This document shows, piece after piece, positions 1 to 64,000 of a DNA stretch of 64,000 nt (the stretch's first letter is position 1; every line of letters begins with the position of its first letter). Made by a program: the position numbers and the translations under genes. Source of the DNA: Thermincola ferriacetica (GTDB lineage: Bacteria > Bacillota > Thermincolia > Thermincolales > Thermincolaceae); the NCBI RefSeq assembly GCF_001263415.1, contig NZ_LGTE01000015.1, forward strand, positions 1-64,000, written 5' to 3'. The notes under the pieces are model-generated. The model was not told where the DNA came from. It saw nothing but the letters and a program-made list of their open reading frames with translations, and did not search any database.

Positions 1-44
1 TGAAAACCTCAGGTTTCTGCTCTACTCTGTCCAGTTTTGAGAGA

Positions 45-225
45 ACAGTTGATAGTTGACAGTTGGCAGTTGACAGTTAACAGTTGACAGTTAACAGTTG
101 ACAGTTGGCAGTTAACAGTTGACTGTAAACTAATAACTGTGAACTAATAACTGTGAACTAATAACTGTGAACTGATAACTGTAAACTAATAACTGTAAAC
201 TAATAACTGTCAACTAATAACTGAA
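45..225. repeat. Inverted heptad minisatellite upstream of 5S rRNA
   Basis: Two abutting tandem arrays. Positions 45-121 hold eleven 7-bp units of the form ACAGTTG/ACAGTTA/GCAGTTG. Positions 128-225 hold seven 14-bp units AACTAATAACTGTG with small changes. Read on the other strand, each 14-bp unit is two heptads related to the first array (ACAGTTA and TTAGTTC), so the same 7-mer runs first in one and then in the other orientation and could fold into a long imperfect hairpin. It lies between the window edge and the 5S gene, probably a 23S-5S spacer (inference). No coding potential is seen. Confidence 0.85.
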
Positions 226-232
226 ATAATTT

Positions 233-348
233 TCCGGTGACAATAGCGAGAGGGACACACCCGTTCCCATCCCGAACACGGCAGTTAAGCCTCTCAGCGC
301 CGATGGTACTTGGCGGGGGACCGCCTGGGAGAGTAGGTCGTTGCCGGA
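233..348 (+). rRNA. rrf: 5S ribosomal RNA
   Basis: About 116 nt with the usual bacterial 5S landmarks: the complementary ends TCCGG/CCGGA, the conserved CCCGTTCCCATCCCGAACAC loop region near 261-280, and the GAGAGTAGG segment near 330. It is presumably the last gene of an rRNA operon whose 16S and 23S genes lie left of the window. The ends were set by the terminal pairing and may be off by a few bases. Confidence 0.95.
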
Positions 349-357
349 TCTTTATAT

Positions 358-391
358 GAAAAGCACTTGGCTTAAAACCAAGTGCTTTTCT
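358..391 (+). terminator. Rho-independent terminator of the rRNA operon
   Basis: A 12-bp perfect stem (AAAAGCACTTGG pairing with CCAAGTGCTTTT) around a short loop, followed by a T-rich stretch, ten bases after the 5S rRNA. Confidence 0.9.
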
Positions 392-438
392 TTTGCTTTG
401 ATAGTACTTACAAACCATCGGCACTGCGAAGAGGTATT

Positions 439-1581
439 TTATATTTTTCGCAGGGTAAACTGCTCGAATTCTTTTTCACAGGGCTTTCCTACCAGAACTT
501 TTACCATCCCTCGTTTTGGGAAGATAGCCACAGAGGCCATTGTTGATAATACGGGTCCGTGACGGCAAATGGAGTTGTCGCTTGGGGCACCACTATGGTT
601 GGCTAAAATTTCTGTAAGGTTACTCGTGTCAATTGGCCCTTTGTTTAGCAGTTCTACTGCCCGGTTGTACCTGGCCTTGCTTGATTCATAAACAGGTACG
701 CCTTGTAGCCTGGGCAGAGACTTATTCGTAAAAACTGCGTCTAGTGGAATCATATATTGTGCCATTTCCGGTGTGAGATAGTGGTTTGTGGCGACAATAT
801 AACCCTTCTCGGGGAACCGGGAAGCGGTATGCTGCCGGGAGGTTTCCAGAACCCGCATATCACCTGAAGCATCACATATTAATAGGTTGGCCCCGCTGTC
901 CAGGCTGTATTTACTTATGAGCCTTATGGCTTCTTCCGTGCTATGGCAGGTTTCCAGGGCTTCTTGAATTAATAAGGTAATGGGAATGCTTTTTAAACTG
1001 ATACTATCAGTTGGATAGGCGTTAGTATGCAGAATAGCTAATCCATGTTCGTTCAGACCGCCGTGGCTGCCGGAGAGGAAAGCTGAAGTAACCTCGATTG
1101 TTTGGCAGCCGGCAAGGGGCTTACACCTTCTGACCAGAAGCATATCCTCAAAGGGGAGAGAATAATCGAGATTTTTCAGAAGAACAGGTTCGTCTATGTC
1201 AGTGTGTTCCGGTTTTAGACCAACCAATGTACCGGAACCGAGAACATACATATTTACTTTTGGCATTAACTCCATTTCAAGAGCTTGCAGTAGATAAATG
1301 ATTTTATCAGGTACATCTGCACCTTCAGCTAAGCCCTTGATCCTTTCTGCCTGTTCGGGAAGCATATCCTTCATAATTTTTTTAAGGATATTTTCAGCTT
1401 TTTGCTGGCAGTGAATAATGTATAAGGCTTTGGGTGCAAGTTTGGATTTGCGAATCATATCCAGTTGTTGGGAGTTCTGAAAGGCTTCCCAGGCAGACTG
1501 GATGGCAGGTTTAGCTATGCGTCCCTGTTGAATACCAATCATGTAATGAGAGCCTACACAATCAAGAAAACGAACTGCCAT
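439..1581 (-). CDS. C45-like Ntn-hydrolase family protein (acyl-CoA:6-APA acyltransferase fold)
   Basis: A 380-residue protein whose overall pattern resembles the C45 peptidase / penicillin acyltransferase-like Ntn hydrolases, which mature by cutting themselves before a nucleophilic Cys and then hydrolyse amides. An N-terminal helical part (about 1-110) precedes the segment where the nucleophile is expected, then a KNLDY stretch and a GGLNEHGLAI stretch typical of the fold. At the expected nucleophile position I read G115-S116-G117-T118, with no Cys, so either Ser acts or the enzyme does not mature in the usual way. ATG start with AAAGGGGGA about ten bases upstream. Monocistronic, convergent to the rRNA operon. 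The substrate cannot be told. Confidence 0.6.
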   Translation of the reverse strand: MAVRFLDCVGSHYMIGIQQGRIAKPAIQSAWEAFQNSQQLDMIRKSKLAPKALYIIHCQQKAENILKKIMKDMLPEQAERIKGLAEGADVPDKIIYLLQALEMELMPKVNMYVLGSGTLVGLKPEHTDIDEPVLLKNLDYSLPFEDMLLVRRCKPLAGCQTIEVTSAFLSGSHGGLNEHGLAILHTNAYPTDSISLKSIPITLLIQEALETCHSTEEAIRLISKYSLDSGANLLICDASGDMRVLETSRQHTASRFPEKGYIVATNHYLTPEMAQYMIPLDAVFTNKSLPRLQGVPVYESSKARYNRAVELLNKGPIDTSNLTEILANHSGAPSDNSICRHGPVLSTMASVAIFPKRGMVKVLVGKPCEKEFEQFTLRKI

Positions 1582-1765
1582 TTAACTGGTGTCCCCCTTT
1601 GAGAAACTGCGGAAGCTTTTGGAATTTAATATTAAATTTTATATTTACACAATATTTGACAAAATCCTTCTTTTTGGTGTCAAAAATTCAATAACAACTA
1701 CTTTTAGCGTTTTGACCATTGAGATTGTACGGACCATGCGGTGAAACGATAATTCACCTTGAAGC

Positions 1766-1797
1766 GAAAAAAGGCCGCCATGTGGCGGCCTTTTTTC
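1766..1797 (-). terminator. Terminator of the lytic transglycosylase gene
   Basis: Near-perfect hairpin with GGCCGCC/GGCGGCC arms flanked by A and T runs. It overlaps the stop codon of the minus-strand transglycosylase gene. The A/T flanks let it work in either direction. Confidence 0.85.
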
Positions 1798-2338
1798 AAG
1801 CCAGATAGTCCAGATTGCTGTTTTTTATTACCTTTTCCACGTAATTTTGAGTTTCTTTAAACGGAGGAATTCCACCGTATTTACGGACATTGCCCGGGCC
1901 GGCATTATAGGCCGCCAGGGCCAGTTTAACATCACCGTTAAACATATCCAGCATCTTTCTTAGGTACTTTGTCCCGCCGTCAATATTTTGTTTCGGATCA
2001 TATGGGTCTATGACACCGAGCGATTGGGCAGTTTTAGGCATTAACTGCATTAATCCCTGAGCTCCTGCAGCAGAGCGAGCATTGGGGTTAAAATTAGATT
2101 CAGTTTTAATTACGGATTTGATTAAACCTGGAGAAACGCCATATTTTTCGGCTGCCTGCAGAATCAATTGTTCAAAATCTGCTGGAGTTGCGCGGGAACT
2201 TTGCTGTATAAAAGTATCCTGGTAGTTATTTGCTGAATTAATATTTTTACTATATAAGGTATTATTAAACCAGCCGTTTAACTGGCTACGGACTTCGCCA
2301 AACCTAAGGAAAAAAAGCAGTTCCAGTAAATTCCACAC
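1796..2338 (-). CDS. Lytic transglycosylase, SLT domain
   Basis: Soluble-lytic-transglycosylase-type muramidase that cleaves peptidoglycan glycan strands with 1,6-anhydro product formation. The SLT domain spans about residues 65-175. Visible are the catalytic Glu in KTESNFNP, the GLMQLMP motif and the AYNAGPGNV motif. I start at GTG 2338 because GGGGAGG lies seven bases upstream; a longer reading to 2386 has no ribosome site. From that start a short hydrophobic N-terminus (LLELLFFL) may act as anchor or signal. About 180 residues, ordinary for stand-alone SLT proteins of spore formers. Single gene with its own terminator. Confidence 0.88.
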
Positions 2339-2511
2339 ACAAATTCCTCCCCAACGAATATTAGGAATTAAAACCGAAATTGCCAAAACCTACATTTTAA
2401 TAATAATATTTTTTTAAAATGTTGTAAAGCACCACCGAACCATGGAATGCATATTTTATAATGAATCTGTCCAGACTGGAGAAGTCAAGGAACCGAGCAG
2501 GAGGTGAAAGA

Positions 2512-2697
2512 GTGTATCGGCCTGGATACAACTGCTTTATTTGCGGAAAGGTTATTGACATACCCGAAACAGCAACCTTGACCATTCTGGGTAAACATAT
2601 ATGCTATGAATGTGAAAAGGCCATTGTTAATTTAACAATGGCCAACCGAAACTATGATTTTTTTAAGGAGAGAATAAAAAGGATTATTTATAACTAA
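2512..2697 (+). CDS. Sigma-G inhibitor Gin-like protein (CsfB family)
   Basis: A 61-residue protein resembling Gin/CsfB, the zinc-binding anti-sigma factor that holds sigmaG inactive before engulfment ends. CxxCGK near the N-terminus and ICYECE further on give the two Cys pairs of the family, followed by a basic C-terminal helix. The GTG start at 2512 has AGGAGGTG five bases upstream. The length then matches the roughly 64 residues of the B. subtilis protein, and the position just before the yaaO-tmk region is also that of B. subtilis csfB. Confidence 0.8.
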   Translation: MYRPGYNCFICGKVIDIPETATLTILGKHICYECEKAIVNLTMANRNYDFFKERIKRIIYN

Positions 2698-2702
2698 CGA
2701 GT

Positions 2703-2735
2703 AAACCGGGTGGAAAAGAAGGCCCCGGTTTTTCT
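2703..2735 (+). terminator. Terminator after gin
   Basis: AACCGGG and CCCGGTT arms around a purine-rich loop, followed by TTTTTCTGTTTT, six bases after the gin stop codon. Confidence 0.75.
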
Positions 2736-2828
2736 GTTTTTGCCAATATTCAGGTGCGTATGGTAGTTTTCATTATAATGTGTTAAAATTAAATGATAGA
2801 CAAGTTATGTTTGTATGGGGGATGGCCG

Positions 2829-4295
2829 TTGGATTTAAACCAAAAAGATGTTCCTATTGTCGGCGCTTTGGAATTTTACCGGAAAGCCAGGTATTCTTCA
2901 TTTCATATGCCAGGACATAAAAGTGGAGAAGGTATTGATAGGCGCCTGGCGTCAATTACCGGTCGCGGGTTTTACAAAATAGACCTCACTGAACTACCTG
3001 GGCTGGATGATTTGCATGCTCCTCAGGAGTGCATAAAAGAGGCCCAGGAATTAGCAGCGGCTGCCTTTGGCGCCGGACAAACATTTTTCTCTGTCAATGG
3101 TACATCCTGCGGCATCCAGGCTGCTATAATGGCCTGCTGTAAAGAGGGAGACGCCATTGTTTTACCACGAAATGCCCACAGGTCTGCTTTGGCAGGGTTG
3201 ATCCTTAGTGGGGCCAGGCCAGTATGGGTTCCGGCAGAATTGGAAAGGAATTTTGGTGTTCCTCTGCATCCGGCGCCGCGCAAATTTCTGGAACTTTTGG
3301 ATACAGGCAAGCATATCAAAGCGGTTTTCTGTATTAATCCTACATATCATGGTTTTTCTGCCGAATTAAGCCCCATAATTGAAAATGCCCACCGGCTTGG
3401 CGTGCCTGTAATTATTGACGAAGCCCATGGACCGCATTTTCATTTTCACAATATGCTTCCGGCTTCGGCGATGGATCTGGGCGCTGATATTGCCATTCAA
3501 AGCACCCATAAAATGCTTACCGCCTTAAACCAGGGGTCCATGCTTCACGTGGGGAGGGAGAGCCTGATTAAGCCGGAGGCAGTTTTTGAACAGCTTACCA
3601 TACTTCAGACAACCAGTCCTTCTTATCTGATACTGGCTTCCCTTGATACCGCAAGAATGCAGATGGCGGTTAACGGGGAGAAACTGCTGGAAGAAACCAT
3701 TGATATGGCTTTAAGCTTAAAACAGAAGATAGAGACTATAGGAGGAATAAGGTGCGCTCCAACAGACGACCCCTGTAAGCTGCTAATATCCGTAAAGGAA
3801 TTGGGGGCTACAGGTTTTGCGGCTGCGGAGTATTTAAGGGAAAACTTTAATGTTCAGGTAGAATTGGCCGATCTGTTCAATATACTTCTGCTCATTACCT
3901 TTGGGAATACGAAGGAAGATTGCCAAAGGGTTGTAGATGGCTTGAACAGTCTTGCCGGTTTAAGCATGGATAAAAGACAAGCTGCCCCGAAGCGAGCTAC
4001 GGCTTTGTTTAGGGTGTCTACACTGCCGGAATGTGAACTTACCCCCAGAGAGGCATGGTTTTCGGTAAAAAGGGCAGTTCCCGTGGAGGAAGCGCGGGGA
4101 TGTATCAGTGCGGAAATTGTTGCTCCATATCCGCCAGGCATTCCGTTGTTATGTCCGGGGGAAAAAATAAATGATGAAATAATTAACCAGATAAAAGAGA
4201 TTCGGGCGATGGAAATAGGTGTTCAGGGTTCCCGTGACCCCAAACTTTTATATATACAGGTTGTTGATAGCCTAAGGAGGATTACAGTCTTATGA
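2829..4295 (+). CDS. Orn/Lys/Arg decarboxylase-family PLP enzyme (YaaO-like)
   Basis: Fold-type I PLP enzyme of the Orn/Lys/Arg decarboxylase group, which removes CO2 from basic amino acids to give polyamine precursors. Visible are FHMPGHK near the N-terminus, GTSCG for phosphate binding, DEAHGPHF with the PLP-ring Asp, and STHK with the Schiff-base Lys. About 488 residues, close to YaaO of B. subtilis, which also sits just before tmk. I prefer TTG 2829, eight bases after GGGGGA; an in-frame ATG at 2793 lacks a ribosome site. The stop overlaps the tmk start by four bases, so the two are translationally coupled. Which amino acid it uses is not clear. Confidence 0.82.
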   Translation: MDLNQKDVPIVGALEFYRKARYSSFHMPGHKSGEGIDRRLASITGRGFYKIDLTELPGLDDLHAPQECIKEAQELAAAAFGAGQTFFSVNGTSCGIQAAIMACCKEGDAIVLPRNAHRSALAGLILSGARPVWVPAELERNFGVPLHPAPRKFLELLDTGKHIKAVFCINPTYHGFSAELSPIIENAHRLGVPVIIDEAHGPHFHFHNMLPASAMDLGADIAIQSTHKMLTALNQGSMLHVGRESLIKPEAVFEQLTILQTTSPSYLILASLDTARMQMAVNGEKLLEETIDMALSLKQKIETIGGIRCAPTDDPCKLLISVKELGATGFAAAEYLRENFNVQVELADLFNILLLITFGNTKEDCQRVVDGLNSLAGLSMDKRQAAPKRATALFRVSTLPECELTPREAWFSVKRAVPVEEARGCISAEIVAPYPPGIPLLCPGEKINDEIINQIKEIRAMEIGVQGSRDPKLLYIQVVDSLRRITVL

Positions 4296-4927
4296 CAGGG
4301 AAATTTATTACCTTTGAAGGGCCTGACGGGGCTGGGAAAACCAGCCAGATGAAAAGAGCTGCGCAGGCCCTGCAGGAAAAGGGTTACGAAGTAATTTTAA
4401 CAAGGGAACCAGGTGGCACCGAGATAGGCGAAAGCATAAGAAGTATTTTGCTGGACCCGCAAAACCGGATGTCGCACCGAACCGAGGCGTTATTATATGC
4501 TGCTGCCAGAGCCCAGCACGTAGAGGAACTGATTTTACCGGCATTACAGGCCGGAAAAGTGGTTCTGTGTGACCGTTTTGCCGATTCTACCCTGGCCTAT
4601 CAGGGTTACGGCCGGGGTATCAATCTTAATTTATTAAACATAGTGAATTCCTTGGCTATCGGTAGTTTAAAACCTGACTTAACTATTATTTTAGACCTTG
4701 ACCCGCAGGTTGGTTTAAACAGAATCAGGAATAAACGTTTGGCGGTGGCCGGCGAGACAGAGGACCGGATAGAAATGGAAACAGTGGAATTTCACCAACG
4801 GGTGCGGGAAGGGTTTTTAAGTATTGCCCTGCAGGACCCGGGTCGGTACAAGATTATTGCTGCCGGCATGGATGAAGACAAAGTTTTTGAAAAAGTTATG
4901 GCTTGTATAAGCGGGGTGTTTTCATGA
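4292..4927 (+). CDS. tmk: Thymidylate kinase
   Basis: Phosphorylates dTMP to dTDP for DNA synthesis. The P-loop GPDGAGKTSQ is at residues 9-18, the DR(F) motif of the dTMP site is in LCDRFADSTLAYQGYGRG, and a LID-type Arg-rich loop follows. 211 residues, normal for the family. The ATG overlaps the stop of the upstream PLP enzyme, and the stop in turn overlaps the yaaR start, so the three genes form a tight operon. Confidence 0.97.
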   Translation: MTGKFITFEGPDGAGKTSQMKRAAQALQEKGYEVILTREPGGTEIGESIRSILLDPQNRMSHRTEALLYAAARAQHVEELILPALQAGKVVLCDRFADSTLAYQGYGRGINLNLLNIVNSLAIGSLKPDLTIILDLDPQVGLNRIRNKRLAVAGETEDRIEMETVEFHQRVREGFLSIALQDPGRYKIIAAGMDEDKVFEKVMACISGVFS

Positions 4928-5376
4928 AGATAAGAGAATATCCCAAACCTTCTATAAATGACATAAGTAAGGCGTCAAAGGGTGGGAGAATCGCCGACTC
5001 CGCTTTCCGACCAAAATTTGCGGAAGAATTGGGCCACATCCAGGCAAATATAATCCAGGAAAGACTTGATGCGTTGCTGAAAGATATTAATGAACAGGCC
5101 AAGAAACTGACGGATGGTTATAATATTAAAGAGTTGGTTAAATATAAATCTTTGGTGAAAAAATTTCTTCAGGAAGCTGTGCAGAAAATGTATAAGTTAC
5201 GGGAAGAAATGGGGTGGGACCGGAGAGGGAGGCACAAAATTTATTCTATTGTAGAAAGTGTTGACAAAGAATTGGAAGCACTAACCCGTATGTTTATGGA
5301 AGAACAGAAGGACAATATGGCCATATTGCACAAACTTGACGAAATTAAAGGATTACTTCTTGACATATACTCTTAA
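4924..5376 (+). CDS. yaaR: YaaR family protein (DUF327)
   Basis: 150-residue, mostly helical, charged protein matching the YaaR/DUF327 family, whose function is unknown. It contains no obvious catalytic motif. Family members lie between tmk and holB in many Firmicutes, as here. The ATG at 4924 overlaps the tmk stop (ATGA), with AGCGGGGTG just upstream. Confidence 0.85.
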   Translation: MKIREYPKPSINDISKASKGGRIADSAFRPKFAEELGHIQANIIQERLDALLKDINEQAKKLTDGYNIKELVKYKSLVKKFLQEAVQKMYKLREEMGWDRRGRHKIYSIVESVDKELEALTRMFMEEQKDNMAILHKLDEIKGLLLDIYS

Positions 5377-5428
5377 CCTCACCAAATACCGTATCTGAGG
5401 AAATCTTTGTTTGTAGGGTGAATATACG

Positions 5429-6403
5429 ATGTGGCAGCAAATTGTTGGCCATGAAACAGTTATCAAAACATTAATCAATGCTTTAAACAACAAGAAAGTT
5501 GCCCATGCTTATTTATTAACAGGGCCGCGGGGGCTTGGGAAGGAAACTATAGCCAGAACTTTTGCGCAGGCCTTTTTTTGTGAACGGGAAGAGAGCATTC
5601 CTTGTGACCAATGCAGTAATTGCAAAAGGCTACAGGAAGGAAATTACCCTGATTTTCACATCATAGAACCTATAGGGAATGCAATAAAAATAGAGCAGAT
5701 AAGAAACATACAAAAATCCTGCCAATATAAGCCTTACGAGGGGATAGGCAGGGTTTATCTGATTAAAAATGCGGAGGCTATGACTGTAGAGTCGGCCAAT
5801 TGTTTGCTTAAAGTATTGGAGGAACCTAACGAAAACACTGTTTTTTTATTGACAGCGGAGAATCCGTACATGTTACTGCCTACCGTTTTATCAAGGTGCC
5901 AGAGGCTGAATCTCCGGCCTGTTCCGCCCTCTGTTCTTGCGGATTGGCTTATTAAACAGGGGCTTGATTCCGAACGGGCGCGGGTAATAAGTGCCTTAAG
6001 CGATGGAGCGCCTGGAAAGGCGCTGAACCTGATTTCCCCGAAAGAGCCGGACCGACGGGAAACCGTTGTTGCAAAAGCGGCTCAGATTCAACGGGGTGAT
6101 GTGATAACAGCCCTCAGAATAGCAGAAGACATGGAAAAGGACAAAGATGCGGTAAAGGAAGATTTGGATTTACTGGCTACCTGGTATAGGGACTTACTGG
6201 TATGGGCAAAAACAAGAGAAACACGTCTGTTGATAAATTTGGATTTCTTGGATGAGATAAAAAAACAGGCTCTGGGGTTAGATATTAATAAGATCGGCAA
6301 GGATTTAAACGACATAATGAAAACCAGAAGAAACATTCAGTCCAATGTTAATTTAAAACTCAGCCTGGAAACATTGCTGCTTAAACTTTCCAAAAGCGCG
6401 TAA
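5429..6403 (+). CDS. holB: DNA polymerase III delta' subunit
   Basis: Clamp-loader subunit that helps load the beta sliding clamp. AAA+ fold with a P-loop-like GPRGLGKET at about residues 32-40, a four-Cys zinc module (CDQCSNC region, about 58-64, with an earlier Cys), and the SRC sensor motif in LSRCQRL. 324 residues, as expected. It follows yaaR by 52 bases and precedes ricT, the usual Firmicute order. Confidence 0.95.
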   Translation: MWQQIVGHETVIKTLINALNNKKVAHAYLLTGPRGLGKETIARTFAQAFFCEREESIPCDQCSNCKRLQEGNYPDFHIIEPIGNAIKIEQIRNIQKSCQYKPYEGIGRVYLIKNAEAMTVESANCLLKVLEEPNENTVFLLTAENPYMLLPTVLSRCQRLNLRPVPPSVLADWLIKQGLDSERARVISALSDGAPGKALNLISPKEPDRRETVVAKAAQIQRGDVITALRIAEDMEKDKDAVKEDLDLLATWYRDLLVWAKTRETRLLINLDFLDEIKKQALGLDINKIGKDLNDIMKTRRNIQSNVNLKLSLETLLLKLSKSA

Positions 6404-6431
6404 TAATAGAAGTATGGGAGGTTGCCGAAGA

Positions 6432-7346
6432 ATGATAGACGTAGTAGGAATTCGCTTCAAGCCGGCGGGAAAAATATATTATTTTGACCCCGGTGGCCTG
6501 GAGTTTGAAAAGGACGATGTAGTCATTGTCGAGACGACAAGAGGCATAGAAGCAGGTTACGTGGTGATAAGCAACAAAAAAGTTGAAGAATCGGAAATTG
6601 TGGCGCCCCTGAAAAAGGTTATCAGGAAAGCCACTGATGTCGATTTGAAGCAGATTGAAATTAACAAAAGTAAGGAAACAAAAGCTTTTGCAATTTGTCT
6701 TGAAAAGATTAAGGAACACGGGTTGCCGATGAAGTTGGTGGATGTGGAATATACTTTTGACGCGAACAAGATCATTTTTTATTTTACTGCTGACGGACGC
6801 ATTGATTTCAGGGAACTGGTTAAAGATCTGGCGGCTATTTTCAGAACCCGGATTGAACTCAGGCAAATCGGTGTGCGTGACGAAGCCAAAATGTTAGGCG
6901 GGTTGGGTTCGTGTGGACGTGGTCTTTGTTGTGCTACTTTTTTGGGTGAATTTCAGCCCGTATCTATACGTATGGCCAAGGACCAAAACTTGTCTTTGAA
7001 CCCTACTAAGATTTCAGGGATATGCGGGCGGTTAATGTGCTGCCTTAAATACGAAAATGAAGCTTATGAAGAAGAAAGAAAGCTCTACCCTGAAGTGGGG
7101 ACTATCGTGGAAACATCCGTAGGCGAAGGCAAGATCGTGGGTATTAACATCCTGAAAAAGGCTGTAACGGTGGAATTAAAAGAAAGTAAGCAGCAAATTG
7201 ACCTGACCATGGACCAGATTAAAGTACTTTGTCCCAAAGGTGCCGATAGGTGCTGTCGAAAAAACAGAAATCCGGAACCTGAAAAAGACAGGATTGAGGA
7301 CGTGGATTTCAACGAAAGGGAGAAACTTTTCAGCGAGCTTGAATAG
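6432..7346 (+). CDS. ricT: RicT/YaaT, PSP1-domain protein of the RicAFT complex
   Basis: PSP1 C-terminal-domain protein. In B. subtilis RicT forms a complex with RicA and RicF that carries [4Fe-4S] clusters, helps RNase Y process transcripts and promotes the phosphorelay to Spo0A. The Cys-rich segment GSCGRGLCC (about residue 157) and CGRLMCC (about 199) are the conserved iron-sulphur ligands. A further RCCRK near the C-terminus is less usual. ATG 6432 is chosen because GGGAGG precedes it by about eleven bases; the open frame extends further but without a site. 304 residues. Confidence 0.92.
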   Translation: MIDVVGIRFKPAGKIYYFDPGGLEFEKDDVVIVETTRGIEAGYVVISNKKVEESEIVAPLKKVIRKATDVDLKQIEINKSKETKAFAICLEKIKEHGLPMKLVDVEYTFDANKIIFYFTADGRIDFRELVKDLAAIFRTRIELRQIGVRDEAKMLGGLGSCGRGLCCATFLGEFQPVSIRMAKDQNLSLNPTKISGICGRLMCCLKYENEAYEEERKLYPEVGTIVETSVGEGKIVGINILKKAVTVELKESKQQIDLTMDQIKVLCPKGADRCCRKNRNPEPEKDRIEDVDFNEREKLFSELE

Positions 7347-7388
7347 ATACCGAATAACCGGAAACGACATTTTGTGGAGGGAAAGCTG

Positions 7389-7742
7389 TTGAAGCAATTA
7401 ACCAATCTAATTATAGAATTTGAAGAAAAAATTTCTGAGTTGGTTAAAGAGCTCCAAAACCTTAAAATGCGTGCCTATGCATTAGAAGATGAAAACGAAA
7501 AGCTACGGAAGGAAATATCGGAGGTGTACCAGTTTTATACCAAAGAAGGGCGTAGTGGAAAAGGGAACGTTCAGGCGCCCAAAGAAGGGTTGGAAAACCT
7601 GGCCAGGCTTTATAATGAAGGTTTTCACATTTGCCACCTGCATTTCGGACAATCCAGAAACAACAGCGACTGCCTTTTCTGTATGGGCTTTCTGAAAAAG
7701 GGGATTCAGCGAGATGTCCAAGTTAAGGAAAACCGGCTTTAA
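7389..7742 (+). CDS. yabA: Replication initiation control protein YabA
   Basis: YabA binds DnaA and DnaN and restrains re-initiation of replication. The N-terminal half (about 1-55) is a leucine-zipper coiled coil rich in E, K and L. The C-terminal zinc motif shows HICHLHFG and DCLFC. 117 residues against 119 in B. subtilis. The TTG start at 7389 lies seven bases after GGAGGG. The 3' end overlaps the trmN6 start by 29 bases. Confidence 0.92.
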
Positions 7743-8475
7743 TCTGAAACCCGGAGAGCGGCTTGATGACCTGGTACGCAATGATTTAAAAATTATTCAA
7801 CGTCCAGGTTCTTTTTGTTTTTCAATTGATGCTGTGTTATTAGCTAACTTTGCTTCTGTGAAAAAAGGCGATTTAATAGTTGATTTGGGGACAGGCAGTG
7901 GCGTAATACCTATTCTACTTACTACCCGGCAGCAGGTGGACCATATTATTGGCATAGACATCCAGGCAGAAGCGGTGGACAGAGCGGTTCGCAGTGTTAC
8001 GGGCAACGGGCTGCAGGGGTTGATAACCATACGGGAAGGCGATATAAGAAATGCCTCGGCGGAGCTTGGCCTGGGCAAGTTTGACCTTGTTACTGCTAAT
8101 CCCCCTTATTTGCCTGCCGGACAAGGAAAAATCAATCTCAACAAAGAAATTGCCCTGGCGCGCCACGAATTATGCTGCAGCATGGAGGACGTACTGAGGG
8201 AAGGGGCTCGGCTGTTAAATTCCAATGGCCGGCTGGCCATGGTTCACCGTCCCGAAAGGATGGTCGATATCATATTTACCATGAAGCGGTATGGGTTGGA
8301 ACCGAAAAGGCTGCAGCTTGTTTACCCGGCACTGGGGAAAAAACCTAATATTTTGTTGATTGAGGCCATTAAGGGGGCCATGCCGGGTTTGGAAGCGCTG
8401 GAACCTTTATTAGTTTATGATGAACAGGGGAATTATACAAAAGAGCTGATGGAAATATATTACCCGGGTCGGTAG
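7714..8475 (+). CDS. tRNA1(Val) adenine-N6 methyltransferase-like (TrmN6/YabB)
   Basis: Class I SAM-dependent methyltransferase. [11 protein letters not shown] is the SAM-binding motif I, and NPPY in [10 protein letters not shown] is the motif IV that marks N6-adenine or amide methylation. TrmN6 methylates A37 of tRNA-Val in E. coli; the Firmicute YabB relatives are assigned by similarity only. 253 residues. It starts inside yabA, so it is translated by coupling. Confidence 0.85.
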
Positions 8476-8510
8476 GAAAAAAGCTTAGATAGATAGGAGC
8501 GGAGATTTCG

Positions 8511-9401
8511 GTGGGTGAAAACATGGCCGAAAACAATAAAAACAGTAAGTTAACCCCGCATACGGGTGTTCTTTATCTTTGCCCAACCCCGCTAGGCAAC
8601 CTGGAAGATATAACCCTACGGGTTTTAAGGCTTTTGAAGGAATGTGATTTAATTGCGGCTGAAGACACGCGGAGGACCATTAAGTTGCTTAACCATTATG
8701 TCATAAAAACTCCATTAACCAGTTACCACGAACATAACGAAAAGGTTAAAGGGTCCAAGTTGATTCAGGAATTATTGGCAGGTAAAAATATTGCATTGGT
8801 AAGTGACGCAGGTATGCCGGGTATTTCAGATCCCGGGCAGGTTATTGTAAAAATGGCTTTGGATAAAGGAATTAAAGTGGTTCCTGTACCGGGGGCTTCT
8901 GCGGGTATTACCGCATTAGTGGCGTCTGGACTTGATACCGGTCGTTATGTATTTGAAGGCTTTTTACCTAAAGAGAAGAAAAAGCGCAGGCAAATCTTAC
9001 AACAACTGGCTGACGAAGAACGCACTATCATTTTGTACGAGGCGCCCCACCGGTTGCAAACGACCCTGGAGGAATTAAACCGGTTTTTGGGCAATAGGAA
9101 AATGGTACTGGCCAGGGAACTGACCAAAGTTCATGAAGAGTTTTTACGCGGCAGTATTTCCGAAATTACAGCCCGGCTTGCCGACAAGGAAATTAAAGGG
9201 GAACTTTGCCTGGTAATTGAAGGAGCTGAACGCAAACAAAAAAAAGATGACCTTCCGGTATGGGAAGGCCGAACACTGATTGAACAGGTTCAAGTTTTAA
9301 TGAAGCAGGGTTTATCTAAAAAAGAGGCAATAAAAGAGGTAGCAAATAAAATGGGTAAACCTAAGCGGGAGGTCTATAATGAAATAATAAAGCATGAATA
9401 G
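8511..9401 (+). CDS. rsmI: 16S rRNA (cytidine(1402)-2'-O)-methyltransferase
   Basis: Methylates the 2'-hydroxyl of C1402 in the decoding centre. The tetrapyrrole-methylase fold is evident from CPTPLGNLEDITLR at the start, AAEDTRRT, SDAGMPGISDPG and VPVPGASA. 296 residues. The GTG at 8511 follows a purine-rich AGGAGCGGAG by seven bases; an ATG at 8523 is the alternative. It sits in the conserved yabA-yabB-rsmI-abrB order. Confidence 0.94.
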   Translation: MGENMAENNKNSKLTPHTGVLYLCPTPLGNLEDITLRVLRLLKECDLIAAEDTRRTIKLLNHYVIKTPLTSYHEHNEKVKGSKLIQELLAGKNIALVSDAGMPGISDPGQVIVKMALDKGIKVVPVPGASAGITALVASGLDTGRYVFEGFLPKEKKKRRQILQQLADEERTIILYEAPHRLQTTLEELNRFLGNRKMVLARELTKVHEEFLRGSISEITARLADKEIKGELCLVIEGAERKQKKDDLPVWEGRTLIEQVQVLMKQGLSKKEAIKEVANKMGKPKREVYNEIIKHE

Positions 9402-9440
9402 CAATAAAGTTGGTAGTGGGCTGAGATATTTTTTTATGCA

Positions 9441-9475
9441 CTAAAAAAGAAAGACACAGTCTTTCTTTTTGAGGT
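9441..9475. terminator. Bidirectional terminator between rsmI and abrB
   Basis: AAAAAGAAAGAC and GTCTTTCTTTTT arms with a two-base loop. A run on one side and T run on the other make it usable for both converging genes. Confidence 0.8.
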
Positions 9476-9483
9476 GTGGCATA

Positions 9484-9738
9484 TTAAAATGTATCTGCTG
9501 CTTTGGCCATGGAAATTACACATTCGCGGCAAACGTTTTTGCCTTTGAAATGCTGCACGTTGTCGGCATTGCCACAGAATATGCAGGCCGGTTCGTATTT
9601 TTTCAGGATAATTTTTTCGCTGTCAACGTAAATTTCTAAAGCATCTTTTTCATCGATGCCTAAAGTCCGCCGGAGTTCAATAGGAATAACAACCCGACCG
9701 AGCTCATCTACTTTTCGTACAATTCCTGTGGATTTCAC
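9484..9738 (-). CDS. abrB: AbrB-family transition-state regulator
   Basis: Swapped-hairpin DNA-binding protein that represses stationary-phase genes in Bacilli. The first 50 residues are nearly identical to B. subtilis AbrB (the STGIVRKVDELGRVVIP segment). The C-terminus differs: it carries CIFCG and CREC, a likely zinc-binding pair, where B. subtilis AbrB has none. I start at GTG 9738, six bases after AAGGGGAG, which gives 84 residues; the frame is open to 9768. A consensus-like promoter and a Spo0A box lie just upstream. Confidence 0.92.
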   Translation of the reverse strand: MKSTGIVRKVDELGRVVIPIELRRTLGIDEKDALEIYVDSEKIILKKYEPACIFCGNADNVQHFKGKNVCRECVISMAKAADTF

Positions 9739-9760
9739 TATCTTCTCCCCTTCCGCATAA

Positions 9761-9769
9761 TTCGACAAA
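9761..9769 (-). promoter_or_regulatory. Spo0A box (0A box) in the abrB leader
   Basis: TTTGTCGAA on the minus strand, matching the 0A-box core TGNCGAA. It sits about 8-16 bases after the predicted start of transcription. In B. subtilis, Spo0A~P represses abrB from boxes just downstream of the start, so placement and identity agree. Confidence 0.75.
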
Positions 9770-9783
9770 TTTCTTATAACTAA

Positions 9784-9812
9784 ATGATACCAACCATGCC
9801 ATTAAAAGTCAA
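9784..9812 (-). promoter_or_regulatory. sigmaA promoter of abrB
   Basis: On the minus strand TTGACT (9812-9807), a 17-bp spacer, and TATCAT (9789-9784). The expected transcription start is near 9777, about 40 bases before the GTG. Confidence 0.75.
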
Positions 9813-9967
9813 CCCTTTTTTATTTCAGTATAACTGTAAACAGGTTCCAATAAAATGAATTCTGTGCTAATTGTTAAAATCCTGCAAGTTTGGCAAAAAA
9901 ATTAGTCTCATAACTGTAAAAACGAAAAATTATTACAGGGAATATTGGTTGGTTTTTCAGGGTAAAC

Positions 9968-9996
9968 TTGACAAAAGGTACATTGTTGATTATTAT
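9968..9996 (+). promoter_or_regulatory. sigmaA promoter of metG
   Basis: TTGACA (9968-9973), 17-bp spacer, TATTAT (9991-9996), about 50 bases before the T-box leader structure. Confidence 0.8.
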
Positions 9997-10049
9997 CTAT
10001 TTATAATTATTTTTCGGCAATCACCAGGTAGAAAAACCTAATATGGACT

Positions 10050-10322
10050 AAAGGTTATGACGGGAAAGAGTAGATTTGGTAGTATTTGCCCAGAGAGTGG
10101 GGGGAAGGTGCGAGCCCTGCCAAAGAACCCATTTTGAACATGGTCCCAGAACCGAAGGCTGAAATTTATTTAAAAGTAGGCCGTTACGGGTAAGCTCCGT
10201 TATGCAGCTTCGGGTATGACTGTACCTGGTAGAGGCTTTTACTTTAAGTAAAAGTAAAATTGGGTGGTACCACGAAGGTGTTCCTCTCGTCCCATTATGT
10301 TGGGCGGGAGGTTTTATTTTTG
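10050..10322 (+). promoter_or_regulatory. T-box leader controlling metG
   Basis: Transcription-attenuating leader that senses uncharged tRNA-Met. Stem I runs from about 10050 and contains a likely AUG specifier in the GAACATGGTCCC stretch near 10136. The T-box itself (GGGTGGTACCACG, about 10261-10274) has U as the base that would pair with the discriminator A of tRNA-Met. A terminator (CCTC..CGTCCCA pairing with TGGGCGGGAGG, 10283-10311, then T-rich) precedes the metG start codon by about 30 bases. Confidence 0.93.
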
Positions 10323-10349
10323 AAAATCTTTTGGAGAGGAGTAGAGTTG

Positions 10350-12293
10350 ATGAAAAAGACCTTTTATATCACAACGCCGATCTATTATCCCAGTGATAAC
10401 TTGCATATTGGCCATGCCTATACCACGGTGGCTGCCGATACTATTGCCCGGTATAAACGGATGACGGGTTATGACGTGCGCTTTCTTACCGGAAGTGACG
10501 AGCATGGCCAAAAAATTGAGCGTACCGCAAAAGCCCGCGGAGTTGAGCCGATTGATTATGTGGACAGAATTGTGGCCGGGTTTAAAAACCTCTGGCACCA
10601 CTTGGATGTTCATTATGATGATTTTATCAGGACAACAGAACCGCGGCACAAGGAAGTGGTACAGAAAATATTTACCCGCCTTTATGAACAGGGAGATATT
10701 TACAAATCAGAGTACGAGGGTTTATACTGCACTCCCTGTGAAACATTTTGGACGGAGCGGCAGGCTGAGGAAGGAAACTGCCCTGATTGTGGGCGCCCGG
10801 TAGAAAGGGTCAGGGAGGAAAGTTATTTCTTCAGAATGTCCAAATATGCTGACCGACTTCTCCGGTATATTGAAGAAAACCCTGATTTTATTCAGCCTGT
10901 TTCGCGGCGCAACGAAATGGTTAACTTTATCAAACAGGGGCTGGAAGACCTTTGTGTATCAAGGACTACTTTTGACTGGGGCATTAAGGTTCCCTTCGAC
11001 CCTAAACATGTGGTTTATGTTTGGGTTGATGCTCTCACTAACTATATTTCCGCCCTTGGATACGGCACCGAAAACGACGAGCTTTACAAAAAGTACTGGC
11101 CTGCCGATGTCCACTTGGTAGGAAAGGATATTGTACGTTTTCATACGATTATATGGCCGATATTATTGATGGCTATCGGCGAGCCTTTGCCGAAAAAGGT
11201 TATGGGCCATGGCTGGCTACTCCTGGAAGGCGGCAAAATGTCCAAGTCAAAGGGGAATGTTATCGACCCTCTTGTTCTCATAGACAAATATGGGGTTGAC
11301 GCTATCCGGTATTATTTGCTGAGAGAACTTCCTTTTGGTTCGGACGGGTACTATGCCGAAGAAGCTTTAATACAAAGGATAAATTCCGACTTGGCCAATG
11401 ACCTGGGGAACTTGATTTCCAGGACCATTGCCATGGTGGAGAAGTATTTTAGCGGTATGGTGCAGGCGCCCACGGCAAAAGAAGAAATAGACGAAGATTT
11501 ACGGCAATTGGCCATGGTTACTGTAGAAGATTACCGTAACCAAATGGAAAAATTAGAATTAAGCAATGCTCTGGCCAGTATATGGAAATTAATTGGCCGT
11601 GCCAACAAGTATATTGATGAAACGGCTCCCTGGATTCTGGCCAAGGATGAGGCGAAGCGGCCCAGATTGGGTACGGTTTTATATAACCTGTTGGAAGTAA
11701 TCCGGATAGTCACTGTCCTCGTATCCCCTTTTATGACCAGGCTTCCGGACAAGGTTTGGGTTCAATGTGGGCTTAGCGGAAAAGAGGAATGTACCACGTG
11801 GGAATCTGTCCAGAATTGGGGGCGGTTCCCTTCCAATATTAATGTGAAGCGGGGGGAAGCCCTGTTCCCCAGAATTGAGGTAAAAAAGGAGCGGGAAGCT
11901 GTGGAGGAAAAGGATAACACTGCTATACAGGCTGCAACCAAGGAGGAGCCTGCCGGGGAAAAACAGTATATTACCATTGAAGAGTTTGCCAGAATTGATT
12001 TGCGTCTGGCGGAAATAGTTAAGGCAGAAAAAGTGGAAAAGGCTGACAAGTTAATTAAGCTGGAGGTGGCTTTGGGCGAGGAGCGCCGTACTATAGTTGC
12101 CGGTATAGCCCAACATTACAGCCCCGATGAACTGATAGGCAAAAAGATAGTGGTGGTGGCAAATCTCAAGCCTGCCAAATTGAGAGGAATTTTGTCCGAA
12201 GGTATGCTGCTGGCGGCATCCCATGACGGGAACCTTGGTGTGCTTACCATTGACCCGGGAAAAGAAGTGCCCAGTGGCGCGAAGGTTAAATAA
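10350..12293 (+). CDS. metG: Methionyl-tRNA synthetase
   Basis: Charges tRNA-Met. Class I signature HIGH in DNLHIGHAYT, a zinc-binding loop with CTPCE and CPDCG, and KMSKS in GGKMSKSKGN. A C-terminal OB-fold tRNA-binding (EMAP-like) domain occupies about residues 545-647, joined by a charged linker. 647 residues from ATG 10350, with GGAGAGGAG upstream. Expression is governed by the T-box in front of it. Confidence 0.97.
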   Translation: MKKTFYITTPIYYPSDNLHIGHAYTTVAADTIARYKRMTGYDVRFLTGSDEHGQKIERTAKARGVEPIDYVDRIVAGFKNLWHHLDVHYDDFIRTTEPRHKEVVQKIFTRLYEQGDIYKSEYEGLYCTPCETFWTERQAEEGNCPDCGRPVERVREESYFFRMSKYADRLLRYIEENPDFIQPVSRRNEMVNFIKQGLEDLCVSRTTFDWGIKVPFDPKHVVYVWVDALTNYISALGYGTENDELYKKYWPADVHLVGKDIVRFHTIIWPILLMAIGEPLPKKVMGHGWLLLEGGKMSKSKGNVIDPLVLIDKYGVDAIRYYLLRELPFGSDGYYAEEALIQRINSDLANDLGNLISRTIAMVEKYFSGMVQAPTAKEEIDEDLRQLAMVTVEDYRNQMEKLELSNALASIWKLIGRANKYIDETAPWILAKDEAKRPRLGTVLYNLLEVIRIVTVLVSPFMTRLPDKVWVQCGLSGKEECTTWESVQNWGRFPSNINVKRGEALFPRIEVKKEREAVEEKDNTAIQAATKEEPAGEKQYITIEEFARIDLRLAEIVKAEKVEKADKLIKLEVALGEERRTIVAGIAQHYSPDELIGKKIVVVANLKPAKLRGILSEGMLLAASHDGNLGVLTIDPGKEVPSGAKVK

Positions 12294-12335
12294 GCCCGGT
12301 GGGATGAAGGTTATATAAGTTTTGGAGGTAACAGG

Positions 12336-13112
12336 ATGCTTATTGACGCACATGCTCACCTGGATGATAGCAAATATGAGCAGGACCGCCACGAGATGTT
12401 GATGCGGGCGAAAGAACGGGGAGTCACCCATATTGTTAATGTAGGCTATGACCTGCCTTCCTCAAAACGGTCTATCCAACTGGCGGAAGAATACGAATTT
12501 ATTTTTGCCGCCGTTGGCGTGCATCCCCATGATGTAAAAGAAGCTCCGCAGGATATTCTGGACCGGCTTAAGGACCTGGTTATCCATCCCAAGGTTGTGG
12601 CCATAGGCGAAATTGGGCTGGATTATTACCGTGACTTGTCGCCAAGGGAACTGCAGCAGGAAAGGTTCAGGGAACAGATTGAACTGGCTATTGAAGTGGG
12701 GTTGCCTATTATAGTTCATGATCGGGAGGCCCATGGGGATACTGTGGCTATTTTAAAGGAGTATGAGGGCCGGGTAGCCGGGGTGCTGCACTGTTTTTCC
12801 GGGAGCTGGGATATGGCCAGGGAATGTATTAATATGGGATATTACATATCCTTTGCCGGCCCGGTCACCTTCAATAATGCCAATAAGCTGCGGGAAGTGG
12901 CCGCAAAAGTGCCTCTTCACCGCATCTTGGTGGAAACGGATGCTCCGTACCTGACACCGGAACCGCATAGGGGTAAGCGAAATGAATCAGCTTATGTTTA
13001 TTATGTGGCCGAAAGAATCGCGCAGCTGCGCAATATACCGGTGGAAGAGCTGGCCCATGCGGCGGCGGAAAATACCCTGCGGTTATTTAGTAAGATGAAC
13101 GGGACTGTTTAA
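12336..13112 (+). CDS. tatD: TatD-family metal-dependent hydrolase
   Basis: TIM-barrel DNase/amidohydrolase family. Metal-binding DAHAHLDD at the N-terminus, GEIGLDYY, HDREAHGD, LHCFSGS and ETDAPYLTPEPHRGKRNE are the family blocks. 258 residues. It follows metG as in B. subtilis (yabD). Family members act as 3'-5' exonucleases or in other hydrolytic roles; the substrate here is not known. Confidence 0.9.
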   Translation: MLIDAHAHLDDSKYEQDRHEMLMRAKERGVTHIVNVGYDLPSSKRSIQLAEEYEFIFAAVGVHPHDVKEAPQDILDRLKDLVIHPKVVAIGEIGLDYYRDLSPRELQQERFREQIELAIEVGLPIIVHDREAHGDTVAILKEYEGRVAGVLHCFSGSWDMARECINMGYYISFAGPVTFNNANKLREVAAKVPLHRILVETDAPYLTPEPHRGKRNESAYVYYVAERIAQLRNIPVEELAHAAAENTLRLFSKMNGTV

Positions 13113-13130
13113 GTGGGCATCGAAAATTTT

Positions 13131-13178
13131 TACGTTGGTCCGTATAGGTGGTATTACCTTGGGACCAAATTTTTTTTG
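13131..13178 (+). terminator. Terminator after tatD
   Basis: TTGGTCC (13135-13141) pairs with GGGACCAA (13161-13168), followed by a run of eight T. Confidence 0.8.
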
Positions 13179-13372
13179 ATGTAATCAATAATTGTTAGGG
13201 TTTTTTATTGCGCACATCTGGATGTCTTTAACCTCCCCTTTATTCATTATGCAGCTTTGTCAACAAGCCTTTTTGGAACAGGTCCCCTTTCTTGCAGTTC
13301 CTGTAATTTTTTGGCCCAGCTTGTCATAAAAATTAACTAAACATGGCCATTAAATTATGGGGGGTGCGCTCG

Positions 13373-14332
13373 TTGTCGGCAGATGTCAGGTCCTTTCATC
13401 CCGAGGCGCTTCTGCCCGAATACATTACGACAAGTAAAAAAGACCGGGCGGAATTGGGGTTGCGGCATGTGATTAACAGGAACCAGGTACTTGTAGCTTA
13501 TTTATTGCTGATTATTACTGTGGTGTTGGTAACTGTTACCGCTGTAAAGAGTCTGCACAGGGTTACAATAATTGGATGGCATTTTCGGGCCGGCGCGCGA
13601 GTAGATAATATGATGACAAAAGAAGTCTTGCGCTGCCTGGGTATATACAGATTGGCCAATAAAGCGGGTTGGGTGGTGACGGACGACAGGGCGGCCTTAA
13701 AAAAACCGGGCAGATATCTTTTTGTTGACCGAAAACTTGACAGTAAAATAAATAAAGATACAAGGATTAATCTGGTATATTATAAAATAGCGGAGGAGTG
13801 CCGGGAAATAAGGATACCCTACCGGGTATTGGTCAAAAAAACTCCTTATTTACTGCCGGGTCAAAAGAGGTTAGTACAGAAGGGCCGGACAGGCGTCAGG
13901 AATGATTATTACTTTATTGTATGGCAGAATGGTAAAAAAATTCAAAACAAAAAAACTGCTTCTGAAGTAGCGGTAGCTCCCAGACAGGAGATTGTCCAGG
14001 AAGGAATGCCTTTTGTCCGGCTGTCCAGAGGGGTGACTTTTATCGGTTTTAACCGGTCGGTGCCCAAGGGTATTCTGCTTTTTTCTTCCACTGCATATAC
14101 GCATACCGGTTTCCGTACTGCCACCGGCATAAAGCCCCGGATAGGCGTGGTGGCTGTCGACCCGCGGGTAATCCCTTTTGGAACGAAGATGTTTATTCCC
14201 GGTTATGGTTATGCTGTGGCTGCTGATACCGGGGGTGCTATCAAAGGAAGAAAACTGGATGTATTTTTTGAAACAAGGGCAGAAGCTCTGAAATGGGGCA
14301 GAAGATGTATAAAAGTGACCATTTTAGGATAA
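13373..14332 (+). CDS. 3D-domain cell-wall protein, membrane anchored
   Basis: About 319 residues. One membrane segment near residues 40-62 (LLLIITVVLVTVTAV) is followed by a region I do not recognise. A C-terminal 3D domain (about residues 215-319) shows the three conserved Asp in AVDPRVIPFGTK, AADTGG and KLDVFF. 3D domains occur in MltA-like lytic transglycosylases and in resuscitation-factor-like proteins, so an outer-face role in peptidoglycan turnover is likely (inference). TTG start at 13373, six bases after GGGGGGTG. Its 3D domain closely resembles that of the next gene. Confidence 0.8.
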   Translation: MSADVRSFHPEALLPEYITTSKKDRAELGLRHVINRNQVLVAYLLLIITVVLVTVTAVKSLHRVTIIGWHFRAGARVDNMMTKEVLRCLGIYRLANKAGWVVTDDRAALKKPGRYLFVDRKLDSKINKDTRINLVYYKIAEECREIRIPYRVLVKKTPYLLPGQKRLVQKGRTGVRNDYYFIVWQNGKKIQNKKTASEVAVAPRQEIVQEGMPFVRLSRGVTFIGFNRSVPKGILLFSSTAYTHTGFRTATGIKPRIGVVAVDPRVIPFGTKMFIPGYGYAVAADTGGAIKGRKLDVFFETRAEALKWGRRCIKVTILG

Positions 14333-14455
14333 AATTCAACGTATATTCTGGTATTTGTCGGAATTTTGGACAATTTGCTTTTGTTTTTCAGCAGGAATTT
14401 GTAGTGGCGGTATTGAACATTTAATTAAGACAAAGAATTCAAAAATCAATTCGCG

Positions 14456-14485
14456 TTGACAATATTCCCTGAGATGGGTTAAAAT
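14456..14485 (+). promoter_or_regulatory. sigmaA-type promoter of the YabE-like gene
   Basis: TTGACA (14456-14461) and TAAAAT (14480-14485) separated by 18 bp, about 60 bases before the start codon. Confidence 0.65.
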
Positions 14486-14545
14486 AGATGCACATATCTT
14501 TCGCCACAAAAAAATCGTTTCAAAAAGCTAATAGGGAGTGATCTG

Positions 14546-15541
14546 ATGCAAGCATACACCCCCCCGAGAGAAACTGCAGGTTTTTTTCGCAGCAAGCTGG
14601 TCATTATTGGGCTCGGGGTCGTTGTATTGGCTGGTCTGATATTGGGAGTAATCGCACAACAAAACAAGGAAATTAAAATAGTTGATGACAGGAAATCATA
14701 TGAAGTTACAGTTTTTGGCGGAACTGTTAATGATGCATTGGCTAAGGCAGGAATTAAACTTTATGACAGGGACCTGGTTGAGCCAGGCTTAAAAACCAGG
14801 CTTCATGAGGGAATGAAAATTACCGTGACCAGGGCAATTGACGTTAACGTGATTGCCGACGGACAAACGACCAAGGTACGTACACCGCTGCGCACAGTAA
14901 AAGAAATTCTTAGGGATGCGGAAATCAAAATTAACCCGTTGGATAAAGTTGAACCGCAATTAGATGATGAATTAACCAACGGGGACATCATCAGGATTAC
15001 CCGTGTGACAGAAAAAACTGTTTTTGAGAATCGGACTATTGCTTTTAAGACGGAACGGCAACCTGACAACAGGCTTTATAGAGGCATTACTCATGTCGTA
15101 AGAGAGGGTAAAAACGGCGTTGCCCAGCGAACAGTCAAAGTTACGCTGGAAAACGGAAAGGAAGTAAAGAGAGAGGTTGTCGGCGAAAAGGTTGTCAAAG
15201 AACCGGTTAATAAAATAGTGGCTTTTGGAACATTGAGGGAAAAAACCGTTTCGCGGGGAGGCTCGATCAGGTTTTCCCGGGTAATGGTAATGAATGCAAC
15301 CGGTTATACTTATACAGGGCACAATACAGCCAGTGGTATTCCGCCGCGCCCGGGGGTAGCAGCCGTTGACCCGGAGGTAATTCCTTTGGGAACCAAACTT
15401 TATATCGAAGGCTACGGATACGCTACTGCTCTGGATGTGGGAAGCGCCATAAAGGGAAATAAAATTGACCTGTTCTTTGCCACTGAGGCCCAGGCTGACA
15501 GATGGGGGCGCAGAAACACAAAGGTTTATATAATAGAGTGA
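14546..15541 (+). CDS. yabE: YabE-like protein: DUF348, G5 and 3D domains
   Basis: 331-residue wall-associated protein of the resuscitation-promoting/YabE type. A single membrane anchor is at about residues 11-32. Two DUF348 ubiquitin-like repeats follow (about 48-95 and 105-155), then a G5 domain (about 160-228), and a C-terminal 3D domain with AVDPEVIPLGTK, ALDVGS and KIDLFF. Such proteins are thought to remodel peptidoglycan during outgrowth. In B. subtilis yabE is followed by rnmV and ksgA; here rnmV is absent and ksgA comes next. It has its own promoter and an apparent terminator. Confidence 0.88.
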   Translation: MQAYTPPRETAGFFRSKLVIIGLGVVVLAGLILGVIAQQNKEIKIVDDRKSYEVTVFGGTVNDALAKAGIKLYDRDLVEPGLKTRLHEGMKITVTRAIDVNVIADGQTTKVRTPLRTVKEILRDAEIKINPLDKVEPQLDDELTNGDIIRITRVTEKTVFENRTIAFKTERQPDNRLYRGITHVVREGKNGVAQRTVKVTLENGKEVKREVVGEKVVKEPVNKIVAFGTLREKTVSRGGSIRFSRVMVMNATGYTYTGHNTASGIPPRPGVAAVDPEVIPLGTKLYIEGYGYATALDVGSAIKGNKIDLFFATEAQADRWGRRNTKVYIIE

Positions 15542-15546
15542 AGGGG

Positions 15547-15577
15547 GAAAGGGGTTAACCCTATCCCTTTTTTCTTA
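15547..15577 (+). terminator. Probable terminator after yabE
   Basis: AAAGGG and CCCTTT arms around GTTAACCCTAT, followed by six T. The stem is modest. Confidence 0.55.
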
Positions 15578-15678
15578 AAAATTGCAAAAAGTTGCCCTGT
15601 TATTTACAATTACGGTTACCGGGTCGCGTCAGCCTTTTACGCCGGCGGGGTTAAATAATAGAAGGAGGCGCTGGGCAT

Positions 15679-16554
15679 TTGGGATCTCTTGCATCTCCGG
15701 TTGTAGTAAAAAACATAATTGAGAAATATGGCTTTCGCTTCAAAAAAGCCCTTGGACAGAATTTTTTAATTGACCGGAACGTAGTAACTAACATATGTAA
15801 GATAGCTGACCTGAAAAAATCGGATTTAGTTGTGGAAATCGGCCCCGGCATAGGGACTTTGACGGAACAACTTGCCCATTACGCCGGTCATGTTATTGCT
15901 GTTGAATTGGACAAGGATTTAATCGGCATTCTGGAAGAAAATCTAAGAGCTTATGCTAATGTCACCATAATTCAAAACGATATTCTGAAGGTCAATTTGG
16001 ATAAGGTAGTTGGGGATTTCAGAAAGGAACATGACCTGGCTGAAGGACCATATAAGGTAGTGGCTAATTTGCCATATTACATCACCACTCCTGTTCTTAT
16101 GTACCTGATGGAAAATAAATTTAACATATCCGAGATTGTCGTAATGATTCAAAAAGAAGTAGCGGAACGGATTGCTGCTCAGCCAGGCAGTAAAGATTAC
16201 GGCGCCCTCAGTCTGGCCGTAAGATATTACACGGAACCGGCGCTGGTGATGAGGGTCCCGCGTACAGTATTTATACCGAAACCGGAAGTGGATTCTGCGG
16301 TTATCAAATTAAAGCGCTTAAGCCGGCCGCCGGTGGAAGTGAAGGATGAAGAATTGCTGTTTCGAATTATCAGGGCTGCATTCGGCCAGCGCCGAAAAAC
16401 CTTGTTAAATTCGTTACGCGGGGGATTGGGCTGCGACAAAGAGGTCATAAAAAAAGCCCTGACGCAAGTGGGCATTAACCCGGAACGACGGGGAGAAACC
16501 CTGACTTTACAGGAATTTGCAGCGCTGAGCAACATTTTCAGCAATATGTCTTAG
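15679..16554 (+). CDS. rsmA: 16S rRNA dimethyladenosine transferase
   Basis: KsgA/RsmA dimethylates A1518 and A1519 of 16S rRNA. GQNFLID near the N-terminus, VVEIGPGIGTLT for SAM binding and NLPYYITTP at the active site are diagnostic. 291 residues. TTG start at 15679 with GGAGG eleven bases upstream. Also called ksgA. Confidence 0.96.
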   Translation: MGSLASPVVVKNIIEKYGFRFKKALGQNFLIDRNVVTNICKIADLKKSDLVVEIGPGIGTLTEQLAHYAGHVIAVELDKDLIGILEENLRAYANVTIIQNDILKVNLDKVVGDFRKEHDLAEGPYKVVANLPYYITTPVLMYLMENKFNISEIVVMIQKEVAERIAAQPGSKDYGALSLAVRYYTEPALVMRVPRTVFIPKPEVDSAVIKLKRLSRPPVEVKDEELLFRIIRAAFGQRRKTLLNSLRGGLGCDKEVIKKALTQVGINPERRGETLTLQEFAALSNIFSNMS

Positions 16555-16571
16555 TAAATCAAAAACAAAGC

Positions 16572-16616
16572 CGCTCTGACAAGTAGCATTAATCCTGTCA
16601 GAGCAGTTTTATTTTT
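16572..16616. terminator. Terminator between ksgA and the glycosyltransferase gene
   Basis: GCTCTGACA (16573-16581) pairs with TGTCAGAGC (16596-16604), followed by TTTTATTTTTT. It can serve both converging genes. Confidence 0.8.
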
Positions 16617-17400
16617 TGGGGTCCAAAAAATTTGCCAATGCTTTAAAATCGCGGTTTGGGTGGTACCCCAAAAATACCTGCCCTTTATAAGTTCTGGTTC
16701 TCGGTTGCCCGTTATATGCTTCCAGCGCTTCTATACAATCGCCGATAATGGTTTCCGCAACTCTAGTGACATGTTTCTGGCTGCGTAAATTTGAACCTAA
16801 AAGACAATGGGGGATAGAAGCAGCAACCCCAATATGCAACTCCGCTTTACCGGCTAAAGCAAGAGAAACGGGAGGGATGGCCAGTTCTTTTAAGGGTATC
16901 TCCCGAAGAAGTTTGCATGATACAGCATGAGGACCGTGTGAAGGACAGGCGACACCTATTTCGGGGAACAGCCCTAGAGCCATGTTTAGCTCTTTCCTAA
17001 AATAAAGTACTAATTGTGCCAAGGGGTCAGAGTTGAAATAGTTTTGATAGCAGTCCGTCAAGGCCATATCCAGGCCCCTGGAACGAATACCTTCAATTAG
17101 CATGTTTATTTGATTTAAGATGGGCCCCCGCATGTCTCCGTCCATAAAGACTACTACCGACGCATGCATATCCAGCGCCTGTTTGGCCCCGACGGCGCGG
17201 GGAATATCAATGCCTAAAGGCTGGCCGAACACTATGGGCGTTATTTTTTTTTTGTAATTTTTTTTTGTTATGGCCATAGATTCATCACTACAACCGTTTA
17301 AGACCGGAATTATTATATCTACGTTGGAACAAGATAAGGTTTCCAGTACTTTGGCCAAACTGGTTCCTTCGTTTTTTACGGGTACTACGGCTGCTATCAA
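16609..17400 (-). CDS. Family 2-like glycosyltransferase
   Basis: 263-residue GT-A type nucleotide-sugar transferase. AAVVPVKNEG at the N-terminus and VFMDGDMRG carrying a DxD-like metal site are visible. There are no membrane segments. The C-terminal half is not recognised. TTG start at 17400 after AGGAGGG. It lies divergently from yabG and convergently to ksgA, breaking the B. subtilis order. A role in spore-coat or surface glycosylation is a guess from the neighbours. Confidence 0.72.
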   Translation of the reverse strand: MIAAVVPVKNEGTSLAKVLETLSCSNVDIIIPVLNGCSDESMAITKKNYKKKITPIVFGQPLGIDIPRAVGAKQALDMHASVVVFMDGDMRGPILNQINMLIEGIRSRGLDMALTDCYQNYFNSDPLAQLVLYFRKELNMALGLFPEIGVACPSHGPHAVSCKLLREIPLKELAIPPVSLALAGKAELHIGVAASIPHCLLGSNLRSQKHVTRVAETIIGDCIEALEAYNGQPRTRTYKGQVFLGYHPNRDFKALANFLDPKK

Positions 17401-17542
17401 ATTACTCCCTCCTGAAATGATAAACGCATTGCTGCTAATTTATTATATGAGCAAAAATATTTGGTGCTACTTGGGGAATCACGCAAAAACATCTCAATGC
17501 ATACTATGTAAAAGACCGGGAAAAGGCTGGAGGGGAAGGAAG

Positions 17543-18409
17543 GTGCCTGATTTCAAAAAAGGGGATATTGTCACCAGAAAATCTTATAATTGTGACCTTT
17601 ATTTTCAAATAGTGGATTTTTTACCCGGCAGAAACGGAAATGACCGGGTATTGCTGAAAGGTCTGGATGTACGGCTTTGCGCTGATTGCCCGGTAACAGA
17701 TTTACAAAAAGTAACCCGTTCCCAGTTAAAGGAGTACAGAAAAAAATTTATTCTTCGTAATAATGAACTATTAAGCCGCATTTATAAAAAACGATCGTCT
17801 TTACGTCCGCATTTATTAAGAACCGCTGAAGCAGACAAAGCCAATTTTTTTGAGATCCCCGGGAAGGTCTTGCATGTAGATGGGAATGAAGATTACCTGA
17901 GACTTTGTGAAGCAATGTACAGCCAACTGGGATTGGAAGCAAAAGGAGCACATGTCCCCGAGCAGGAACAGCCGAAAAAAATAGTCGGACTGCTCCAGGA
18001 GTACCAACCTGATGTATTGGTGTTAACGGGCCATGACGGTTTTATAAAGGAGAAAAAAGATTTTCGGAGTTTAAACAGTTATCGTAATTCCAAGTACTTT
18101 GTCGAGGCTGTGAAATTGGCCCGAAAATTCAGGCCTAATAAGGACGACCTGATCATTGTGGCCGGAGCTTGCCAGTCCCATTACGAAGCTTTGTTAAGGG
18201 CCGGAGCAAACTTTGCCAGTTCACCCAAACGGGTTTTTATCCATGCTTTTGACCCGGTTTTTATTGTTGAGAAAATATGTTTTACATCGGCATCACAGAC
18301 TGTTTCCATAAATGACGTTATAGATAATACTTTAACCGGGATAAATGGCCTGGGGGGTATTGAAACCCGTGGGAAACACAGATGGGGGTTCCCTAAATCA
18401 CCTTATTGA
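17543..18409 (+). CDS. yabG: Sporulation-specific protease YabG
   Basis: Spore-coat protease that trims coat proteins such as SafA in B. subtilis. The protein aligns along its length with YabG: FKKGDIVTRKSY at the start, PGKVLHVDGNEDYL, VLVLTGHDG, VAGACQSHYEALLRAGANFASSP, and GLGGIETRGK at the end. 288 residues from GTG 17543, with GGAGGGGAAGGA upstream. An earlier in-frame ATG region would add about 90 residues unlike the family, so I rejected it. Confidence 0.95.
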   Translation: MPDFKKGDIVTRKSYNCDLYFQIVDFLPGRNGNDRVLLKGLDVRLCADCPVTDLQKVTRSQLKEYRKKFILRNNELLSRIYKKRSSLRPHLLRTAEADKANFFEIPGKVLHVDGNEDYLRLCEAMYSQLGLEAKGAHVPEQEQPKKIVGLLQEYQPDVLVLTGHDGFIKEKKDFRSLNSYRNSKYFVEAVKLARKFRPNKDDLIIVAGACQSHYEALLRAGANFASSPKRVFIHAFDPVFIVEKICFTSASQTVSINDVIDNTLTGINGLGGIETRGKHRWGFPKSPY

Positions 18410-18469
18410 AAGAAAAGTGGGGAAGGTTGGTGTAATCATGTTATTTAAATACCTGCGGGGGTGTTTTTA

Positions 18470-19438
18470 ATGCGTGTTTTGGTGACAGGAGCAGCGGGGC
18501 TTTGTGGTACCCATCTGGTAGACGAATTAGTAAGAGACAAGGAGATATCTAAGGTATATGGAATCGACAATTTATCCCGCGGTTTTCCCAGGAAAGAAGA
18601 ATTTGTGATTGGGGAACAGTGGCAAGGTAAATTTGAACTGATTGTTAAGAAGTACCAGGACCTTTCGGTCAGAGAAATTAACAACCTCGATGTTGATGTA
18701 GTTGTGCACTTGGCTGCTTATAACAGCGCGCGGGAAGCGATGGAAACGCCTGATGAATATTTTGTGAATAACGATTACGGTACTATGAAATTACTGCAAA
18801 AGCTGTTTCATACCAAAAAAAACCCCTTCTTCATTTTTGCTTCTGCCGCTGAAATATACGGTAAACCTGTAAAAGAACCCGTTTCCGAAAGCTCTGCTCC
18901 AACTGCCATGAATATATTTGCGGCTACTAAATTAGCAGGCGAGAACTATTGCTCCGTCTTTTTTAATTGGTATAATTACCCTTTAGCTGTTATCAGGCTG
19001 AGCAAGGTATATGGTGAAAACCAGAATCTTGTAGGCTATACGTCCGTTGTAGGCAATTTTATCTGCAGAGCTCTCCGGGATGACCCGCTGATTATCTATG
19101 GGTGTGGGGGGCAGACGAGGGATTTCATTTACGCCGGGGATGTTGCCAAGGCTATAACCGGTATTATTAAGGCCCGCAAAAAAGTATGCGGCCAGGTAAT
19201 AAACATAGCCTCAGGGAAAGTGATTAGTATAGAAGAACTAGCCAGGAACATCATTGATTTGAGTGGCGCAAAGTCAGAAATCATTAAACTTCCGCCGGTA
19301 AAAGGAGACTATCCCGGTTATCTTCTAGATATTTCGAAAGCCTGTGAATTATTAAACTGGTCGGCTTCAACTCCTCTTGATGTAGGGTTGAAGAGGACTA
19401 TTAACTGGCACAGACAGGTTATGAATCTGGGAATATGA
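18470..19438 (+). CDS. NAD-dependent epimerase/dehydratase family protein
   Basis: Extended short-chain dehydrogenase of the nucleotide-sugar epimerase type, 322 residues. Rossmann motif GAAGLCG at residues 7-13 and HLAAY near 80 bind NAD. The catalytic Ser region FASAAEIYG is present. At the usual YxxxK site I read F150-AAT-K154, so the catalytic Tyr is replaced by Phe while Lys is kept. That argues for altered or absent redox chemistry. ATG 18470 has GGGGGTG upstream. It follows yabG by about 60 bases and precedes the LysM gene. Confidence 0.8.
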   Translation: MRVLVTGAAGLCGTHLVDELVRDKEISKVYGIDNLSRGFPRKEEFVIGEQWQGKFELIVKKYQDLSVREINNLDVDVVVHLAAYNSAREAMETPDEYFVNNDYGTMKLLQKLFHTKKNPFFIFASAAEIYGKPVKEPVSESSAPTAMNIFAATKLAGENYCSVFFNWYNYPLAVIRLSKVYGENQNLVGYTSVVGNFICRALRDDPLIIYGCGGQTRDFIYAGDVAKAITGIIKARKKVCGQVINIASGKVISIEELARNIIDLSGAKSEIIKLPPVKGDYPGYLLDISKACELLNWSASTPLDVGLKRTINWHRQVMNLGI

Positions 19439-19516
19439 AAAAAGTTAGTACATATTTAGGGCTTCTTTATATATATATATAAGGAATTATTTTTAAAGAA
19501 GGGAGGGGAAGTTTCC

Positions 19517-20188
19517 ATGTCACAGGACAAAAACCGCTTTATCTTTTTTAAATACGTTCCGCAAAAGAAAAAAACCAAGCCTGTAAAAAAGGATACCCTT
19601 GACAGCCTCGTCGAAAAGAAAATCCCCTTAGATGACGAGGAGTTACAAGAGCAGAACCCTGAATTAAACGAGCCGACAAACATAGAAGAATTGCTTGAGC
19701 CGCCGGTGCATGAGTCGCTTGATTTACCCACTGATGAAGAGGCTTCAAAAACAGAAGTTTTCCCGGATCAAAATTCTGCAGGAGAAATAGCTGAAGAAGA
19801 GGAACCCAAAAAGGAAGACTCCGATGCAGAGGCTCCTGATGCGGAAGGTGAAGCAACAGGTTTTCCTGGCTGGCCGGGATTCCCTGATTTTCCGGAATGG
19901 CCTGAAGAACCCGAGTGCCCGGAATTACCCGAAGAACCTGAATGTCCGGAACTACCAAAAGAACCGGAATGCCCTGAATTCCCCGAATTTCCTGAAGAAC
20001 CTGGGCCTTGCCCGGAAAACAGCGTTATCCATATAATTCGACGTGGCGATACCTATTGGAAACTGGCCAGAAAGTATAATACTACTGTGGAGGCTATTGA
20101 AGCGGCCAACCCCGATGTGAACCCGCTAAACCTGCAGATTGGGCAGACTATCTGTATTCCGCTGGGAATCCCCGGGGCAAAGGGCTAG
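19517..20188 (+). CDS. LysM protein with acidic Pro/Glu/Cys repeats
   Basis: 223 residues with no signal peptide. The first 110 residues are strongly acidic. About 114-170 is a low-complexity stretch with repeats of the EEPECPELP type, so Cys recurs in a Pro/Glu frame. A single C-terminal LysM domain (about 173-218; RRGDTYWKLARKYN and LQIGQTICIP) binds peptidoglycan. The layout recalls spore-cortex/coat morphogenetic proteins such as SafA, a YabG substrate, and yabG lies two genes upstream. A coat role is therefore plausible but inferred. GGGAGGGGAAG precedes the ATG. Confidence 0.78.
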   Translation: MSQDKNRFIFFKYVPQKKKTKPVKKDTLDSLVEKKIPLDDEELQEQNPELNEPTNIEELLEPPVHESLDLPTDEEASKTEVFPDQNSAGEIAEEEEPKKEDSDAEAPDAEGEATGFPGWPGFPDFPEWPEEPECPELPEEPECPELPKEPECPEFPEFPEEPGPCPENSVIHIIRRGDTYWKLARKYNTTVEAIEAANPDVNPLNLQIGQTICIPLGIPGAKG

Positions 20189-20226
20189 TTTCAAACAAAG
20201 GCGCCGGAATACCGGGAAAAAGGTTT

Positions 20227-20263
20227 GTAATTACGGATGTATATGCATCCGTAATTTATTTTT
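20227..20263 (+). terminator. Terminator after the LysM gene
   Basis: ATTACGGATG and CATCCGTAAT arms with a short loop, then TTATTTTTG. Confidence 0.8.
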
Positions 20264-20326
20264 GTATATTTCTTTGTTTATTGGCAAAACTAGGTGAAGA
20301 TAAAATCCCGTTAAGGGGGTGAAAGA

Positions 20327-20500
20327 GTGGCTTTTTCAATAAACCAAGATATCTGCACGGCCTGCGGAACCTGCGCCGAGAAGTGTCCGGCCGGCGCCAT
20401 TAAAAAGGATGGCGCTTGCTATACTATTGATGCCAGCAAGTGTTCAATGTGCGGGATCTGTGCGGAAAACTGCCCGGTAGGCGCTTCATGCGAGCGCTAA
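20327..20500 (+). CDS. Small 2[4Fe-4S] ferredoxin
   Basis: 57-residue protein with two classical cluster motifs: C10-xx-C13-xx-C16-xxx-CP and C39-xx-C42-xx-C45-xxx-CP, plus extra Cys at 31 and 55. This is a clostridial-type electron carrier. GTG start at 20327, with AAGGGGGTG seven bases upstream. A terminator follows directly. Its neighbour downstream is a HgdB-like protein, and members of that family depend on low-potential electrons, so the two may work together (inference). Confidence 0.9.
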   Translation: MAFSINQDICTACGTCAEKCPAGAIKKDGACYTIDASKCSMCGICAENCPVGASCER

Positions 20501-20510
20501 GATTGAATGA

Positions 20511-20543
20511 AGGACTCTTCCTGAACAGGAAGGGTTTTTTTTA
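20511..20543 (+). terminator. Terminator after the ferredoxin gene
   Basis: CTTCCTG and CAGGAAG arms with a two-base loop, followed by GGTTTTTTTT. Confidence 0.8.
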
Positions 20544-20655
20544 TCAAGGTTATTTTGCGGTTAAAGATCCATTGGGGAATAAAATAGTTCTGATTGGAAA
20601 AACTTAGTTGCTGAAAAGTTTTTTAAACCAGAAAGAAGTTTTGGAGGGTCAGAAC

Positions 20656-21729
20656 GTGAAAATTACCTATCCCAACATGGGGAATTTGGGCATAGCAGTA
20701 AAATGCGCATTGGCCGGGTTAAGATTTGAAGTTGTACCGCCTCCGCCTGTAACCAAGGCAACAGCGTCAATTGGTGCCCGGTTTGCGCCCGAAGGAGCCT
20801 GTTATCCTTTTAAACTGGTTTTGGGGAATGTAATTGAAGGTTTAGAACAAGGGGCTGATACGGTTATTATGCTTGGTGGCGAAGGACCATGTCGCTTTGG
20901 CTATTTCGGGCATCTGATGGGAGAAATACTTAGGGATGCCGGTTACCGTTGCCACATCATCGTCCTGGAGGGCGAAGAAACAGTTCAACAGCTTGACGCT
21001 CTGCGGGTAGCTGCCAATGCAACCTGGGCCGAGGTATATAGGGCCGTGAAGCTAGGTTGGGCCAAAATCTGTGCGGCAGACCGGATAGAATCCGTGGTTC
21101 ACAGGTGCAGGCCTTTGGAGCGGAAAACAGGACAGGTAACAAAAATATTCGGGTCAGGCTTAATAGCTATAGACAAGGCCATGGACAGGGAAACCCTGGT
21201 CCGGGAAGAAGAAAACACATTGCAAGCAATCAGGCAGGCAGTTGAATCGAAGCGAAAACCTGTTTTAAAAATTGGTTTGGTGGGCGATATATATATGTTA
21301 ATTGAACCCTATGCCAATTACCGGGTTGAAGAATTCCTGAACGGTATGGGGATAGAAGTATGCAGGTCAATTTTTATATCGGGTTGGATTAAAAACCACC
21401 TGGGAAAAATAAAAGCCTACCTACATAAACAGAGTTTGCTAAAGGATGCTTTTCCATATTTGACTGATTTTGTAGGCGGGCACGGTGTTGATACAGTGGC
21501 CAATACTATTCGGTATTACCGCCAGGGGTTTGACGGTATAATCCACATCCTGCCCATGACCTGTATGCCGGAAATTGTAGCTCAGTCGGTTACTCCGAAG
21601 CTACGGCAGGAAACGGGCATTCCTGTTCTGACCCTGGTTTTGGACGAACACAGTGCATCAGCCGGCTTATACAGCAGACTGGAGGCTTTTGCCGATATGT
21701 TATTGAGAAGGAAAGTGATGTATATCTAA
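20656..21729 (+). CDS. 2-Hydroxyacyl-CoA dehydratase component-like protein (HgdB/CoA-activase related)
   Basis: 357 residues. The pattern resembles the stand-alone acyl-CoA dehydratase activase-related proteins (DUF2229/HgdB-like fold) found in anaerobic Firmicutes. EGACYPFK and GEGPCRFGYFG hold conserved Cys that would coordinate a [4Fe-4S] cluster; GADTVIMLGG and VGDIYMLIEPYANY are family-like. No activase ATPase gene lies next to it. GTG start at 20656, seven bases after GGAGGG. The substrate is unknown. Confidence 0.7.
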   Translation: MKITYPNMGNLGIAVKCALAGLRFEVVPPPPVTKATASIGARFAPEGACYPFKLVLGNVIEGLEQGADTVIMLGGEGPCRFGYFGHLMGEILRDAGYRCHIIVLEGEETVQQLDALRVAANATWAEVYRAVKLGWAKICAADRIESVVHRCRPLERKTGQVTKIFGSGLIAIDKAMDRETLVREEENTLQAIRQAVESKRKPVLKIGLVGDIYMLIEPYANYRVEEFLNGMGIEVCRSIFISGWIKNHLGKIKAYLHKQSLLKDAFPYLTDFVGGHGVDTVANTIRYYRQGFDGIIHILPMTCMPEIVAQSVTPKLRQETGIPVLTLVLDEHSASAGLYSRLEAFADMLLRRKVMYI

Positions 21730-21812
21730 TTGACGAACTGCTGCGCTCGGATGTATAATTTTGATATACCCCTATATGGTATATTGCAAATAAACAGGCA
21801 GTTGTTGTTTTT

Positions 21813-22550
21813 TTACACATGCAGAAAATCGAGGGCGAAGATTAATAGGAAACCGGCCATGGCTCCCAGAGTAGAAAAGTTGGGGTGCTTTTTCCTGGAT
21901 TCAGGGAGGATTTCATTTTTAACTATATAGGTCATAGCGCCTGCTGCCAGGCTTAACAGGGAGGCGATTAAACCGGGTGAAATGTTTACCAGTAAAAGTC
22001 CCATATAAGTGCCCAGAGGAGTGAAGAGACTTACCAGTAAGTTAATGGCCAGGATTTTTTTGCCGGAAACGCCGCTCATACGCAGGGGAACGGCAGTTGC
22101 CATTCCTTCCGGAATATTGTGCAGTCCAATAGCTGTAGCAATGACCAGACCAAGTTTATTTTTAGCCGAGTATCCCGCAGCAATGGCGAAACCTTCGGGG
22201 AGGTCATGTAGGGCTATGCCGATGGCAATTAAATAGCCCATTTTTACCAGGCGCTTTTTACCGGCACCTGGTAGAGGTGTTAACGGACGGTATATTTGAT
22301 CCAGCAGAATGTCCAGTGAAACCATCAACATGATTCCAAAACTAAAGCCAGTGAGGGCTTGTTTTATCGAACCGTAGGCAAGGGAAGACGGAATCAGATC
22401 CATGACCACCACGGCCAGCATGATTCCGCCGGCCAATCCGAAGAGGAGTGAAAAGGTTTTTTCGGCAGGGCGCCCCATACATATTACTATGAAACTTCCC
22501 AAGCACGTGGCCAACCCGGCAACTATACTGGTCAGGAAAATATAGGACAT
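21813..22550 (-). CDS. ZIP-family divalent metal transporter
   Basis: Integral membrane protein of about 245 residues with eight hydrophobic segments. HDLPEGFA and LHNIPEGMA are the two metal-binding motifs of TM4 and TM5 in ZIP transporters (zinc or iron uptake or release). I start at ATG 22550, a few bases after CTGGAGGGGAG; the frame runs to 22634 without a ribosome site. Convergent to the preceding gene. Confidence 0.92.
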   Translation of the reverse strand: MSYIFLTSIVAGLATCLGSFIVICMGRPAEKTFSLLFGLAGGIMLAVVVMDLIPSSLAYGSIKQALTGFSFGIMLMVSLDILLDQIYRPLTPLPGAGKKRLVKMGYLIAIGIALHDLPEGFAIAAGYSAKNKLGLVIATAIGLHNIPEGMATAVPLRMSGVSGKKILAINLLVSLFTPLGTYMGLLLVNISPGLIASLLSLAAGAMTYIVKNEILPESRKKHPNFSTLGAMAGFLLIFALDFLHV

Positions 22551-22701
22551 AAACTCCCCTCCAGCAGGAATTCTGCTAATATTTATTCTTAAAAGTGCTT
22601 GATTATTACATGTCAAATCGTGCCCTCTTTTCAAGTTCCCCCTTTTAAAGTACTTTCAAAAAATTACCTCTTTACAGAATAAAATGAAGGAATTCCGCGT
22701 A

Positions 22702-22711
22702 TTTTGTCGAA
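22702..22711 (+). promoter_or_regulatory. Spo0A box upstream of the chemotaxis operon
   Basis: TTTTGTCGAA, containing the 0A core TGTCGAA, 54 bases before the cheW start codon. No clear sigmaD or sigmaA promoter was recognised around it; a poor TTGTCG-N17-CAATAT overlaps the box. Confidence 0.5.
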
Positions 22712-22764
22712 CTAACCCTATACTGACAATATATAGCAACTTTTTTCGAGCAGGGGGAAACAAA

Positions 22765-23235
22765 ATGAGTGAGGAAAATAATTATTTCGAAAAGCAGTAC
22801 GTGGTATTCCGGCTGGGAAAAGAAACTTACGGTCTGGACATCGAAAGTGTAAGGGAAATTATTACTATGCAGAATATCACTGAGGTGCCGAGGACACTTG
22901 AATACATAGAAGGGGTCATTAACCTTAGAGGGCGTGTTATTCCTGTCTATAACATCAGGAGAAAATTTGGCTTGCCTGAGGAAGAAATCACCAGAGCGTC
23001 CAGAATTGTCGTCGTTGAAGTTGAAGGCAACACCATCGGCATGATTGTAGACGGTGTTTCCGAAGTTCTGAGGATATCCAGCGAAATGGTCGAACGACCG
23101 TCAGAGATAGTTTGTGACGTTGATACGGAATATTTGGCCGGGGTAGCCAAGCTGAACGATAAACTGGTAATTTTGCTTGATATTGATAAGGTTTTAAGCA
23201 AAGATGAGCATCCGGTGCTTGAAAATATCAGCTAA
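22765..23235 (+). CDS. cheW: Chemotaxis coupling protein CheW
   Basis: SH3-like adaptor linking chemoreceptors to CheA. 156 residues, with a full CheW domain from about 12 to 150 (FRLGKETYGLDIESVREI at the start, then VINLRGRVIPVYN). ATG 22765 lies a few bases after GGGGGAA. First gene of a seven-gene chemotaxis operon. Confidence 0.95.
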   Translation: MSEENNYFEKQYVVFRLGKETYGLDIESVREIITMQNITEVPRTLEYIEGVINLRGRVIPVYNIRRKFGLPEEEITRASRIVVVEVEGNTIGMIVDGVSEVLRISSEMVERPSEIVCDVDTEYLAGVAKLNDKLVILLDIDKVLSKDEHPVLENIS

Positions 23236-23263
23236 ATAACCCCTGGAATGGAGGGAATGTTAA

Positions 23264-25354
23264 ATGGGTTTAAATTTGGACGCTTCGCCGGAAGAACTGA
23301 AATTGTTTTTGGAAGAAGCAGAAGAACATATGCAGACTTTAGAAGACGACTTGGTCAGGCTAGAAAAAGAAGCCGATAATGAGGAATTGCTGCAGGAAAT
23401 TTTTCGTGCTTCACATACCCTAAAAGGGTCTTCTGCTACTATTGGCCATAAAAGGATGGCGGAATTGACCCATGCCATGGAAAATGTTTTGGACAAACTC
23501 CGCAAAAACCAACTGACGGTAAACAGTAGCATAGTCGATGTTTTATTTGAGTGCCTGGACCATTTGCGGGTGTTAAAAGAAGAAATCGTAAATGACGAAG
23601 AAAGTGATATAGATTTAACGGGCATTTTGGACAAGCTTGCCAATGTAAGCAATTTTGAAGGTGGAACCCTTGCGGCCCAGACAGCAGTATCAACAGCGCC
23701 GGCAGTTGAGACACGGCAAAACGTACCCGAAATTGATTTCAGTTATGATGAGAAGACGCACCTGGATAAGGGAATAAAAGAAGGGCAAACGGCGCTTGTA
23801 ATTTCGACCAAGTTTGATGTAGAACCCGAAATGTTGGCCGTAAGGTGCTTCGTAACTTTAATGGCTATCCGCGAATGGGGAGACGTTGTGAAATCAATTC
23901 CGTCAGCAGAAGATATAGAGAAAGAACAGGTAGGCAGTGAACTTACTGTAGTCCTGTTAACAAAAGAAACACCGGAGAATATAGAAAAACTGCTCAAAGA
24001 TCTGCCCAACCTGACCGAACCTTCTGTGAGAAAACTTGACTTAAGCGACGAGATGGCAGCAACTAATATGTCAGGGGCAGAAAAACCGGGTGCGCAGCAG
24101 GAGCAGGAAAAGCCTAAATCCAGACAATCCAAAGATGTGGCTGACCGGGCTGCCGGTTTAAAGAAAAGCAGCAACCGGACTGTCCGGGTTGATGTGGACC
24201 TCTTGGACAGCCTCATGAACCTGGTCGGAGAACTGGTCATAGACCGGACAAGGTTGTTCCAGATTTACGGTGAATTAGAAAACAATTATGATATGGATGA
24301 AATATCACAGGAGCTTGGCCGAACATCTGTGCATATAGGTCGTGTTTCTACGCAACTGCAGGAATTGATTATGAAGGCCCGGATGCTGCCTGTGGAAAGC
24401 CTTTTTAACAAATTTCCGCGTATGGTCAGGGACTTGTCTCATAAGGCAGGAAAAGAAGTAAACTTCGTTATGACCGGACAGGAGACTGAGTTGGACCGTT
24501 CTATTATTGAGGAAATAGGCGACCCGCTGATTCATTTACTGCGGAACGCCCTGGACCATGGCATAGAGCCGCCCGGCGAACGGGTCGCGGCAGGGAAACC
24601 GCCTGTGGGTAATTTATGGCTGCAGGCCGCCCATGAAGAAAACCATATTATCATCTCAATAAGAGATGATGGACGCGGCATTGATCCGGAAGTAGTCAGA
24701 AAGAGCGCTGTGAAGAAAAACCTGCTTACAGAAGAGCAAGCCAAGCGCTTAACTGACAAAGAAGCTATTAACCTTATATTTGCTTCAGGGCTCAGTACAG
24801 CGCAAAAGGTTACCGATGTATCAGGTCGCGGTGTTGGTATGGACGTAGTAAGGACCAACATTGAACGTATTAATGGGGCTATCGAGATTAATACGGCCGT
24901 TGGCAAAGGAACGGAGTTTAAAATTAAGCTACCTTTAACTCTTGCCATTATTCGGGCTCTTTTAGTGTCCCTGAATAAGCATGTCTATGCGATACCTCTT
25001 TCTTCTGTGATTGAAACTATTCGTATGCGCAGCAACCAGGTCGAATATGTCAACAATCGGGAAGTTATTGTTGTAAGAGGTAAGGTTCTGCCCCTCATCA
25101 GGCTGGAAAAGGTCTTTAATATAAAAGGTGGGGCGAAGGACAAGGACAAGTTATTTGTCGTTGTGGTCAACCTGGCCGGCACCCAGGTGGGCATAGTGGT
25201 TGATTCGCTTGTTGGCGAACAGGAAATAGTAATAAAGAGCCTTGGCAAATATATAGGAGATGTGCCGGGAATTTCAGGAGCGGCAATATTAGGCGACGGA
25301 AATGTGGCTTTAATCGTGGATGTGCCAAACCTTTTGAAAAAAGCCGCATCGTAA
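23264..25354 (+). CDS. cheA: Chemotaxis histidine kinase CheA
   Basis: 696 residues with the full CheA domain series. HPt domain at about 5-110, with phospho-acceptor H51 in ASHTLKGSS. P2-like region at about 165-250. Dimerisation domain at about 305-370. HATPase_c at about 370-560, with N-box HLLRNALDHG and G-boxes DDGRGID and GRGVGMD. CheW-like domain at about 560-690. GGAGGG precedes the ATG. The operon contains CheB but no CheR. Confidence 0.97.
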   Translation: MGLNLDASPEELKLFLEEAEEHMQTLEDDLVRLEKEADNEELLQEIFRASHTLKGSSATIGHKRMAELTHAMENVLDKLRKNQLTVNSSIVDVLFECLDHLRVLKEEIVNDEESDIDLTGILDKLANVSNFEGGTLAAQTAVSTAPAVETRQNVPEIDFSYDEKTHLDKGIKEGQTALVISTKFDVEPEMLAVRCFVTLMAIREWGDVVKSIPSAEDIEKEQVGSELTVVLLTKETPENIEKLLKDLPNLTEPSVRKLDLSDEMAATNMSGAEKPGAQQEQEKPKSRQSKDVADRAAGLKKSSNRTVRVDVDLLDSLMNLVGELVIDRTRLFQIYGELENNYDMDEISQELGRTSVHIGRVSTQLQELIMKARMLPVESLFNKFPRMVRDLSHKAGKEVNFVMTGQETELDRSIIEEIGDPLIHLLRNALDHGIEPPGERVAAGKPPVGNLWLQAAHEENHIIISIRDDGRGIDPEVVRKSAVKKNLLTEEQAKRLTDKEAINLIFASGLSTAQKVTDVSGRGVGMDVVRTNIERINGAIEINTAVGKGTEFKIKLPLTLAIIRALLVSLNKHVYAIPLSSVIETIRMRSNQVEYVNNREVIVVRGKVLPLIRLEKVFNIKGGAKDKDKLFVVVVNLAGTQVGIVVDSLVGEQEIVIKSLGKYIGDVPGISGAAILGDGNVALIVDVPNLLKKAAS

Positions 25355-25394
25355 TAAGAATGCAACGAATTATTCGGGAAAGGAGTATTTGGTT

Positions 25395-25751
25395 ATGGCG
25401 AAGGTGTTATTGGTTGATGATGCTGCCTTCATGCGCATGAGGTGTGCCAAGCTGCTTACTGAAAACGGGTATTCCGTTGACGAGGCAGAAAACGGCCAGG
25501 AAGCCGTGGAGAAGTACCAGCAAATCAAACCGGATCTGGTTTTGATGGATATCACGATGCCGGTGATGGATGGCTTGACTGCCGTGGCAGAAATTAAAAA
25601 AATTGATCCCAACGCAAATATAGTTATGTGCAGCGCGCTGGGGCAGCAGAATACGGTAATGGCTGCCATTAAAGCAGGGGCCAAAGACTTTATTGTTAAA
25701 CCATATCAACCGGAGAAAATACTTTCTACCATTAAGCGTTTTGTGGGATAA
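25395..25751 (+). CDS. cheY: Chemotaxis response regulator CheY
   Basis: 118-residue single receiver domain. Acidic pair VDDA near the start, phospho-acceptor Asp in LVLMDITMPVMDG, the Ser/Thr position in CSALG, and Lys in VKPYQ. There is no output domain. ATG 25395 follows GGAGTATTT. Confidence 0.94.
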   Translation: MAKVLLVDDAAFMRMRCAKLLTENGYSVDEAENGQEAVEKYQQIKPDLVLMDITMPVMDGLTAVAEIKKIDPNANIVMCSALGQQNTVMAAIKAGAKDFIVKPYQPEKILSTIKRFVG

Positions 25752-25783
25752 GCTTTTTGAGAAGGCGCCGGGGAGGAAGCTTT

Positions 25784-26836
25784 ATGGCCAAGCGAATTGA
25801 AGTTTTGGTGGTTGATGACTCAGCTTATATGCGCAAGGTTGTTTCGAATATGCTTCAATCGGATGAAGAGATTTTTGTTGTCGATACAGCGCGGGACGGT
25901 TTGGACGCTCTGGAAAAAATAAAAAAATGGAAACCCGATGTTGTTACTCTGGACGTAGAAATGCCAAGGATGGACGGGTTAACGGCCCTGCAGAAAATCA
26001 TGGTGGAATGCCCTACTCCTGTAGTTATGTTAAGCAGTTTGACCCAGGAGGGCAGTGAAACTACTATTAAGGCGCTTACCTTAGGGGCCGTTGATTTTGT
26101 ACCCAAACCGTCGGGGGCCATATCGCTGGACATTGCAAGAGTTAAAGAAGAACTTATCCGAAAAATAAAGGTCTGTGCCAAGGCTTCATTAAAAAACATC
26201 CGGGCTTTGCAAATGATAGCTCCTATACCGAAAAAGGAAGCAGCGGCTGTTGCCGCCAAACCTTTAGCCGGGAAAACGCCGTCTAAAGTAGTTGTCATTG
26301 GCAGTTCGACGGGTGGGCCGAATGCCTTGCAGCAGGTTGTGCCAAAGCTTCCTGCAGATTTGCCTGCTGCTGTTTTAATTGTGCAGCACATGCCGCCCGG
26401 TTTTACCAAATCGCTTGCTGACCGGCTAAATGATATTTCCGGTATAACCGTAAAAGAGGCCAGCGCCGGGGATACCTTACAGACGGGTGTCGCCCTATTG
26501 GCCCCAGGTGGATACCATATGAATTTGGTTTCCAGTACCGTTATCGGACTTAATCAGAATCCTCCGGTGCATTCCGTTCGTCCGGCGGTGGATGTCACTA
26601 TGGAATCGGTGGTAAATTACTACGGACCCAATGTTGTTGGGGTTGTGCTAACCGGTATGGGGTATGATGGCTCCGGTGGGGCTAGCGCTATTAAGCGGGC
26701 AGGGGGCAAAGTAATTGCACAAAATGAAGATACCTGCGTGGTTTATGGCATGCCCAGGGTTGTGGTAGAAATGGGTAAAGCTGATAAGGTACTGCCCATC
26801 ACTGAGATTGCCGACGAGATTGTCAAAATGCTGTAA
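25784..26836 (+). CDS. cheB: Protein-glutamate methylesterase/deamidase CheB
   Basis: Receiver domain (1-120; VDDSAYMRKV, phospho-Asp in LDVEMPRMDG) joined by a linker to the methylesterase domain (about 165-348), with catalytic Ser in GSSTGGP, His in QHMPPGFT and Asp in GMGYDGSGG. 350 residues. ATG 25784 after GGAGGAAGC. It removes methyl groups from the chemoreceptors. Confidence 0.96.
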   Translation: MAKRIEVLVVDDSAYMRKVVSNMLQSDEEIFVVDTARDGLDALEKIKKWKPDVVTLDVEMPRMDGLTALQKIMVECPTPVVMLSSLTQEGSETTIKALTLGAVDFVPKPSGAISLDIARVKEELIRKIKVCAKASLKNIRALQMIAPIPKKEAAAVAAKPLAGKTPSKVVVIGSSTGGPNALQQVVPKLPADLPAAVLIVQHMPPGFTKSLADRLNDISGITVKEASAGDTLQTGVALLAPGGYHMNLVSSTVIGLNQNPPVHSVRPAVDVTMESVVNYYGPNVVGVVLTGMGYDGSGGASAIKRAGGKVIAQNEDTCVVYGMPRVVVEMGKADKVLPITEIADEIVKML

Positions 26837-26875
26837 AGATACAACAATAACCGGAAACAGGAGAGGGTGAAAACC

Positions 26876-27349
26876 TTGCTGAAAGCGGAATTTATCAACC
26901 CCTTTGTGATAGCTACACATGAGGTTCTAAGCGCTGAACTGGGGAAGGATATCAAAATAGAAAAAGGACAGTTAGCTCTGGAACAGTCGTCTTATACGGC
27001 AAATGATGTAACTGTAATGATCGGGGTTATCGGAAAAGTTCAAGGGATAGTCATGTACGGCATGTCTGAAAGAACGGCCAAAAATATTGTTTCCAAGATG
27101 CTGGGGCAGCCGGTACCCATATTTGACAGCATGGTGGAATCGGCCATTGCAGAATTAGGCAACGTTATAACGGGTATATCCAGTAGGGAACTGGAAAAAG
27201 CCGGTTACCCGTGCACGCTGGCTCCTCCTACTGTTATAGTTGGCCGGGGCGTGGTCATTTCCACGATAAATATAAAGAGGCTGCAGATCCCATTACTGAC
27301 GGAACTGGGAGAAATAACGGTGAGTGTGGCCCTGCGTGAGAAGAAATAA
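26876..27349 (+). CDS. cheX: CheX-type CheY-P phosphatase, first copy
   Basis: About 157 residues. KAEFINPFV at the start and the ExxN active-site pattern in IAELGNVITG are those of CheX, which dephosphorylates CheY-P. TTG 26876 lies after CAGGAGAGGG; GTG 26867 is the alternative. A paralogue follows at once. Confidence 0.85.
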   Translation: MLKAEFINPFVIATHEVLSAELGKDIKIEKGQLALEQSSYTANDVTVMIGVIGKVQGIVMYGMSERTAKNIVSKMLGQPVPIFDSMVESAIAELGNVITGISSRELEKAGYPCTLAPPTVIVGRGVVISTINIKRLQIPLLTELGEITVSVALREKK

Positions 27350-27372
27350 GACTGTATGTTAGAGGTGTAAGG

Positions 27373-27864
27373 GTGAAAGCAGATATTATCAATCCTTTTT
27401 TAACCTCGGCCATGGAAATATTGCAGATGGAGGCGGGAATAAAACCGGTAAGGGGCGCTTTGTCCCTGGCCGACGCCTGCTGGACGACCCGGGAAATAAC
27501 TGTGATGATTTCCATAACAGGCGCTGTGGAAGGGACCTTCCAGATAGGAATGTCTGAAAAAACGGCAATCGCAGTTACTTCCCGCATGTTGGGTGAAGAA
27601 ATGCGGGAATTTGACAAATGGGTACTGAGCGGGATTGGAGAAATGGCCAATATAATTGCCGGCCGGGCGCTGATCAGACTGGAGCAAATCGGTTATGTCA
27701 GTGATATCGGTCCGCCGAGTATCTTATATGGAGCTCCGGCGCGTATTTCCACCCTGGACCGGAAAAAGCTGCAAATTCCGCTGGAAACCGATGTCGGCGT
27801 TGTGGAACTGAGCGTGTGTTTGCGGGAAAAAACTGAAAAGAAAAGGACCCAGGAGAAAAATTAA
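27373..27864 (+). CDS. cheX: CheX-type CheY-P phosphatase, second copy
   Basis: 163-residue paralogue of the preceding gene (KADIINPFL start, ExxN in IGEMANIIAG). The two are clearly diverged, so this is an old tandem duplication. They may differ in target or form a heterodimer (inference). GTG start. The terminator lies immediately after its stop. Confidence 0.85.
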   Translation: MKADIINPFLTSAMEILQMEAGIKPVRGALSLADACWTTREITVMISITGAVEGTFQIGMSEKTAIAVTSRMLGEEMREFDKWVLSGIGEMANIIAGRALIRLEQIGYVSDIGPPSILYGAPARISTLDRKKLQIPLETDVGVVELSVCLREKTEKKRTQEKN

Positions 27865-27885
27865 GGCCAGGAGAGGCCTTTTTTG
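27863..27885 (+). terminator. Terminator/attenuator between cheX and mcp
   Basis: AAGGCC and GGCCTT arms followed by TTTT. The stem is only six base pairs, so read-through into the mcp gene is likely. Confidence 0.6.
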
Positions 27886-27927
27886 ATACATAAATACTGA
27901 ATTGTTCACGCAAAGGGGGGAATTTTT

Positions 27928-29886
27928 TTGGTTAAACTGACCAAAAGCCTGACGTTCAAATTAAGCTTCACCTTATTTATTACATTGCTGGTGGTTATGA
28001 TATTTTATTCCGCCTATTCCGTTAACAAGGTCCACCACATGGTGGAGGCAGCCATTGAAGCGCAAGGGTTTGCCCTTGCCCGGGCGGGGGCTGCCGCCCT
28101 GGAACAGGTTATGGAAAATGATATTCGAAACGGCGTAATCACCGAAGAAGCCTTATTTGACAGGAATTATACCCTGCTGCAAGATGCGGCGGAAGCAAAG
28201 GACCGAAAATATCGTTCAGCCTTTGACGCATATACCGACAGCCACTGGTCGACGATTATTAAGGGCATTGCAAATTCCGATAAAAATGTTCTCTTTGCGG
28301 TACCGGCGGCCAAAGCCGATGACCCAGCCAAAACAGGTTACATACCTACTCATAATAATCCGGACAGGGCAAAAAGGATTTTTAATGACCCTGTTGGAGC
28401 TAAAGCCGCAGCTACACAAACTCCCTTAAAACAGGATTACCTGAGGGATACCGGTGAAAAGGTCTGGGATATCAGCTATCCGATTACGGTCAACGGAAAG
28501 CATTGGGGGGCATTCCGGGTAGGACTTTCCCTGACGGAAATAGATAAAGCAGTTACTGCGGCCATTATCAGGACCGTCATAGAAATGTTGCTTATGCTTA
28601 TAGGTATTACAGCCGTTTTAACAGGGGTCTCTTACTATCAGATAAACCGCCCCCTGAAGAGGATAATGGTCGCCACGGCAAACCTGGCCTCGGGACAAGG
28701 GGATTTGACGCAGCGTTTGCCGGAAGAATCAGAAGACGAGTTGGGAAGGGTGTCCCGGTTTATCAACAGGTTCCTTGCGCAAATTCATACTATGGTTAGC
28801 AGTATGGCCGACGCCGTTAACCGGGTGACTGCCGCCAGTCACAAACTGGTCCAGGGGAGTAACGAAGCTGCTTTAGCCACCCAACAGGTGGGCGCTGCCA
28901 TAAACGATGTGGCCAAAGGTAATACGGCACAAATCAGGCACATCCAGGAAACGGCTGACATAATCAGGGAATTGACGCAGGCTATCGGCCAGATAGCGGC
29001 GGGTGCAAGCGACCAGGCCAATAATGTGACAAAAACTGCCCTCACCATGGAGCAAATGGCCGGTCTGATACAGGAAGTGGCCAATGGAACACAAATCCTG
29101 TCCAGGAGCGCTGAGGATACATCCAAAGCTGCCCAGAAAGGCGCAAAAGCTGTGGAAGAGGCTATAGCCGGCATGGAGAAGCTAAGGCAAACGGTGTTCC
29201 AGTCAGCAGGCAGTATTAAACAATTGGGAGAACGGTCACAGCAAATCGGCGAAATCATTCAGGTTATCGATGATATCGCGGAACAAACCAATCTTTTGGC
29301 GCTGAACGCAGCCATTGAAGCGGCGCGCGCCGGTGAGCACGGCAAAGGCTTTGCAGTAGTTGCTGACGAGGTGCGCAAGCTGGCGGAAAGAAGCAGTAAA
29401 GCGACCAAGGAAATTGCTGATTTGATAACCAATATTCAAAAAGAAACCGACAATGCTGTGGAGGCCATGAACCAGGGAACTGCAGAAGCGGAAGAAGGTT
29501 CGCGGCTGGCCGCCGATGCCGGGCAGGCCCTCAGTGAAATACTGCACAGCGTAGGCGAAACTACTGAACAGATTCAAAAAATCTTTGCGCTGGCCCAGGA
29601 TATTTCCGAACGCAGTGAAAATGTTGTTCAGGCGGTTAATGCTGTCGCGGCAATAACAGAGGAAAATTCTGCGGCCACTCAGGAAATGTCGGCAGGAAGC
29701 GACCAGGTTATGACGGCTATCGAAAACGTATCTGCCATTGCTGAAGAATCAGCCGCTTCGGCCGAAGAGGTATCTGTTTCATCGGAGCAGATGTCGGCAA
29801 CGGTAGAGGAAATGGCAACGTTGTCAAAAGAGTTGGAGGAGCTGGCCGGTCGGTTGGCGGAAATGACAAATCAGTTTAAGATTTAA
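27928..29886 (+). CDS. Methyl-accepting chemotaxis protein
   Basis: 652 residues. TM1 at about 10-32, an extracytoplasmic Cache-like sensor (about 33-210), TM2 at about 211-238, HAMP at about 240-295, and a long cytoplasmic signalling helix with the highly conserved hairpin [21 protein letters not shown] around 455. TTG start at 27928, seven bases after GGGGGG. It ends the chemotaxis operon and is followed by a strong terminator. Confidence 0.95.
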
Positions 29887-29906
29887 CAAGATACATTGAA
29901 GGTTTA

Positions 29907-29949
29907 GAAGCTGGCCCAAGTTAAATGCCGGGGCAGCTTCTTTTTTTTA
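29907..29949 (+). terminator. Terminator of the chemotaxis operon
   Basis: GAAGCTGGCCC (29907-29917) pairs imperfectly with GGGCAGCTTC (29931-29940), followed by nine T. Confidence 0.88.
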
Positions 29950-30044
29950 ATTGACAAAAACCAAGGAGTTTATTGAATAGGGAGGGAATTTATAAAAATT
30001 TAAGAAATAAATCACAATTCCAAAACAGGATATTTAACGCAATG

Positions 30045-30051
30045 TGTCGAA
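30045..30051 (+). promoter_or_regulatory. Possible Spo0A box upstream of the 15-haem cytochrome
   Basis: TGTCGAA, core match only (preceded by GTG and not TT), 29 bases before the start codon. Confidence 0.35.
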
Positions 30052-30080
30052 ATAAATAGCAATTACTGGGTGGTGGAGAA

Positions 30081-31427
30081 ATGGCGGGGATTACCGTAGA
30101 GGAGCGTAAAACAAAGTTAAAATGGCGGGCCAAACTACTGCTGACTGTAGTATTTTTTTTGATAGCAATGCCAGCATTAACTATAGAGGGCCTCCGGTAT
30201 ATAGAAGAACCGGATTTTTGCGGGACCTGCCACACCATGAAACCCTATTATAACTCGTGGAAAAAATCCGGGCACAGCAGGATTAATTGTTATAGCTGTC
30301 ATGCGGATTCCGAAATCCAAATGAAAAGTGAACAGACCAAGGACGAGGAAATCATCCCCAGATATATGCTCACAACTGACAGGGCAGTAAAAGCTTTTGG
30401 CAAGGCTGTTGAATTTGTATCCAGGTATACCGATGTTGTTGCTAATTATATCGACACAAAGCGAAAACAACTGGCGTTTCTTTTTACTATGGTCGCCGGT
30501 CATTCTAACCAGGCAAACAGAGACCGGGTATGGGACCGCTGCCTGAATTGCCACGGGGATTTAATATTTTCACAGACGGGAAAAGACTACTACGGGCATT
30601 TTCAGCACGCCGGCAGCGGTGTAATTACATGCAAACAGTGCCACGGCGATTTGATACACAGGCGGAAAGTAGAGATTACCAGGCAGCAATGCCTGAAATG
30701 CCATGATAAAAAGATAGGAAAGCCTCCTTCCCATGCTGCCGATAACTTTAAAACAAGTCACGGCCGGGATTATCTGGCTAAACAGAACTGCCGCCTGTGC
30801 CATGTCCGGGGCGTTCAAGAGCCTCTATGCCAGAATTGCCATAAAGTACAGATGCCACACCCTGAAAATTACAAGGAGCGCCATATACAGGCCATAGAAG
30901 AAGTTGGGGTGAGGACCTGTTTCAACTGCCATGAGGCAAAGGTGGCGCAGGGACCCGCCGACCCGAAGCAACCGACGGATACGGCATCGTGCAGTGTCTG
31001 CCACGGGCGGAAGATGCCGCATACAAAAGACATTGTAAAAACGCATACGACATTGGTCCGAGAACAGGGGATCAAAAACTGTAATTACTGCCACCAGACC
31101 TCTCCCCAACAAAAAGATATGGCAGTGGCCTGTGTTGACTGTCACGGGCTGGAAATGCCTCATCCACCCGGTTTCAAATACCGGCATAAGGATGTATATT
31201 ATGCCAAAGGGCAGGCGGTGTGCAACCTTTGCCATTCGCCGGCCAACCCTGTCAACCCGGGGGCGCCGTGGACAAGTCCGAACTTCTGCTTTGAATGCCA
31301 TATGAAGAATAAGCCCCATCCACCCGGGTTTAACATTCAACATCAGTTAGGCGGTTATGACCGGAACAGGTGCCTTATCTGTCACCCGGCAGTTATTCAC
31401 TGCAACGAGTGCCATTTTGGTGAATGA
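30081..31427 (+). CDS. Membrane-anchored 15-haem cytochrome c (NapC/NrfH-like N-terminus)
   Basis: 448 residues. One N-terminal membrane helix (about 17-37) without a signal cleavage site, followed by an FCGTCHTMKPY segment like the quinol-oxidising NapC/NrfH cytochromes. I count fifteen CxxCH haem sites: CGTCH, CYSCH, CLNCH, CKQCH, CLKCH, CRLCH, CQNCH, CFNCH, CSVCH, CNYCH, CVDCH, CNLCH, CFECH, CLICH and CNECH. Several are followed by MPHP or PHPPGF, repeated about every 40-50 residues, so the distal part looks like repeats of one haem module. It probably takes electrons from menaquinol and passes them outward (inference). It opens the cytochrome island. Confidence 0.93.
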   Translation: MAGITVEERKTKLKWRAKLLLTVVFFLIAMPALTIEGLRYIEEPDFCGTCHTMKPYYNSWKKSGHSRINCYSCHADSEIQMKSEQTKDEEIIPRYMLTTDRAVKAFGKAVEFVSRYTDVVANYIDTKRKQLAFLFTMVAGHSNQANRDRVWDRCLNCHGDLIFSQTGKDYYGHFQHAGSGVITCKQCHGDLIHRRKVEITRQQCLKCHDKKIGKPPSHAADNFKTSHGRDYLAKQNCRLCHVRGVQEPLCQNCHKVQMPHPENYKERHIQAIEEVGVRTCFNCHEAKVAQGPADPKQPTDTASCSVCHGRKMPHTKDIVKTHTTLVREQGIKNCNYCHQTSPQQKDMAVACVDCHGLEMPHPPGFKYRHKDVYYAKGQAVCNLCHSPANPVNPGAPWTSPNFCFECHMKNKPHPPGFNIQHQLGGYDRNRCLICHPAVIHCNECHFGE

Positions 31428-31525
31428 TTCCTGTTAAGATGAATGATCTTCTGTCAGGAGGGTTGCGCCAATGAAAAGTTAATAGCCTGCTTCGTAAAAA
31501 AAAATTAATAAATTTGTAATAAAAA

Positions 31526-31539
31526 TGGACTAAAGTCCA
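31526..31539. promoter_or_regulatory. Palindrome upstream of the duplicated region
   Basis: TGGACT-AA-AGTCCA, six-base perfect arms, in an AT-rich gap. It could be an operator or a short hairpin. No T run follows. Confidence 0.35.
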
Positions 31540-31562
31540 AAACAGAAAATATCGATAACAAT

Positions 31563-32086
31563 ATTGATAATAATATTGAAAATAATGTTGAAACATTATG
31601 CTGCTTGATTATTAGCAAAAATACCGAGAATAGCCGGTCAGCGAAAAGAAAAGCAGCAGTTTTTTTGGGTGATTTGTGAAATGCGTAATTAACTAAGTTT
31701 TAACAGGAGTGGTCAAGTTGTCCGAAGTGTCGATACAACAACAGGAGAAAGTGCCGGTTTCCGTTATAGTTCTGATCCTGGTTCTGGTAGTGGCCAATAT
31801 TGCGATGGGGGTACTGACGGTAAGATTGATAATAATATTGAAAATAATGTTGAAACATTATGCTGCTTGATTATTAGCAAAAATACCGAGAATAGCCGGT
31901 CAGCGAAAAGAAAAGCAGCAGTTTTTTTGGGTGATTTGTGAAATGCGTAATTAACTAAGTTTTAACAGGAGTGGTCAAGTTGTCCGAAGTGTCGATACAA
32001 CAACAGGAGAAAGTGCCGGTTTCCGTTATAGTTCTGATCCTGGTTCTGGTAGTGGCCAATATTGCGATGGGGGTACTGACGGTAAG
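31563..32086 (+). repeat. Perfect 262-bp tandem duplication
   Basis: Positions 31563-31824 are repeated base for base at 31825-32086 with no gap. The unit holds an AT-rich upstream stretch, an inverted repeat with T run (GCTGCTT at about 31601 and AAGCAGC about 50 bases on), the ribosome site AACAGGAG, a TTG start and the first 36 codons of the TPR gene. Perfect identity means it is recent or under homogenising pressure. The gap 31428-31979 contains no other gene. Confidence 0.97.
31718..31870 (+). pseudogene. Truncated N-terminal copy of the TPR gene
   Basis: The upstream half of the 262-bp duplication carries the same ribosome site and TTG start as the intact TPR gene. It gives a 50-codon frame: the first 36 residues (with the whole membrane anchor) are identical to the real protein, then 14 unrelated residues and TGA at 31868. 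If translated, it is a lone membrane peptide. Confidence 0.8.
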
Positions 32087-32618
32087 GAAGTACACGGCCA
32101 AGGAACCGACGGTGGCGCCGGAGGTGGCGCGGTTGAAAAGCTTTATGGAACAGGTGAATAAAAACCCGGCTGACATCAATGCCAGGCTGCAACTGGCCTA
32201 TGCCCTGCAGACCATGAAAGAGTACGAAAAGGCCCGGGAACAGTACATGGAGGTTCTTAAAATTGAAAAGAATAACCTGGCTGCCAACTACAACCTGGGG
32301 GTGATTGCCCAGGAAGAAGAAAAATATGCGGAGGCAGAAAAATATTATAAGAAGGCTCTGGATCTGAAAGCCAATCACGTCATTGCGGCCATAGGCCTGG
32401 GGGAAACCTACCTGGCGCAGGGAAAGTACGGTGAGGTCATCGAAGTGGCCGATAAGGTACTCAAGCTGGAACCTGGCAAGGCCGATTTACACCTGCTGAA
32501 AGCGCGGGCCTACGAAAAAATGGGCGATAAGGCCAGGGCCAAAGAACAGTACCAGGAGGTACTGAAGTTTGTTCCTGACGATCCGGATGCGACTGCCGGA
32601 CTGGAAAAATTAAAGTAA
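31980..32618 (+). CDS. Membrane-anchored TPR-repeat protein
   Basis: 212 residues. An N-terminal membrane helix lies at about residues 13-34 (VSVIVLILVLVVANIAMGVL). About four tetratricopeptide repeats follow (about 55-205; LAYALQTMKEYEKAREQY, NLGVIAQEEEKYAEAEKYY and others). It probably scaffolds the assembly of the cytochrome system on the outer face of the membrane (inference). TTG 31980 is chosen, seven bases after AACAGGAG; GTG 31971 would overlap that site. The NHL gene follows by 20 bases. Confidence 0.85.
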   Translation: MSEVSIQQQEKVPVSVIVLILVLVVANIAMGVLTVRKYTAKEPTVAPEVARLKSFMEQVNKNPADINARLQLAYALQTMKEYEKAREQYMEVLKIEKNNLAANYNLGVIAQEEEKYAEAEKYYKKALDLKANHVIAAIGLGETYLAQGKYGEVIEVADKVLKLEPGKADLHLLKARAYEKMGDKARAKEQYQEVLKFVPDDPDATAGLEKLK

Positions 32619-32638
32619 CCGGTTGAAAGGAGTTTAGG

Positions 32639-33706
32639 ATGAAGAAGAAACGTCTGGCCAATGTTACTGCTGCAGTGTTGACTGTTACCCTGGCTCTGAT
32701 AACATACATCTATTTTAATATACCGGACTTGGGCGGCGGCGGGGTTGTATCCGCTAACCCAAAGAGGGTCGGCAATATCGAATTTTTGTTTGCCGTCTAC
32801 GGACCGGGGAAAGGCCTGCTGCCGGCCTTTAACAAGCCCATGTCGGTGGCCACGGACAAAGATAACAATATTTATGTGGCCGACAGCGGGAATAACCGGG
32901 TGGTGGTGTTTAACCGCCGGGGCGAGTTTATGTTTGAGTTCGGCGAACGCGGGGTGGCCCATCCCGCCCCCGGTTACAAGGCTACCTGGAGCCCCGGGAA
33001 ATTTAATTACCCCTATGGAATTGACATCGATGAAGAAACGGGCAATATCTTTGTGGCCGACCTGGCGAATCAGCGAATACAGGTATTTGACAGCAGGGGT
33101 AAATTTATAGACTGGTTTCCCAAAGGTCCTTACGGAGGAACGGCGACCGATATTTTCCCGCTGGCTCTGGATGTGAAAGACGGGAAAGTCTATATAGCCA
33201 ACCCTTTCCAGGTGGTTATCTTCACCACCAGGGGTAAGTTTGTCAAGGATTTCGGCATGCCGGGGAAAGAAGAGGGTCAGTTTGACCGGCCTAACGGCAT
33301 TGCCGTGGGGGATGACGGAACCATTTATGTGTCCGATTCTAACAACCTGCGTGTCCAGGCCCTGGACCAGAACGGCAAAGTGAAGTGGGTATACGGTCAG
33401 CCCGTTGATGCCTGGGACAATTTCAACAAAAAACCGCAGCAGTTTGAGCTACCGCGGAATATCGCCGTTGGGCCTGACGGCAACATCTATGTGATTGACG
33501 CCTTTGACTTTAATATTAAGGTCCTCTCCCCGCAGGGAAAACTGCTGGCGGAAATGGGCCAACGGGGCGTTGATGACGGGACCTTCAATTTTCCCAACGG
33601 CATAGCCATTACCAAGGATAAGGTCATTTATGTGGCGGATAAGGAAAACGACAGGGTACAGGCCATCAGGCTGACTGACTTTGTTATCGAAAATCACGAA
33701 GAATAA
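32639..33706 (+). CDS. NHL-repeat beta-propeller protein, exported
   Basis: 355 residues. An uncleaved-looking signal anchor (about 7-28) is followed by NHL repeats forming a likely six-bladed propeller. Repeated blocks of the type NIYVADSGNNRVVVF, NIFVADLANQRIQVF, TIYVSDSNNLRVQAL and VIYVADKENDRVQAI are visible. NHL proteins often occur beside multihaem cytochromes, where they may be binding or structural partners. GAAAGGAG upstream of the ATG. Likely co-transcribed with the TPR gene and the 7-haem cytochrome. Confidence 0.88.
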   Translation: MKKKRLANVTAAVLTVTLALITYIYFNIPDLGGGGVVSANPKRVGNIEFLFAVYGPGKGLLPAFNKPMSVATDKDNNIYVADSGNNRVVVFNRRGEFMFEFGERGVAHPAPGYKATWSPGKFNYPYGIDIDEETGNIFVADLANQRIQVFDSRGKFIDWFPKGPYGGTATDIFPLALDVKDGKVYIANPFQVVIFTTRGKFVKDFGMPGKEEGQFDRPNGIAVGDDGTIYVSDSNNLRVQALDQNGKVKWVYGQPVDAWDNFNKKPQQFELPRNIAVGPDGNIYVIDAFDFNIKVLSPQGKLLAEMGQRGVDDGTFNFPNGIAITKDKVIYVADKENDRVQAIRLTDFVIENHEE

Positions 33707-33758
33707 GTTTACCGGGCTGAACCCGGTATAAAAGGACTATCGGGGAAAGGAGGTGAAA

Positions 33759-34952
33759 ATGATGCGCAAACTGGGTATCATTGCTGTCATGACCCTATGT
33801 CTGGTTATGCTGACTGCGGGTGTCGCTTTTGCAGCACATACCGATTTGGGTGACCGTACCGGTTGGGCGGAAATGTCCGCCAAAGGGTGTTCTGCCTGCC
33901 ATGATACGGCCGACAAACACACATCCGGCCCTCACGGCGGGTATACCAGCACTACCACCAGGTGTATTGCCTGCCATAAGGTGCACAAGGCTGCTAATGC
34001 AAAATTACTGCCGGGTGCCACTGTTACGGAGGCCTGCAATTTCTGCCATGACCTGACCGGAACAGACGTAGCTCCTTATTTTGCCAGTGACATACCGACT
34101 ACCAATATTAAGTCCGCGCACAAGGTATTCGGCACAGTCGCCGGCACCGTATATTTTGCTACTTATGGTTCCCTCACCATCCCGGGCGGTGATGACGCCA
34201 CCGGCGGTAATGCCACATTAAATACCACGGGTACTGGTGATCTTTCCGCAACTGCTTTTACATGCGACAGTTGCCATACCCCGCACGCTCTCGCTGCCAA
34301 GGTGGTAGACAAGTACCTGGGCGAGTCCCACGTTAAGGCGACCAGCTACGGCATGCCTGCCGGCACCGAGAAGATTTACCTGACCAACCGGATCCTGCGG
34401 AGAACTGTTAACGGTGTTGACGTCGGCACCACCTACGGTTCGGCCTGGTGTATAGGATGCCACCAGGGACGTGATAATAACCATGCCGGTGTCTTCAACC
34501 ATCCCGTTAACGCAAGCGGCCTTGGTTATGACCTGTTAGGTACCGGTATGGCAAACGGTGTCAGCTTTATTAACAGTAAAACAGCGGCTGATGTTACCGC
34601 AGCCGGGTATGTCTATGTTGATACTAGGGGTACCCCTGATCCTGGTGCTCACCTGAACGGTGACCCGCGGAGCAATAAGTGGTATGCCATGATTGCCAAT
34701 GACCCGCTCAATGGCGACGCACCGCGTCCCGACGGCAGTGTGGCCTATGCAGTTTATTCCGGACCTTCCTGTCAGCAATGCCACGCCAGCCCGCGTGACG
34801 TTGATGCAGCATTCTGGGCAGCATTTAACACAGAAGGACCTGGTTATCCCAGCAGAGGTACTTTCCCACACTTAAGCACCAATAAGGCTCTGCTCGCTGA
34901 ATCGGGTGATGACTTCTGCACCAACTGCCACGGTACAGCTAACTTGCCGTAA
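33759..34952 (+). CDS. Secreted 7-haem cytochrome c, paralogue A
   Basis: About 397 residues. A classical signal peptide ends in AFAA at about residue 26. Seven CxxCH sites: CSACH, CIACH, CNFCH, CDSCH, CIGCH, CQQCH and CTNCH. A long haem-poor middle part with Gly/Thr/Asn-rich loops separates the clusters. It lies 52 bases after the NHL gene and has a very strong ribosome site (AAAGGAGG), suggesting high expression. A candidate wall-embedded or surface electron carrier (inference). Highly similar to the gene at 35822. Confidence 0.93.
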   Translation: MMRKLGIIAVMTLCLVMLTAGVAFAAHTDLGDRTGWAEMSAKGCSACHDTADKHTSGPHGGYTSTTTRCIACHKVHKAANAKLLPGATVTEACNFCHDLTGTDVAPYFASDIPTTNIKSAHKVFGTVAGTVYFATYGSLTIPGGDDATGGNATLNTTGTGDLSATAFTCDSCHTPHALAAKVVDKYLGESHVKATSYGMPAGTEKIYLTNRILRRTVNGVDVGTTYGSAWCIGCHQGRDNNHAGVFNHPVNASGLGYDLLGTGMANGVSFINSKTAADVTAAGYVYVDTRGTPDPGAHLNGDPRSNKWYAMIANDPLNGDAPRPDGSVAYAVYSGPSCQQCHASPRDVDAAFWAAFNTEGPGYPSRGTFPHLSTNKALLAESGDDFCTNCHGTANLP

Positions 34953-34968
34953 TATGGGCGTAAAGGCC

Positions 34969-35001
34969 AAAAAAACTGCAACCTTTCGGTTGCAGTTTTT
35001 T
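34969..35001. terminator. Bidirectional terminator after cytochrome A
   Basis: AAAAAACTGCAACC pairs perfectly with GGTTGCAGTTTTTT around TTTC. A-run and T-run flanks serve both the cytochrome gene and the converging lipoprotein gene. Confidence 0.93.
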
Positions 35002-35026
35002 CTTCGCTGGGGCAAAAACTTATAAC

Positions 35027-35539
35027 TTATTTTGTTTTGGCTTTGGAACTATAATCAGCTTTACCTGACGGAGGGAGAGCGGAGGGTGTAGAATTTTTAT
35101 GCAGGGGAATCGTTCTCTCCGTATCCACACCGTAAATGCGCCACTGATTACTGTATTTACGCAGGTCAAATTTTAATATCACCTTATATTTATCGGTAGT
35201 AACGGTCGCGCGAACCAGCGTCTGGTTGTTGAGTTCGTCGACATAGGGGTTTGTTTCCAACGTCCAGTTCCTGATAGTTCCCATCGGTTTCTGCCGCTCG
35301 GCGAGCATTTCTTTAAATTTAGTCCTGTCTGTTGGCCAGGAGCTGTAGACGCTATATGTAACCGATTGTTTAAGTTTGTTGTAGTCCAGGTCCTTGAGCC
35401 CTTCCAGATATGTATTAATTATCCGTTTTTGCGCTGCGGCCTTTGGTTCATTTCCGCCTGGAGAACCGCCGCCGCACCCGGCTGCCAGAGACAGCAGGAC
35501 CAATCCAATAATCAGGTACATCATTCTGAGCTTTGTCAA
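35027..35539 (-). CDS. Small lipoprotein of unknown function
   Basis: 170 residues. Type II signal peptide with lipobox LAAGC at about 18-22 and a Gly-rich linker. The rest is a compact domain I do not recognise, possibly NTF2/DUF4878-like from its size and the YLEGLKDLDYNKLKQ helix. TTG start at 35539, seven bases after AGGGGGTGG. It lies between the two 7-haem cytochrome genes on the opposite strand and has its own promoter. Confidence 0.75.
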   Translation of the reverse strand: MTKLRMMYLIIGLVLLSLAAGCGGGSPGGNEPKAAAQKRIINTYLEGLKDLDYNKLKQSVTYSVYSSWPTDRTKFKEMLAERQKPMGTIRNWTLETNPYVDELNNQTLVRATVTTDKYKVILKFDLRKYSNQWRIYGVDTERTIPLHKNSTPSALPPSGKADYSSKAKTK

Positions 35540-35588
35540 GTTATGGCCACCCCCTGATCAGTGAATATTGATATCATTCACAATCTTA

Positions 35589-35617
35589 ATTATACAAATT
35601 TACTGTGGAAAACACAA
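35589..35617 (-). promoter_or_regulatory. Promoter of the lipoprotein gene
   Basis: On the minus strand TTGTGT (35617-35612), a 17-bp spacer and a perfect TATAAT (35594-35589), about 50 bases before the TTG start. Confidence 0.55.
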
Positions 35618-35750
35618 TACAGCCAATATAGTGCAATTGCACACCGTTACTAAAGAAAAATAATTACATTTGAAAAGGAATTTAGGCAAATGTGTTGAAA
35701 ACTATGCGATACTATTGCTAAAAGTAGAATATACACAAATATTACATAAA

Positions 35751-35759
35751 TTTGTCGAA
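35751..35759 (+). promoter_or_regulatory. Spo0A box upstream of cytochrome B
   Basis: TTTGTCGAA, a full nine-base match, 62 bases before the GTG start of the second 7-haem cytochrome. Confidence 0.55.
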
Positions 35760-35821
35760 TTAAAGTATGGTTCTGCCTTATTGGCCTACTGGATATTTAG
35801 CCAAATTAAGGAGTTTTAGGA

Positions 35822-37108
35822 GTGGAAAAGTTGTTTCAATTGTCAAGGAAACAAAAAACATTCAACGCACCGGCAACCTTAATTACGATAGTAATGTTGG
35901 CGGTAACGGTAACACTGAGCGCCCTAATCCTTGTGCTCACCGGCGGAGTCGCTTTTGCTGCCCATGAAGACCTGGGGGACCGCAGCGGTTGGGCTGAACG
36001 TTACGCCGCAGACCAGTGCAACGGCTGTCATGCCGGCGCCGCGACAGGTACTACCGGCCCACATGGTGGCTACACTGCCAGTACCAATAAATGTCAGATA
36101 TGTCATAAAGTGCATGATGCTGATAACCCCATACTGCTACCTGGACAGACGGTTACCGATGCCTGCCAGTTCTGCCATGATATTACCGGCAGCAGTAATG
36201 CTCCTTATTTTGCCAGCGACTTGCCGGACCCGCGTTACGGATACGGCGTAAAATCTTCCCACCGGGTGTTCGGCACCGTTAACGGATTTACTTACAATTC
36301 TACTTTCGGTTCCACCTTAATCCCTGCCGGTGCCGCAGACGGTAGTAGCGCCCCTCTCTACACGGGAGACCAGGGGCAACTTTCCGGCAACGCCTTTACC
36401 TGTGACAGTTGTCATACGCCGCACGGAATTACGGCCAACACTGTTGGTATTTACCTGGGCGAATCACAGGTTAAGGTTACGGAAGAGGGCTTAAGCAGCG
36501 GACAGAGAAAGATATTCCTGACCAACCGTTTGCTGAAAAGGGTTATTAACGGCATTAACACCGGCGGTTCCTATGGGTCCAAATGGTGTACCGGATGCCA
36601 CCGGGGATACGAGAATTATATGACCGTTGATGATGTTGTCTACAACAGGGTCTACAGTGAAATCTTTAATCATCCGGTGAACGCGGCGGGCCCCGGTTAT
36701 GACCTGCTGGGCGCCGGTATGAATAACAGCGCCGGCTGGATTAATGGTTCCAGCGTAGCAAAGGTTATGAACCAGGGATATGTGCTGATTGACAGCAATC
36801 CTGTTCCTGCCAGCGACGCCGACCTTAGCTTTGACCCGCGGAGCAACAAGTGGTACGCTATGCTGGGTATAGACCCCATGACCGGCGCTTCCCGCCCTGA
36901 CGGCAGCGTGGCCTATGCAGTCTATTCCGGGCCTTCCTGCCAGCAGTGTCACGCCAGTCCGCGAAATGTTGACGCGGCATTTTGGGTGGACTTTAATACA
37001 AAAGGAGCCGGTTATCCCAGCAGAGGTACTTTCCCACACTTAAGCACCAACCCAGCATTACTGGTTGAGGAAAACGGCGACGACTTATGCACCAACTGCC
37101 ATAGCTGA
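35822..37108 (+). CDS. Secreted 7-haem cytochrome c, paralogue B
   Basis: 428 residues. Long signal peptide ending in AFAA near residue 47. Seven haem sites: CNGCH, CQICH, CQFCH, CDSCH, CTGCH, CQQCH and CTNCH, in the same order and spacing as paralogue A, with a longer middle. The last 120 residues are nearly the same in the two proteins. The GTG start follows TTAGGA directly and AAGGAG at ten bases. It has its own leader with a Spo0A box and its own terminator, so it is regulated apart from paralogue A. Confidence 0.93.
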   Translation: MEKLFQLSRKQKTFNAPATLITIVMLAVTVTLSALILVLTGGVAFAAHEDLGDRSGWAERYAADQCNGCHAGAATGTTGPHGGYTASTNKCQICHKVHDADNPILLPGQTVTDACQFCHDITGSSNAPYFASDLPDPRYGYGVKSSHRVFGTVNGFTYNSTFGSTLIPAGAADGSSAPLYTGDQGQLSGNAFTCDSCHTPHGITANTVGIYLGESQVKVTEEGLSSGQRKIFLTNRLLKRVINGINTGGSYGSKWCTGCHRGYENYMTVDDVVYNRVYSEIFNHPVNAAGPGYDLLGAGMNNSAGWINGSSVAKVMNQGYVLIDSNPVPASDADLSFDPRSNKWYAMLGIDPMTGASRPDGSVAYAVYSGPSCQQCHASPRNVDAAFWVDFNTKGAGYPSRGTFPHLSTNPALLVEENGDDLCTNCHS

Positions 37109-37166
37109 GGCGATTAATCGACGCCATACATCTGGGACAACCGGCATTCCTGCCATATGATTTTTC

Positions 37167-37195
37167 AGGGGAGCGCTAACTGAAGCTCCCCTTTT
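37167..37195 (+). terminator. Terminator after cytochrome B
   Basis: GGGGAGC and GCTCCCC arms with a ten-base loop, then TTTT. Confidence 0.8.
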
Positions 37196-37409
37196 AAAAT
37201 TAATATCAATGTAATTATTATACATTTGCCTTTCTAAAAAAACAAGATGTTATAATTACCGGTTATGGATGGCTTGCTGCAAGATACAGAGCCTATTTGC
37301 GGCAATTTTAACAGTAAATTTTTATACCGGTATAATTTTTGTGGAAATTACATTTATTACAAGTAAGGGTTTTGGTATTTATCGAATAAAGCAGGACAAT
37401 TGAGCAAAG

Positions 37410-37416
37410 TGTCGAA
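37410..37416 (+). promoter_or_regulatory. Possible distal Spo0A box upstream of mcp
   Basis: TGTCGAA core, 91 bases before the nearer box and 128 before the chemoreceptor start. Confidence 0.35.
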
Positions 37417-37460
37417 AAACGTGAATAAATAGTTTTGCCAAAAAAAGGAGGCCGGCCGGA

Positions 37461-37547
37461 GTGAGTTTAAAACGAAAACGAAAAAGAAAATGCCACAATT
37501 TGTCGAATATTGAACGAAATCTAATGGGCGGAGGGATATTAAAATGA
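37461..37547 (+). CDS. Possible 28-residue basic leader peptide
   Basis: GTG at 37461 with GGAGG nine bases upstream opens 28 codons, starting with seven alternating Lys/Arg after three residues. The frame ends in TGA that overlaps the chemoreceptor ATG (ATGA). The ribosome site and the stop-start overlap suggest translational coupling. The frame is short, so chance cannot be excluded. Confidence 0.35.
37499..37507 (+). promoter_or_regulatory. Spo0A box just upstream of mcp
   Basis: TTTGTCGAA, full nine-base match, 36 bases before the chemoreceptor start codon and inside the small leader reading frame. Confidence 0.5.
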
Positions 37548-39598
37548 GAATGGGGCTGAAGGGGAAAATATTTCTTGGGTACATTGTGCTGATCCTTTTT
37601 CTGGCCGTAATCGGTTTTTTTAGCTTCCGCAATACGCAAAAAACTTTGCAAGTGTTTGATGGCATCCATGAAGAAGTTCTACCGAACCTGGGTATTGTGG
37701 ATAGTATCAAATCAGGCATAGCCGGCCAGGCCAATGATGAAAGAGGGTTTCTTTTAACCGGTGAAGAAAAGTTTGTAAAAGAAATGCAGGAAAGAGCGGC
37801 GAAGGTAGATGAAATAATAGAACAGAGACTGCCAGTTCTTGAGGAAAATGAGAAAGAAATTTTCCTGCAGATAGAAAAAGTACATAAAGAGTTTACCGCT
37901 ATTCAGAAACAAGTGGTAGACGCTTATAAAAGCGGCAATATGGAGGAAGCAAAAAGACTGTCCCTGGAGGTTGGGCGGGACAAAAGAAAAAACCTGGACC
38001 CATTGTTCGCTCAGTTGGAAAAGCAAATCCAGGAGGACTTAGAAAAATCCAACACTGAAATGCATGAGGGCTTAAAAACAACCCAATACATTACGGCAAT
38101 TCTGTTGATTCTTGCCATTGTCGTCGGTTTGGGCTTGGGACTTTACCTGCCTTTCAAAATTACCGCGCCCATTAAGGCTGTGGTAGAGCGCAGCAAAAAA
38201 ATGGCTGCCGGCGACTTTTCTGTTTCCTATATTGATGTAAATACCAGGGATGAAATCAGGGACCTGGCAGAGTCCTTTAACGTGATGATTAAGAATGTGC
38301 GCGAGCTGTTGGGAGAAGTATTAAACGGCGCTAACGAAGTAGCTGTTACCAGCCAGCGCCTGTTGACCAATGCCGATGAAGCAGCCAAATCCACCCAGCA
38401 GGTGGCCGGCGCTATTCAGGAAGTGGCCAAAGGTATTGCTAATCAGACTACCTATATTAACGAAACATCGGAGACTGTGAATCAGGTCAACACAGCTATC
38501 CGCCAGATTGCCGACGGAGCCGGAGAACAGATAAACAATGTAGCTTCGACAGTGGAAATAGTAAATCAAATGGCTATCTCTATACAGGATGTTGCTGTCA
38601 ACGCCCAGACCGTCGCTTTATCTGCCGATAAGACCAGGCAGGCCGCCGACAAGGGTGAAAAAGCCGTAAAATTAACCATAGAAGGCATGAATGAAATAAA
38701 AGAGAAGGTATTCGAAACAGCCAATAAGATTAAAGAACTGGGCGAACATTCGCAGCAGATCGGCGAAATCATCCAGGTAATTGATGATATTGCGGAACAG
38801 ACCAACCTGTTGGCGCTAAATGCGGCCATTGAGGCGGCTCGCGCCGGGGAACACGGTAAGGGATTTGCCGTAGTGGCCGATGAGGTCAGGAAACTGGCCG
38901 AGCGCAGTAGCAAAGCCACCAAGGAAATTGCCGACCTGATTACAAACATTCAAAAATTAACGGCCATGGCAGTAGCAGCAATGGAAGCGGGTACCGGTGA
39001 AGTTGAAAAAGGCAGTAACCTGGCCCTTGATGCCGGTAATGCCCTGAAAGAAATCCTGGCCACAGTTGAAGAGACTTATCAACAGGTACAGAATATCTCG
39101 GCAGCGGCAGAGGAAATTTCGGCCAGCAGCCAGGATGTCGTTAAGGCTATCGATAATGTGAGCGCTATCAGCCACGGGAATACAGCCGCCACAGAACAAT
39201 TGAGGGAAGCCAGTAAACAGGTTGCTTTGGCTATGGAAAACATTGCCGCAGTTACCCAACAGAGCTCGGCCTCAGCGGAAGAAGTTTCGGCATCTACCGA
39301 GGAAATGACGGCTGCGGCGGAGGCAATAGCTAACGCCGCCGGTATTCTGGCTGAGACTGCGGACCGTCTGAGTGAGACGGCGGGTAAGTTCAAGATGCGT
39401 GAGATTACTGAAAACTGCTGGGATATAATGAACTGCAGCATGGAAGTCAGGGGCAAATGTCCGGCGTATAAAAGCAACGAAAAATGTTGTTGGTTAATTT
39501 CCGGAACCTGGTGTGGCGGGGTTCAGCAGGGAGACGCCAAATCGAAGCGGCATCGCTGTATGAACTGTGAAGCATTTAAGGTGATGAATAAAATATAG
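37544..39598 (+). CDS. Methyl-accepting chemotaxis protein with C-terminal Cys/Trp (two-CW-like) domain
   Basis: 684 residues. TM1 at about 7-27, a four-helix-bundle sensor (about 28-180), TM2 at about 181-203, HAMP at about 204-260, and the signalling hairpin near 420 with the same conserved core as the first receptor. Beyond the usual end, about 55 residues (630-684) carry CWDIMNC, GKCPAY, KCCWLI, TWCGG and CMNCEAF, nine Cys with two Cys-Trp pairs. This resembles the two-CW module, a probable metal or redox site. It stands directly after the cytochromes, so it may sense electron-acceptor or redox state (inference). Confidence 0.92.
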
Positions 39599-39607
39599 TG
39601 TAATTAA

Positions 39608-39652
39608 GGGGAGGTTAAATGATTTTGAAATCATTTAACCTCCCAAATTTTT
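39608..39652 (+). terminator. Terminator after mcp
   Basis: A 14-bp perfect stem (GGGAGGTTAAATGA with TCATTTAACCTCCC) and an eight-base loop, then AAATTTTTTG. Confidence 0.9.
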
Positions 39653-39693
39653 TGCATGACCTTTGTGAACAGCTCCCAAAGTACAGCCCTTTT

Positions 39694-40074
39694 TTACCTG
39701 TAGATAATGACGGTGGTGCCTATATGGACCTGCCTGAATACTTCTTCCACATCCTCGTTGTACATTCTGATGCAGCCGTTAGAAACGGCCTTACCGATGG
39801 AGTCCCGGTTCCAGGTGCCATGAATCCCATAAGGTCCGTCGGGAATATCAAGCCCCATCCAGCGAGTGCCCAGGATTCCTCCGGGGTTGACTGTTTTTTC
39901 TATTATTGAATAAGTGCCGGGGGGGGTAGGGGTGGATGGTTTGCCAACGGCAACAGGATAAATTTGCGTAGTCCGGTTCCCTCTTTCCAGGTAAAGCAAG
40001 CGGTTGGTAACGTCAACCCTGATGAGGATGTTGGAATACAAGGGTTCGTCATTATACAAAGTGTTTTTACGCAT
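39694..40074 (-). CDS. L,D-transpeptidase (YkuD domain)
   Basis: 126 residues, almost entirely one YkuD catalytic domain. HGTWN with the catalytic His and SNGCIRM with the nucleophilic Cys are intact. These enzymes make 3-3 cross-links in peptidoglycan. No LysM domain, signal peptide or membrane helix is visible, so how it reaches the wall is unclear. Single minus-strand gene. Confidence 0.92.
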   Translation of the reverse strand: MRKNTLYNDEPLYSNILIRVDVTNRLLYLERGNRTTQIYPVAVGKPSTPTPPGTYSIIEKTVNPGGILGTRWMGLDIPDGPYGIHGTWNRDSIGKAVSNGCIRMYNEDVEEVFRQVHIGTTVIIYR

Positions 40075-40210
40075 TTTTCATCACCTGAAAATATTTTTTT
40101 ATTAACATATGATTTAGGGAGCTAAATTGCGTAAAAAAGCGATTTTGGAATAAAAATGGCAAAAATGGGAAACATAAGTGGTGTGTAATTATCGTGCGGA
40201 GGTCGGATTA

Positions 40211-41014
40211 ATGGGGAAAAAGGTAGCCGGTAATCTCTTAATTATCGGCGGTGCGGAGGATAAAAAAGGGGATTGTGCCATATTAAAAAGATTTGTTGAA
40301 TTGTCAGGAGGCAAAGCCGGCAAACTGGTCATCATGACTACTGCCACCAAGGAACCGGAGGCAGTGGGAAAAGAGTACCTGCAGATTTTTGGCCGGTTGG
40401 GAGGCGGTCAGATTGAAATACTGGATTTGCCCAGCAGAACGGAGGCAAAAGGGGAAAAAGCCGTAAACATTATTTCTGAAGCGACCGGCATTTTCTTTAC
40501 AGGCGGGGACCAATTGAGGATAACCAGTATTCTGGGCGGTACTCCTGTCAATGAGGCCCTGGCCAGAGCTTATAAAAACGGGGTGGTCATTGCGGGGACC
40601 AGTGCGGGGGCATCGGCCATGAGTGATACGATGATTGTTGAAGGTGACAGCGACAGTGCGCCTCGAAAAAACTCGTTAAGGATGGCGCCTGGTTTGGGCT
40701 TACTGGAAGAAACGGTCATTGACCAGCATTTTGCCCAACGTGGCAGGTTGGGGCGGTTACTGGCAGCCGTAGCCCATAATCCCTATGTTTTAGGGATAGG
40801 TATTGATGAAGATACAGCCGTCGTCGTTGGGGCAGATGCCCGTCTCGATGTTATAGGGTCCCGGACAGTAACTATTGTGGATGGTAAAGAGGCAACTTAT
40901 ACCAATGTTTCGGAATTGGAACCGGACCAGAATCTCGCCTTGCATGGTGTGCGATTGCATGTAATTCCGGCGGGTTACGGGTTTAACCTGAGAAACCGCC
41001 AGCCGTTGATTTGA
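40211..41014 (+). CDS. cphB: Cyanophycinase
   Basis: S51-family serine exopeptidase that splits cyanophycin into beta-Asp-Arg dipeptides. LLIIGGAEDK at the start, FFTGGDQLRI, and the nucleophile motif GTSAGASAM are present. 267 residues, typical. ATG 40211 after CGGAGG; an upstream in-frame start at 40178 has no site. Directly before the synthetase gene, so synthesis and breakdown are encoded together. Confidence 0.93.
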   Translation: MGKKVAGNLLIIGGAEDKKGDCAILKRFVELSGGKAGKLVIMTTATKEPEAVGKEYLQIFGRLGGGQIEILDLPSRTEAKGEKAVNIISEATGIFFTGGDQLRITSILGGTPVNEALARAYKNGVVIAGTSAGASAMSDTMIVEGDSDSAPRKNSLRMAPGLGLLEETVIDQHFAQRGRLGRLLAAVAHNPYVLGIGIDEDTAVVVGADARLDVIGSRTVTIVDGKEATYTNVSELEPDQNLALHGVRLHVIPAGYGFNLRNRQPLI

Positions 41015-41086
41015 TAAAAGTTTGATTTTTCCAGGTATTGATTTGATAAATATCTGCGATGTTTGGGAAAGGGGTTTTCGCTTTTA

Positions 41087-43759
41087 ATGAAGATTTTAGA
41101 ATTTCGGGTTTACGAGGGAATAAATATATATTCGCACAGCCCGGTAATCAAGTTGACTGTAGACCTGGAAAATTTAACAGGAGTAACCACTGACCGGCAT
41201 CCGACGTTAATTGAAGCGGTTTTGCGGCTTATGCCAACGCTACAGGAACACTACTGTTCGCTGGGTCGGCCGGGCGGGTTTGTCCAGCGTATGCGCGAAG
41301 GCACTTTTTTTGGTCACCTTTTGGAACACGTTATTTTAGAATTACAGCATTTAGCCGGTTTCGATGTAATTTACGGCAAAACCCGTGAAGCCGAGGCCCC
41401 CGGCATCTACGAAGTAATTTTTGAGTATGAATCAAAAGAAGCCGGGATTCAGGCGGCCAGAGCGGCGGTAAACCTGATTATGACCTTACTGCAGGGTGGT
41501 AGCATTGACCTGGATAAAGAACTTGAAATTATTAAAGAGACGGCGTTAAAGTTTGATTTAGGGCCTACAACAAAAGCAATTGCCATGGAAGCCCGAAAAC
41601 GCAATATTCCCGTGATGCGCCTTGGCGAAGGCAGTATTCTCCAGTTGGGTTACGGTTGTCATCAGCGCAGGATAGAAGCCAGTATTACCGATGCTACCGG
41701 GTGTATAGGCGTCGATATTGCAGGGGATAAAATCCTTACCAAGCAGATACTTTCCGAGGCGGGCATTCCTGTACCGAACGGTGGGGTGGCCAGAACGGAA
41801 AAAGAAGCTCTGGATATAATGAAAAGAATCAATAATGCTGTCGTAGTCAAACCCTTTAACGGAAACCAGGGTAAAGGGGTTGCCTTGAACCTGCGCAGTG
41901 AAGGTGAGGTTAAAAAGGCATATGCTGTGGCCACCAATTACAGTGACCGGGTGATAGTAGAGAAGTTTATTACGGGCCGGCATTACCGGCTGGTTGTTGT
42001 TGACGACCGGGTGGTGGCAGCGTCCGAACGAATCCCTGCTTCAGTAACGGGAGACGGGGAAAGCACCATTGAACAATTGATTGAGCAGGTCAATAGGGAT
42101 CCCCTGCGGGGAGACGGGCATGAAAAACCCCTGACCAAGATCAAGATTGACCCGGTTGTGCTCATGGTTCTGGCTAAACAAAATTTTGTCTTGCAAAGCA
42201 TACCCCCTGAAGGCGCCCGCGTATTGCTGAGGGAAAACGCCAATCTGAGTACAGGGGGTACAGCTATTGACGTCACTGATAATGTACATCCGGAAAATGC
42301 CGCATTGGCCGTACGCGCCGCGAAAATTATAGGTCTTGATGTAGCGGGCATTGACCTGGTAGCCGAGGATATAGCCATACCCTTGACCTCCTGCAATGGC
42401 GCGGTAATTGAAGTAAATGCGGCGCCCGGCCTAAGAATGCATCATTACCCTTCACAGGGGAAACCGCGTAATGTGGCGAGGGCAATCGTTGACAAATTAT
42501 TTCCGCCCGGGACAAAATCGCGCATACCTATTGTAGCAGTTACAGGGACCAACGGAAAGACGACAACCACCAGGTTGATAGCCCATATTTTGCATGCGGC
42601 GGGCAATGTAGTAGGGATGACGACATCAGATGGCATCTATGTAAATGGGAAACTTATAGCCAAAGGGGATATGACCGGCCCGGTCAGCGCCAGAACCGTT
42701 CTAAGGGATAACAGCGTTGAGGTGGCTGTCCTGGAAACAGCCAGAGGAGGGATAATAAGGGCCGGTTTGGGTTTTGACCGCTGCGATGTTGGCATCATTA
42801 CGAACATAAGCGAAGACCATTTGGGTATAGACGGCATAGAAACCCTGGAAGATCTCGCCTTTGTGAAGTCTGTAGTCGCCGAAGCCACTGATAGGGACGG
42901 CTATGTTGTATTAAACGCTGACGACAGGCTGGCAAGTTATGTGGCTTCCCGTTGCCGGGGAAATATTATTTATTTTTCCAGGGCATCGGACAATATAACC
43001 ATACGGCGTCACCTGGGGGCCGGTGGGATGGCGGTTTTTGTGAAAAATGGCTTTGTTGTTTATGCCAAAGGCAACCACGTGGTAAAGATAGCCTCGGTAA
43101 AAAGTATTCCATGTACTTTATCAGGCCAGGCTCTTCATAATGTGGAAAATGTTCTGGCTGCGTCGGCAGGCTGCCTGGGTCTAGGCATACCGGTTGCCCA
43201 AATTAAAGAAGGGTTGCTAAGTTTCGAACCTGGATTAAAAGGCAATCCGGGACGCTTAAACTTCTTTGAAGTGGCCGGCGTAAAAGTCCTCGTCGATTAT
43301 GGACATAATCCCGCCGGGTACCAAAGTGTGCTGGCGACTGCAAAGAAGATGAAGCATAAAAGACTTATCGGGGTTATTGGAGTCCCGGGAGACCGGCAGG
43401 ACGATTTTATTATTAAAGTAGGCCAAATTGCCGGGCGTGGTTTTGATAAAATTATAATCAAGGAAGACGCTGATCTGAGAGGACGTAAGCCGGGGGAGGT
43501 AGCTAGCCTTCTCAAAAAGGGAGTCCAGGCCGGCGGTTGTTCCGGTAAGGATGTAATCATTATTTTAAAAGAAATAAATGCGGTGCTAAAGGCCGTAGAA
43601 ATTGCCGAACGCGGTGATTTGGTGGTGATTTTCTACGAAAAACTGGAACCTGTGGTGAACCTGTTAAGCGCCTTTGGTGAATTTGCCAAAGTCAAAAAGA
43701 TTAGAGAAAAGGCCGCTGATGCTGCCCGCAGCAGGGTTACAGGTCAAAGGGCTTTTTAA
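41087..43759 (+). CDS. cphA: Cyanophycin synthetase
   Basis: Makes multi-L-arginyl-poly-L-aspartate from Asp and Arg with ATP, a nitrogen reserve. 890 residues. An N-terminal CphA-specific domain (KILEFRVYEGINIYSH) is followed by an ATP-grasp domain (about 215-470) and a Mur-ligase-like domain (about 480-875) with the P-loop TGTNGKTTTT. The TTG at 41063 would add eight residues unlike the family, so ATG 41087 is preferred, though the nearest purine-rich site is 12 bases away. Confidence 0.95.
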   Translation: MKILEFRVYEGINIYSHSPVIKLTVDLENLTGVTTDRHPTLIEAVLRLMPTLQEHYCSLGRPGGFVQRMREGTFFGHLLEHVILELQHLAGFDVIYGKTREAEAPGIYEVIFEYESKEAGIQAARAAVNLIMTLLQGGSIDLDKELEIIKETALKFDLGPTTKAIAMEARKRNIPVMRLGEGSILQLGYGCHQRRIEASITDATGCIGVDIAGDKILTKQILSEAGIPVPNGGVARTEKEALDIMKRINNAVVVKPFNGNQGKGVALNLRSEGEVKKAYAVATNYSDRVIVEKFITGRHYRLVVVDDRVVAASERIPASVTGDGESTIEQLIEQVNRDPLRGDGHEKPLTKIKIDPVVLMVLAKQNFVLQSIPPEGARVLLRENANLSTGGTAIDVTDNVHPENAALAVRAAKIIGLDVAGIDLVAEDIAIPLTSCNGAVIEVNAAPGLRMHHYPSQGKPRNVARAIVDKLFPPGTKSRIPIVAVTGTNGKTTTTRLIAHILHAAGNVVGMTTSDGIYVNGKLIAKGDMTGPVSARTVLRDNSVEVAVLETARGGIIRAGLGFDRCDVGIITNISEDHLGIDGIETLEDLAFVKSVVAEATDRDGYVVLNADDRLASYVASRCRGNIIYFSRASDNITIRRHLGAGGMAVFVKNGFVVYAKGNHVVKIASVKSIPCTLSGQALHNVENVLAASAGCLGLGIPVAQIKEGLLSFEPGLKGNPGRLNFFEVAGVKVLVDYGHNPAGYQSVLATAKKMKHKRLIGVIGVPGDRQDDFIIKVGQIAGRGFDKIIIKEDADLRGRKPGEVASLLKKGVQAGGCSGKDVIIILKEINAVLKAVEIAERGDLVVIFYEKLEPVVNLLSAFGEFAKVKKIREKAADAARSRVTGQRAF

Positions 43760-43829
43760 AATGAAGGAATTTTTTGTCCGAATGGCAAACATACTATAAA
43801 AATGCCAAGTTGGAAAGGTTAGATAGAGT

Positions 43830-44750
43830 ATGCAACAAATTACCGTACCTGCCTATGGAAAAATTAACCTGACCCTGGACATAACAGGTAAACGGGAAGA
43901 TGGATACCACGAGCTGGTAACACTAATGCAGCAGGTGGAGCTACATGATGATGTAAGGATCCGGCTGTCCCCGAAAAAAAAGATTAGCGTATTATCTGAT
44001 CACGAATCTGTACCCCGGGATGCTGCTAACATAGCTTACAGGGCAGCTCAGGAATTGTTACGCTTTGCAGGTCTTGATTTGACCGGTTTAAATTATGGCA
44101 TAGACATTTTTATTGCCAAACGTATTCCGGTGGAAGGCGGGATGGCTGGAGGTTCTGCTAACGCTGCCGCTGTTCTAAAGGGACTGAATAGACTGTTAAA
44201 CCTGAACCTTTCCACAGAAGAGCTTATGCGTATCGGGCTGCGTCTCGGGGCTGATGTACCCTACTGCATTTTCGGGGGAACAGCGGTGGCCCGCGGGATA
44301 GGGGAAATATTAACCCGTGTGCCGTCGCCGCCTACCATGTGGATGGTCCTGGTTAAACCGGATTTTGGCGTTTCAACAGCTTTGGTTTACAAAAACTTCA
44401 GTTTTCATGAAAGGCTTTGCCGTCCGGATCTGGACCTGGTTTTAAAAGGTATTGAACGGGGCGAAATTGTGGATATTTACCGGGGAATGGGAAATGTTCT
44501 GGAATCGGTTACTTTGCGTTTATATCCGGTGCTGCAGGATATTAAGAGAAGGCTGGTGGATTGGGGTGCGGAGGCGGTTTTGATGTCGGGGAGCGGTCCT
44601 ACTGTTTGTGCTTTTACCCGCTCGCCGGAACTGGCCAAAGATTTATGTGCAACAGCGCAGCGAAATTTTCCTGCTTCTTACCGGATATTGACAACTAATA
44701 CTATAAGCGTAGGAGAAGCAGGAAATATTTTAGCCCGGGCAGAATATTAA
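43830..44750 (+). CDS. ispE: 4-Diphosphocytidyl-2-C-methyl-D-erythritol kinase
   Basis: GHMP kinase of the non-mevalonate isoprenoid pathway. PAYGKINLTLDI at the N-terminus, the ATP loop PVEGGMAGGSANAAAVL, and GSGPTVCAF at the C-terminus are present. 306 residues. The GntR regulator gene begins 30 bases after its stop. Confidence 0.96.
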   Translation: MQQITVPAYGKINLTLDITGKREDGYHELVTLMQQVELHDDVRIRLSPKKKISVLSDHESVPRDAANIAYRAAQELLRFAGLDLTGLNYGIDIFIAKRIPVEGGMAGGSANAAAVLKGLNRLLNLNLSTEELMRIGLRLGADVPYCIFGGTAVARGIGEILTRVPSPPTMWMVLVKPDFGVSTALVYKNFSFHERLCRPDLDLVLKGIERGEIVDIYRGMGNVLESVTLRLYPVLQDIKRRLVDWGAEAVLMSGSGPTVCAFTRSPELAKDLCATAQRNFPASYRILTTNTISVGEAGNILARAEY

Positions 44751-44780
44751 TTGTACATATCAGCGGGAAGGATGGATAAC

Positions 44781-45485
44781 ATGGAGAGGAGATTAATACC
44801 CGTATCACTGGATAATTACAAACCCCTCAGGGAAATAGTATTTGAGGCGCTGCGGGAAGCTATTATTAACGGCACCCTGGAGCCAGGGGAACGGTTGATG
44901 GAAATACAATTGGCAGAAGAGATGGGTGTCAGCCGGACGCCGGTCAGGGAAGCTATAAGAAAACTGGAGCTCGAAGGGTTTGTTGTCATGGTGCCCCGTA
45001 AAGGGGCTTATGTTGCCGGCTTATCTATGAAAGATATTGCCGATGTATTTGAAATTAGAACTGCTTTAGAAAGCCTGGCGGCCGGATTGGCGGCGGAAAG
45101 AATTACCGAAGAAGAGTTGGAAAATCTGGAGCGGCTCCTGGTTAAAATAGGCGAGTGCGTACAGGCTAATGACCTTGATAAGTTGATTGAGGTTGACACT
45201 GAATTTCATGATGTTCTGTTCAAGGCGACGAGGAATGAGCGGTTGGTGCAAATTATCAGCAACCTGCGGGAGCAAATTCAGCGTTTCCGGACTACTTCGC
45301 TTGCTTCGCCGGGCCGCATGAAATATGCATTGGAAGAGCACAAGAAAATAGTGGAAGCCGTTTCGGAGCGGAATGTGGAATTGGCTCAGAAATTGGCTGC
45401 TGAACATATAGAGAACGCAGAAAATATTATGCTTAATGTTTTGCGAGAAAAACGGGAGGGTAAAGGATTCAAGTCTGCGGAGTAA
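44781..45485 (+). CDS. GntR-family regulator, FadR/FCD type
   Basis: 234 residues. Winged helix at about 12-78 (LREIVFEALREAIINGTL, GVSRTPVREAIRKLELEG) and an FCD ligand-binding domain at about 85-225, with the metal-binding Asp and His positions (DTEFHDVLF). Members respond to organic acids. ATG 44781 lies eight bases after GGAAGGA. It stands between ispE and a nucleotidyltransferase-like gene; its target is unknown. Confidence 0.88.
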   Translation: MERRLIPVSLDNYKPLREIVFEALREAIINGTLEPGERLMEIQLAEEMGVSRTPVREAIRKLELEGFVVMVPRKGAYVAGLSMKDIADVFEIRTALESLAAGLAAERITEEELENLERLLVKIGECVQANDLDKLIEVDTEFHDVLFKATRNERLVQIISNLREQIQRFRTTSLASPGRMKYALEEHKKIVEAVSERNVELAQKLAAEHIENAENIMLNVLREKREGKGFKSAE

Positions 45486-45509
45486 TCTTTCTGAAAAGGG
45501 GATTATTCC

Positions 45510-46268
45510 ATGAAAATCGATGCTGTGGTTTTGGCCGGTAGCCCTAACCGTGGAGCCCTTCAGGGGTGCAGTAGTGCTGCCGATGAAGCCCTGATTAAAA
45601 TTGGCAGAAAGCATATGGTGGAATATGTCATCGATGCGTTACTGGCTGCCGAAAACGTAAGCAGAATCGTTGTTGCCGGCCCTAAGGGCAATTTGGCGGA
45701 AATCATAGGACCACAGGTCAGTCTGGTTGATGGAGGAGAAACAGTTATTGAAACCCTGCAAAGGGGTTTGGAGCTGTTAAAATCGACGGGGCCTGTGTTG
45801 GTGGTATGCTCTGATATTCCACTGCTCACTACCGCCGCTATCGAGGATTTTATTACCAGGTGTTGTGAAAGGGAGGCTGATTTTTATTATCCCATCATCA
45901 GCCAGGAGACAGTAAAGGCCCGTTATCCCCAGGCCCAGAGAACTTATGTCAGTCTTGTGGAAGGGGTTTTTACAGGCGGCAATATCATGCTTTTGAAACC
46001 ACATGTGCTGGATAGGTTGGCTGAAGTGGCTGTAGAAGTGGTAAAATTGAGGAAACAACCTGTTAAGTTATGCCGGTTGCTGGGGTTGAAGCTGTTGTTA
46101 AAGTTTTTTTTACATAAACTCTCGATTAGTGAAATTGAGCAAAAAGTTTATGAGTTACTTGGCATCACCGGCGCCGCAGTTATTTCTGATTACCCGGAAA
46201 TTGGGGTTGATGTGGATAAACCGGCGGACCTGGAACTGGTAATGTCCAAGCTGGAAGAGACCGCGTAG
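45510..46268 (+). CDS. MobA-like nucleotidyltransferase family protein
   Basis: 252 residues with a GT-A-like NTP-transferase fold. DAVVLAGSPNRG replaces the usual LAGGxSxRMG loop, and LVVCSDIPLL gives the metal-binding Asp. The altered loop makes the nucleotide uncertain. The C-terminal Leu-rich part (KLCRLLGLKLLLKFF) is unusual. ATG 45510 follows GAAAAGGGGATT. Function not assigned. Confidence 0.7.
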   Translation: MKIDAVVLAGSPNRGALQGCSSAADEALIKIGRKHMVEYVIDALLAAENVSRIVVAGPKGNLAEIIGPQVSLVDGGETVIETLQRGLELLKSTGPVLVVCSDIPLLTTAAIEDFITRCCEREADFYYPIISQETVKARYPQAQRTYVSLVEGVFTGGNIMLLKPHVLDRLAEVAVEVVKLRKQPVKLCRLLGLKLLLKFFLHKLSISEIEQKVYELLGITGAAVISDYPEIGVDVDKPADLELVMSKLEETA

Positions 46269-46351
46269 GTACTTTTGCCCGTTTTTGGTATGTTATTCAG
46301 GCTTTTTAACAAATATAGATGATTTTGCGGCAGTCAATGAAGTTTACAGCT

Positions 46352-46385
46352 AGCCGGGGTAGCTCAGTAGCCCCGGTTATTTTCT
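46352..46385 (+). terminator. Terminator before spoVG
   Basis: CCGGGG and CCCCGG arms, extended by TAGCT, then TTATTTTCTTTT. Confidence 0.8.
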
Positions 46386-46470
46386 TTTGCAGGCGACATT
46401 TATCGACAAATAATGACAGATAATGTCAAATAATATATGATTGAAAGTTCAAAAAATTCCGCAGACAAAA

Positions 46471-46499
46471 GCAGGAATTTGCTCCAAAATGAAGAATAT
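46471..46499 (+). promoter_or_regulatory. sigmaH promoter of spoVG
   Basis: GCAGGAATT (46471-46479), 11-bp spacer, GAAGAATAT (46491-46499). Every fixed position of the sigmaH consensus RnAGGAwWW / RnnGAATWW is met. It lies 47 bases before the start codon. spoVG is the classical sigmaH-dependent gene of B. subtilis. Confidence 0.85.
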
Positions 46500-46545
46500 C
46501 GAATTTTAGCATTGAAAGTGGAGCAACAGGAAGGTGGTGAACACA

Positions 46546-46803
46546 ATGAATATTACAGATGTACGGGTTAGAAAGATCAATCTGGACGGGAAAATGAAAG
46601 CCATCGTATCAATAACTTTGGATGATCAATTTGTTATTCACGATGTAAAGGTTGTGGAAGGGCAAAACGGGCTTTTTGTAGCAATGCCAAGCCGGAAGAC
46701 GCCGGATGGGGAATTCCGGGATATTGCCCATCCCATTACCTCCAGCGCCCGGGAAGTAATTCAAACTGCCGTACTGAAAGCCTATGAGGAGGCCCTAGCC
46801 TAA
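46546..46803 (+). CDS. spoVG: SpoVG, RNA-binding septation/sporulation regulator
   Basis: 85 residues, strongly similar to Spo[20 protein letters not shown] at the start and [24 protein letters not shown] form the conserved core. The C-terminus is shorter than in B. subtilis (97 residues). ATG 46546 is favoured over GTG 46534 because of GGAAGGTGGTG and the family start. It lies upstream of glmU and prs in the standard order. Confidence 0.96.
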
Positions 46804-46914
46804 TCGTACGCTGTTGTTTGGAAGGGAAAAAATTATCTTTTGACTTTATCCTCGTAGTAAATAGCCGGTATATCGAAAAACGTGCAATAGATTCCTGCAC
46901 TGAAAGGGACAACT

Positions 46915-46944
46915 AAGGCTTCGCATTAGCGGAGCCTTTTTTGG
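46915..46944 (+). terminator. Terminator after spoVG
   Basis: AAGGCT and AGCCTT arms around a 12-base loop, then TTTT. The gap 46804-47087 contains no gene. Confidence 0.7.
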
Positions 46945-47087
46945 TATATATACATTAGCGCAAAATTGTCCGGGTAATTTCCTTAAAATTACCGCAGGAA
47001 ATGGCGTTAAAATGTTGAATAAAAGAATATTTGGGAATATTTTTGTAATCAATAAAATAATGACCAGATATTTTAGGGAGGACGCCT

Positions 47088-48455
47088 ATGTTGGATGTAG
47101 CAGCCATTATTCTTGCGGCAGGTAAAGGTACAAGGATGAAGTCTGACTTGCCCAAGGTTCTGCACAAGGCAGCCGGGGAGCCGATGATCTGCCATGTACT
47201 TCACGCTGTTTCCAAGGCCGGTATAGAAAAGACAGTTGTCATAATAGGCCATGGGGCAGAGCAGGTGAAAAAGCTTTTAGGTGGACAGGTGGAATTTGCT
47301 TTACAGGCAGAACAATTGGGAACCGGACATGCTGTCATGCAAACGGAAGAGGTGCTGGGGTCATGGTCTGGCGATGTTCTGGTTCTATGCGGTGATACTC
47401 CCCTGATTACTTCAGGTACTTTAAAGAGGTTGGTCACCGGCCATAAAACCGCTGGGAACACGGCGACAGTTTTGACAGCCATTCTTGAAGACCCCAGTGG
47501 TTATGGCCGTATTATCAGGGGTAAGTCCGGAGACGTGGAAAAGATTGTTGAGCAAAAGGATGCATCTCCGGAGGAACTGCGGGTTAAAGAGATAAATACG
47601 GGATTTTATTGCTTTAAGGCCAGGGAATTGTATCAGGCCTTAAGAGAAATTAACCCTGTTAATGCTCAGGGAGAATACTATCTCACCGATGTGTTGGAGA
47701 TAATGAAGAGAAAAAATTGGAAAGTTGGAGCTGTTACAGCCGAGGATAGTGAAGAAATATTGGGCATAAACAACAGAAGCCAACTGGCGCAGGCGGAAAA
47801 AGTTCTTAGGCAGAGGGTTGCTGAAAGGCATATGCTTGCGGGGGTTACAATAATAGACCCTGAAGCTACTTATATAGACAGCGGTGTGGTGATTGGGACT
47901 GATACGGTGATATATCCGGGTTCTATATTGGAAGGAGATACGCAAATTGGCGCCGGCTGCATTATCGGTCCTAATACCAGAATTGTTAACTCTGTTCTTG
48001 CCGATAATGTTAATGTTCAATACTCTGTTATATTAAATGCCAAGGTCGGTGCTCATACTTCTATTGGTCCCTTTGCTTACCTTAGACCGGGTACTGTCCT
48101 GAGGGAAAATGTTAAGATAGGAGATTTTGTTGAGATCAAGAATTCTAACATCGGCGCCGGAAGTAAGGTGCCTCATCTGAGTTATGTCGGAGATGCCGAT
48201 GTAGGTGAAAAGGTTAACATTGGAGCGGGAACCATTACATGCAATTATGACGGGTATAAAAAATCACGGACCATTATTGAAGACGGAGCTTTTATCGGCA
48301 GTAATACCAACCTGGTGGCGCCTGTCCGGGTAGGCAAGCATGCCTTTACGGCAGCCGGTTCTACCATTACTAAGGATGTGCCCAGTGAAGCGCTGAGTGT
48401 TGAAAGGGCTAAACAGGTTAATTATCCCAATTGGGCCTCTAGAAAAAAGGATTAA
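47088..48455 (+). CDS. glmU: Bifunctional GlcNAc-1-P uridyltransferase/GlcN-1-P acetyltransferase
   Basis: Makes UDP-GlcNAc for peptidoglycan. N-terminal uridyltransferase (about 1-230) with [12 protein letters not shown] and LCGDTPLI; C-terminal left-handed beta-helix (about 250-450) with hexapeptide repeats and SYVGDADVG and [14 protein letters not shown]. 455 residues. GGGAGGA precedes the ATG. Confidence 0.97.
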
Positions 48456-48511
48456 ACAATAGTATAATGGGAAAGGTTAAGTTTATTTACAACGTTGGGA
48501 GGAAGTCATTG

Positions 48512-49459
48512 ATGCCAATTTTCAACCGGAAGCTAAAAATCTTTTCAGGTAATGCTAATCACAGTCTGGCCGAGGAGATTGCAGAGTATTTGGGCGTTTC
48601 TATCGGAGAGTCGAAGGTATCGAGGTTTAGTGACGGGGAAATTCAGGTGAAAATTAACGAAAGTGTCCGGGGCGCAGATGTCTTTGTTGTACAACCCACC
48701 TGTGACCCGGTAAATGAAAATATAATGGAACTGTTGATCATGATAGATGCTCTAAAGAGAGCCTCAGCTCGCCGGATTACGGCGGTTATGCCCTATTATG
48801 GCTATGCCCGGCAGGACCGGAAAGCCCGGGCCAGAGACCCCATAACAGCCAAACTTATGGCCAACCTGATAACGGCCAGCGGGGCCATGCGCGTTATTAC
48901 CATGGACCTGCATGCCGGGCAAATCCAGGGATTTTTTGATATTCCGGTAGACCACCTGCCCGGGGTTCCGATATTGGCGGAATACTTCAACAACAAAAAC
49001 TTCAGTGATGTGCTGGTAGTATCGCCAGATTTAGGTGGCGTGACCCGGGCCAGGGACCTGGCAGAAAGGATTGGCGCAGCAATTGCCATAATTGACAAGA
49101 GAAGGCCGGAACCCAACGTTGCGGAAATTATGAATATTATCGGTGATGTAAAGGGAAAAACTGTCATCATGATTGATGATATCATTGATACGGCCGGAAC
49201 CATTACCCAGGGAGCGCAGGCGCTTTTAGACAGGGGCGCCAAAGAGATTTATTGCTGCTGCACCCATCCTGTACTGTCCGGGCCGGCCATTGAGCGGCTG
49301 CAGAATTCGCCGATTAAAGAAGTGGTTATTACTAATACCATCCCGTTGCCTGAAAGCAAAAAGATTGACAAGATCAAGGCGCTTTCTGTTGCTCCGCTGT
49401 TGGGAGAAGCCATTATACGCATTCACGAGGATTTGTCAGTAAGTAAGTTGTTTGATTGA
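48512..49459 (+). CDS. prs: Ribose-phosphate pyrophosphokinase
   Basis: Makes PRPP from ribose 5-phosphate and [20 protein letters not shown], the catalytic [16 protein letters not shown] loop, [19 protein letters not shown] and the PRPP-binding [14 protein letters not shown] are present. 315 residues from ATG 48512 after GGGAGGA. In B. subtilis ctc and spoVC follow; here they do not. Confidence 0.97.
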
Positions 49460-49512
49460 TTTCTGTGACCGGGGGTGAGTGATCGCCGGCCGGTATAGAT
49501 AAAAGAATTACT

Positions 49513-49550
49513 GAAGGGTGTTTGCCAAAGGTTTGGCAGCACCCTCTTTA
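49513..49550 (+). terminator. Terminator after prs
   Basis: AGGGTG-TTTGCCAAA and TTTGGCA-GCACCCT arms form a long, slightly bulged stem, followed by CTTTAT. Confidence 0.75.
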
Positions 49551-49557
49551 TATGATG

Positions 49558-49616
49558 AGAGGTTTGCTACGCAAACCTACCTTTGCACCCCGACTACGCC
49601 CGTATTGGGCGTAGGA
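49558..49616. other. Two adjacent hairpins of unknown role
   Basis: AGGTTTG/CAAACCT (about 49560-49578) and CTACGCCC/GGGCGTAG (about 49593-49613) stand one after the other between prs and rlmH. Neither has a T run. They could be a leader structure for rlmH or debris of a repeat element. Confidence 0.4.
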
Positions 49617-49728
49617 GTGGGTATTTTGTTCTAAACGCCGGATTGCCAACAAAAATTGGGAGCTTCCCCTTTTGAGTGGTATAATGAAGGTAAGCGGAAG
49701 ATGGGTCAGTAACCGGTGGTGGTGGATT

Positions 49729-50208
49729 ATGCATATCAACATTATTGCTGTCGGCAAAATTAAAGAAAAATACCTCATAGCCGGGATAAATGAATACTTG
49801 AAAAGGCTTAAGCCCTATGCCAAAGTAGAAGTAACGGAAGTTCCCGATGAACGGGAACCGGAGAACGCTTCGGCAGCGGAGCAGGAACTGGTTCGGGAAC
49901 GGGAAGGGGAGAAGATATTAAGGCACATTAAACAGGGTGCAACCGTAGTGGCCCTTGCTATTGACGGAAAGATGCTTTCATCGGAGGGCCTGGCGGACCA
50001 GTTGCGGAACTGGGCCCTGCAGGGAAAAAGTGAGCTTTGCTTCGTTATCGGCGGTTCTCTGGGCCTGCCCAAGAAGGTATTGGAGCGGGCGGATTTGCAA
50101 TTGTCTTTCGGAAAAATGACCTTCCCCCATCAGCTTATGCGGCTGATTATGGTGGAGCAGTTGTACAGGGCGTTTAAGATTAACAGGGGGGAGAAGTATC
50201 ATAAATGA
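49729..50208 (+). CDS. rlmH: 23S rRNA (pseudouridine(1915)-N3)-methyltransferase
   Basis: SPOUT-fold methyltransferase that acts on pseudouridine 1915 of helix 69. [13 protein letters not shown] at the start, VIGGSLGLP for the SAM knot, and [25 protein letters not shown] at the end are diagnostic. 159 residues from ATG 49729, the same length as in B. subtilis; earlier in-frame starts are not family-like. Confidence 0.96.
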
Positions 50209-50357
50209 TATTTATATAAATACCAGCCTTCTCCTGGAAAAGCAAATTTTTGCTGCAGCCTGTGAGCTTTACCACCTCCTGTTTAACCGAGACAAGTTGG
50301 AAAACGGTTATAGCCACTTGATCAAGCAAGATGACCTTGAAGGCAAACAGGAGGAAC
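50209..50357 (+). other. Non-coding stretch after rlmH with an open but startless frame
   Basis: One frame stays open from just after rlmH to about 50411 and reads as a plausible helical peptide (SLLLEKQIFAAACELYHLL and on), but it has no ATG, GTG or TTG in a sensible place. It may be a decayed gene. Nothing else is seen here. Confidence 0.25.
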
Positions 50358-50387
50358 GGGCAGCTAAAACATCTTTGCTGCCCTTTT
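50358..50387 (+). terminator. Terminator downstream of rlmH
   Basis: GGGCAGC (50358-50364) and GCTGCCC (50377-50383), then TTTT. Confidence 0.75.
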
Positions 50388-50481
50388 GCTTGTCCCCAGA
50401 ACTTTGTTGAAAGAACAGATCGAGGTTTTTAAGGGGTTGGGTGAGAAAGTTTTGTGATATAATAATACTGAGGTGAGATTA

Positions 50482-50680
50482 ATGAATGCAGGTAAAAGTA
50501 TTTTAATTAAATTAATTGATGAAATTCCAGAGAGTCAAATACCAGAAGTAATTGATTTTAATCATGTTTTTGAAAAACAAGCAGGATAATCAAATATTCA
50601 AAGATTTAATATCTGCCAGTGAGAGCAGCATAGATTTTTGGAACAATGATATTGATGATGAGGTATGGAATAATGTATAA
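50482..50680 (+). pseudogene. Frameshifted antitoxin gene
   Basis: ATG 50482 after GAGGTGAG opens a frame reading ILIKLIDEIPESQIPEVIDF, like the N-terminus of small DUF2281/MazE-type antitoxins, but it stops at 50587 after 35 codons. Another frame continues the expected acidic C-terminus (FKDLISASESSIDFWNND) to TAA at 50680. A small insertion or deletion near 50560 separates the two. The end overlaps the toxin start, as in working toxin-antitoxin pairs. Confidence 0.75.
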
Positions 50681-51022
50681 ACAGGGTGATATCTTAATTA
50701 ATTCCAATACCTTTCAGTGATTTGACTTCCAATAAAAAACGCCCTGTTCTGGTTTTATCCAATAATAATTATAATAGCAAGACGGAAGATATAGTGGTTG
50801 CGGCCATTACTTCGAACCTGACAGCAAAGGATTATATTGTAATGCTGACCGGTAACGACCTTGACGAGGGAACCTTAAAGGTGGGATTCCTGCGTAAGGG
50901 TGGATAAGATTTATACCTTATCCCAAAGTATTGTAATTAGCAACTCTGGTGCTGTGAAGAAGTATATTATAGATGCTGTCAGGGAAAAGCATAAGCTTAT
51001 GTTTCATATAAAGGCTGGATGA
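50673..51022 (+). pseudogene. MazF/PemK-type toxin pseudogene with two frameshifts
   Basis: ATG 50673 reads MYKQGDILI, the standard MazF/PemK opening, then shifts frame near 50700 (one extra base). It continues as PFSDLTSNKKRPVLVLSNN and further to about 50895, shifts again near 50900, and ends DKIYTLSQSIVISNSGAVKK up to TGA 51022. Reassembled, it is a complete endoribonuclease toxin of about 115 residues. As it stands it cannot be made. Confidence 0.85.
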
Positions 51023-51260
51023 ACGGCAGGAAATCATATGGCTTTACCCATGTGTTTCTGCAGCCTAACTATTATGCTACTCAGGCGCCTTTGGAAGACC
51101 GCATGGAGCGGGCAGCGGCTTTGGCCCAAAAGTATGGGACGGGAATTGAAATCGAACTGTTTACGACGACCTGTATAAATGGATCAACGGTAATTATAAC
51201 TGATGCTCTTTTTACGAGATGTATCTGTAAAAAAGAAGCGAATACTCCAAAGGAGCGAAT
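51019..51260 (+). pseudogene. Remnant of a DUF4855-like protein
   Basis: A frame with MNGRKSYGFTHVFLQPNYY and RMERAAALAQKYGTGIEIEL resembles the end of DUF4855 proteins. After IEIEL the homologous reading moves to another frame (DDLYKWINGNYN) and meets two stops before about 51240. There is no ribosome site and the N-terminal part is missing. It abuts the toxin pseudogene with no gap, so a deletion has joined two decayed genes. Confidence 0.6.
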
Positions 51261-51263
51261 ACT

Positions 51264-51920
51264 ATGAATTTGCCTAAAAAACGTATCCTGGTAATGACCG
51301 CTGTTCAGGCAGAACGGGATGCGGTATTGCGTGGGCTGAAGGGCGATCAAAGGTTTGATGTCTGCTTGGCGGGTGTTGGCCCGGCAGCGGCGGCAGCCAA
51401 TACGGCAAGGATCTTGGCAACTGCTGAATACGACCTGGTAGTGAGCGCCGGTATTGGTGGAGGGTTCCCTGGCAGGGCTGAGATTGGTTCCCTTGTGGTG
51501 GCAAATGAAATTGTTGCCGCGGATTTAGGGGCGGAAACCCCGAAAGGTTTCATGAGTTTGGATGAATTGGGCTTCGGATGTACCCGTGTTCAGGCGGATC
51601 TCTGCCTGGTGAACCGGTTGACTGAAGCGTTATTTGCGGCCAATCTACCGGTCAGCGCTGCCCCTATATTGACTGTATCTACAGTGACGGGTACGGCTGA
51701 GAGTGCGGTAGAAATGGCGGCACGGGTACCGGGGGCCGCTGCTGAGGCAATGGAGGGGTATGGTGTGGCTGTTGCGGGACAGGCGCTTGGTGTGCCGGTG
51801 CTGGAAATCCGCTCTGTCTCAAACCTGGTTGGCTTAAGGGAACGGAGCACATGGCGTATAGATGAGGCATTGGCCGCTCTCGAAGCGGCAAGTTCAGTAT
51901 TATTGGAGGTTTTACTATGA
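51264..51920 (+). CDS. mqnB: Futalosine hydrolase
   Basis: Nucleosidase that removes hypoxanthine from futalosine in the alternative menaquinone pathway. 218 residues of the nucleoside-phosphorylase fold. LVMTAVQAERDAVLRGL, VSAGIGGGFPG, and AEAMEGYGVAVAGQALGVP with the substrate-binding Glu are visible; SNLVGLRERSTWRIDEAL is typical of MqnB. AAAGGAG lies nine bases before the ATG. Overlaps mqnD by four bases. Confidence 0.92.
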   Translation: MNLPKKRILVMTAVQAERDAVLRGLKGDQRFDVCLAGVGPAAAAANTARILATAEYDLVVSAGIGGGFPGRAEIGSLVVANEIVAADLGAETPKGFMSLDELGFGCTRVQADLCLVNRLTEALFAANLPVSAAPILTVSTVTGTAESAVEMAARVPGAAAEAMEGYGVAVAGQALGVPVLEIRSVSNLVGLRERSTWRIDEALAALEAASSVLLEVLL

Positions 51921-52756
51921 GAATTGCTTTTTCTCCTTGTCCTAACGATACTTTTATATTCCATGCCTGGGTACATGGACTGATTCCGGGTGCTCCGAAG
52001 CTGGAGGTTACTTATGCCGATATTGACATCACCAACAGTTTGGCGGCCGGTGGTAACGGGCCGGAGGTGATTAAGATTTCTTATGCAGCTCTCCCATGGG
52101 TATTATCTGATTACGCGCTGCTCCCATGTGGAGGTGCACTGGGCAGAGGTTGTGGGCCGCTGGTATTAACGTCGCTAAAAGCAGGTAATACCGAGGATCC
52201 GGCGGTTTTGGCCGGTAAACGGATTGCGGTACCCAGTGAAAGATCAACGGCCTACCTGTTGTTCCGCCTGTGGGCAGCTCAAAAAGTACCAGGGGGGGTA
52301 GGCGAGATAGTGGTTATGCCTTTTCATGAGATTATGCCGGCGGTGCGTGACGGCGCCGTTGATGCCGGGCTGGTGATTCACGAGGCACGCTTCACTTACC
52401 CTTCTTACGGGCTGGACCTTTTGGCTGATCTGGGCAGTTGGTGGGAAGCTGATACCAATCTGCCGATTCCTTTGGGAGCGATCGTCGCCCGTCGGAACCT
52501 GGATTTAACGGCTGTCGCTGACTGGATTCGGGCCTCGCTCAGATACGCGTGGGCACACCCGGAGGCTTCACGGGAGTATGTAATGTGCCATGCTCAGGAG
52601 CTGTCGCCTGAAGTTGCCCAGGCACATATTAATCTTTACGTAAACGAGTTCAGTGAAAATTTAGGCGAGACAGGGTATCAAGCGGTAACTACCTTACTCA
52701 GCCGGGCCGCACAGGCAGGGCTGGTGCCCAGGGTGGACTTGGCGGCCTTATCATAA
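51917..52756 (+). CDS. mqnD: 1,4-Dihydroxy-6-naphthoate synthase
   Basis: Converts cyclic dehypoxanthinyl futalosine into 1,4-dihydroxy-6-naphthoate. Periplasmic-binding-protein fold. AFSPCPNDTFIFHAWVHGLI at the start and VPSERSTAYLLFRLW are family blocks. 279 residues. ATGA overlap with mqnB. mqnA, mqnC and mqnE are not in the window. The pathway makes menaquinone for anaerobic respiration, which fits the cytochromes nearby. Confidence 0.94.
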   Translation: MRIAFSPCPNDTFIFHAWVHGLIPGAPKLEVTYADIDITNSLAAGGNGPEVIKISYAALPWVLSDYALLPCGGALGRGCGPLVLTSLKAGNTEDPAVLAGKRIAVPSERSTAYLLFRLWAAQKVPGGVGEIVVMPFHEIMPAVRDGAVDAGLVIHEARFTYPSYGLDLLADLGSWWEADTNLPIPLGAIVARRNLDLTAVADWIRASLRYAWAHPEASREYVMCHAQELSPEVAQAHINLYVNEFSENLGETGYQAVTTLLSRAAQAGLVPRVDLAALS

Positions 52757-52758
52757 CC

Positions 52759-52824
52759 ATGTATGCCAAGGGTATGCCCGTCCGTGATATCGAAGACCAC
52801 ATGAGGGACATCTACGGTATTTAA
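52759..52824 (+). mobile_element. IS256-family transposase remnant
   Basis: A 21-codon frame reading MYAKGMPVRDIEDHMRDIYG. This matches the conserved internal helix of IS256/mutator-type transposases (YAKGMTTRDI...I-YG). Nothing of the rest of the gene, nor terminal repeats, is seen, so it is a scrap of an old insertion. Confidence 0.7.
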
Positions 52825-52828
52825 TATA

Positions 52829-52855
52829 AGCCTCCACTCGAGAGCGGAGGCTTTA
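52829..52855. terminator. Hairpin between mqnD and the cmu-like operon
   Basis: AAGCCTCC and GGAGGCTT arms with an eight-base loop. The T-rich side is short (TTTATTG), so it is a fair terminator for mqnD and a weak one for the converging operon. Confidence 0.65.
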
Positions 52856-52906
52856 TTGTACTATATTTACTGGGTTTGATTACTTACATTAGCATCTACC
52901 TGTTGT

Positions 52907-53203
52907 TTACTGGTTCTCGGCATTCCCTAAAGCTTCATCAATTTGCTTTTGAAATGGATTAGGTTTACTTTGTTTAATGGCGGCACACTGACAATGATGA
53001 GTATGTCCACAAGCTTTAACTTTTCTTTCAATAGGCGGCTTATCTTTTGTTGACCTGATGAGGTTAAACATGGCTACCGGCATAGCTCTCATGACTCCTC
53101 CACATTGGACACATATCAGTTCCAACCCTTTTTTGGCTTCATAATCAACCATCACCGGTCTTTTTGTCCCACATTCACTGCAAAGAAAGTCATATATAGG
53201 CAT
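52907..53203 (-). CDS. FmdB-type zinc-ribbon protein
   Basis: 98 residues. N-terminal FmdB zinc ribbon: MPIYDFLCSECG, then CVQCGG. A second His/Cys cluster (ACGHTHHCQC) follows in the C-terminal half. FmdB proteins are small regulators or metal-binding partners of unknown exact role, found beside formamidase, methyltransferase and chloromethane genes. ATG 53203 with AAGGAGG seven bases upstream. Last gene of the operon, 25 bases after the CmuA-like gene. Confidence 0.85.
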   Translation of the reverse strand: MPIYDFLCSECGTKRPVMVDYEAKKGLELICVQCGGVMRAMPVAMFNLIRSTKDKPPIERKVKACGHTHHCQCAAIKQSKPNPFQKQIDEALGNAENQ

Positions 53204-53228
53204 AATTAACCTCCTTGAAAAGAAATAT

Positions 53229-55064
53229 TTAGGCTGTTGCCTTAATATGTTCTTTAACCAAGGAAACTGCAGCGTTAGCATCAGAACCATATTTTGCGCC
53301 GATTTGGGAAGCAATCTGTTCATTCATTGCTGCGCCACCGGTCATGACCAAATACTTGTCGGCCAAGCCTTTTGCTTTAAGCAATTCTACTGTTTTTTCT
53401 GCGTAAATAACCGATGAGTTGGTCATGACGGATATACCAATTGCCACCGCATTATTAGCTTCTGCTGCTTCAACAAATTGTTCAGGTTTAACATTCTTGC
53501 CAAGATCAATAACATTAAAGCCGTTGGCTTTGAGCATTAGGACAACAAGATTTTTTCCGATGTCCTGAGTGTTCCCACGAATCAGACCCACTACCACCGT
53601 TTTTTTATTCCCGTCCCCTGCTCCTGATGCTTCCAGCAGCGGAACAAGAATAGCCATAGCCTTTTCCATAGTCTTGGCAGATTTGATCATATCGGTGATG
53701 AAACGTTCGTTACGCTCATACAAGTCGCCGACCATTTTCATACCAAGGGATAAACCGTCAAATATAATCTGCTGCGGGGTTAACCCGAGTTCCAGACCTT
53801 TTTTGGTCCACTCAACGACTTTATCACCGTCGTATTCCAAAATCGCATCCGCCAGATTTGAATAAACCTCTTCTTCCGGAGTTTTATTTGCCTTCTTTTG
53901 AATGCCCATTCTGACCATTTGATCGTTATCCGTTGATATTTTGCGCATACCCGGGTGGTTGGGGTGGCCCGCCAAATAAACGTTGCTCAGGTCACCAAGG
54001 GCCTCGATGTCTATCGGGTACTTGATCGATGCACAGGTATCAATCAACGCGCGCATGTTTTCCTCCGGAACAGTCCAGTCAATGTCACAACCGGGCATGC
54101 AGACAAATCCGCCGTTATACCCAACTTCAACAGCCAATTTCTTGACTTCCCTGGCAACATCCTCGGGGGTGCCATGGACTAATGTTGAGTAGGGGCTGAC
54201 CGTACCCATCAGTGAAATTTTGTCTCCGATAGCTCGCTTGGCATGGTCTGCTCCAGGATACATATCGCCGTTAAAGTTAAAGGTGCCGCTATTGGCAATG
54301 TCGGACCAGATGGGTTGGGTAAAGGTACATGTATGAGTGAACCCGATACCGCCAATTTCCTTAATATAAGCGAATAACCTCTGCTGGTAGGGCAAGCCAA
54401 ACTCTCTATACATTTCCGGCGGTAAAATGTCACTGGAGCAGAATGGGTCAAGAATATTGCAGACATCAACACCAGCTTCAAACATCATTCGGCAGACATT
54501 TTTAACCACGTCAAGGGATAATTCTATAACCTCTTTAGCGAAATCCGGATCTTCAGCCAAATAAGTGAAAAAATTGTCGGTACCGGTAACTAACTGGGCG
54601 GTAGTAATCGGACCGCCAACGGGGGTAGCCAGCGCGTGGGTATCTTTCCAGCCTTCCCTGATTAAGGTTCTTATTTCTTCTTGAATTGCTCTCAAGCGGC
54701 CTTTTTCCGGATTAAAGCCATTCTTTAGGTAGTTATCTTTTAGACGGTAAAAAGCTTCTTTTGTAGGTGCGGGATGTTCAACTAGTGAGGGTTGTGCATA
54801 AGGCAGGTATTCTAATACAGCACCCAGATTCTCTACCGGGGTAAACAAGTCGGTCCCGGCAACCACCACGTCTCCGCCGAATTTTTGATGGGCTTTGATT
54901 TTGGCTTTGGCCATGGCCTCACCGTCGAGCAGGACCTGATCAACTCTAACGCCCCCCTCGCGAATGCCCCGTGTCATCAACAACGGGTTTACGGGTAACT
55001 GGTCCGGCAGCTCTTGCATAGTAACTGCCGCAAAAACTCGTTCTCGGCTGGTCATCTTGGACAT
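53229..55064 (-). CDS. CmuA-like methyltransferase/corrinoid-protein fusion
   Basis: 611 residues. The N-terminal UroD/MtaA-type methyltransferase domain (about 1-350) has the zinc motif H244-T-C246 plus a further Cys at 322 or 326. A helical corrinoid cap (about 385-475) and a cobalamin-binding Rossmann domain (about 485-608) follow. The cobalamin motif, normally DxHxxG, reads N498-T-Q500-D-I-G503, so the axial His is replaced by Gln; SVMTNSS and GGAA complete the signature. This two-domain fusion is the architecture of CmuA, which moves the methyl group of chloromethane to its own corrinoid. Other methyl donors, such as methoxylated aromatics or methylamines, remain possible. ATG 55064 after AAGGGAGTG. 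Confidence 0.88.
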   Translation of the reverse strand: MSKMTSRERVFAAVTMQELPDQLPVNPLLMTRGIREGGVRVDQVLLDGEAMAKAKIKAHQKFGGDVVVAGTDLFTPVENLGAVLEYLPYAQPSLVEHPAPTKEAFYRLKDNYLKNGFNPEKGRLRAIQEEIRTLIREGWKDTHALATPVGGPITTAQLVTGTDNFFTYLAEDPDFAKEVIELSLDVVKNVCRMMFEAGVDVCNILDPFCSSDILPPEMYREFGLPYQQRLFAYIKEIGGIGFTHTCTFTQPIWSDIANSGTFNFNGDMYPGADHAKRAIGDKISLMGTVSPYSTLVHGTPEDVAREVKKLAVEVGYNGGFVCMPGCDIDWTVPEENMRALIDTCASIKYPIDIEALGDLSNVYLAGHPNHPGMRKISTDNDQMVRMGIQKKANKTPEEEVYSNLADAILEYDGDKVVEWTKKGLELGLTPQQIIFDGLSLGMKMVGDLYERNERFITDMIKSAKTMEKAMAILVPLLEASGAGDGNKKTVVVGLIRGNTQDIGKNLVVLMLKANGFNVIDLGKNVKPEQFVEAAEANNAVAIGISVMTNSSVIYAEKTVELLKAKGLADKYLVMTGGAAMNEQIASQIGAKYGSDANAAVSLVKEHIKATA

Positions 55065-55205
55065 ATTGATTCACTCCCTTAATTTGTTAGTTTAAGCGTA
55101 GATATGGTCCTTTTCCAATGAATTCGTTATCCCGTTTCTCACCACCTTATTGCCAGAATAATAAATACTTTTGTTGTACATTGACGGTAAAAAAGTCACC
55201 CTATG

Positions 55206-56357
55206 TTATACGGCAGGTAGTTCTTTTGATAAGGTTTTTTCTATTGCCTCTTCGATGATGCTCCGTACCGGCCCAATGTTACGGATTTTTTCAAAATCAT
55301 CGTCGGACAAATTTCGGATAAATGCAGCTCCATATATAGTTGCAAGTACTTCTTCTGTAGATAACAAGTTATCCAAGGGCGCGGCAATAACCGGTGAACT
55401 TTTGGCCAATTCAGTGATTAATCGGGCGATTCCGGCCCTATCCCGATTCGCTACGGACCTACCCAAAGCACAAAGGTCGGTTGACCCATGCAGTACAACA
55501 TGAGGTGGAAGCTCTTGCCTTATTTCCTGAACACTCATCCCCTTAGCTTTAGTATCCAGATTAAATATCTTGATACCGAGCTCAACTACATCCTTCAGAA
55601 TTGGTCGAATGGCTCCACAACTGTGAAAGCAAATTGCGGCAGAGGTTAACTGTCTGAGTCTGGTCAGCGATGAATGCATAAAGGGTCGAATATATTTGCG
55701 AAAATCCATCGGAGAAAAAAACATGCCATCCTGGTGGCCCAAATCATCGGCATAAATGATTATATCTGGTTCATAAGGAAGTGAGCTCAACATATATTTA
55801 TAGGCATCTACTATAGTTTCTGCGGACCATTCGAGTAGCGCTGTAGCAATTTGCCAATTATCTGCAATATCTTCCATAAACTGCCAGGTACTGCGCAGCA
55901 TGAAGCATAGATTTAGGAGACCGGGGCAAGGCGCATCTGCGATTATAAGGTAGTTATTTGCAATATTAGATTCAATGGGTTGTATCTTCTGATGCCATTG
56001 GATTTTGGGATAACGCACAATATCGCTGAGCGCCGCTGTTTCTAGAGGGTGGTTGACAGGAAAAAAAGCACTTCCATCCTGTATCCATTTAACGCCATAG
56101 GCATCAATAAAGCTATCATCTGTTATTGCGGGGAAGTCAAATAACAAACCACTACGGACAAAATCAGATCCTAGCCGGATACAATCCAGCGGCTCCAAAG
56201 GTACTGTTCCGTATACAGGATGAGCTGCTTTGTCTTTTGCCTTATGGGGAAGTACATTGTTCCGGATACCAGTGAGAGACGTAGTTCCAATATCAATCAG
56301 TGGCAAGCCTGATTGTTTTCCGGAAATAATGGATGCTAATCTTGACCGAAGATTCAT
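55206..56357 (-). CDS. UroD-type methyltransferase (CmuC position)
   Basis: 383 residues of the uroporphyrinogen decarboxylase superfamily, methyltransferase branch. H245-S-C247-G in ICFHSCGAIRP is the zinc/thiol motif, with another Cys at 296. It lacks the N-terminal Arg-rich loop of true HemE, so haem synthesis is unlikely. There is no corrinoid domain. In chloromethane degraders a UroD-like protein, CmuC, of similar size lies between cmuB and cmuA and is needed for growth, though its reaction is unsettled. 13 bases after the MtrH-like gene, 141 bases before the CmuA-like gene. Confidence 0.82.
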   Translation of the reverse strand: MNLRSRLASIISGKQSGLPLIDIGTTSLTGIRNNVLPHKAKDKAAHPVYGTVPLEPLDCIRLGSDFVRSGLLFDFPAITDDSFIDAYGVKWIQDGSAFFPVNHPLETAALSDIVRYPKIQWHQKIQPIESNIANNYLIIADAPCPGLLNLCFMLRSTWQFMEDIADNWQIATALLEWSAETIVDAYKYMLSSLPYEPDIIIYADDLGHQDGMFFSPMDFRKYIRPFMHSSLTRLRQLTSAAICFHSCGAIRPILKDVVELGIKIFNLDTKAKGMSVQEIRQELPPHVVLHGSTDLCALGRSVANRDRAGIARLITELAKSSPVIAAPLDNLLSTEEVLATIYGAAFIRNLSDDDFEKIRNIGPVRSIIEEAIEKTLSKELPAV

Positions 56358-56370
56358 CGTTTTATTTCAC

Positions 56371-57273
56371 CTACAGTTTGAACATATTCCACAAAGCGTG
56401 TCCTTCAGGCAGTTTATGACCATCCAATTCTTGAGCCGCAAAGCCATAAAACACTTCGGCAGTCGCAGAAACATGGGCTGCCACTGCTGCTTTTTCAATG
56501 ATGCCATAGTGCAAGTAATCTGCACCTGCTGCACGACAAGCAACAAGTGCTGTTGCCAAAGATAGATTTACCCATTCCCGGCCTAGTTGACTGACACTGG
56601 TCCATTGTGGAAAACAGTTAGAGAAGGCACAACCGGCAGGATAGCCGAAACGTTCACGAACAGCCTGAATTTGCCGAATATTCAGACCAATTGAGGGTGG
56701 ATCCATCGTGCCTAAGTCCACAATAGGGGCTTCTACTCCAATCTCCTTTAACATCGGCTGATAATAGTTCTCGATCATCTCACAACTTCCCTCAGGTGTT
56801 GGGTTGCTTACATCACTGGCAAGTATCATGACAGCGGCGGGGCGTTGCCGGCAGAGTAATTCCAACTCTTCGTCTTCTGTATCCTCATTCAGCGAAGCAT
56901 AAATTACCCGATTTAGAATTCCCAGTTTAGCGGCAGCCTCAAGGCCAGCCATGCGGGCCTCGGCTTCAGAAGCATTTATAAATAAAGGAAGGGTTGTACG
57001 CACACTAACAAATTCTAAAAAGCGTTCCATGGCTTCGGGTGAAGCGGCAATGATGTCAAATGCCATTTGCACACCGTATCTTTTACTGAGTTTATTTACA
57101 CGGTCCACCAATTCTGTCGCGCGATTTTCGTCAAATTCGCCGGCAAATGGATCAGAAACAAGAGAATGTTTGTCATAAAAAATGCTCCCTACCGCTAAGC
57201 CGGTATTCGATCCCATTGGCCCACCTATTATAGTGTCACCTATCTTCAGTACGTGAAAATTTGCCAACTTCAA
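56371..57273 (-). CDS. MtrH/CmuB-like methylcorrinoid:pterin methyltransferase
   Basis: 300-residue TIM-barrel protein of the MtrH family (GPMGSNTGLAVGSIFYDKHS, FINASEAEARMAGLEAA, VDLGTMDPPSIGLN, GCAFSNCFPQW). MtrH and CmuB pass a methyl group between a corrinoid and a tetrahydropterin. With no methanogenesis genes in sight, tetrahydrofolate is the likely acceptor. It is also related to MtvA of acetogenic O-demethylases. The minus-strand ATG has AAGGAGG upstream. Confidence 0.88.
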   Translation of the reverse strand: MKLANFHVLKIGDTIIGGPMGSNTGLAVGSIFYDKHSLVSDPFAGEFDENRATELVDRVNKLSKRYGVQMAFDIIAASPEAMERFLEFVSVRTTLPLFINASEAEARMAGLEAAAKLGILNRVIYASLNEDTEDEELELLCRQRPAAVMILASDVSNPTPEGSCEMIENYYQPMLKEIGVEAPIVDLGTMDPPSIGLNIRQIQAVRERFGYPAGCAFSNCFPQWTSVSQLGREWVNLSLATALVACRAAGADYLHYGIIEKAAVAAHVSATAEVFYGFAAQELDGHKLPEGHALWNMFKL

Positions 57274-57413
57274 TTCCTCCTTCTTTTAGATAACATTTTT
57301 TTAAGTAAAAAATCATGGAGAAAGTCTGCGCAGAAACCATTTCTCTTGATATCAGCAATCAAGCAACCAAGTTTTTCTACCGAAAACTTCCTCCTATTGG
57401 CAGAACCTAAAGT

Positions 57414-57935
57414 TTAAGGATGATTGGAAGACTTGATTTTATCAGATTGCTTAGTATCTTTTACCAACGCCAAATACTGTACAACCAAAGCCGACAAAAT
57501 TAGGATTCCTAATCCAAGAAAGACAGGTTTAAGAACAAATGCATAGTTTTGTTTGGAAATAACTGCCACAAAAGCTGTTGCACCACCAGGAGGATGTAAT
57601 GTGTTAGTAATATTCATTAAAACCATTGCCAAGGCAACGCTAATAGAGACACTCCACCAATTCGATCCCAGAAGCTGGTATACGGTGACACCAGCTAAAG
57701 CAGATAACAGTTGCCCACCCACAATACATTTAACTTTTGTCATCGAAACCGGAGACGCAAATAATACTATGGCAGAACTGGCTAGAGACGGGAAAAGAAG
57801 TGCTGCTTCATATTGATAGCCCAAATAAGCTATTGGAGAAATCCCGAGAAACGTTCCTAACGTGGCGACCATTAAATAACCTGGTTTTGCCCTTCTGATA
57901 ATGTCACAGACCCGTTTAATAATCTGATTTATCAA
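57414..57935 (-). CDS. HPP-family membrane protein
   Basis: About 173 residues with four to five membrane helices. HPPGGATA in TLHPPGGATAFVAV is the HPP-family signature. Some plant and cyanobacterial HPP proteins move nitrite across membranes; the bacterial ones are mostly uncharacterised. Start TTG 57935, nine bases after AAGGAG; TTG 57944 would touch that site. First gene after the strong minus-strand promoter and 140 bases before the MtrH-like gene, with no terminator between. If the operon releases chloride, an anion channel here would make sense, but that is inference. Confidence 0.82.
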   Translation of the reverse strand: MINQIIKRVCDIIRRAKPGYLMVATLGTFLGISPIAYLGYQYEAALLFPSLASSAIVLFASPVSMTKVKCIVGGQLLSALAGVTVYQLLGSNWWSVSISVALAMVLMNITNTLHPPGGATAFVAVISKQNYAFVLKPVFLGLGILILSALVVQYLALVKDTKQSDKIKSSNHP

Positions 57936-58031
57936 AAGGAACAACTCCTTAAATCAGATAGAAATTGGCGGTGCCAGAGAGCTCCTGTACAATGTAGTCA
58001 TATTTTTGAAAACAAATTTGTATCTGGCCTC

Positions 58032-58060
58032 ATTATAAAACGCACTATATTGTATGTCAA
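58032..58060 (-). promoter_or_regulatory. Perfect-consensus sigmaA promoter of the cmu-like operon
   Basis: On the minus strand TTGACA (58060-58055), exactly 17 bp, TATAAT (58037-58032). Predicted start near 58025, about 90 bases before the HPP start codon. All twelve consensus bases match, so it should be very strong unless repressed. Confidence 0.9.
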
Positions 58061-58107
58061 TATATTTTATTGTATAATATTAATTTTTATTGTATAACAT
58101 TGTATAA
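58049..58107. repeat. Phased ATTGTAT operator-like repeats
   Basis: ATTGTAT begins at 58049, 58069, 58089 and 58099, so the steps are 20, 20 and 10 bp, whole helical turns. The last three copies extend to ATTGTATAA. The first copy lies in the spacer and at the -35 edge of the minus-strand promoter; the rest extend upstream of it toward the regulator's own promoter. The most likely ligand is the divergently encoded MEDS-domain protein. Confidence 0.8.
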
Positions 58108-58134
58108 TAAACGTTTTAAAAGCCTATACTTTAC

Positions 58135-58163
58135 TTGATATGTTCAATACGCTGTGATATCAT
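58135..58163 (+). promoter_or_regulatory. Promoter of the MEDS-domain regulator
   Basis: TTGATA (58135-58140), 17-bp spacer, TATCAT (58158-58163), 39 bases before the ATG. Confidence 0.7.
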
Positions 58164-58202
58164 TTTAATGAAAATATAAAAAAGTAGGAGAAGGCGGTTA
58201 AC

Positions 58203-58955
58203 ATGAATGAGGAACTGCTAACAGTAGACGAAGTAGCAGACATTTTAAGAACAACCCCCAATACAATCTATAGATGGTTGCGAGCCGGAAAACTGCCCGG
58301 TGTTAAAATCGGGAAAGAATGGCGCATAAGACGAGAGACCCTGGAACTCAAGCTTAGCGAGACCAATACCGTCATTATCAAAGACCAGAGTTTGCTGGAT
58401 AACATTCATCCTCAACATGATCATGTGATGGCAGTTACCCGCAACACAAATAATCTGTATAATCTTGAGGCAGAGTTTTTTAAAAAGGGGTTGTCGAGAG
58501 GATCTAGATTGTTTAAGGGATGCTGGTGGCAGCATCCTGATGACGTTAGACAGGAACTATCCTTAAGAGGATTGCCTATTGAAGAGCTTGAAGGAAAAAA
58601 TTCTCTTACTATTGTCGACTTAACCCACCAGTACAATCGTTCGGGAAAAAACGGACCGATTCAAATATGGTCAGATGAGGCAAGAAAAACTCTTGAATTG
58701 GGCTACAAAACCATGTGGGGTTCAGGTTCTCCTCACCTGTTGTCATGCGGGGGACACTTTCCAAACTTGGTTGACTTTGAAAGTTCATTGGAGGATGTCA
58801 TTAGAAAACTTCCGGTTGTAGGAATCTGTCCTTATATTTTTGAAACTATAAAAGACGATTGTTTTAGCCAATTGATTAATTTGATGAACCATCATAGAAG
58901 TGTTATTTTTTACAATGACGGACTCGCAACTTATTTAAAAAATGAACCCGCTTAA
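58203..58955 (+). CDS. Helix-turn-helix regulator with MEDS (DcmR-type) sensory domain
   Basis: 250 residues. An excisionase/MerR-like HTH at about 4-52 (LTVDEVADILRTTPNTIYRWLRAGKLPGVKIGKEWRI split by short loops) is followed by a MEDS domain at about 70-240. MEDS (methanogen/methylotroph DcmR sensory) domains occur in DcmR, the dichloromethane-responsive repressor of methylotrophs, and in methanogen regulators of methyl-compound genes. Divergent from the cmu-like operon, with repeats between. GGAGAAGGCGG precedes the ATG. It probably senses the methylated or halogenated substrate (inference). Confidence 0.85.
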   Translation: MNEELLTVDEVADILRTTPNTIYRWLRAGKLPGVKIGKEWRIRRETLELKLSETNTVIIKDQSLLDNIHPQHDHVMAVTRNTNNLYNLEAEFFKKGLSRGSRLFKGCWWQHPDDVRQELSLRGLPIEELEGKNSLTIVDLTHQYNRSGKNGPIQIWSDEARKTLELGYKTMWGSGSPHLLSCGGHFPNLVDFESSLEDVIRKLPVVGICPYIFETIKDDCFSQLINLMNHHRSVIFYNDGLATYLKNEPA

Positions 58956-58983
58956 AAAACTTTAATGTCTTTCCATAAATAAA

Positions 58984-59018
58984 GGCAGAAACATCAATAT
59001 AATGTTTCTGCCCTTATT
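58984..59018 (+). terminator. Terminator after the MEDS regulator
   Basis: GCAGAAACAT (58985-58994) and ATGTTTCTGC (59002-59011), ten perfect pairs, then CCTTATTTTT. Confidence 0.88.
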
Positions 59019-59145
59019 TTTAGAGGTATTCTTTAAGCAAAATCTCCTTGTAGTGTTCTCAATTACTTCCGGTTTTTGTCACAATTCTGCCATATATGAA
59101 ATATATAATTAGCTTACGAAAACATTACAAGGAGGTTACGTCAAT

Positions 59146-60264
59146 ATGACAAACAAAGGATTGCGGTATCTGCGCTGGGGACTGCTGGCAGCCATACTGG
59201 TATATATTACGGTTGCTGCTTTCCTCCACCAGCAGAGTGGACCGGAAAAGGCTGCTTCCATCCATGCCCTGTGTTCTTATGGCGGTCTTGAAACCCTCTA
59301 CAGCCTTATGTTTTCAGGCAGTTTTGTCAAGAAAATATTTTCGGGCACCATGGTGCTGCTGGTATTGAGCTTAATCATCACTCTTCTTTTCCGCAGGAGC
59401 TTCTGCGGTTTGCTCTGCCCTTTTGGCGCCTTACAGGAGTTTTTTGCTAAGTTGGGGCAGAAAGTACTGGGGAAAAGATACACTATGCCCGACAGAATTG
59501 ATATACCACTGCGGTATCTGAAATACCTTGTCCTGCTCATTACGCTCCTGGGCGCATGGATTACCGGTACGCTTTGGATGTCACCCTATGACCCCTATGC
59601 CGCATACGCGCACCTTTCGGCAGGTTTTACCGAGTTAGCTGAAGAATATTTTATCGGTCTTATATTGCTGGTTGTAACTGTGATAGGTTCCTTTGTTTAT
59701 GATAGATTCTTCTGCAAATACCTTTGTCCTGCCGGAGCCTTCTACGGAATATTGGGGAAATTAAGCCCCAATAAAGTGGAAAGGAACGAAGCCAAATGTA
59801 TTCACTGCCGATTGTGCAGCAAGAGCTGTCCCGTGAATATTGATGTGGAAAAGGAAACCACTGTTACCACCGCTGAATGCATCAACTGCCAGGAATGCGT
59901 CAATGTGTGCCCCCAAAATGGCGCCATCGCTATAAAGCAGGGCAAAAAGGAAATACCCGCCCTTGCAGTCATTGGTCTGGTAATGGGAATTTTCTTCGGA
60001 GGTATCCTGGTCGCACAGGCAACTGGCTTCTACAAGACTTTACCTGCTCCTGTAGCAGAAGGGTCAATTGTCAACGTGGAGGAAATCCGGGGGTCTATGA
60101 CCCTTGCTGATGTGGCCAAAGGGACGGGCCTGAGTCAAGATGTTTTATACAAGAAGCTGGGGATTCCGGAAAATGTTCCACCCGAAACCCGGTTGAAGGA
60201 TGTATCTCAGTATGTTGAAGGTTTTTCCCCGGAAACAGCAAGGGAGTTACTGAACAGCAAATGA
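59146..60264 (+). CDS. NapH-type membrane polyferredoxin
   Basis: 372 residues. About five membrane helices (residues 10-30, 65-85, 125-145, 165-185, 265-290). Two CxxxCP motifs face one side (FCGLLCPFG and FCKYLCPAG), followed by two [4Fe-4S] motifs (CIHCRLCSKSCP and CINCQECVNVCP). The C-terminal 75 residues (DVAKGTGLSQDVLYKKLGIP and on) are an extra domain I do not recognise. NapH-type proteins carry electrons between quinols and periplasmic or cytoplasmic partners. AAGGAGG precedes the ATG. Convergent with the fusion gene next door. Confidence 0.88.
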   Translation: MTNKGLRYLRWGLLAAILVYITVAAFLHQQSGPEKAASIHALCSYGGLETLYSLMFSGSFVKKIFSGTMVLLVLSLIITLLFRRSFCGLLCPFGALQEFFAKLGQKVLGKRYTMPDRIDIPLRYLKYLVLLITLLGAWITGTLWMSPYDPYAAYAHLSAGFTELAEEYFIGLILLVVTVIGSFVYDRFFCKYLCPAGAFYGILGKLSPNKVERNEAKCIHCRLCSKSCPVNIDVEKETTVTTAECINCQECVNVCPQNGAIAIKQGKKEIPALAVIGLVMGIFFGGILVAQATGFYKTLPAPVAEGSIVNVEEIRGSMTLADVAKGTGLSQDVLYKKLGIPENVPPETRLKDVSQYVEGFSPETARELLNSK

Positions 60265-60349
60265 TGCAAAGTACTGCAATGGGCCGGTAGCCCCATGAAG
60301 GGAACTTCTGTGGCCCCGCTTAACTGTACACTGTTAGCCATGGAACATC

Positions 60350-62752
60350 TCAAGTCTCCTTGCTGGTGCGTACCAATACCATGGTAATTGTAAATCCGGT
60401 TAAAGTTATTCCGATAGCGGCGGAAATAAACCGAAGCAGGGTCAAAGCCGGAACTGTAAACATGTGGCCATAGCTCCCGGGCGGCTCCAGGATTACACCA
60501 AGATTGACGGCCGTGATACCTGGGAGGTAGGAAAGTTGATAAATAATATGGCCGGCCAATACCATAGGAACCAGTGCAAAAACCAGTTTGATGCGGCGGG
60601 AAGCCGTTTTATTGCGGAATGGACGGGCTATCAACCGGATTGCAACGGCTGATATCAGTGCAGTCAGCCAGTATGATAAAGTAAACGCTACCTGCCACGT
60701 TGAAAAAGGCAAAAACTTTTGTAACTGTTGAAAATAAAGCATAGGTACCAGGATGGCCAGGGCTGTTCCGATGAAAATTACATAACCCTGATTAATCCTG
60801 GTCAGGTGCCATACTTCCTTGCCGGGAAAACGCAAATTGAGTTTGGCTGAACCGTTGGGGCAGTTGTGGATGCAGCGTAAGCACAGTTTACAGTCCAGGT
60901 TATTATCGATAAAAGGCGCATACCGAAGTACCGGACAGCCTGGTGAGTTATCTTTACCACGGTAACATTCATAAGTGGAACATTTGCTTAAACATATATT
61001 TGGATCGGCTCTGACTTCAAGCATAGCGCCTATTGATGCCATACCGACAAATCCGCCGAGCGGGCACAGGTGACGGCACCATGTGTGCCGGACAAAAATG
61101 ATGCCGATGATACCGGCGAGCGCCATAATGCAAATAAACAGCAGTCCTGTATAAACGGGGCTAGAGCGAATGTTGGCCACTGTTTCTACCCAAACTATTA
61201 GTAGGAACAAAAAAGTTACCAGCGCGTAATCATACTTTTTCAGAAAATTGGGGATAGTGCGGTTGAAATGAACGTATTTTTGAACCAGTTCAAAAAGGCC
61301 GGAGAAGGGGCAAATACAACACCATATCCGGCCGAATAATGGCGAGAATATGGCCAAAGCCGGCCACCACAGTCCCCAGATGATACTGGACAGAATTCCG
61401 GTCAACTTTGTTTTGGGACCCCAAATTAAACAGAAGGTGATAAAGCTGAAAAATAGGAAGGAAACTTTTTGAATTTGTACCGGAAATTTTTTATTTATTA
61501 TGAGTTTTTTAACCCATGCCCATGTAAGAAGGTCAATACTTTCATCCAGCTTTTTGGGGGTTTGGCCAAAGAAAAGGTGTTCAAGGCCGATAATTTCGTC
61601 ATCCGCCAAAAGGAAGGCTCTTTCTATGACCTGAATCAGTTCTGTAACGTTCCCCTGACGGAAGTCATGGGAAAGGAGAAGCTTGTTGGCCTGTGGGTCC
61701 AATACGGGTGTTTTCCGGTTGTTTTGTTGCGCCAGTTTATTTAGAATACCCTGGGCAATAACGGGGATATCCCGTTTTCGCTCCCGCAAAGGAGTAATCT
61801 CATATCTGAGATCAAAACATTTTGTTAACGGTGTGGCCAAATCTGTCGGTATCTGGTCAGAGCCTACATTGATGCTGCCAATAATACGGCAGGCTGTTTC
61901 CGTGCGGCGGATGGCCCTGGCTAACTGCACCTGATTCCTGGCGGAAATCATGTTTATGTCTCTGATAAACAAGGTACCGCCTTTGACAATATCTAACAGG
62001 CTGTCTATGGTGATTTTAGGGCATTGGTTACCTTCTTTTGCCTTATGGTAAAGTATTTCCCCCCAATACCGGTCAAAATGAACCCCGTCAATAACGATAA
62101 AAGGAGCTGATTCACCAAACTGTTGTTTATGTAAATACCAGGCGAACATCTGTCGGCCTGTTCCCCGTTCGCCTAAAACCAACAAATTACCACCGTTCCT
62201 GGAAAATTCAGCCAGTTTACTTTCGACTTCTCTGGTAGTCTTTCTGCTTCCCCATAAGCCGTAAAATTTATATTGTAATTGATTTGCCAGGAGACCGGCG
62301 CGTAAAAGTTCCTTGTAGCGGGTCTCCCACATGCTCATATTGGCCTGCATCAGGTGATGAGAAAGTTTTTCCAGGAACTTTTCATAAAGTTTTGGCCAGC
62401 GTGTTAGCATACGGGCAAAGTTATCCCGATTCATTACCAGGACTTTGCAGTTTTCTGTGCACCGTATGGTAACGGGAGGAGGATTTCCGGTAAAAAGGGA
62501 TATCTCGCCGAAAATGTCGCCAGGGCCGAAAGAATTAACTTTCAATGGATCCTGCTGATTATTAATCAACACCTCTGCCTTGCCCTCGGCGAGGACATAA
62601 AATTTAAAGTTTTTCTCGCCCTGGGGTACGATATCCGAGTACTTGTCAAATTTTGCCCATTCAAAGTCCCTGGCAAGCTCTGCCAAATCCTGTGGACTTA
62701 AATGTGCAAATAATTCTACTTTTGATAAAAAGTAAACTTTGCCTGCAGTCAT
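60350..62752 (-). CDS. CRP-like sensor/degenerate sigma54-activator ATPase/membrane 4Fe-4S fusion
   Basis: 800 residues. Cyclic-nucleotide-binding fold (about 5-120; GPGDIFGEISLFTG). AAA+ domain like sigma54 activators (about 165-400): Walker A G194-ERGTGR, arginine-finger-like PLRERKRDIP at 321, but Walker B reads LFIRDI instead of LFLDEI and the GAFTGA loop is missing, and no Fis-type HTH follows. Then about six membrane helices (430-575 and 655-790) with WCCICPFSG and WCRHLCPLGG, and iron-sulphur motifs CLSKCSTYEC plus CPVL and CKLCLRCIHNCP. It looks like a membrane redox protein under allosteric control, not a DNA-bound activator. Confidence 0.88.
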   Translation of the reverse strand: MTAGKVYFLSKVELFAHLSPQDLAELARDFEWAKFDKYSDIVPQGEKNFKFYVLAEGKAEVLINNQQDPLKVNSFGPGDIFGEISLFTGNPPPVTIRCTENCKVLVMNRDNFARMLTRWPKLYEKFLEKLSHHLMQANMSMWETRYKELLRAGLLANQLQYKFYGLWGSRKTTREVESKLAEFSRNGGNLLVLGERGTGRQMFAWYLHKQQFGESAPFIVIDGVHFDRYWGEILYHKAKEGNQCPKITIDSLLDIVKGGTLFIRDINMISARNQVQLARAIRRTETACRIIGSINVGSDQIPTDLATPLTKCFDLRYEITPLRERKRDIPVIAQGILNKLAQQNNRKTPVLDPQANKLLLSHDFRQGNVTELIQVIERAFLLADDEIIGLEHLFFGQTPKKLDESIDLLTWAWVKKLIINKKFPVQIQKVSFLFFSFITFCLIWGPKTKLTGILSSIIWGLWWPALAIFSPLFGRIWCCICPFSGLFELVQKYVHFNRTIPNFLKKYDYALVTFLFLLIVWVETVANIRSSPVYTGLLFICIMALAGIIGIIFVRHTWCRHLCPLGGFVGMASIGAMLEVRADPNICLSKCSTYECYRGKDNSPGCPVLRYAPFIDNNLDCKLCLRCIHNCPNGSAKLNLRFPGKEVWHLTRINQGYVIFIGTALAILVPMLYFQQLQKFLPFSTWQVAFTLSYWLTALISAVAIRLIARPFRNKTASRRIKLVFALVPMVLAGHIIYQLSYLPGITAVNLGVILEPPGSYGHMFTVPALTLLRFISAAIGITLTGFTITMVLVRTSKET

Positions 62753-62883
62753 ACTACCTCCGGTTAAGTGCCGAGCTTTCTAGGACAAAATATTATTTTT
62801 CAATACTATCAGACAAGATTTGGGCACAGCAACCGGTATTGGCCCAAAGGGTGATTTTCGGCCTTCAGTTGCTAAATAACAGC

Positions 62884-63627
62884 TTAACCGGTGTCTCCGG
62901 GGTGTTCCCGCAGGGAGGTAATTTCTTCTTCCGTCAATTCGCGGTACTCCCCCGGTTTTAGAGTATTATCCAGCGTCAGGGGGCCCATGGCAATCCGCTT
63001 CAGATAGGTTACTGTTTTGCCAACTGCCTGAAACATACGCTTAACCTGGTGATATTTTCCTTCGTAGATAGTCAGTTCAACCTCCGATTCCGGTCCGAAC
63101 CGGAGAATTTTCAGGCAGCCGGGTAAAGTGCGGTAGCCATCGTCTAAAACTACCCCCTGACGAAACATTTCCACGTCCTCTTGTGTAACCATTCCGCTAA
63201 CTATGGCATAATAGGTTTTCGGCACATGTTTTTTCGGTGACAGGAGCCGGTGGGCCAGGTGACCGTCATTGGTAAGTAAAAGCAAGCCCTCTGTATCTTT
63301 GTCCAACCGCCCTACGGGGAATGGATGAAAGGATTGGTAATTGGGTGACAGCAGGTCAACCACCACTTGACCAGACTCGTCCCCAGTGGCGGACAGGACA
63401 CCCTGCGGTTTGTTTAACATTAAATAGACAAACTGCCGGTATTCTACGGGTTTGCCATTTACCACAATGCGGTCCTGACCGGGCCGGACATGTAATCCCG
63501 GGTCCTGGGCCAATTCCCCGTTGACCTCTACTTTTCTCTCTTTAATCAACTTTTTAGCTTCTTTGCGTGTGCCCAATCCCATATGGGCCAACACTTTGTC
63601 CAGGCGCTGCCGTTCTTTTTCCGCCAT
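62884..63627 (-). CDS. RsuA/RluB-family pseudouridine synthase
   Basis: 247 residues. N-terminal S4 domain (about 7-50; RLDKVLAHMGLGTRKEAKKLI) and the catalytic motif GRLDKDTEGLLLLTNDG with the active Asp. The KTYYAIVSG and EGKYHQVKRMF blocks follow. It converts a uridine of 23S or 16S rRNA; RluB (U2605) is the most likely but not certain. ATG 63627 six bases after AAGGTAAGGTG. Confidence 0.93.
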   Translation of the reverse strand: MAEKERQRLDKVLAHMGLGTRKEAKKLIKERKVEVNGELAQDPGLHVRPGQDRIVVNGKPVEYRQFVYLMLNKPQGVLSATGDESGQVVVDLLSPNYQSFHPFPVGRLDKDTEGLLLLTNDGHLAHRLLSPKKHVPKTYYAIVSGMVTQEDVEMFRQGVVLDDGYRTLPGCLKILRFGPESEVELTIYEGKYHQVKRMFQAVGKTVTYLKRIAMGPLTLDNTLKPGEYRELTEEEITSLREHPGDTG

Positions 63628-63637
63628 TGATTTCACC

Positions 63638-64000
63638 TTACCTTTCTTCTCCGTCTATGCGACGCCAGCCGGGGGGAAACTCATTTTTTAACCAATTTCC
63701 TGCTCCCTTTGCCCACCCCAGTACAAAACCGTCCAGAGATACCAAATGCCAGCCCTTGGCCCATACTTTTCCCTCACGTTGGATGGTCTCCCCGCGCAAA
63801 TAGCGAAGGGCTACAGAGTTGTCATCGGCGTTGTGAGATGATAAATCCAACCGCTGGATTGCCGAATGGACTGCCTCCGGGGGCAGGCCCAGGGCAAAGG
63901 CCGGGCTGGGGCGAAATCGCCCTTTTTGGATTGTGCCCAGAAGCCAACCGGAGCGAAGCACCTTCAAGCCGCGCAAAGGCGGCAAGCATAAGCTTTCCCA
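63638..64000 (-). CDS. RsmF/NOP2-type rRNA methyltransferase, C-terminal part (cut by window edge)
   Basis: The frame is open to the window end, so this is the 3' part of a longer gene. The visible 120 residues match the C-terminal RNA-binding region of RsmB/NOP2-family m5C methyltransferases: LKVLRSGWLLG, RFRPSPAFALGL, ALRYLRGETI, WHLVSLDGFVLGWAKG and LKNEFPPGWR. The catalytic domain lies beyond the window. Ten bases upstream of the pseudouridine synthase gene, so probably one operon. Confidence 0.85.
   Translation of the reverse strand, partial: WESLCLPPLRGLKVLRSGWLLGTIQKGRFRPSPAFALGLPPEAVHSAIQRLDLSSHNADDNSVALRYLRGETIQREGKVWAKGWHLVSLDGFVLGWAKGAGNWLKNEFPPGWRRIDGEER

Follow-up and report, generated by a model that had tools for sequence, protein, structure and literature searches.

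Organization of the cmu locus

The window analyzed is a 64,000-nucleotide stretch of a Thermincola ferriacetica contig, which contains five minus-strand open reading frames in the order HPP gene, cmuB, cmuC, cmuA and fmdB. This gene set had been proposed in a first-pass annotation, and all five genes were confirmed by ORF coordinates and Pfam families. The extent assigned to the unit at that time, 52907-57935, covers the five operon genes, but it stops too early: a divergent gene at 58203-58955 and the gap of about 260 bp also belong to the unit, and this regulator gene and the candidate operator beside the operon had been overlooked. The features of the locus are:

52828..52853, minus strand: terminator-like hairpin AAGCCTCC...GGAGGCTT, 3' of fmdB at the operon end, read from the sequence
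52907..53203, minus strand: fmdB, small FmdB-type zinc ribbon protein, 45% identity to FmdB of pJM105, ribosome binding site AAGGAGG
53229..55064, minus strand: cmuA, halomethane:corrinoid methyltransferase (TIGR01463, 432 bits; motifs NTQDIG, HTC and MPGC; tree)
55206..56357, minus strand: cmuC, UroD-like protein, 49% identity to CmuC of pJM105
56371..57273, minus strand: cmuB, MtrH-type methylcorrinoid:H4folate methyltransferase, 74% identity to CmuB of pJM105 (NF002142, 436 bits)
57414..57935, minus strand: HPP gene at the head of the operon, encoding a TM_HPP membrane protein (PF04982, 130 bits)
58032..58060, minus strand: operon promoter, TTGACA-17-TATAAT, 12 of 12 consensus positions
58049..58105, minus strand: candidate operator, four exact ATACAAT half-sites (58049, 58069, 58089, 58099) on a 10-bp ladder
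58135..58163, plus strand: predicted promoter of the regulator gene, TTGATA-17-TATCAT, with similar sequence in relatives
58203..58955, plus strand: divergent regulator gene, BldC/excisionase-type winged helix and MEDS (DcmR sensory) domain
58984..59012, plus strand: terminator-like hairpin 3' of the regulator gene, from a scan

The fmdB gene was delimited to 52907-53203 because its start is the internal ATG at 53203 behind the AAGGAGG sequence. The HPP gene starts with the TTG at 57935, and the start of cmuB is probably the TTG at 57267. The hairpin behind fmdB was absent from the output of the scan that yielded the hairpin behind the regulator gene. A comparison with Rfam found no riboswitch near the cmu genes; a T-box and 5S rRNA were matched elsewhere only. 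The NapH-like and NosR-like genes at 59146-62752 were rejected as cmu partners, since they have no homologue near any other cmu locus compared.

The enzymes are of the Cmu type

CmuA is a single chain of 611 amino acids with the Pfam domains URO-D, B12-binding_2 and B12-binding, in which the UroD/MtaA part comprises residues 1-350 and the corrinoid part residues 395-611, approximately. Over its full length it is 68-72% identical to CmuA of Methylorubrum CM4 and of the plasmid-cloned cmu operon pJM105. The motifs NTQDIG, H-x-C and MPGC are common to all 25 CmuA proteins compared. NTQDIG replaces the motif DxHxxG, i.e., the cobalt-ligating histidine is missing from CmuA, while DxHxxG, including the histidine, is present in all corrinoid proteins of the host that were recovered by a motif search. 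In a phylogenetic tree with long-branched outgroups the CmuA proteins form one clade (support 100/99), and the UroD-type paralogues of the host lie outside of it. The fusion protein groups with CmuA and not with these paralogues, in agreement with the initial proposal.

CmuB matches PF02007 (MtrH) with 157 bits and CmuC matches PF01208 (URO-D) with 40 bits. The conservation analysis revealed that CmuC retains the sequence HSCG and has no equivalent of the third cysteine that serves as a Zn ligand in MtaA. The cmuC gene is needed for growth of strain CM4 on chloromethane; it is absent from one of the anaerobic loci (L019). The zinc ribbon of FmdB scores 28 bits, below the Pfam cut-off of 34.4, yet the protein shows the above-mentioned 45% identity to its counterpart of pJM105.

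The first-pass annotation had noted that the domain order of the fusion and the gene order match the chloromethane cluster. This match extends to synteny, the sequence identities of all four proteins, the active-site motifs and the phylogeny, and four sequence features expected of a Cmu system were found, namely, the UroD-corrinoid fusion in one chain, the NTQDIG motif, a position within the CmuA clade, and the order cmuB-cmuC-cmuA with an MtrH-type CmuB. The closest known systems are the cmu genes of Methylorubrum extorquens CM4 and pJM105, and the gene order cmuB-C-A-fmdB of the latter is equal to that of the host operon. In contrast to the aerobic clusters, the host operon is not followed by paaE, hutI, metF2, purU and folD, it has the HPP gene in front, and it is accompanied by the divergent MEDS regulator gene and the ladder, which are absent from the aerobic loci searched.

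The same annotation had named an O-demethylase of the MtvABC type as the main rival. Systems of the MtvABC/OdmABC type act on methoxylated aromatics and combine a methyltransferase of the UroD type with a corrinoid protein and a transferase resembling MtrH. The superfamilies are identical to those of Cmu, and other contigs of the host carry islands with separate UroD, corrinoid and RACo genes. However, O-demethylases have separate MTI and corrinoid proteins and the corrinoid motif DxHxxG, whereas the protein encoded here is one fused chain with 68-72% identity to CmuA and with a corrinoid motif found exclusively in CmuA. In addition, it branches with CmuA and apart from the host UroD paralogues, in a tree built without MtvB, OdmB and CdmB sequences. 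Tree, motif and fusion together make an O-demethylase highly improbable.

The divergent gene encodes a predicted sensor-regulator

The gene upstream of the operon encodes a protein of 250 amino acids. Its C-terminal part is a MEDS (DcmR sensory) domain (85 bits, modeled as a KaiC-like fold), the sole MEDS domain in the host genome, and its HTH matches the excisionase-type model TIGR01764 with 49 bits. The best PDB matches of the HTH are the BldC structures 6AMA and 6AMK (E-value for 6AMA 1e-4 to 5e-5). A MEDS regulator gene adjoins cmuB in 12 of 12 anaerobic cmu loci and in none of the 13 aerobic loci. In the phylum sample it is present in all eight genomes with cmuA, compared to a base rate of 57/399.

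A neighboring "excisionase" gene, which is very probably the same gene, was taken as a sign of gene transfer by Nadalig et al. (2014; PMC4197683). If so, it would be what remains of a mobile element by which the cmu genes were introduced, and both the excisionase-type HTH and the patchy distribution of cmu, which was found in 8/399 genomes of the phylum sample, fit this view. However, excisionases are small HTH proteins encoded beside an integrase, while this protein is enlarged by the MEDS domain, its position beside cmu is conserved across many families, it has its own candidate operator array, and no integrase was found among the ten neighboring proteins searched (51.3-62.8 kb). Homologues of the MEDS regulator on plasmids were also not found. 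An excisionase remnant has very little probability, and, judged from its domains and context, the neighbor is a sensor-regulator. This reading would correct the published inference that the gene marks a mobile element.

The architecture of the regulator resembles two known proteins. The dcm gene cluster is under the control of the repressor DcmR, which is encoded divergently from dcmA (PMC12750041; PMC9320726). Like the regulator, DcmR of Methylorubrum DM4 combines an HTH with a MEDS domain, and its gene points away from that of a halomethane dehalogenase, which has a promoter with TTGACA, but the target of DcmR is a glutathione-dependent enzyme and its promoter motif is GATC(C/G)ATAGCCT, not ATACAAT (PMC9320726). 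The closest solved HTH is that of BldC of Streptomyces. BldC recognizes direct repeats of 9 bp and assembles head to tail into filaments in which each monomer accounts for one turn of the DNA (PMC11963761). The regulator shares with BldC the winged helix and phased direct repeats in the candidate target, to which binding is predicted; BldC consists of the HTH alone, without a sensory domain.

A phased ATACAAT ladder precedes the operon

The last ATACAAT half-site overlaps the end of the -35 hexamer of the operon promoter. The tandem ATACAATNNNATACAAT occurs exactly only once in the 3.18 Mb genome, at the cmu operator. Half-sites on a 10-bp ladder were found in every anaerobic cmu locus, while 608 kb of control DNA from other loci did not contain an ATACAAT ladder. 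The phase count of half-sites is 37/51, which includes two mis-anchored loci (Desulfocucumis and G277); the shuffle result is free of the anchor, and here 0 of 500 dinucleotide shuffles reached the ladder in 12 of 14 regions. A wider regulon was not supported, as the four sites with one mismatch do not stand out clearly against the single site of the reversed-pattern control.

The ladder might instead reflect the AT-richness of a promoter and be recognized by another factor, or it might have arisen by chance and been passed on to descendants. The region is indeed AT-rich, and the loci are not fully independent because they are related by descent. However, the ladder is not reproduced by dinucleotide shuffles and is unique in the genome, and in Desulfosporosinus, in which the regulator gene is turned round, it occurs twice, one ladder before the regulator gene and one before cmuB, exactly where the two targets are apart. 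These alternatives are unlikely, and the regulator and the ladder probably form a dedicated control unit of the cmu operon.

In the presence of a methyl halide, the regulator probably switches the cmu genes on. The promoter strength and the analogy to DcmR lead us to guess that it acts as a repressor, which would oligomerize head to tail on the ATACAAT array and would release the operon once a small ligand related to methyl halides is bound by its KaiC-like MEDS domain. The regulator and its operator are a candidate chloromethane biosensor.

A proposed route into the Wood-Ljungdahl pathway

In the host, a complete CODH/ACS operon, MetF and formyl-H4folate synthetase are available to take the methyl group (CooS, AcsB, CoFeSP, AcsE, the MetF cluster, FTHFS), and the genome encodes seven RACo proteins. 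We propose, with a probability of roughly 0.8, that this is a genuine cmu operon in a strictly anaerobic host, equipped with its own divergently encoded regulator, and that the operon responds to methyl halides and feeds CH3-H4folate into the Wood-Ljungdahl pathway. By family resemblance, CmuA would act on a methyl halide, in the first place chloromethane, but also bromo- or iodomethane, moving the methyl group onto the corrinoid of the enzyme and freeing the halide, and CmuB would hand the methyl group on to H4folate. Methyl-H4folate could then yield acetyl-CoA, or CO2 with electrons for a respiratory acceptor, and RACo-type activators encoded elsewhere in the genome would reactivate the corrinoid. 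The freed halide is probably exported by the HPP membrane protein, the weakest step of the explanation. Of the 12 anaerobic loci, nine have an HPP gene next to cmu and three have none, and the base rate is 58/399 genomes of the sample.

It is conceivable, albeit with clearly lower probability, that the methyl donor of these enzymes is a different small molecule (methyl bromide or iodide, methanethiol, dimethyl sulfide), or that their role is confined to the detoxification of methyl halides; in either case they would not support growth on chloromethane. In the title of a reference listed in PMC4197683, a corrinoid enzyme from an aerobe that degrades chloromethane is termed a halomethane:bisulfide/halide ion methyltransferase, and a source of CH3Cl is not known for these anaerobic habitats (PMC4197683). 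However, the full operon with an MTII, the dedicated regulator and the complete Wood-Ljungdahl pathway fit the proposed catabolic role.

Anaerobic corrinoid-dependent dehalogenation of chloromethane into H4folate has been described for CdmBCA of Acetobacterium dehalogenans (2026; PMC13222342). In Cdm, MTI and the corrinoid protein are separate chains, CdmB is near MtoB, and the system represents another branch of the UroD superfamily (PMC13222342). The domain architecture sets the two systems apart, as CmuA of the host is one fused chain in place of a separate CdmB and CdmC.

Distribution and possible origin of the module

Among the halocarbons in air, chloromethane ranks first in abundance, and it destroys ozone. 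To our knowledge, its anaerobic sink is poorly characterized. The first-pass annotation had implied that an anaerobic cmu operon is new, but cmuBCA genes were already reported in 2014 for five strict anaerobes, i.e., Thermincola potens JR, Thermosediminibacter oceani, Desulfotomaculum alcoholivorax, Desulfurispora thermophila and Desulfomonile tiedjei (Nadalig et al., 2014; PMC4197683). Their operons are the same as that of the host, as is the neighbor called excisionase, and the difference is solely in the reading: the putative sensor-regulator with its candidate operator and the HPP protein as a recurrent partner are not discussed there (PMC4197683). The operon, regulator and operator in a culturable anaerobe make the question of 2014, whether such anaerobes consume chloromethane, testable.

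More tentatively, the anaerobes may hold a self-contained methyl-halide-sensing cmu module, composed of the BldC-HTH/MEDS repressor, the phased ATACAAT operator, the HPP halide exporter and CmuBCA, and the aerobic chloromethane degraders might have obtained their enzymes from this anaerobic stock and left the sensor behind. The tree lends weak support to the direction from anaerobes to aerobes, in that the anaerobes are paraphyletic (AU test, p 0.03, with long-branch outgroups).

Identity of the operon as a chloromethane utilization (Cmu) operon

Open reading frames and domain families bear out the gene set and order that the first-pass annotation had claimed for the minus strand at 52907-57935. 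In transcription order, from 57935 to 52907, a TM_HPP membrane protein, CmuB, CmuC, CmuA and FmdB are encoded, with short intergenic gaps (cmuB-cmuC, 13 bp; cmuC-cmuA, 141 bp; cmuA-fmdB, about 25 bp). The host genome comprises 3.18 Mb in 78 contigs, and the window has a GC content of about 0.45.

Features of the operon and its upstream region
58203-58955, plus strand, divergent from the operon: regulator gene, HTH_17 winged helix (60 bits), then MEDS domain (85 bits)
58060-58032, minus strand: sigma-70 promoter, 12/12 consensus, the region's only 12/12 match
Minus strand: CmuB, MtrH family
Minus strand: CmuC, UroD-like
Minus strand: CmuA, 611 aa, UroD domain plus corrinoid domains
Minus strand, true start at the ATG at 53203: FmdB zinc ribbon, AAGGAGG upstream of the ATG
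52828-52853, operon end: hairpin AAGCCTCC...GGAGGCTT, read from the sequence

Judged by its sequence, the operon is a Cmu operon. The order cmuB-cmuC-cmuA-fmdB is the same in the plasmid-cloned operon pJM105, to which CmuB, CmuC and FmdB are 74, 49 and 45% identical. The best full-length matches of CmuA in the plasmid collection are the CmuA proteins of pJM105 (72%) and of the aerobic chloromethane degrader Methylorubrum extorquens CM4 (68%), all others being far behind. The motifs RGNTQDIG, H-x-C and MPGC are common to all 25 CmuA sequences compared, and a motif search found DxHxxG in every other host corrinoid protein recovered. In a tree of CmuA with host UroD-type paralogues and plasmid-borne UroD relatives, CmuA forms a single clade (support 100/99), and the 611-residue fusion branches within it, apart from these paralogues and relatives; the exclusion of MtvB, CdmB and MecC/E rests on fusion, motif, identity and published placement (PMC13222342). 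Together, order, identity, motifs, fusion and tree support Cmu over the alternative of an MtvABC-type O-demethylase.

The operon is not new in kind, and its own novelty is low. Nadalig et al. 2014 (PMC4197683) described cmuBCA in Thermincola potens, Thermosediminibacter oceani, Desulfotomaculum alcoholivorax, Desulfurispora thermophila and Desulfomonile tiedjei, whose CmuA proteins share 64-69% identity with the CM4 protein. Anaerobic chloromethane use is also known from Acetobacterium dehalogenans, through Cdm (PMC13222342), and from strain JHJ (PMC12798067). The useful additions are the regulator, the operator and the HPP linkage. CmuC has been reported to be essential in strain CM4; the HGW-Firmicutes-14 locus (8990-11836) contains cmuB-cmuA-fmdB without cmuC, a natural test of this need.

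The divergent regulator and its putative operator

Apart from the regulator gene, the host genome has no MEDS gene. Twelve distinct anaerobic loci were compared (the window, L016-L021, L031 and L083-L088), and a homologue, 58-93% identical, adjoins cmuB in all of them; it is absent from all 13 aerobic cmu loci examined. Of 399 genomes sampled from the phylum, 57 contain a MEDS gene above the cut-off and eight contain cmuA; in all eight, a MEDS gene lies in the vicinity of cmu. Nadalig et al. noted an excisionase close to cmu in five strains and interpreted it as indicating transfer (PMC4197683). By position and organism, this excisionase is probably the regulator gene; the family name stems from its HTH (TIGR01764). 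Because the MEDS half is present, 58203-58955 is read as a sensor-regulator despite the excisionase-type HTH. The best solved-structure relative of the HTH is BldC, which is reported to bind 9-bp direct repeats and to form filaments with one DNA turn per monomer (PMC11963761). The AlphaFold model (pLDDT 83) predicts a KaiC/RecA-like fold for the MEDS half, and a motif search of the regulator found no Walker A motif.

The gap between regulator and operon, about 260 bp, contains four exact ATACAAT half-sites spaced by 10, 20 and 20 bp, the last of which enters the -35 hexamer. At least three half-sites in 10-bp steps, one mismatch allowed, are found in the same gap of every anaerobic locus whose gap sequence was analysed, and no such ladder occurs in 608 kb of other loci, a set that includes the host's methyltransferase islands, further MEDS loci and the cmu loci of aerobes. 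Dinucleotide shuffles matched the observed ladder in 0 of 500 cases in 12 of 14 regions, and in two and three cases in the other two. In both Desulfosporosinus loci the regulator is reversed, and a ladder lies upstream of the regulator as well as of cmuB. The tandem ATACAATNNNATACAAT has its single exact occurrence in 3.18 Mb in the window gap. The ladder is the putative operator of the regulator. DcmR, the namesake of MEDS, represses a halomethane dehalogenase gene and is encoded divergently from it (PMC12750041, PMC9320726). By analogy, the regulator would repress the operon, and a small methyl-halide-related ligand would lift repression.

The adjoining gene (59146-60264, plus strand) encodes a NapH/MauN-like membrane ferredoxin protein, a homologue of which was not found near other cmu loci. 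It is followed by an 800-aa fusion of unusual architecture (60350-62752, minus strand), with a cyclic-nucleotide-binding domain, a sigma-54-activator AAA region and a NapH/NosR-like polyferredoxin membrane part, and without a link to cmu in other loci.

Predicted fate of halide and methyl group

HPP lies beside cmu in nine of the 12 anaerobic loci, in three placements (upstream of cmuB, downstream of fmdB, or on the far side of the regulator), and the family occurs in 58 of the 399 genomes. Since the Cmu reaction releases halide intracellularly and nitrite transporters are known among HPP proteins, HPP might export this halide, the weakest step of the proposed mechanism.

One host cluster encodes CooS, AcsB, both CoFeSP subunits, AcsE, HdrA-like proteins and MetF, and formyl-H4F synthetase is also encoded. 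The methyl group could be incorporated into acetyl-CoA or, given a respiratory acceptor, be oxidized to CO2. None of seven RACo-type activators adjoins cmu. Many further corrinoid/UroD/RACo methyltransferase islands are found on host contigs 7, 9, 13, 14, 16 and 22 (L090-L096); matches on contigs 9 and 16 are each interrupted by a single in-frame stop codon (TGA in RACo, TAA in corrinoid and UroD). Just past the operon end, 51264-52756 (plus strand) encodes a phosphorylase-family protein (MqnB-like) and a protein of menaquinone biosynthesis, a pair that points to the futalosine route to menaquinone. Rfam matches on the plus strand of the window are a T-box leader (10048-10297) and 5S rRNA (233-349).

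Evolution of cmu

The CmuA proteins of aerobes (Actinomycetota and Alphaproteobacteria) constitute a single clade with 100/100 support, nested among anaerobic CmuA, and aerobes may thus, tentatively, have acquired cmu from anaerobes; in this analysis, in which the outgroups are long, monophyly of the anaerobes is rejected only marginally (AU p 0.032). The 7.1-kb contig L016/L034, of a MAG (AfrMine) placed in another family, is 98% identical to the window in CmuA and CmuB, 86% in CmuC and 87% in HPP, and represents a recent transfer, a mosaic or a mis-binned contig. Remnants of a second CmuA C-terminus lie behind the operon or directly behind cmuA in other loci (L021, 14281-14608, together with an FmdB remnant; L083, 6846-6908; L085, 7068-7154), hinting at tandem duplication followed by decay.
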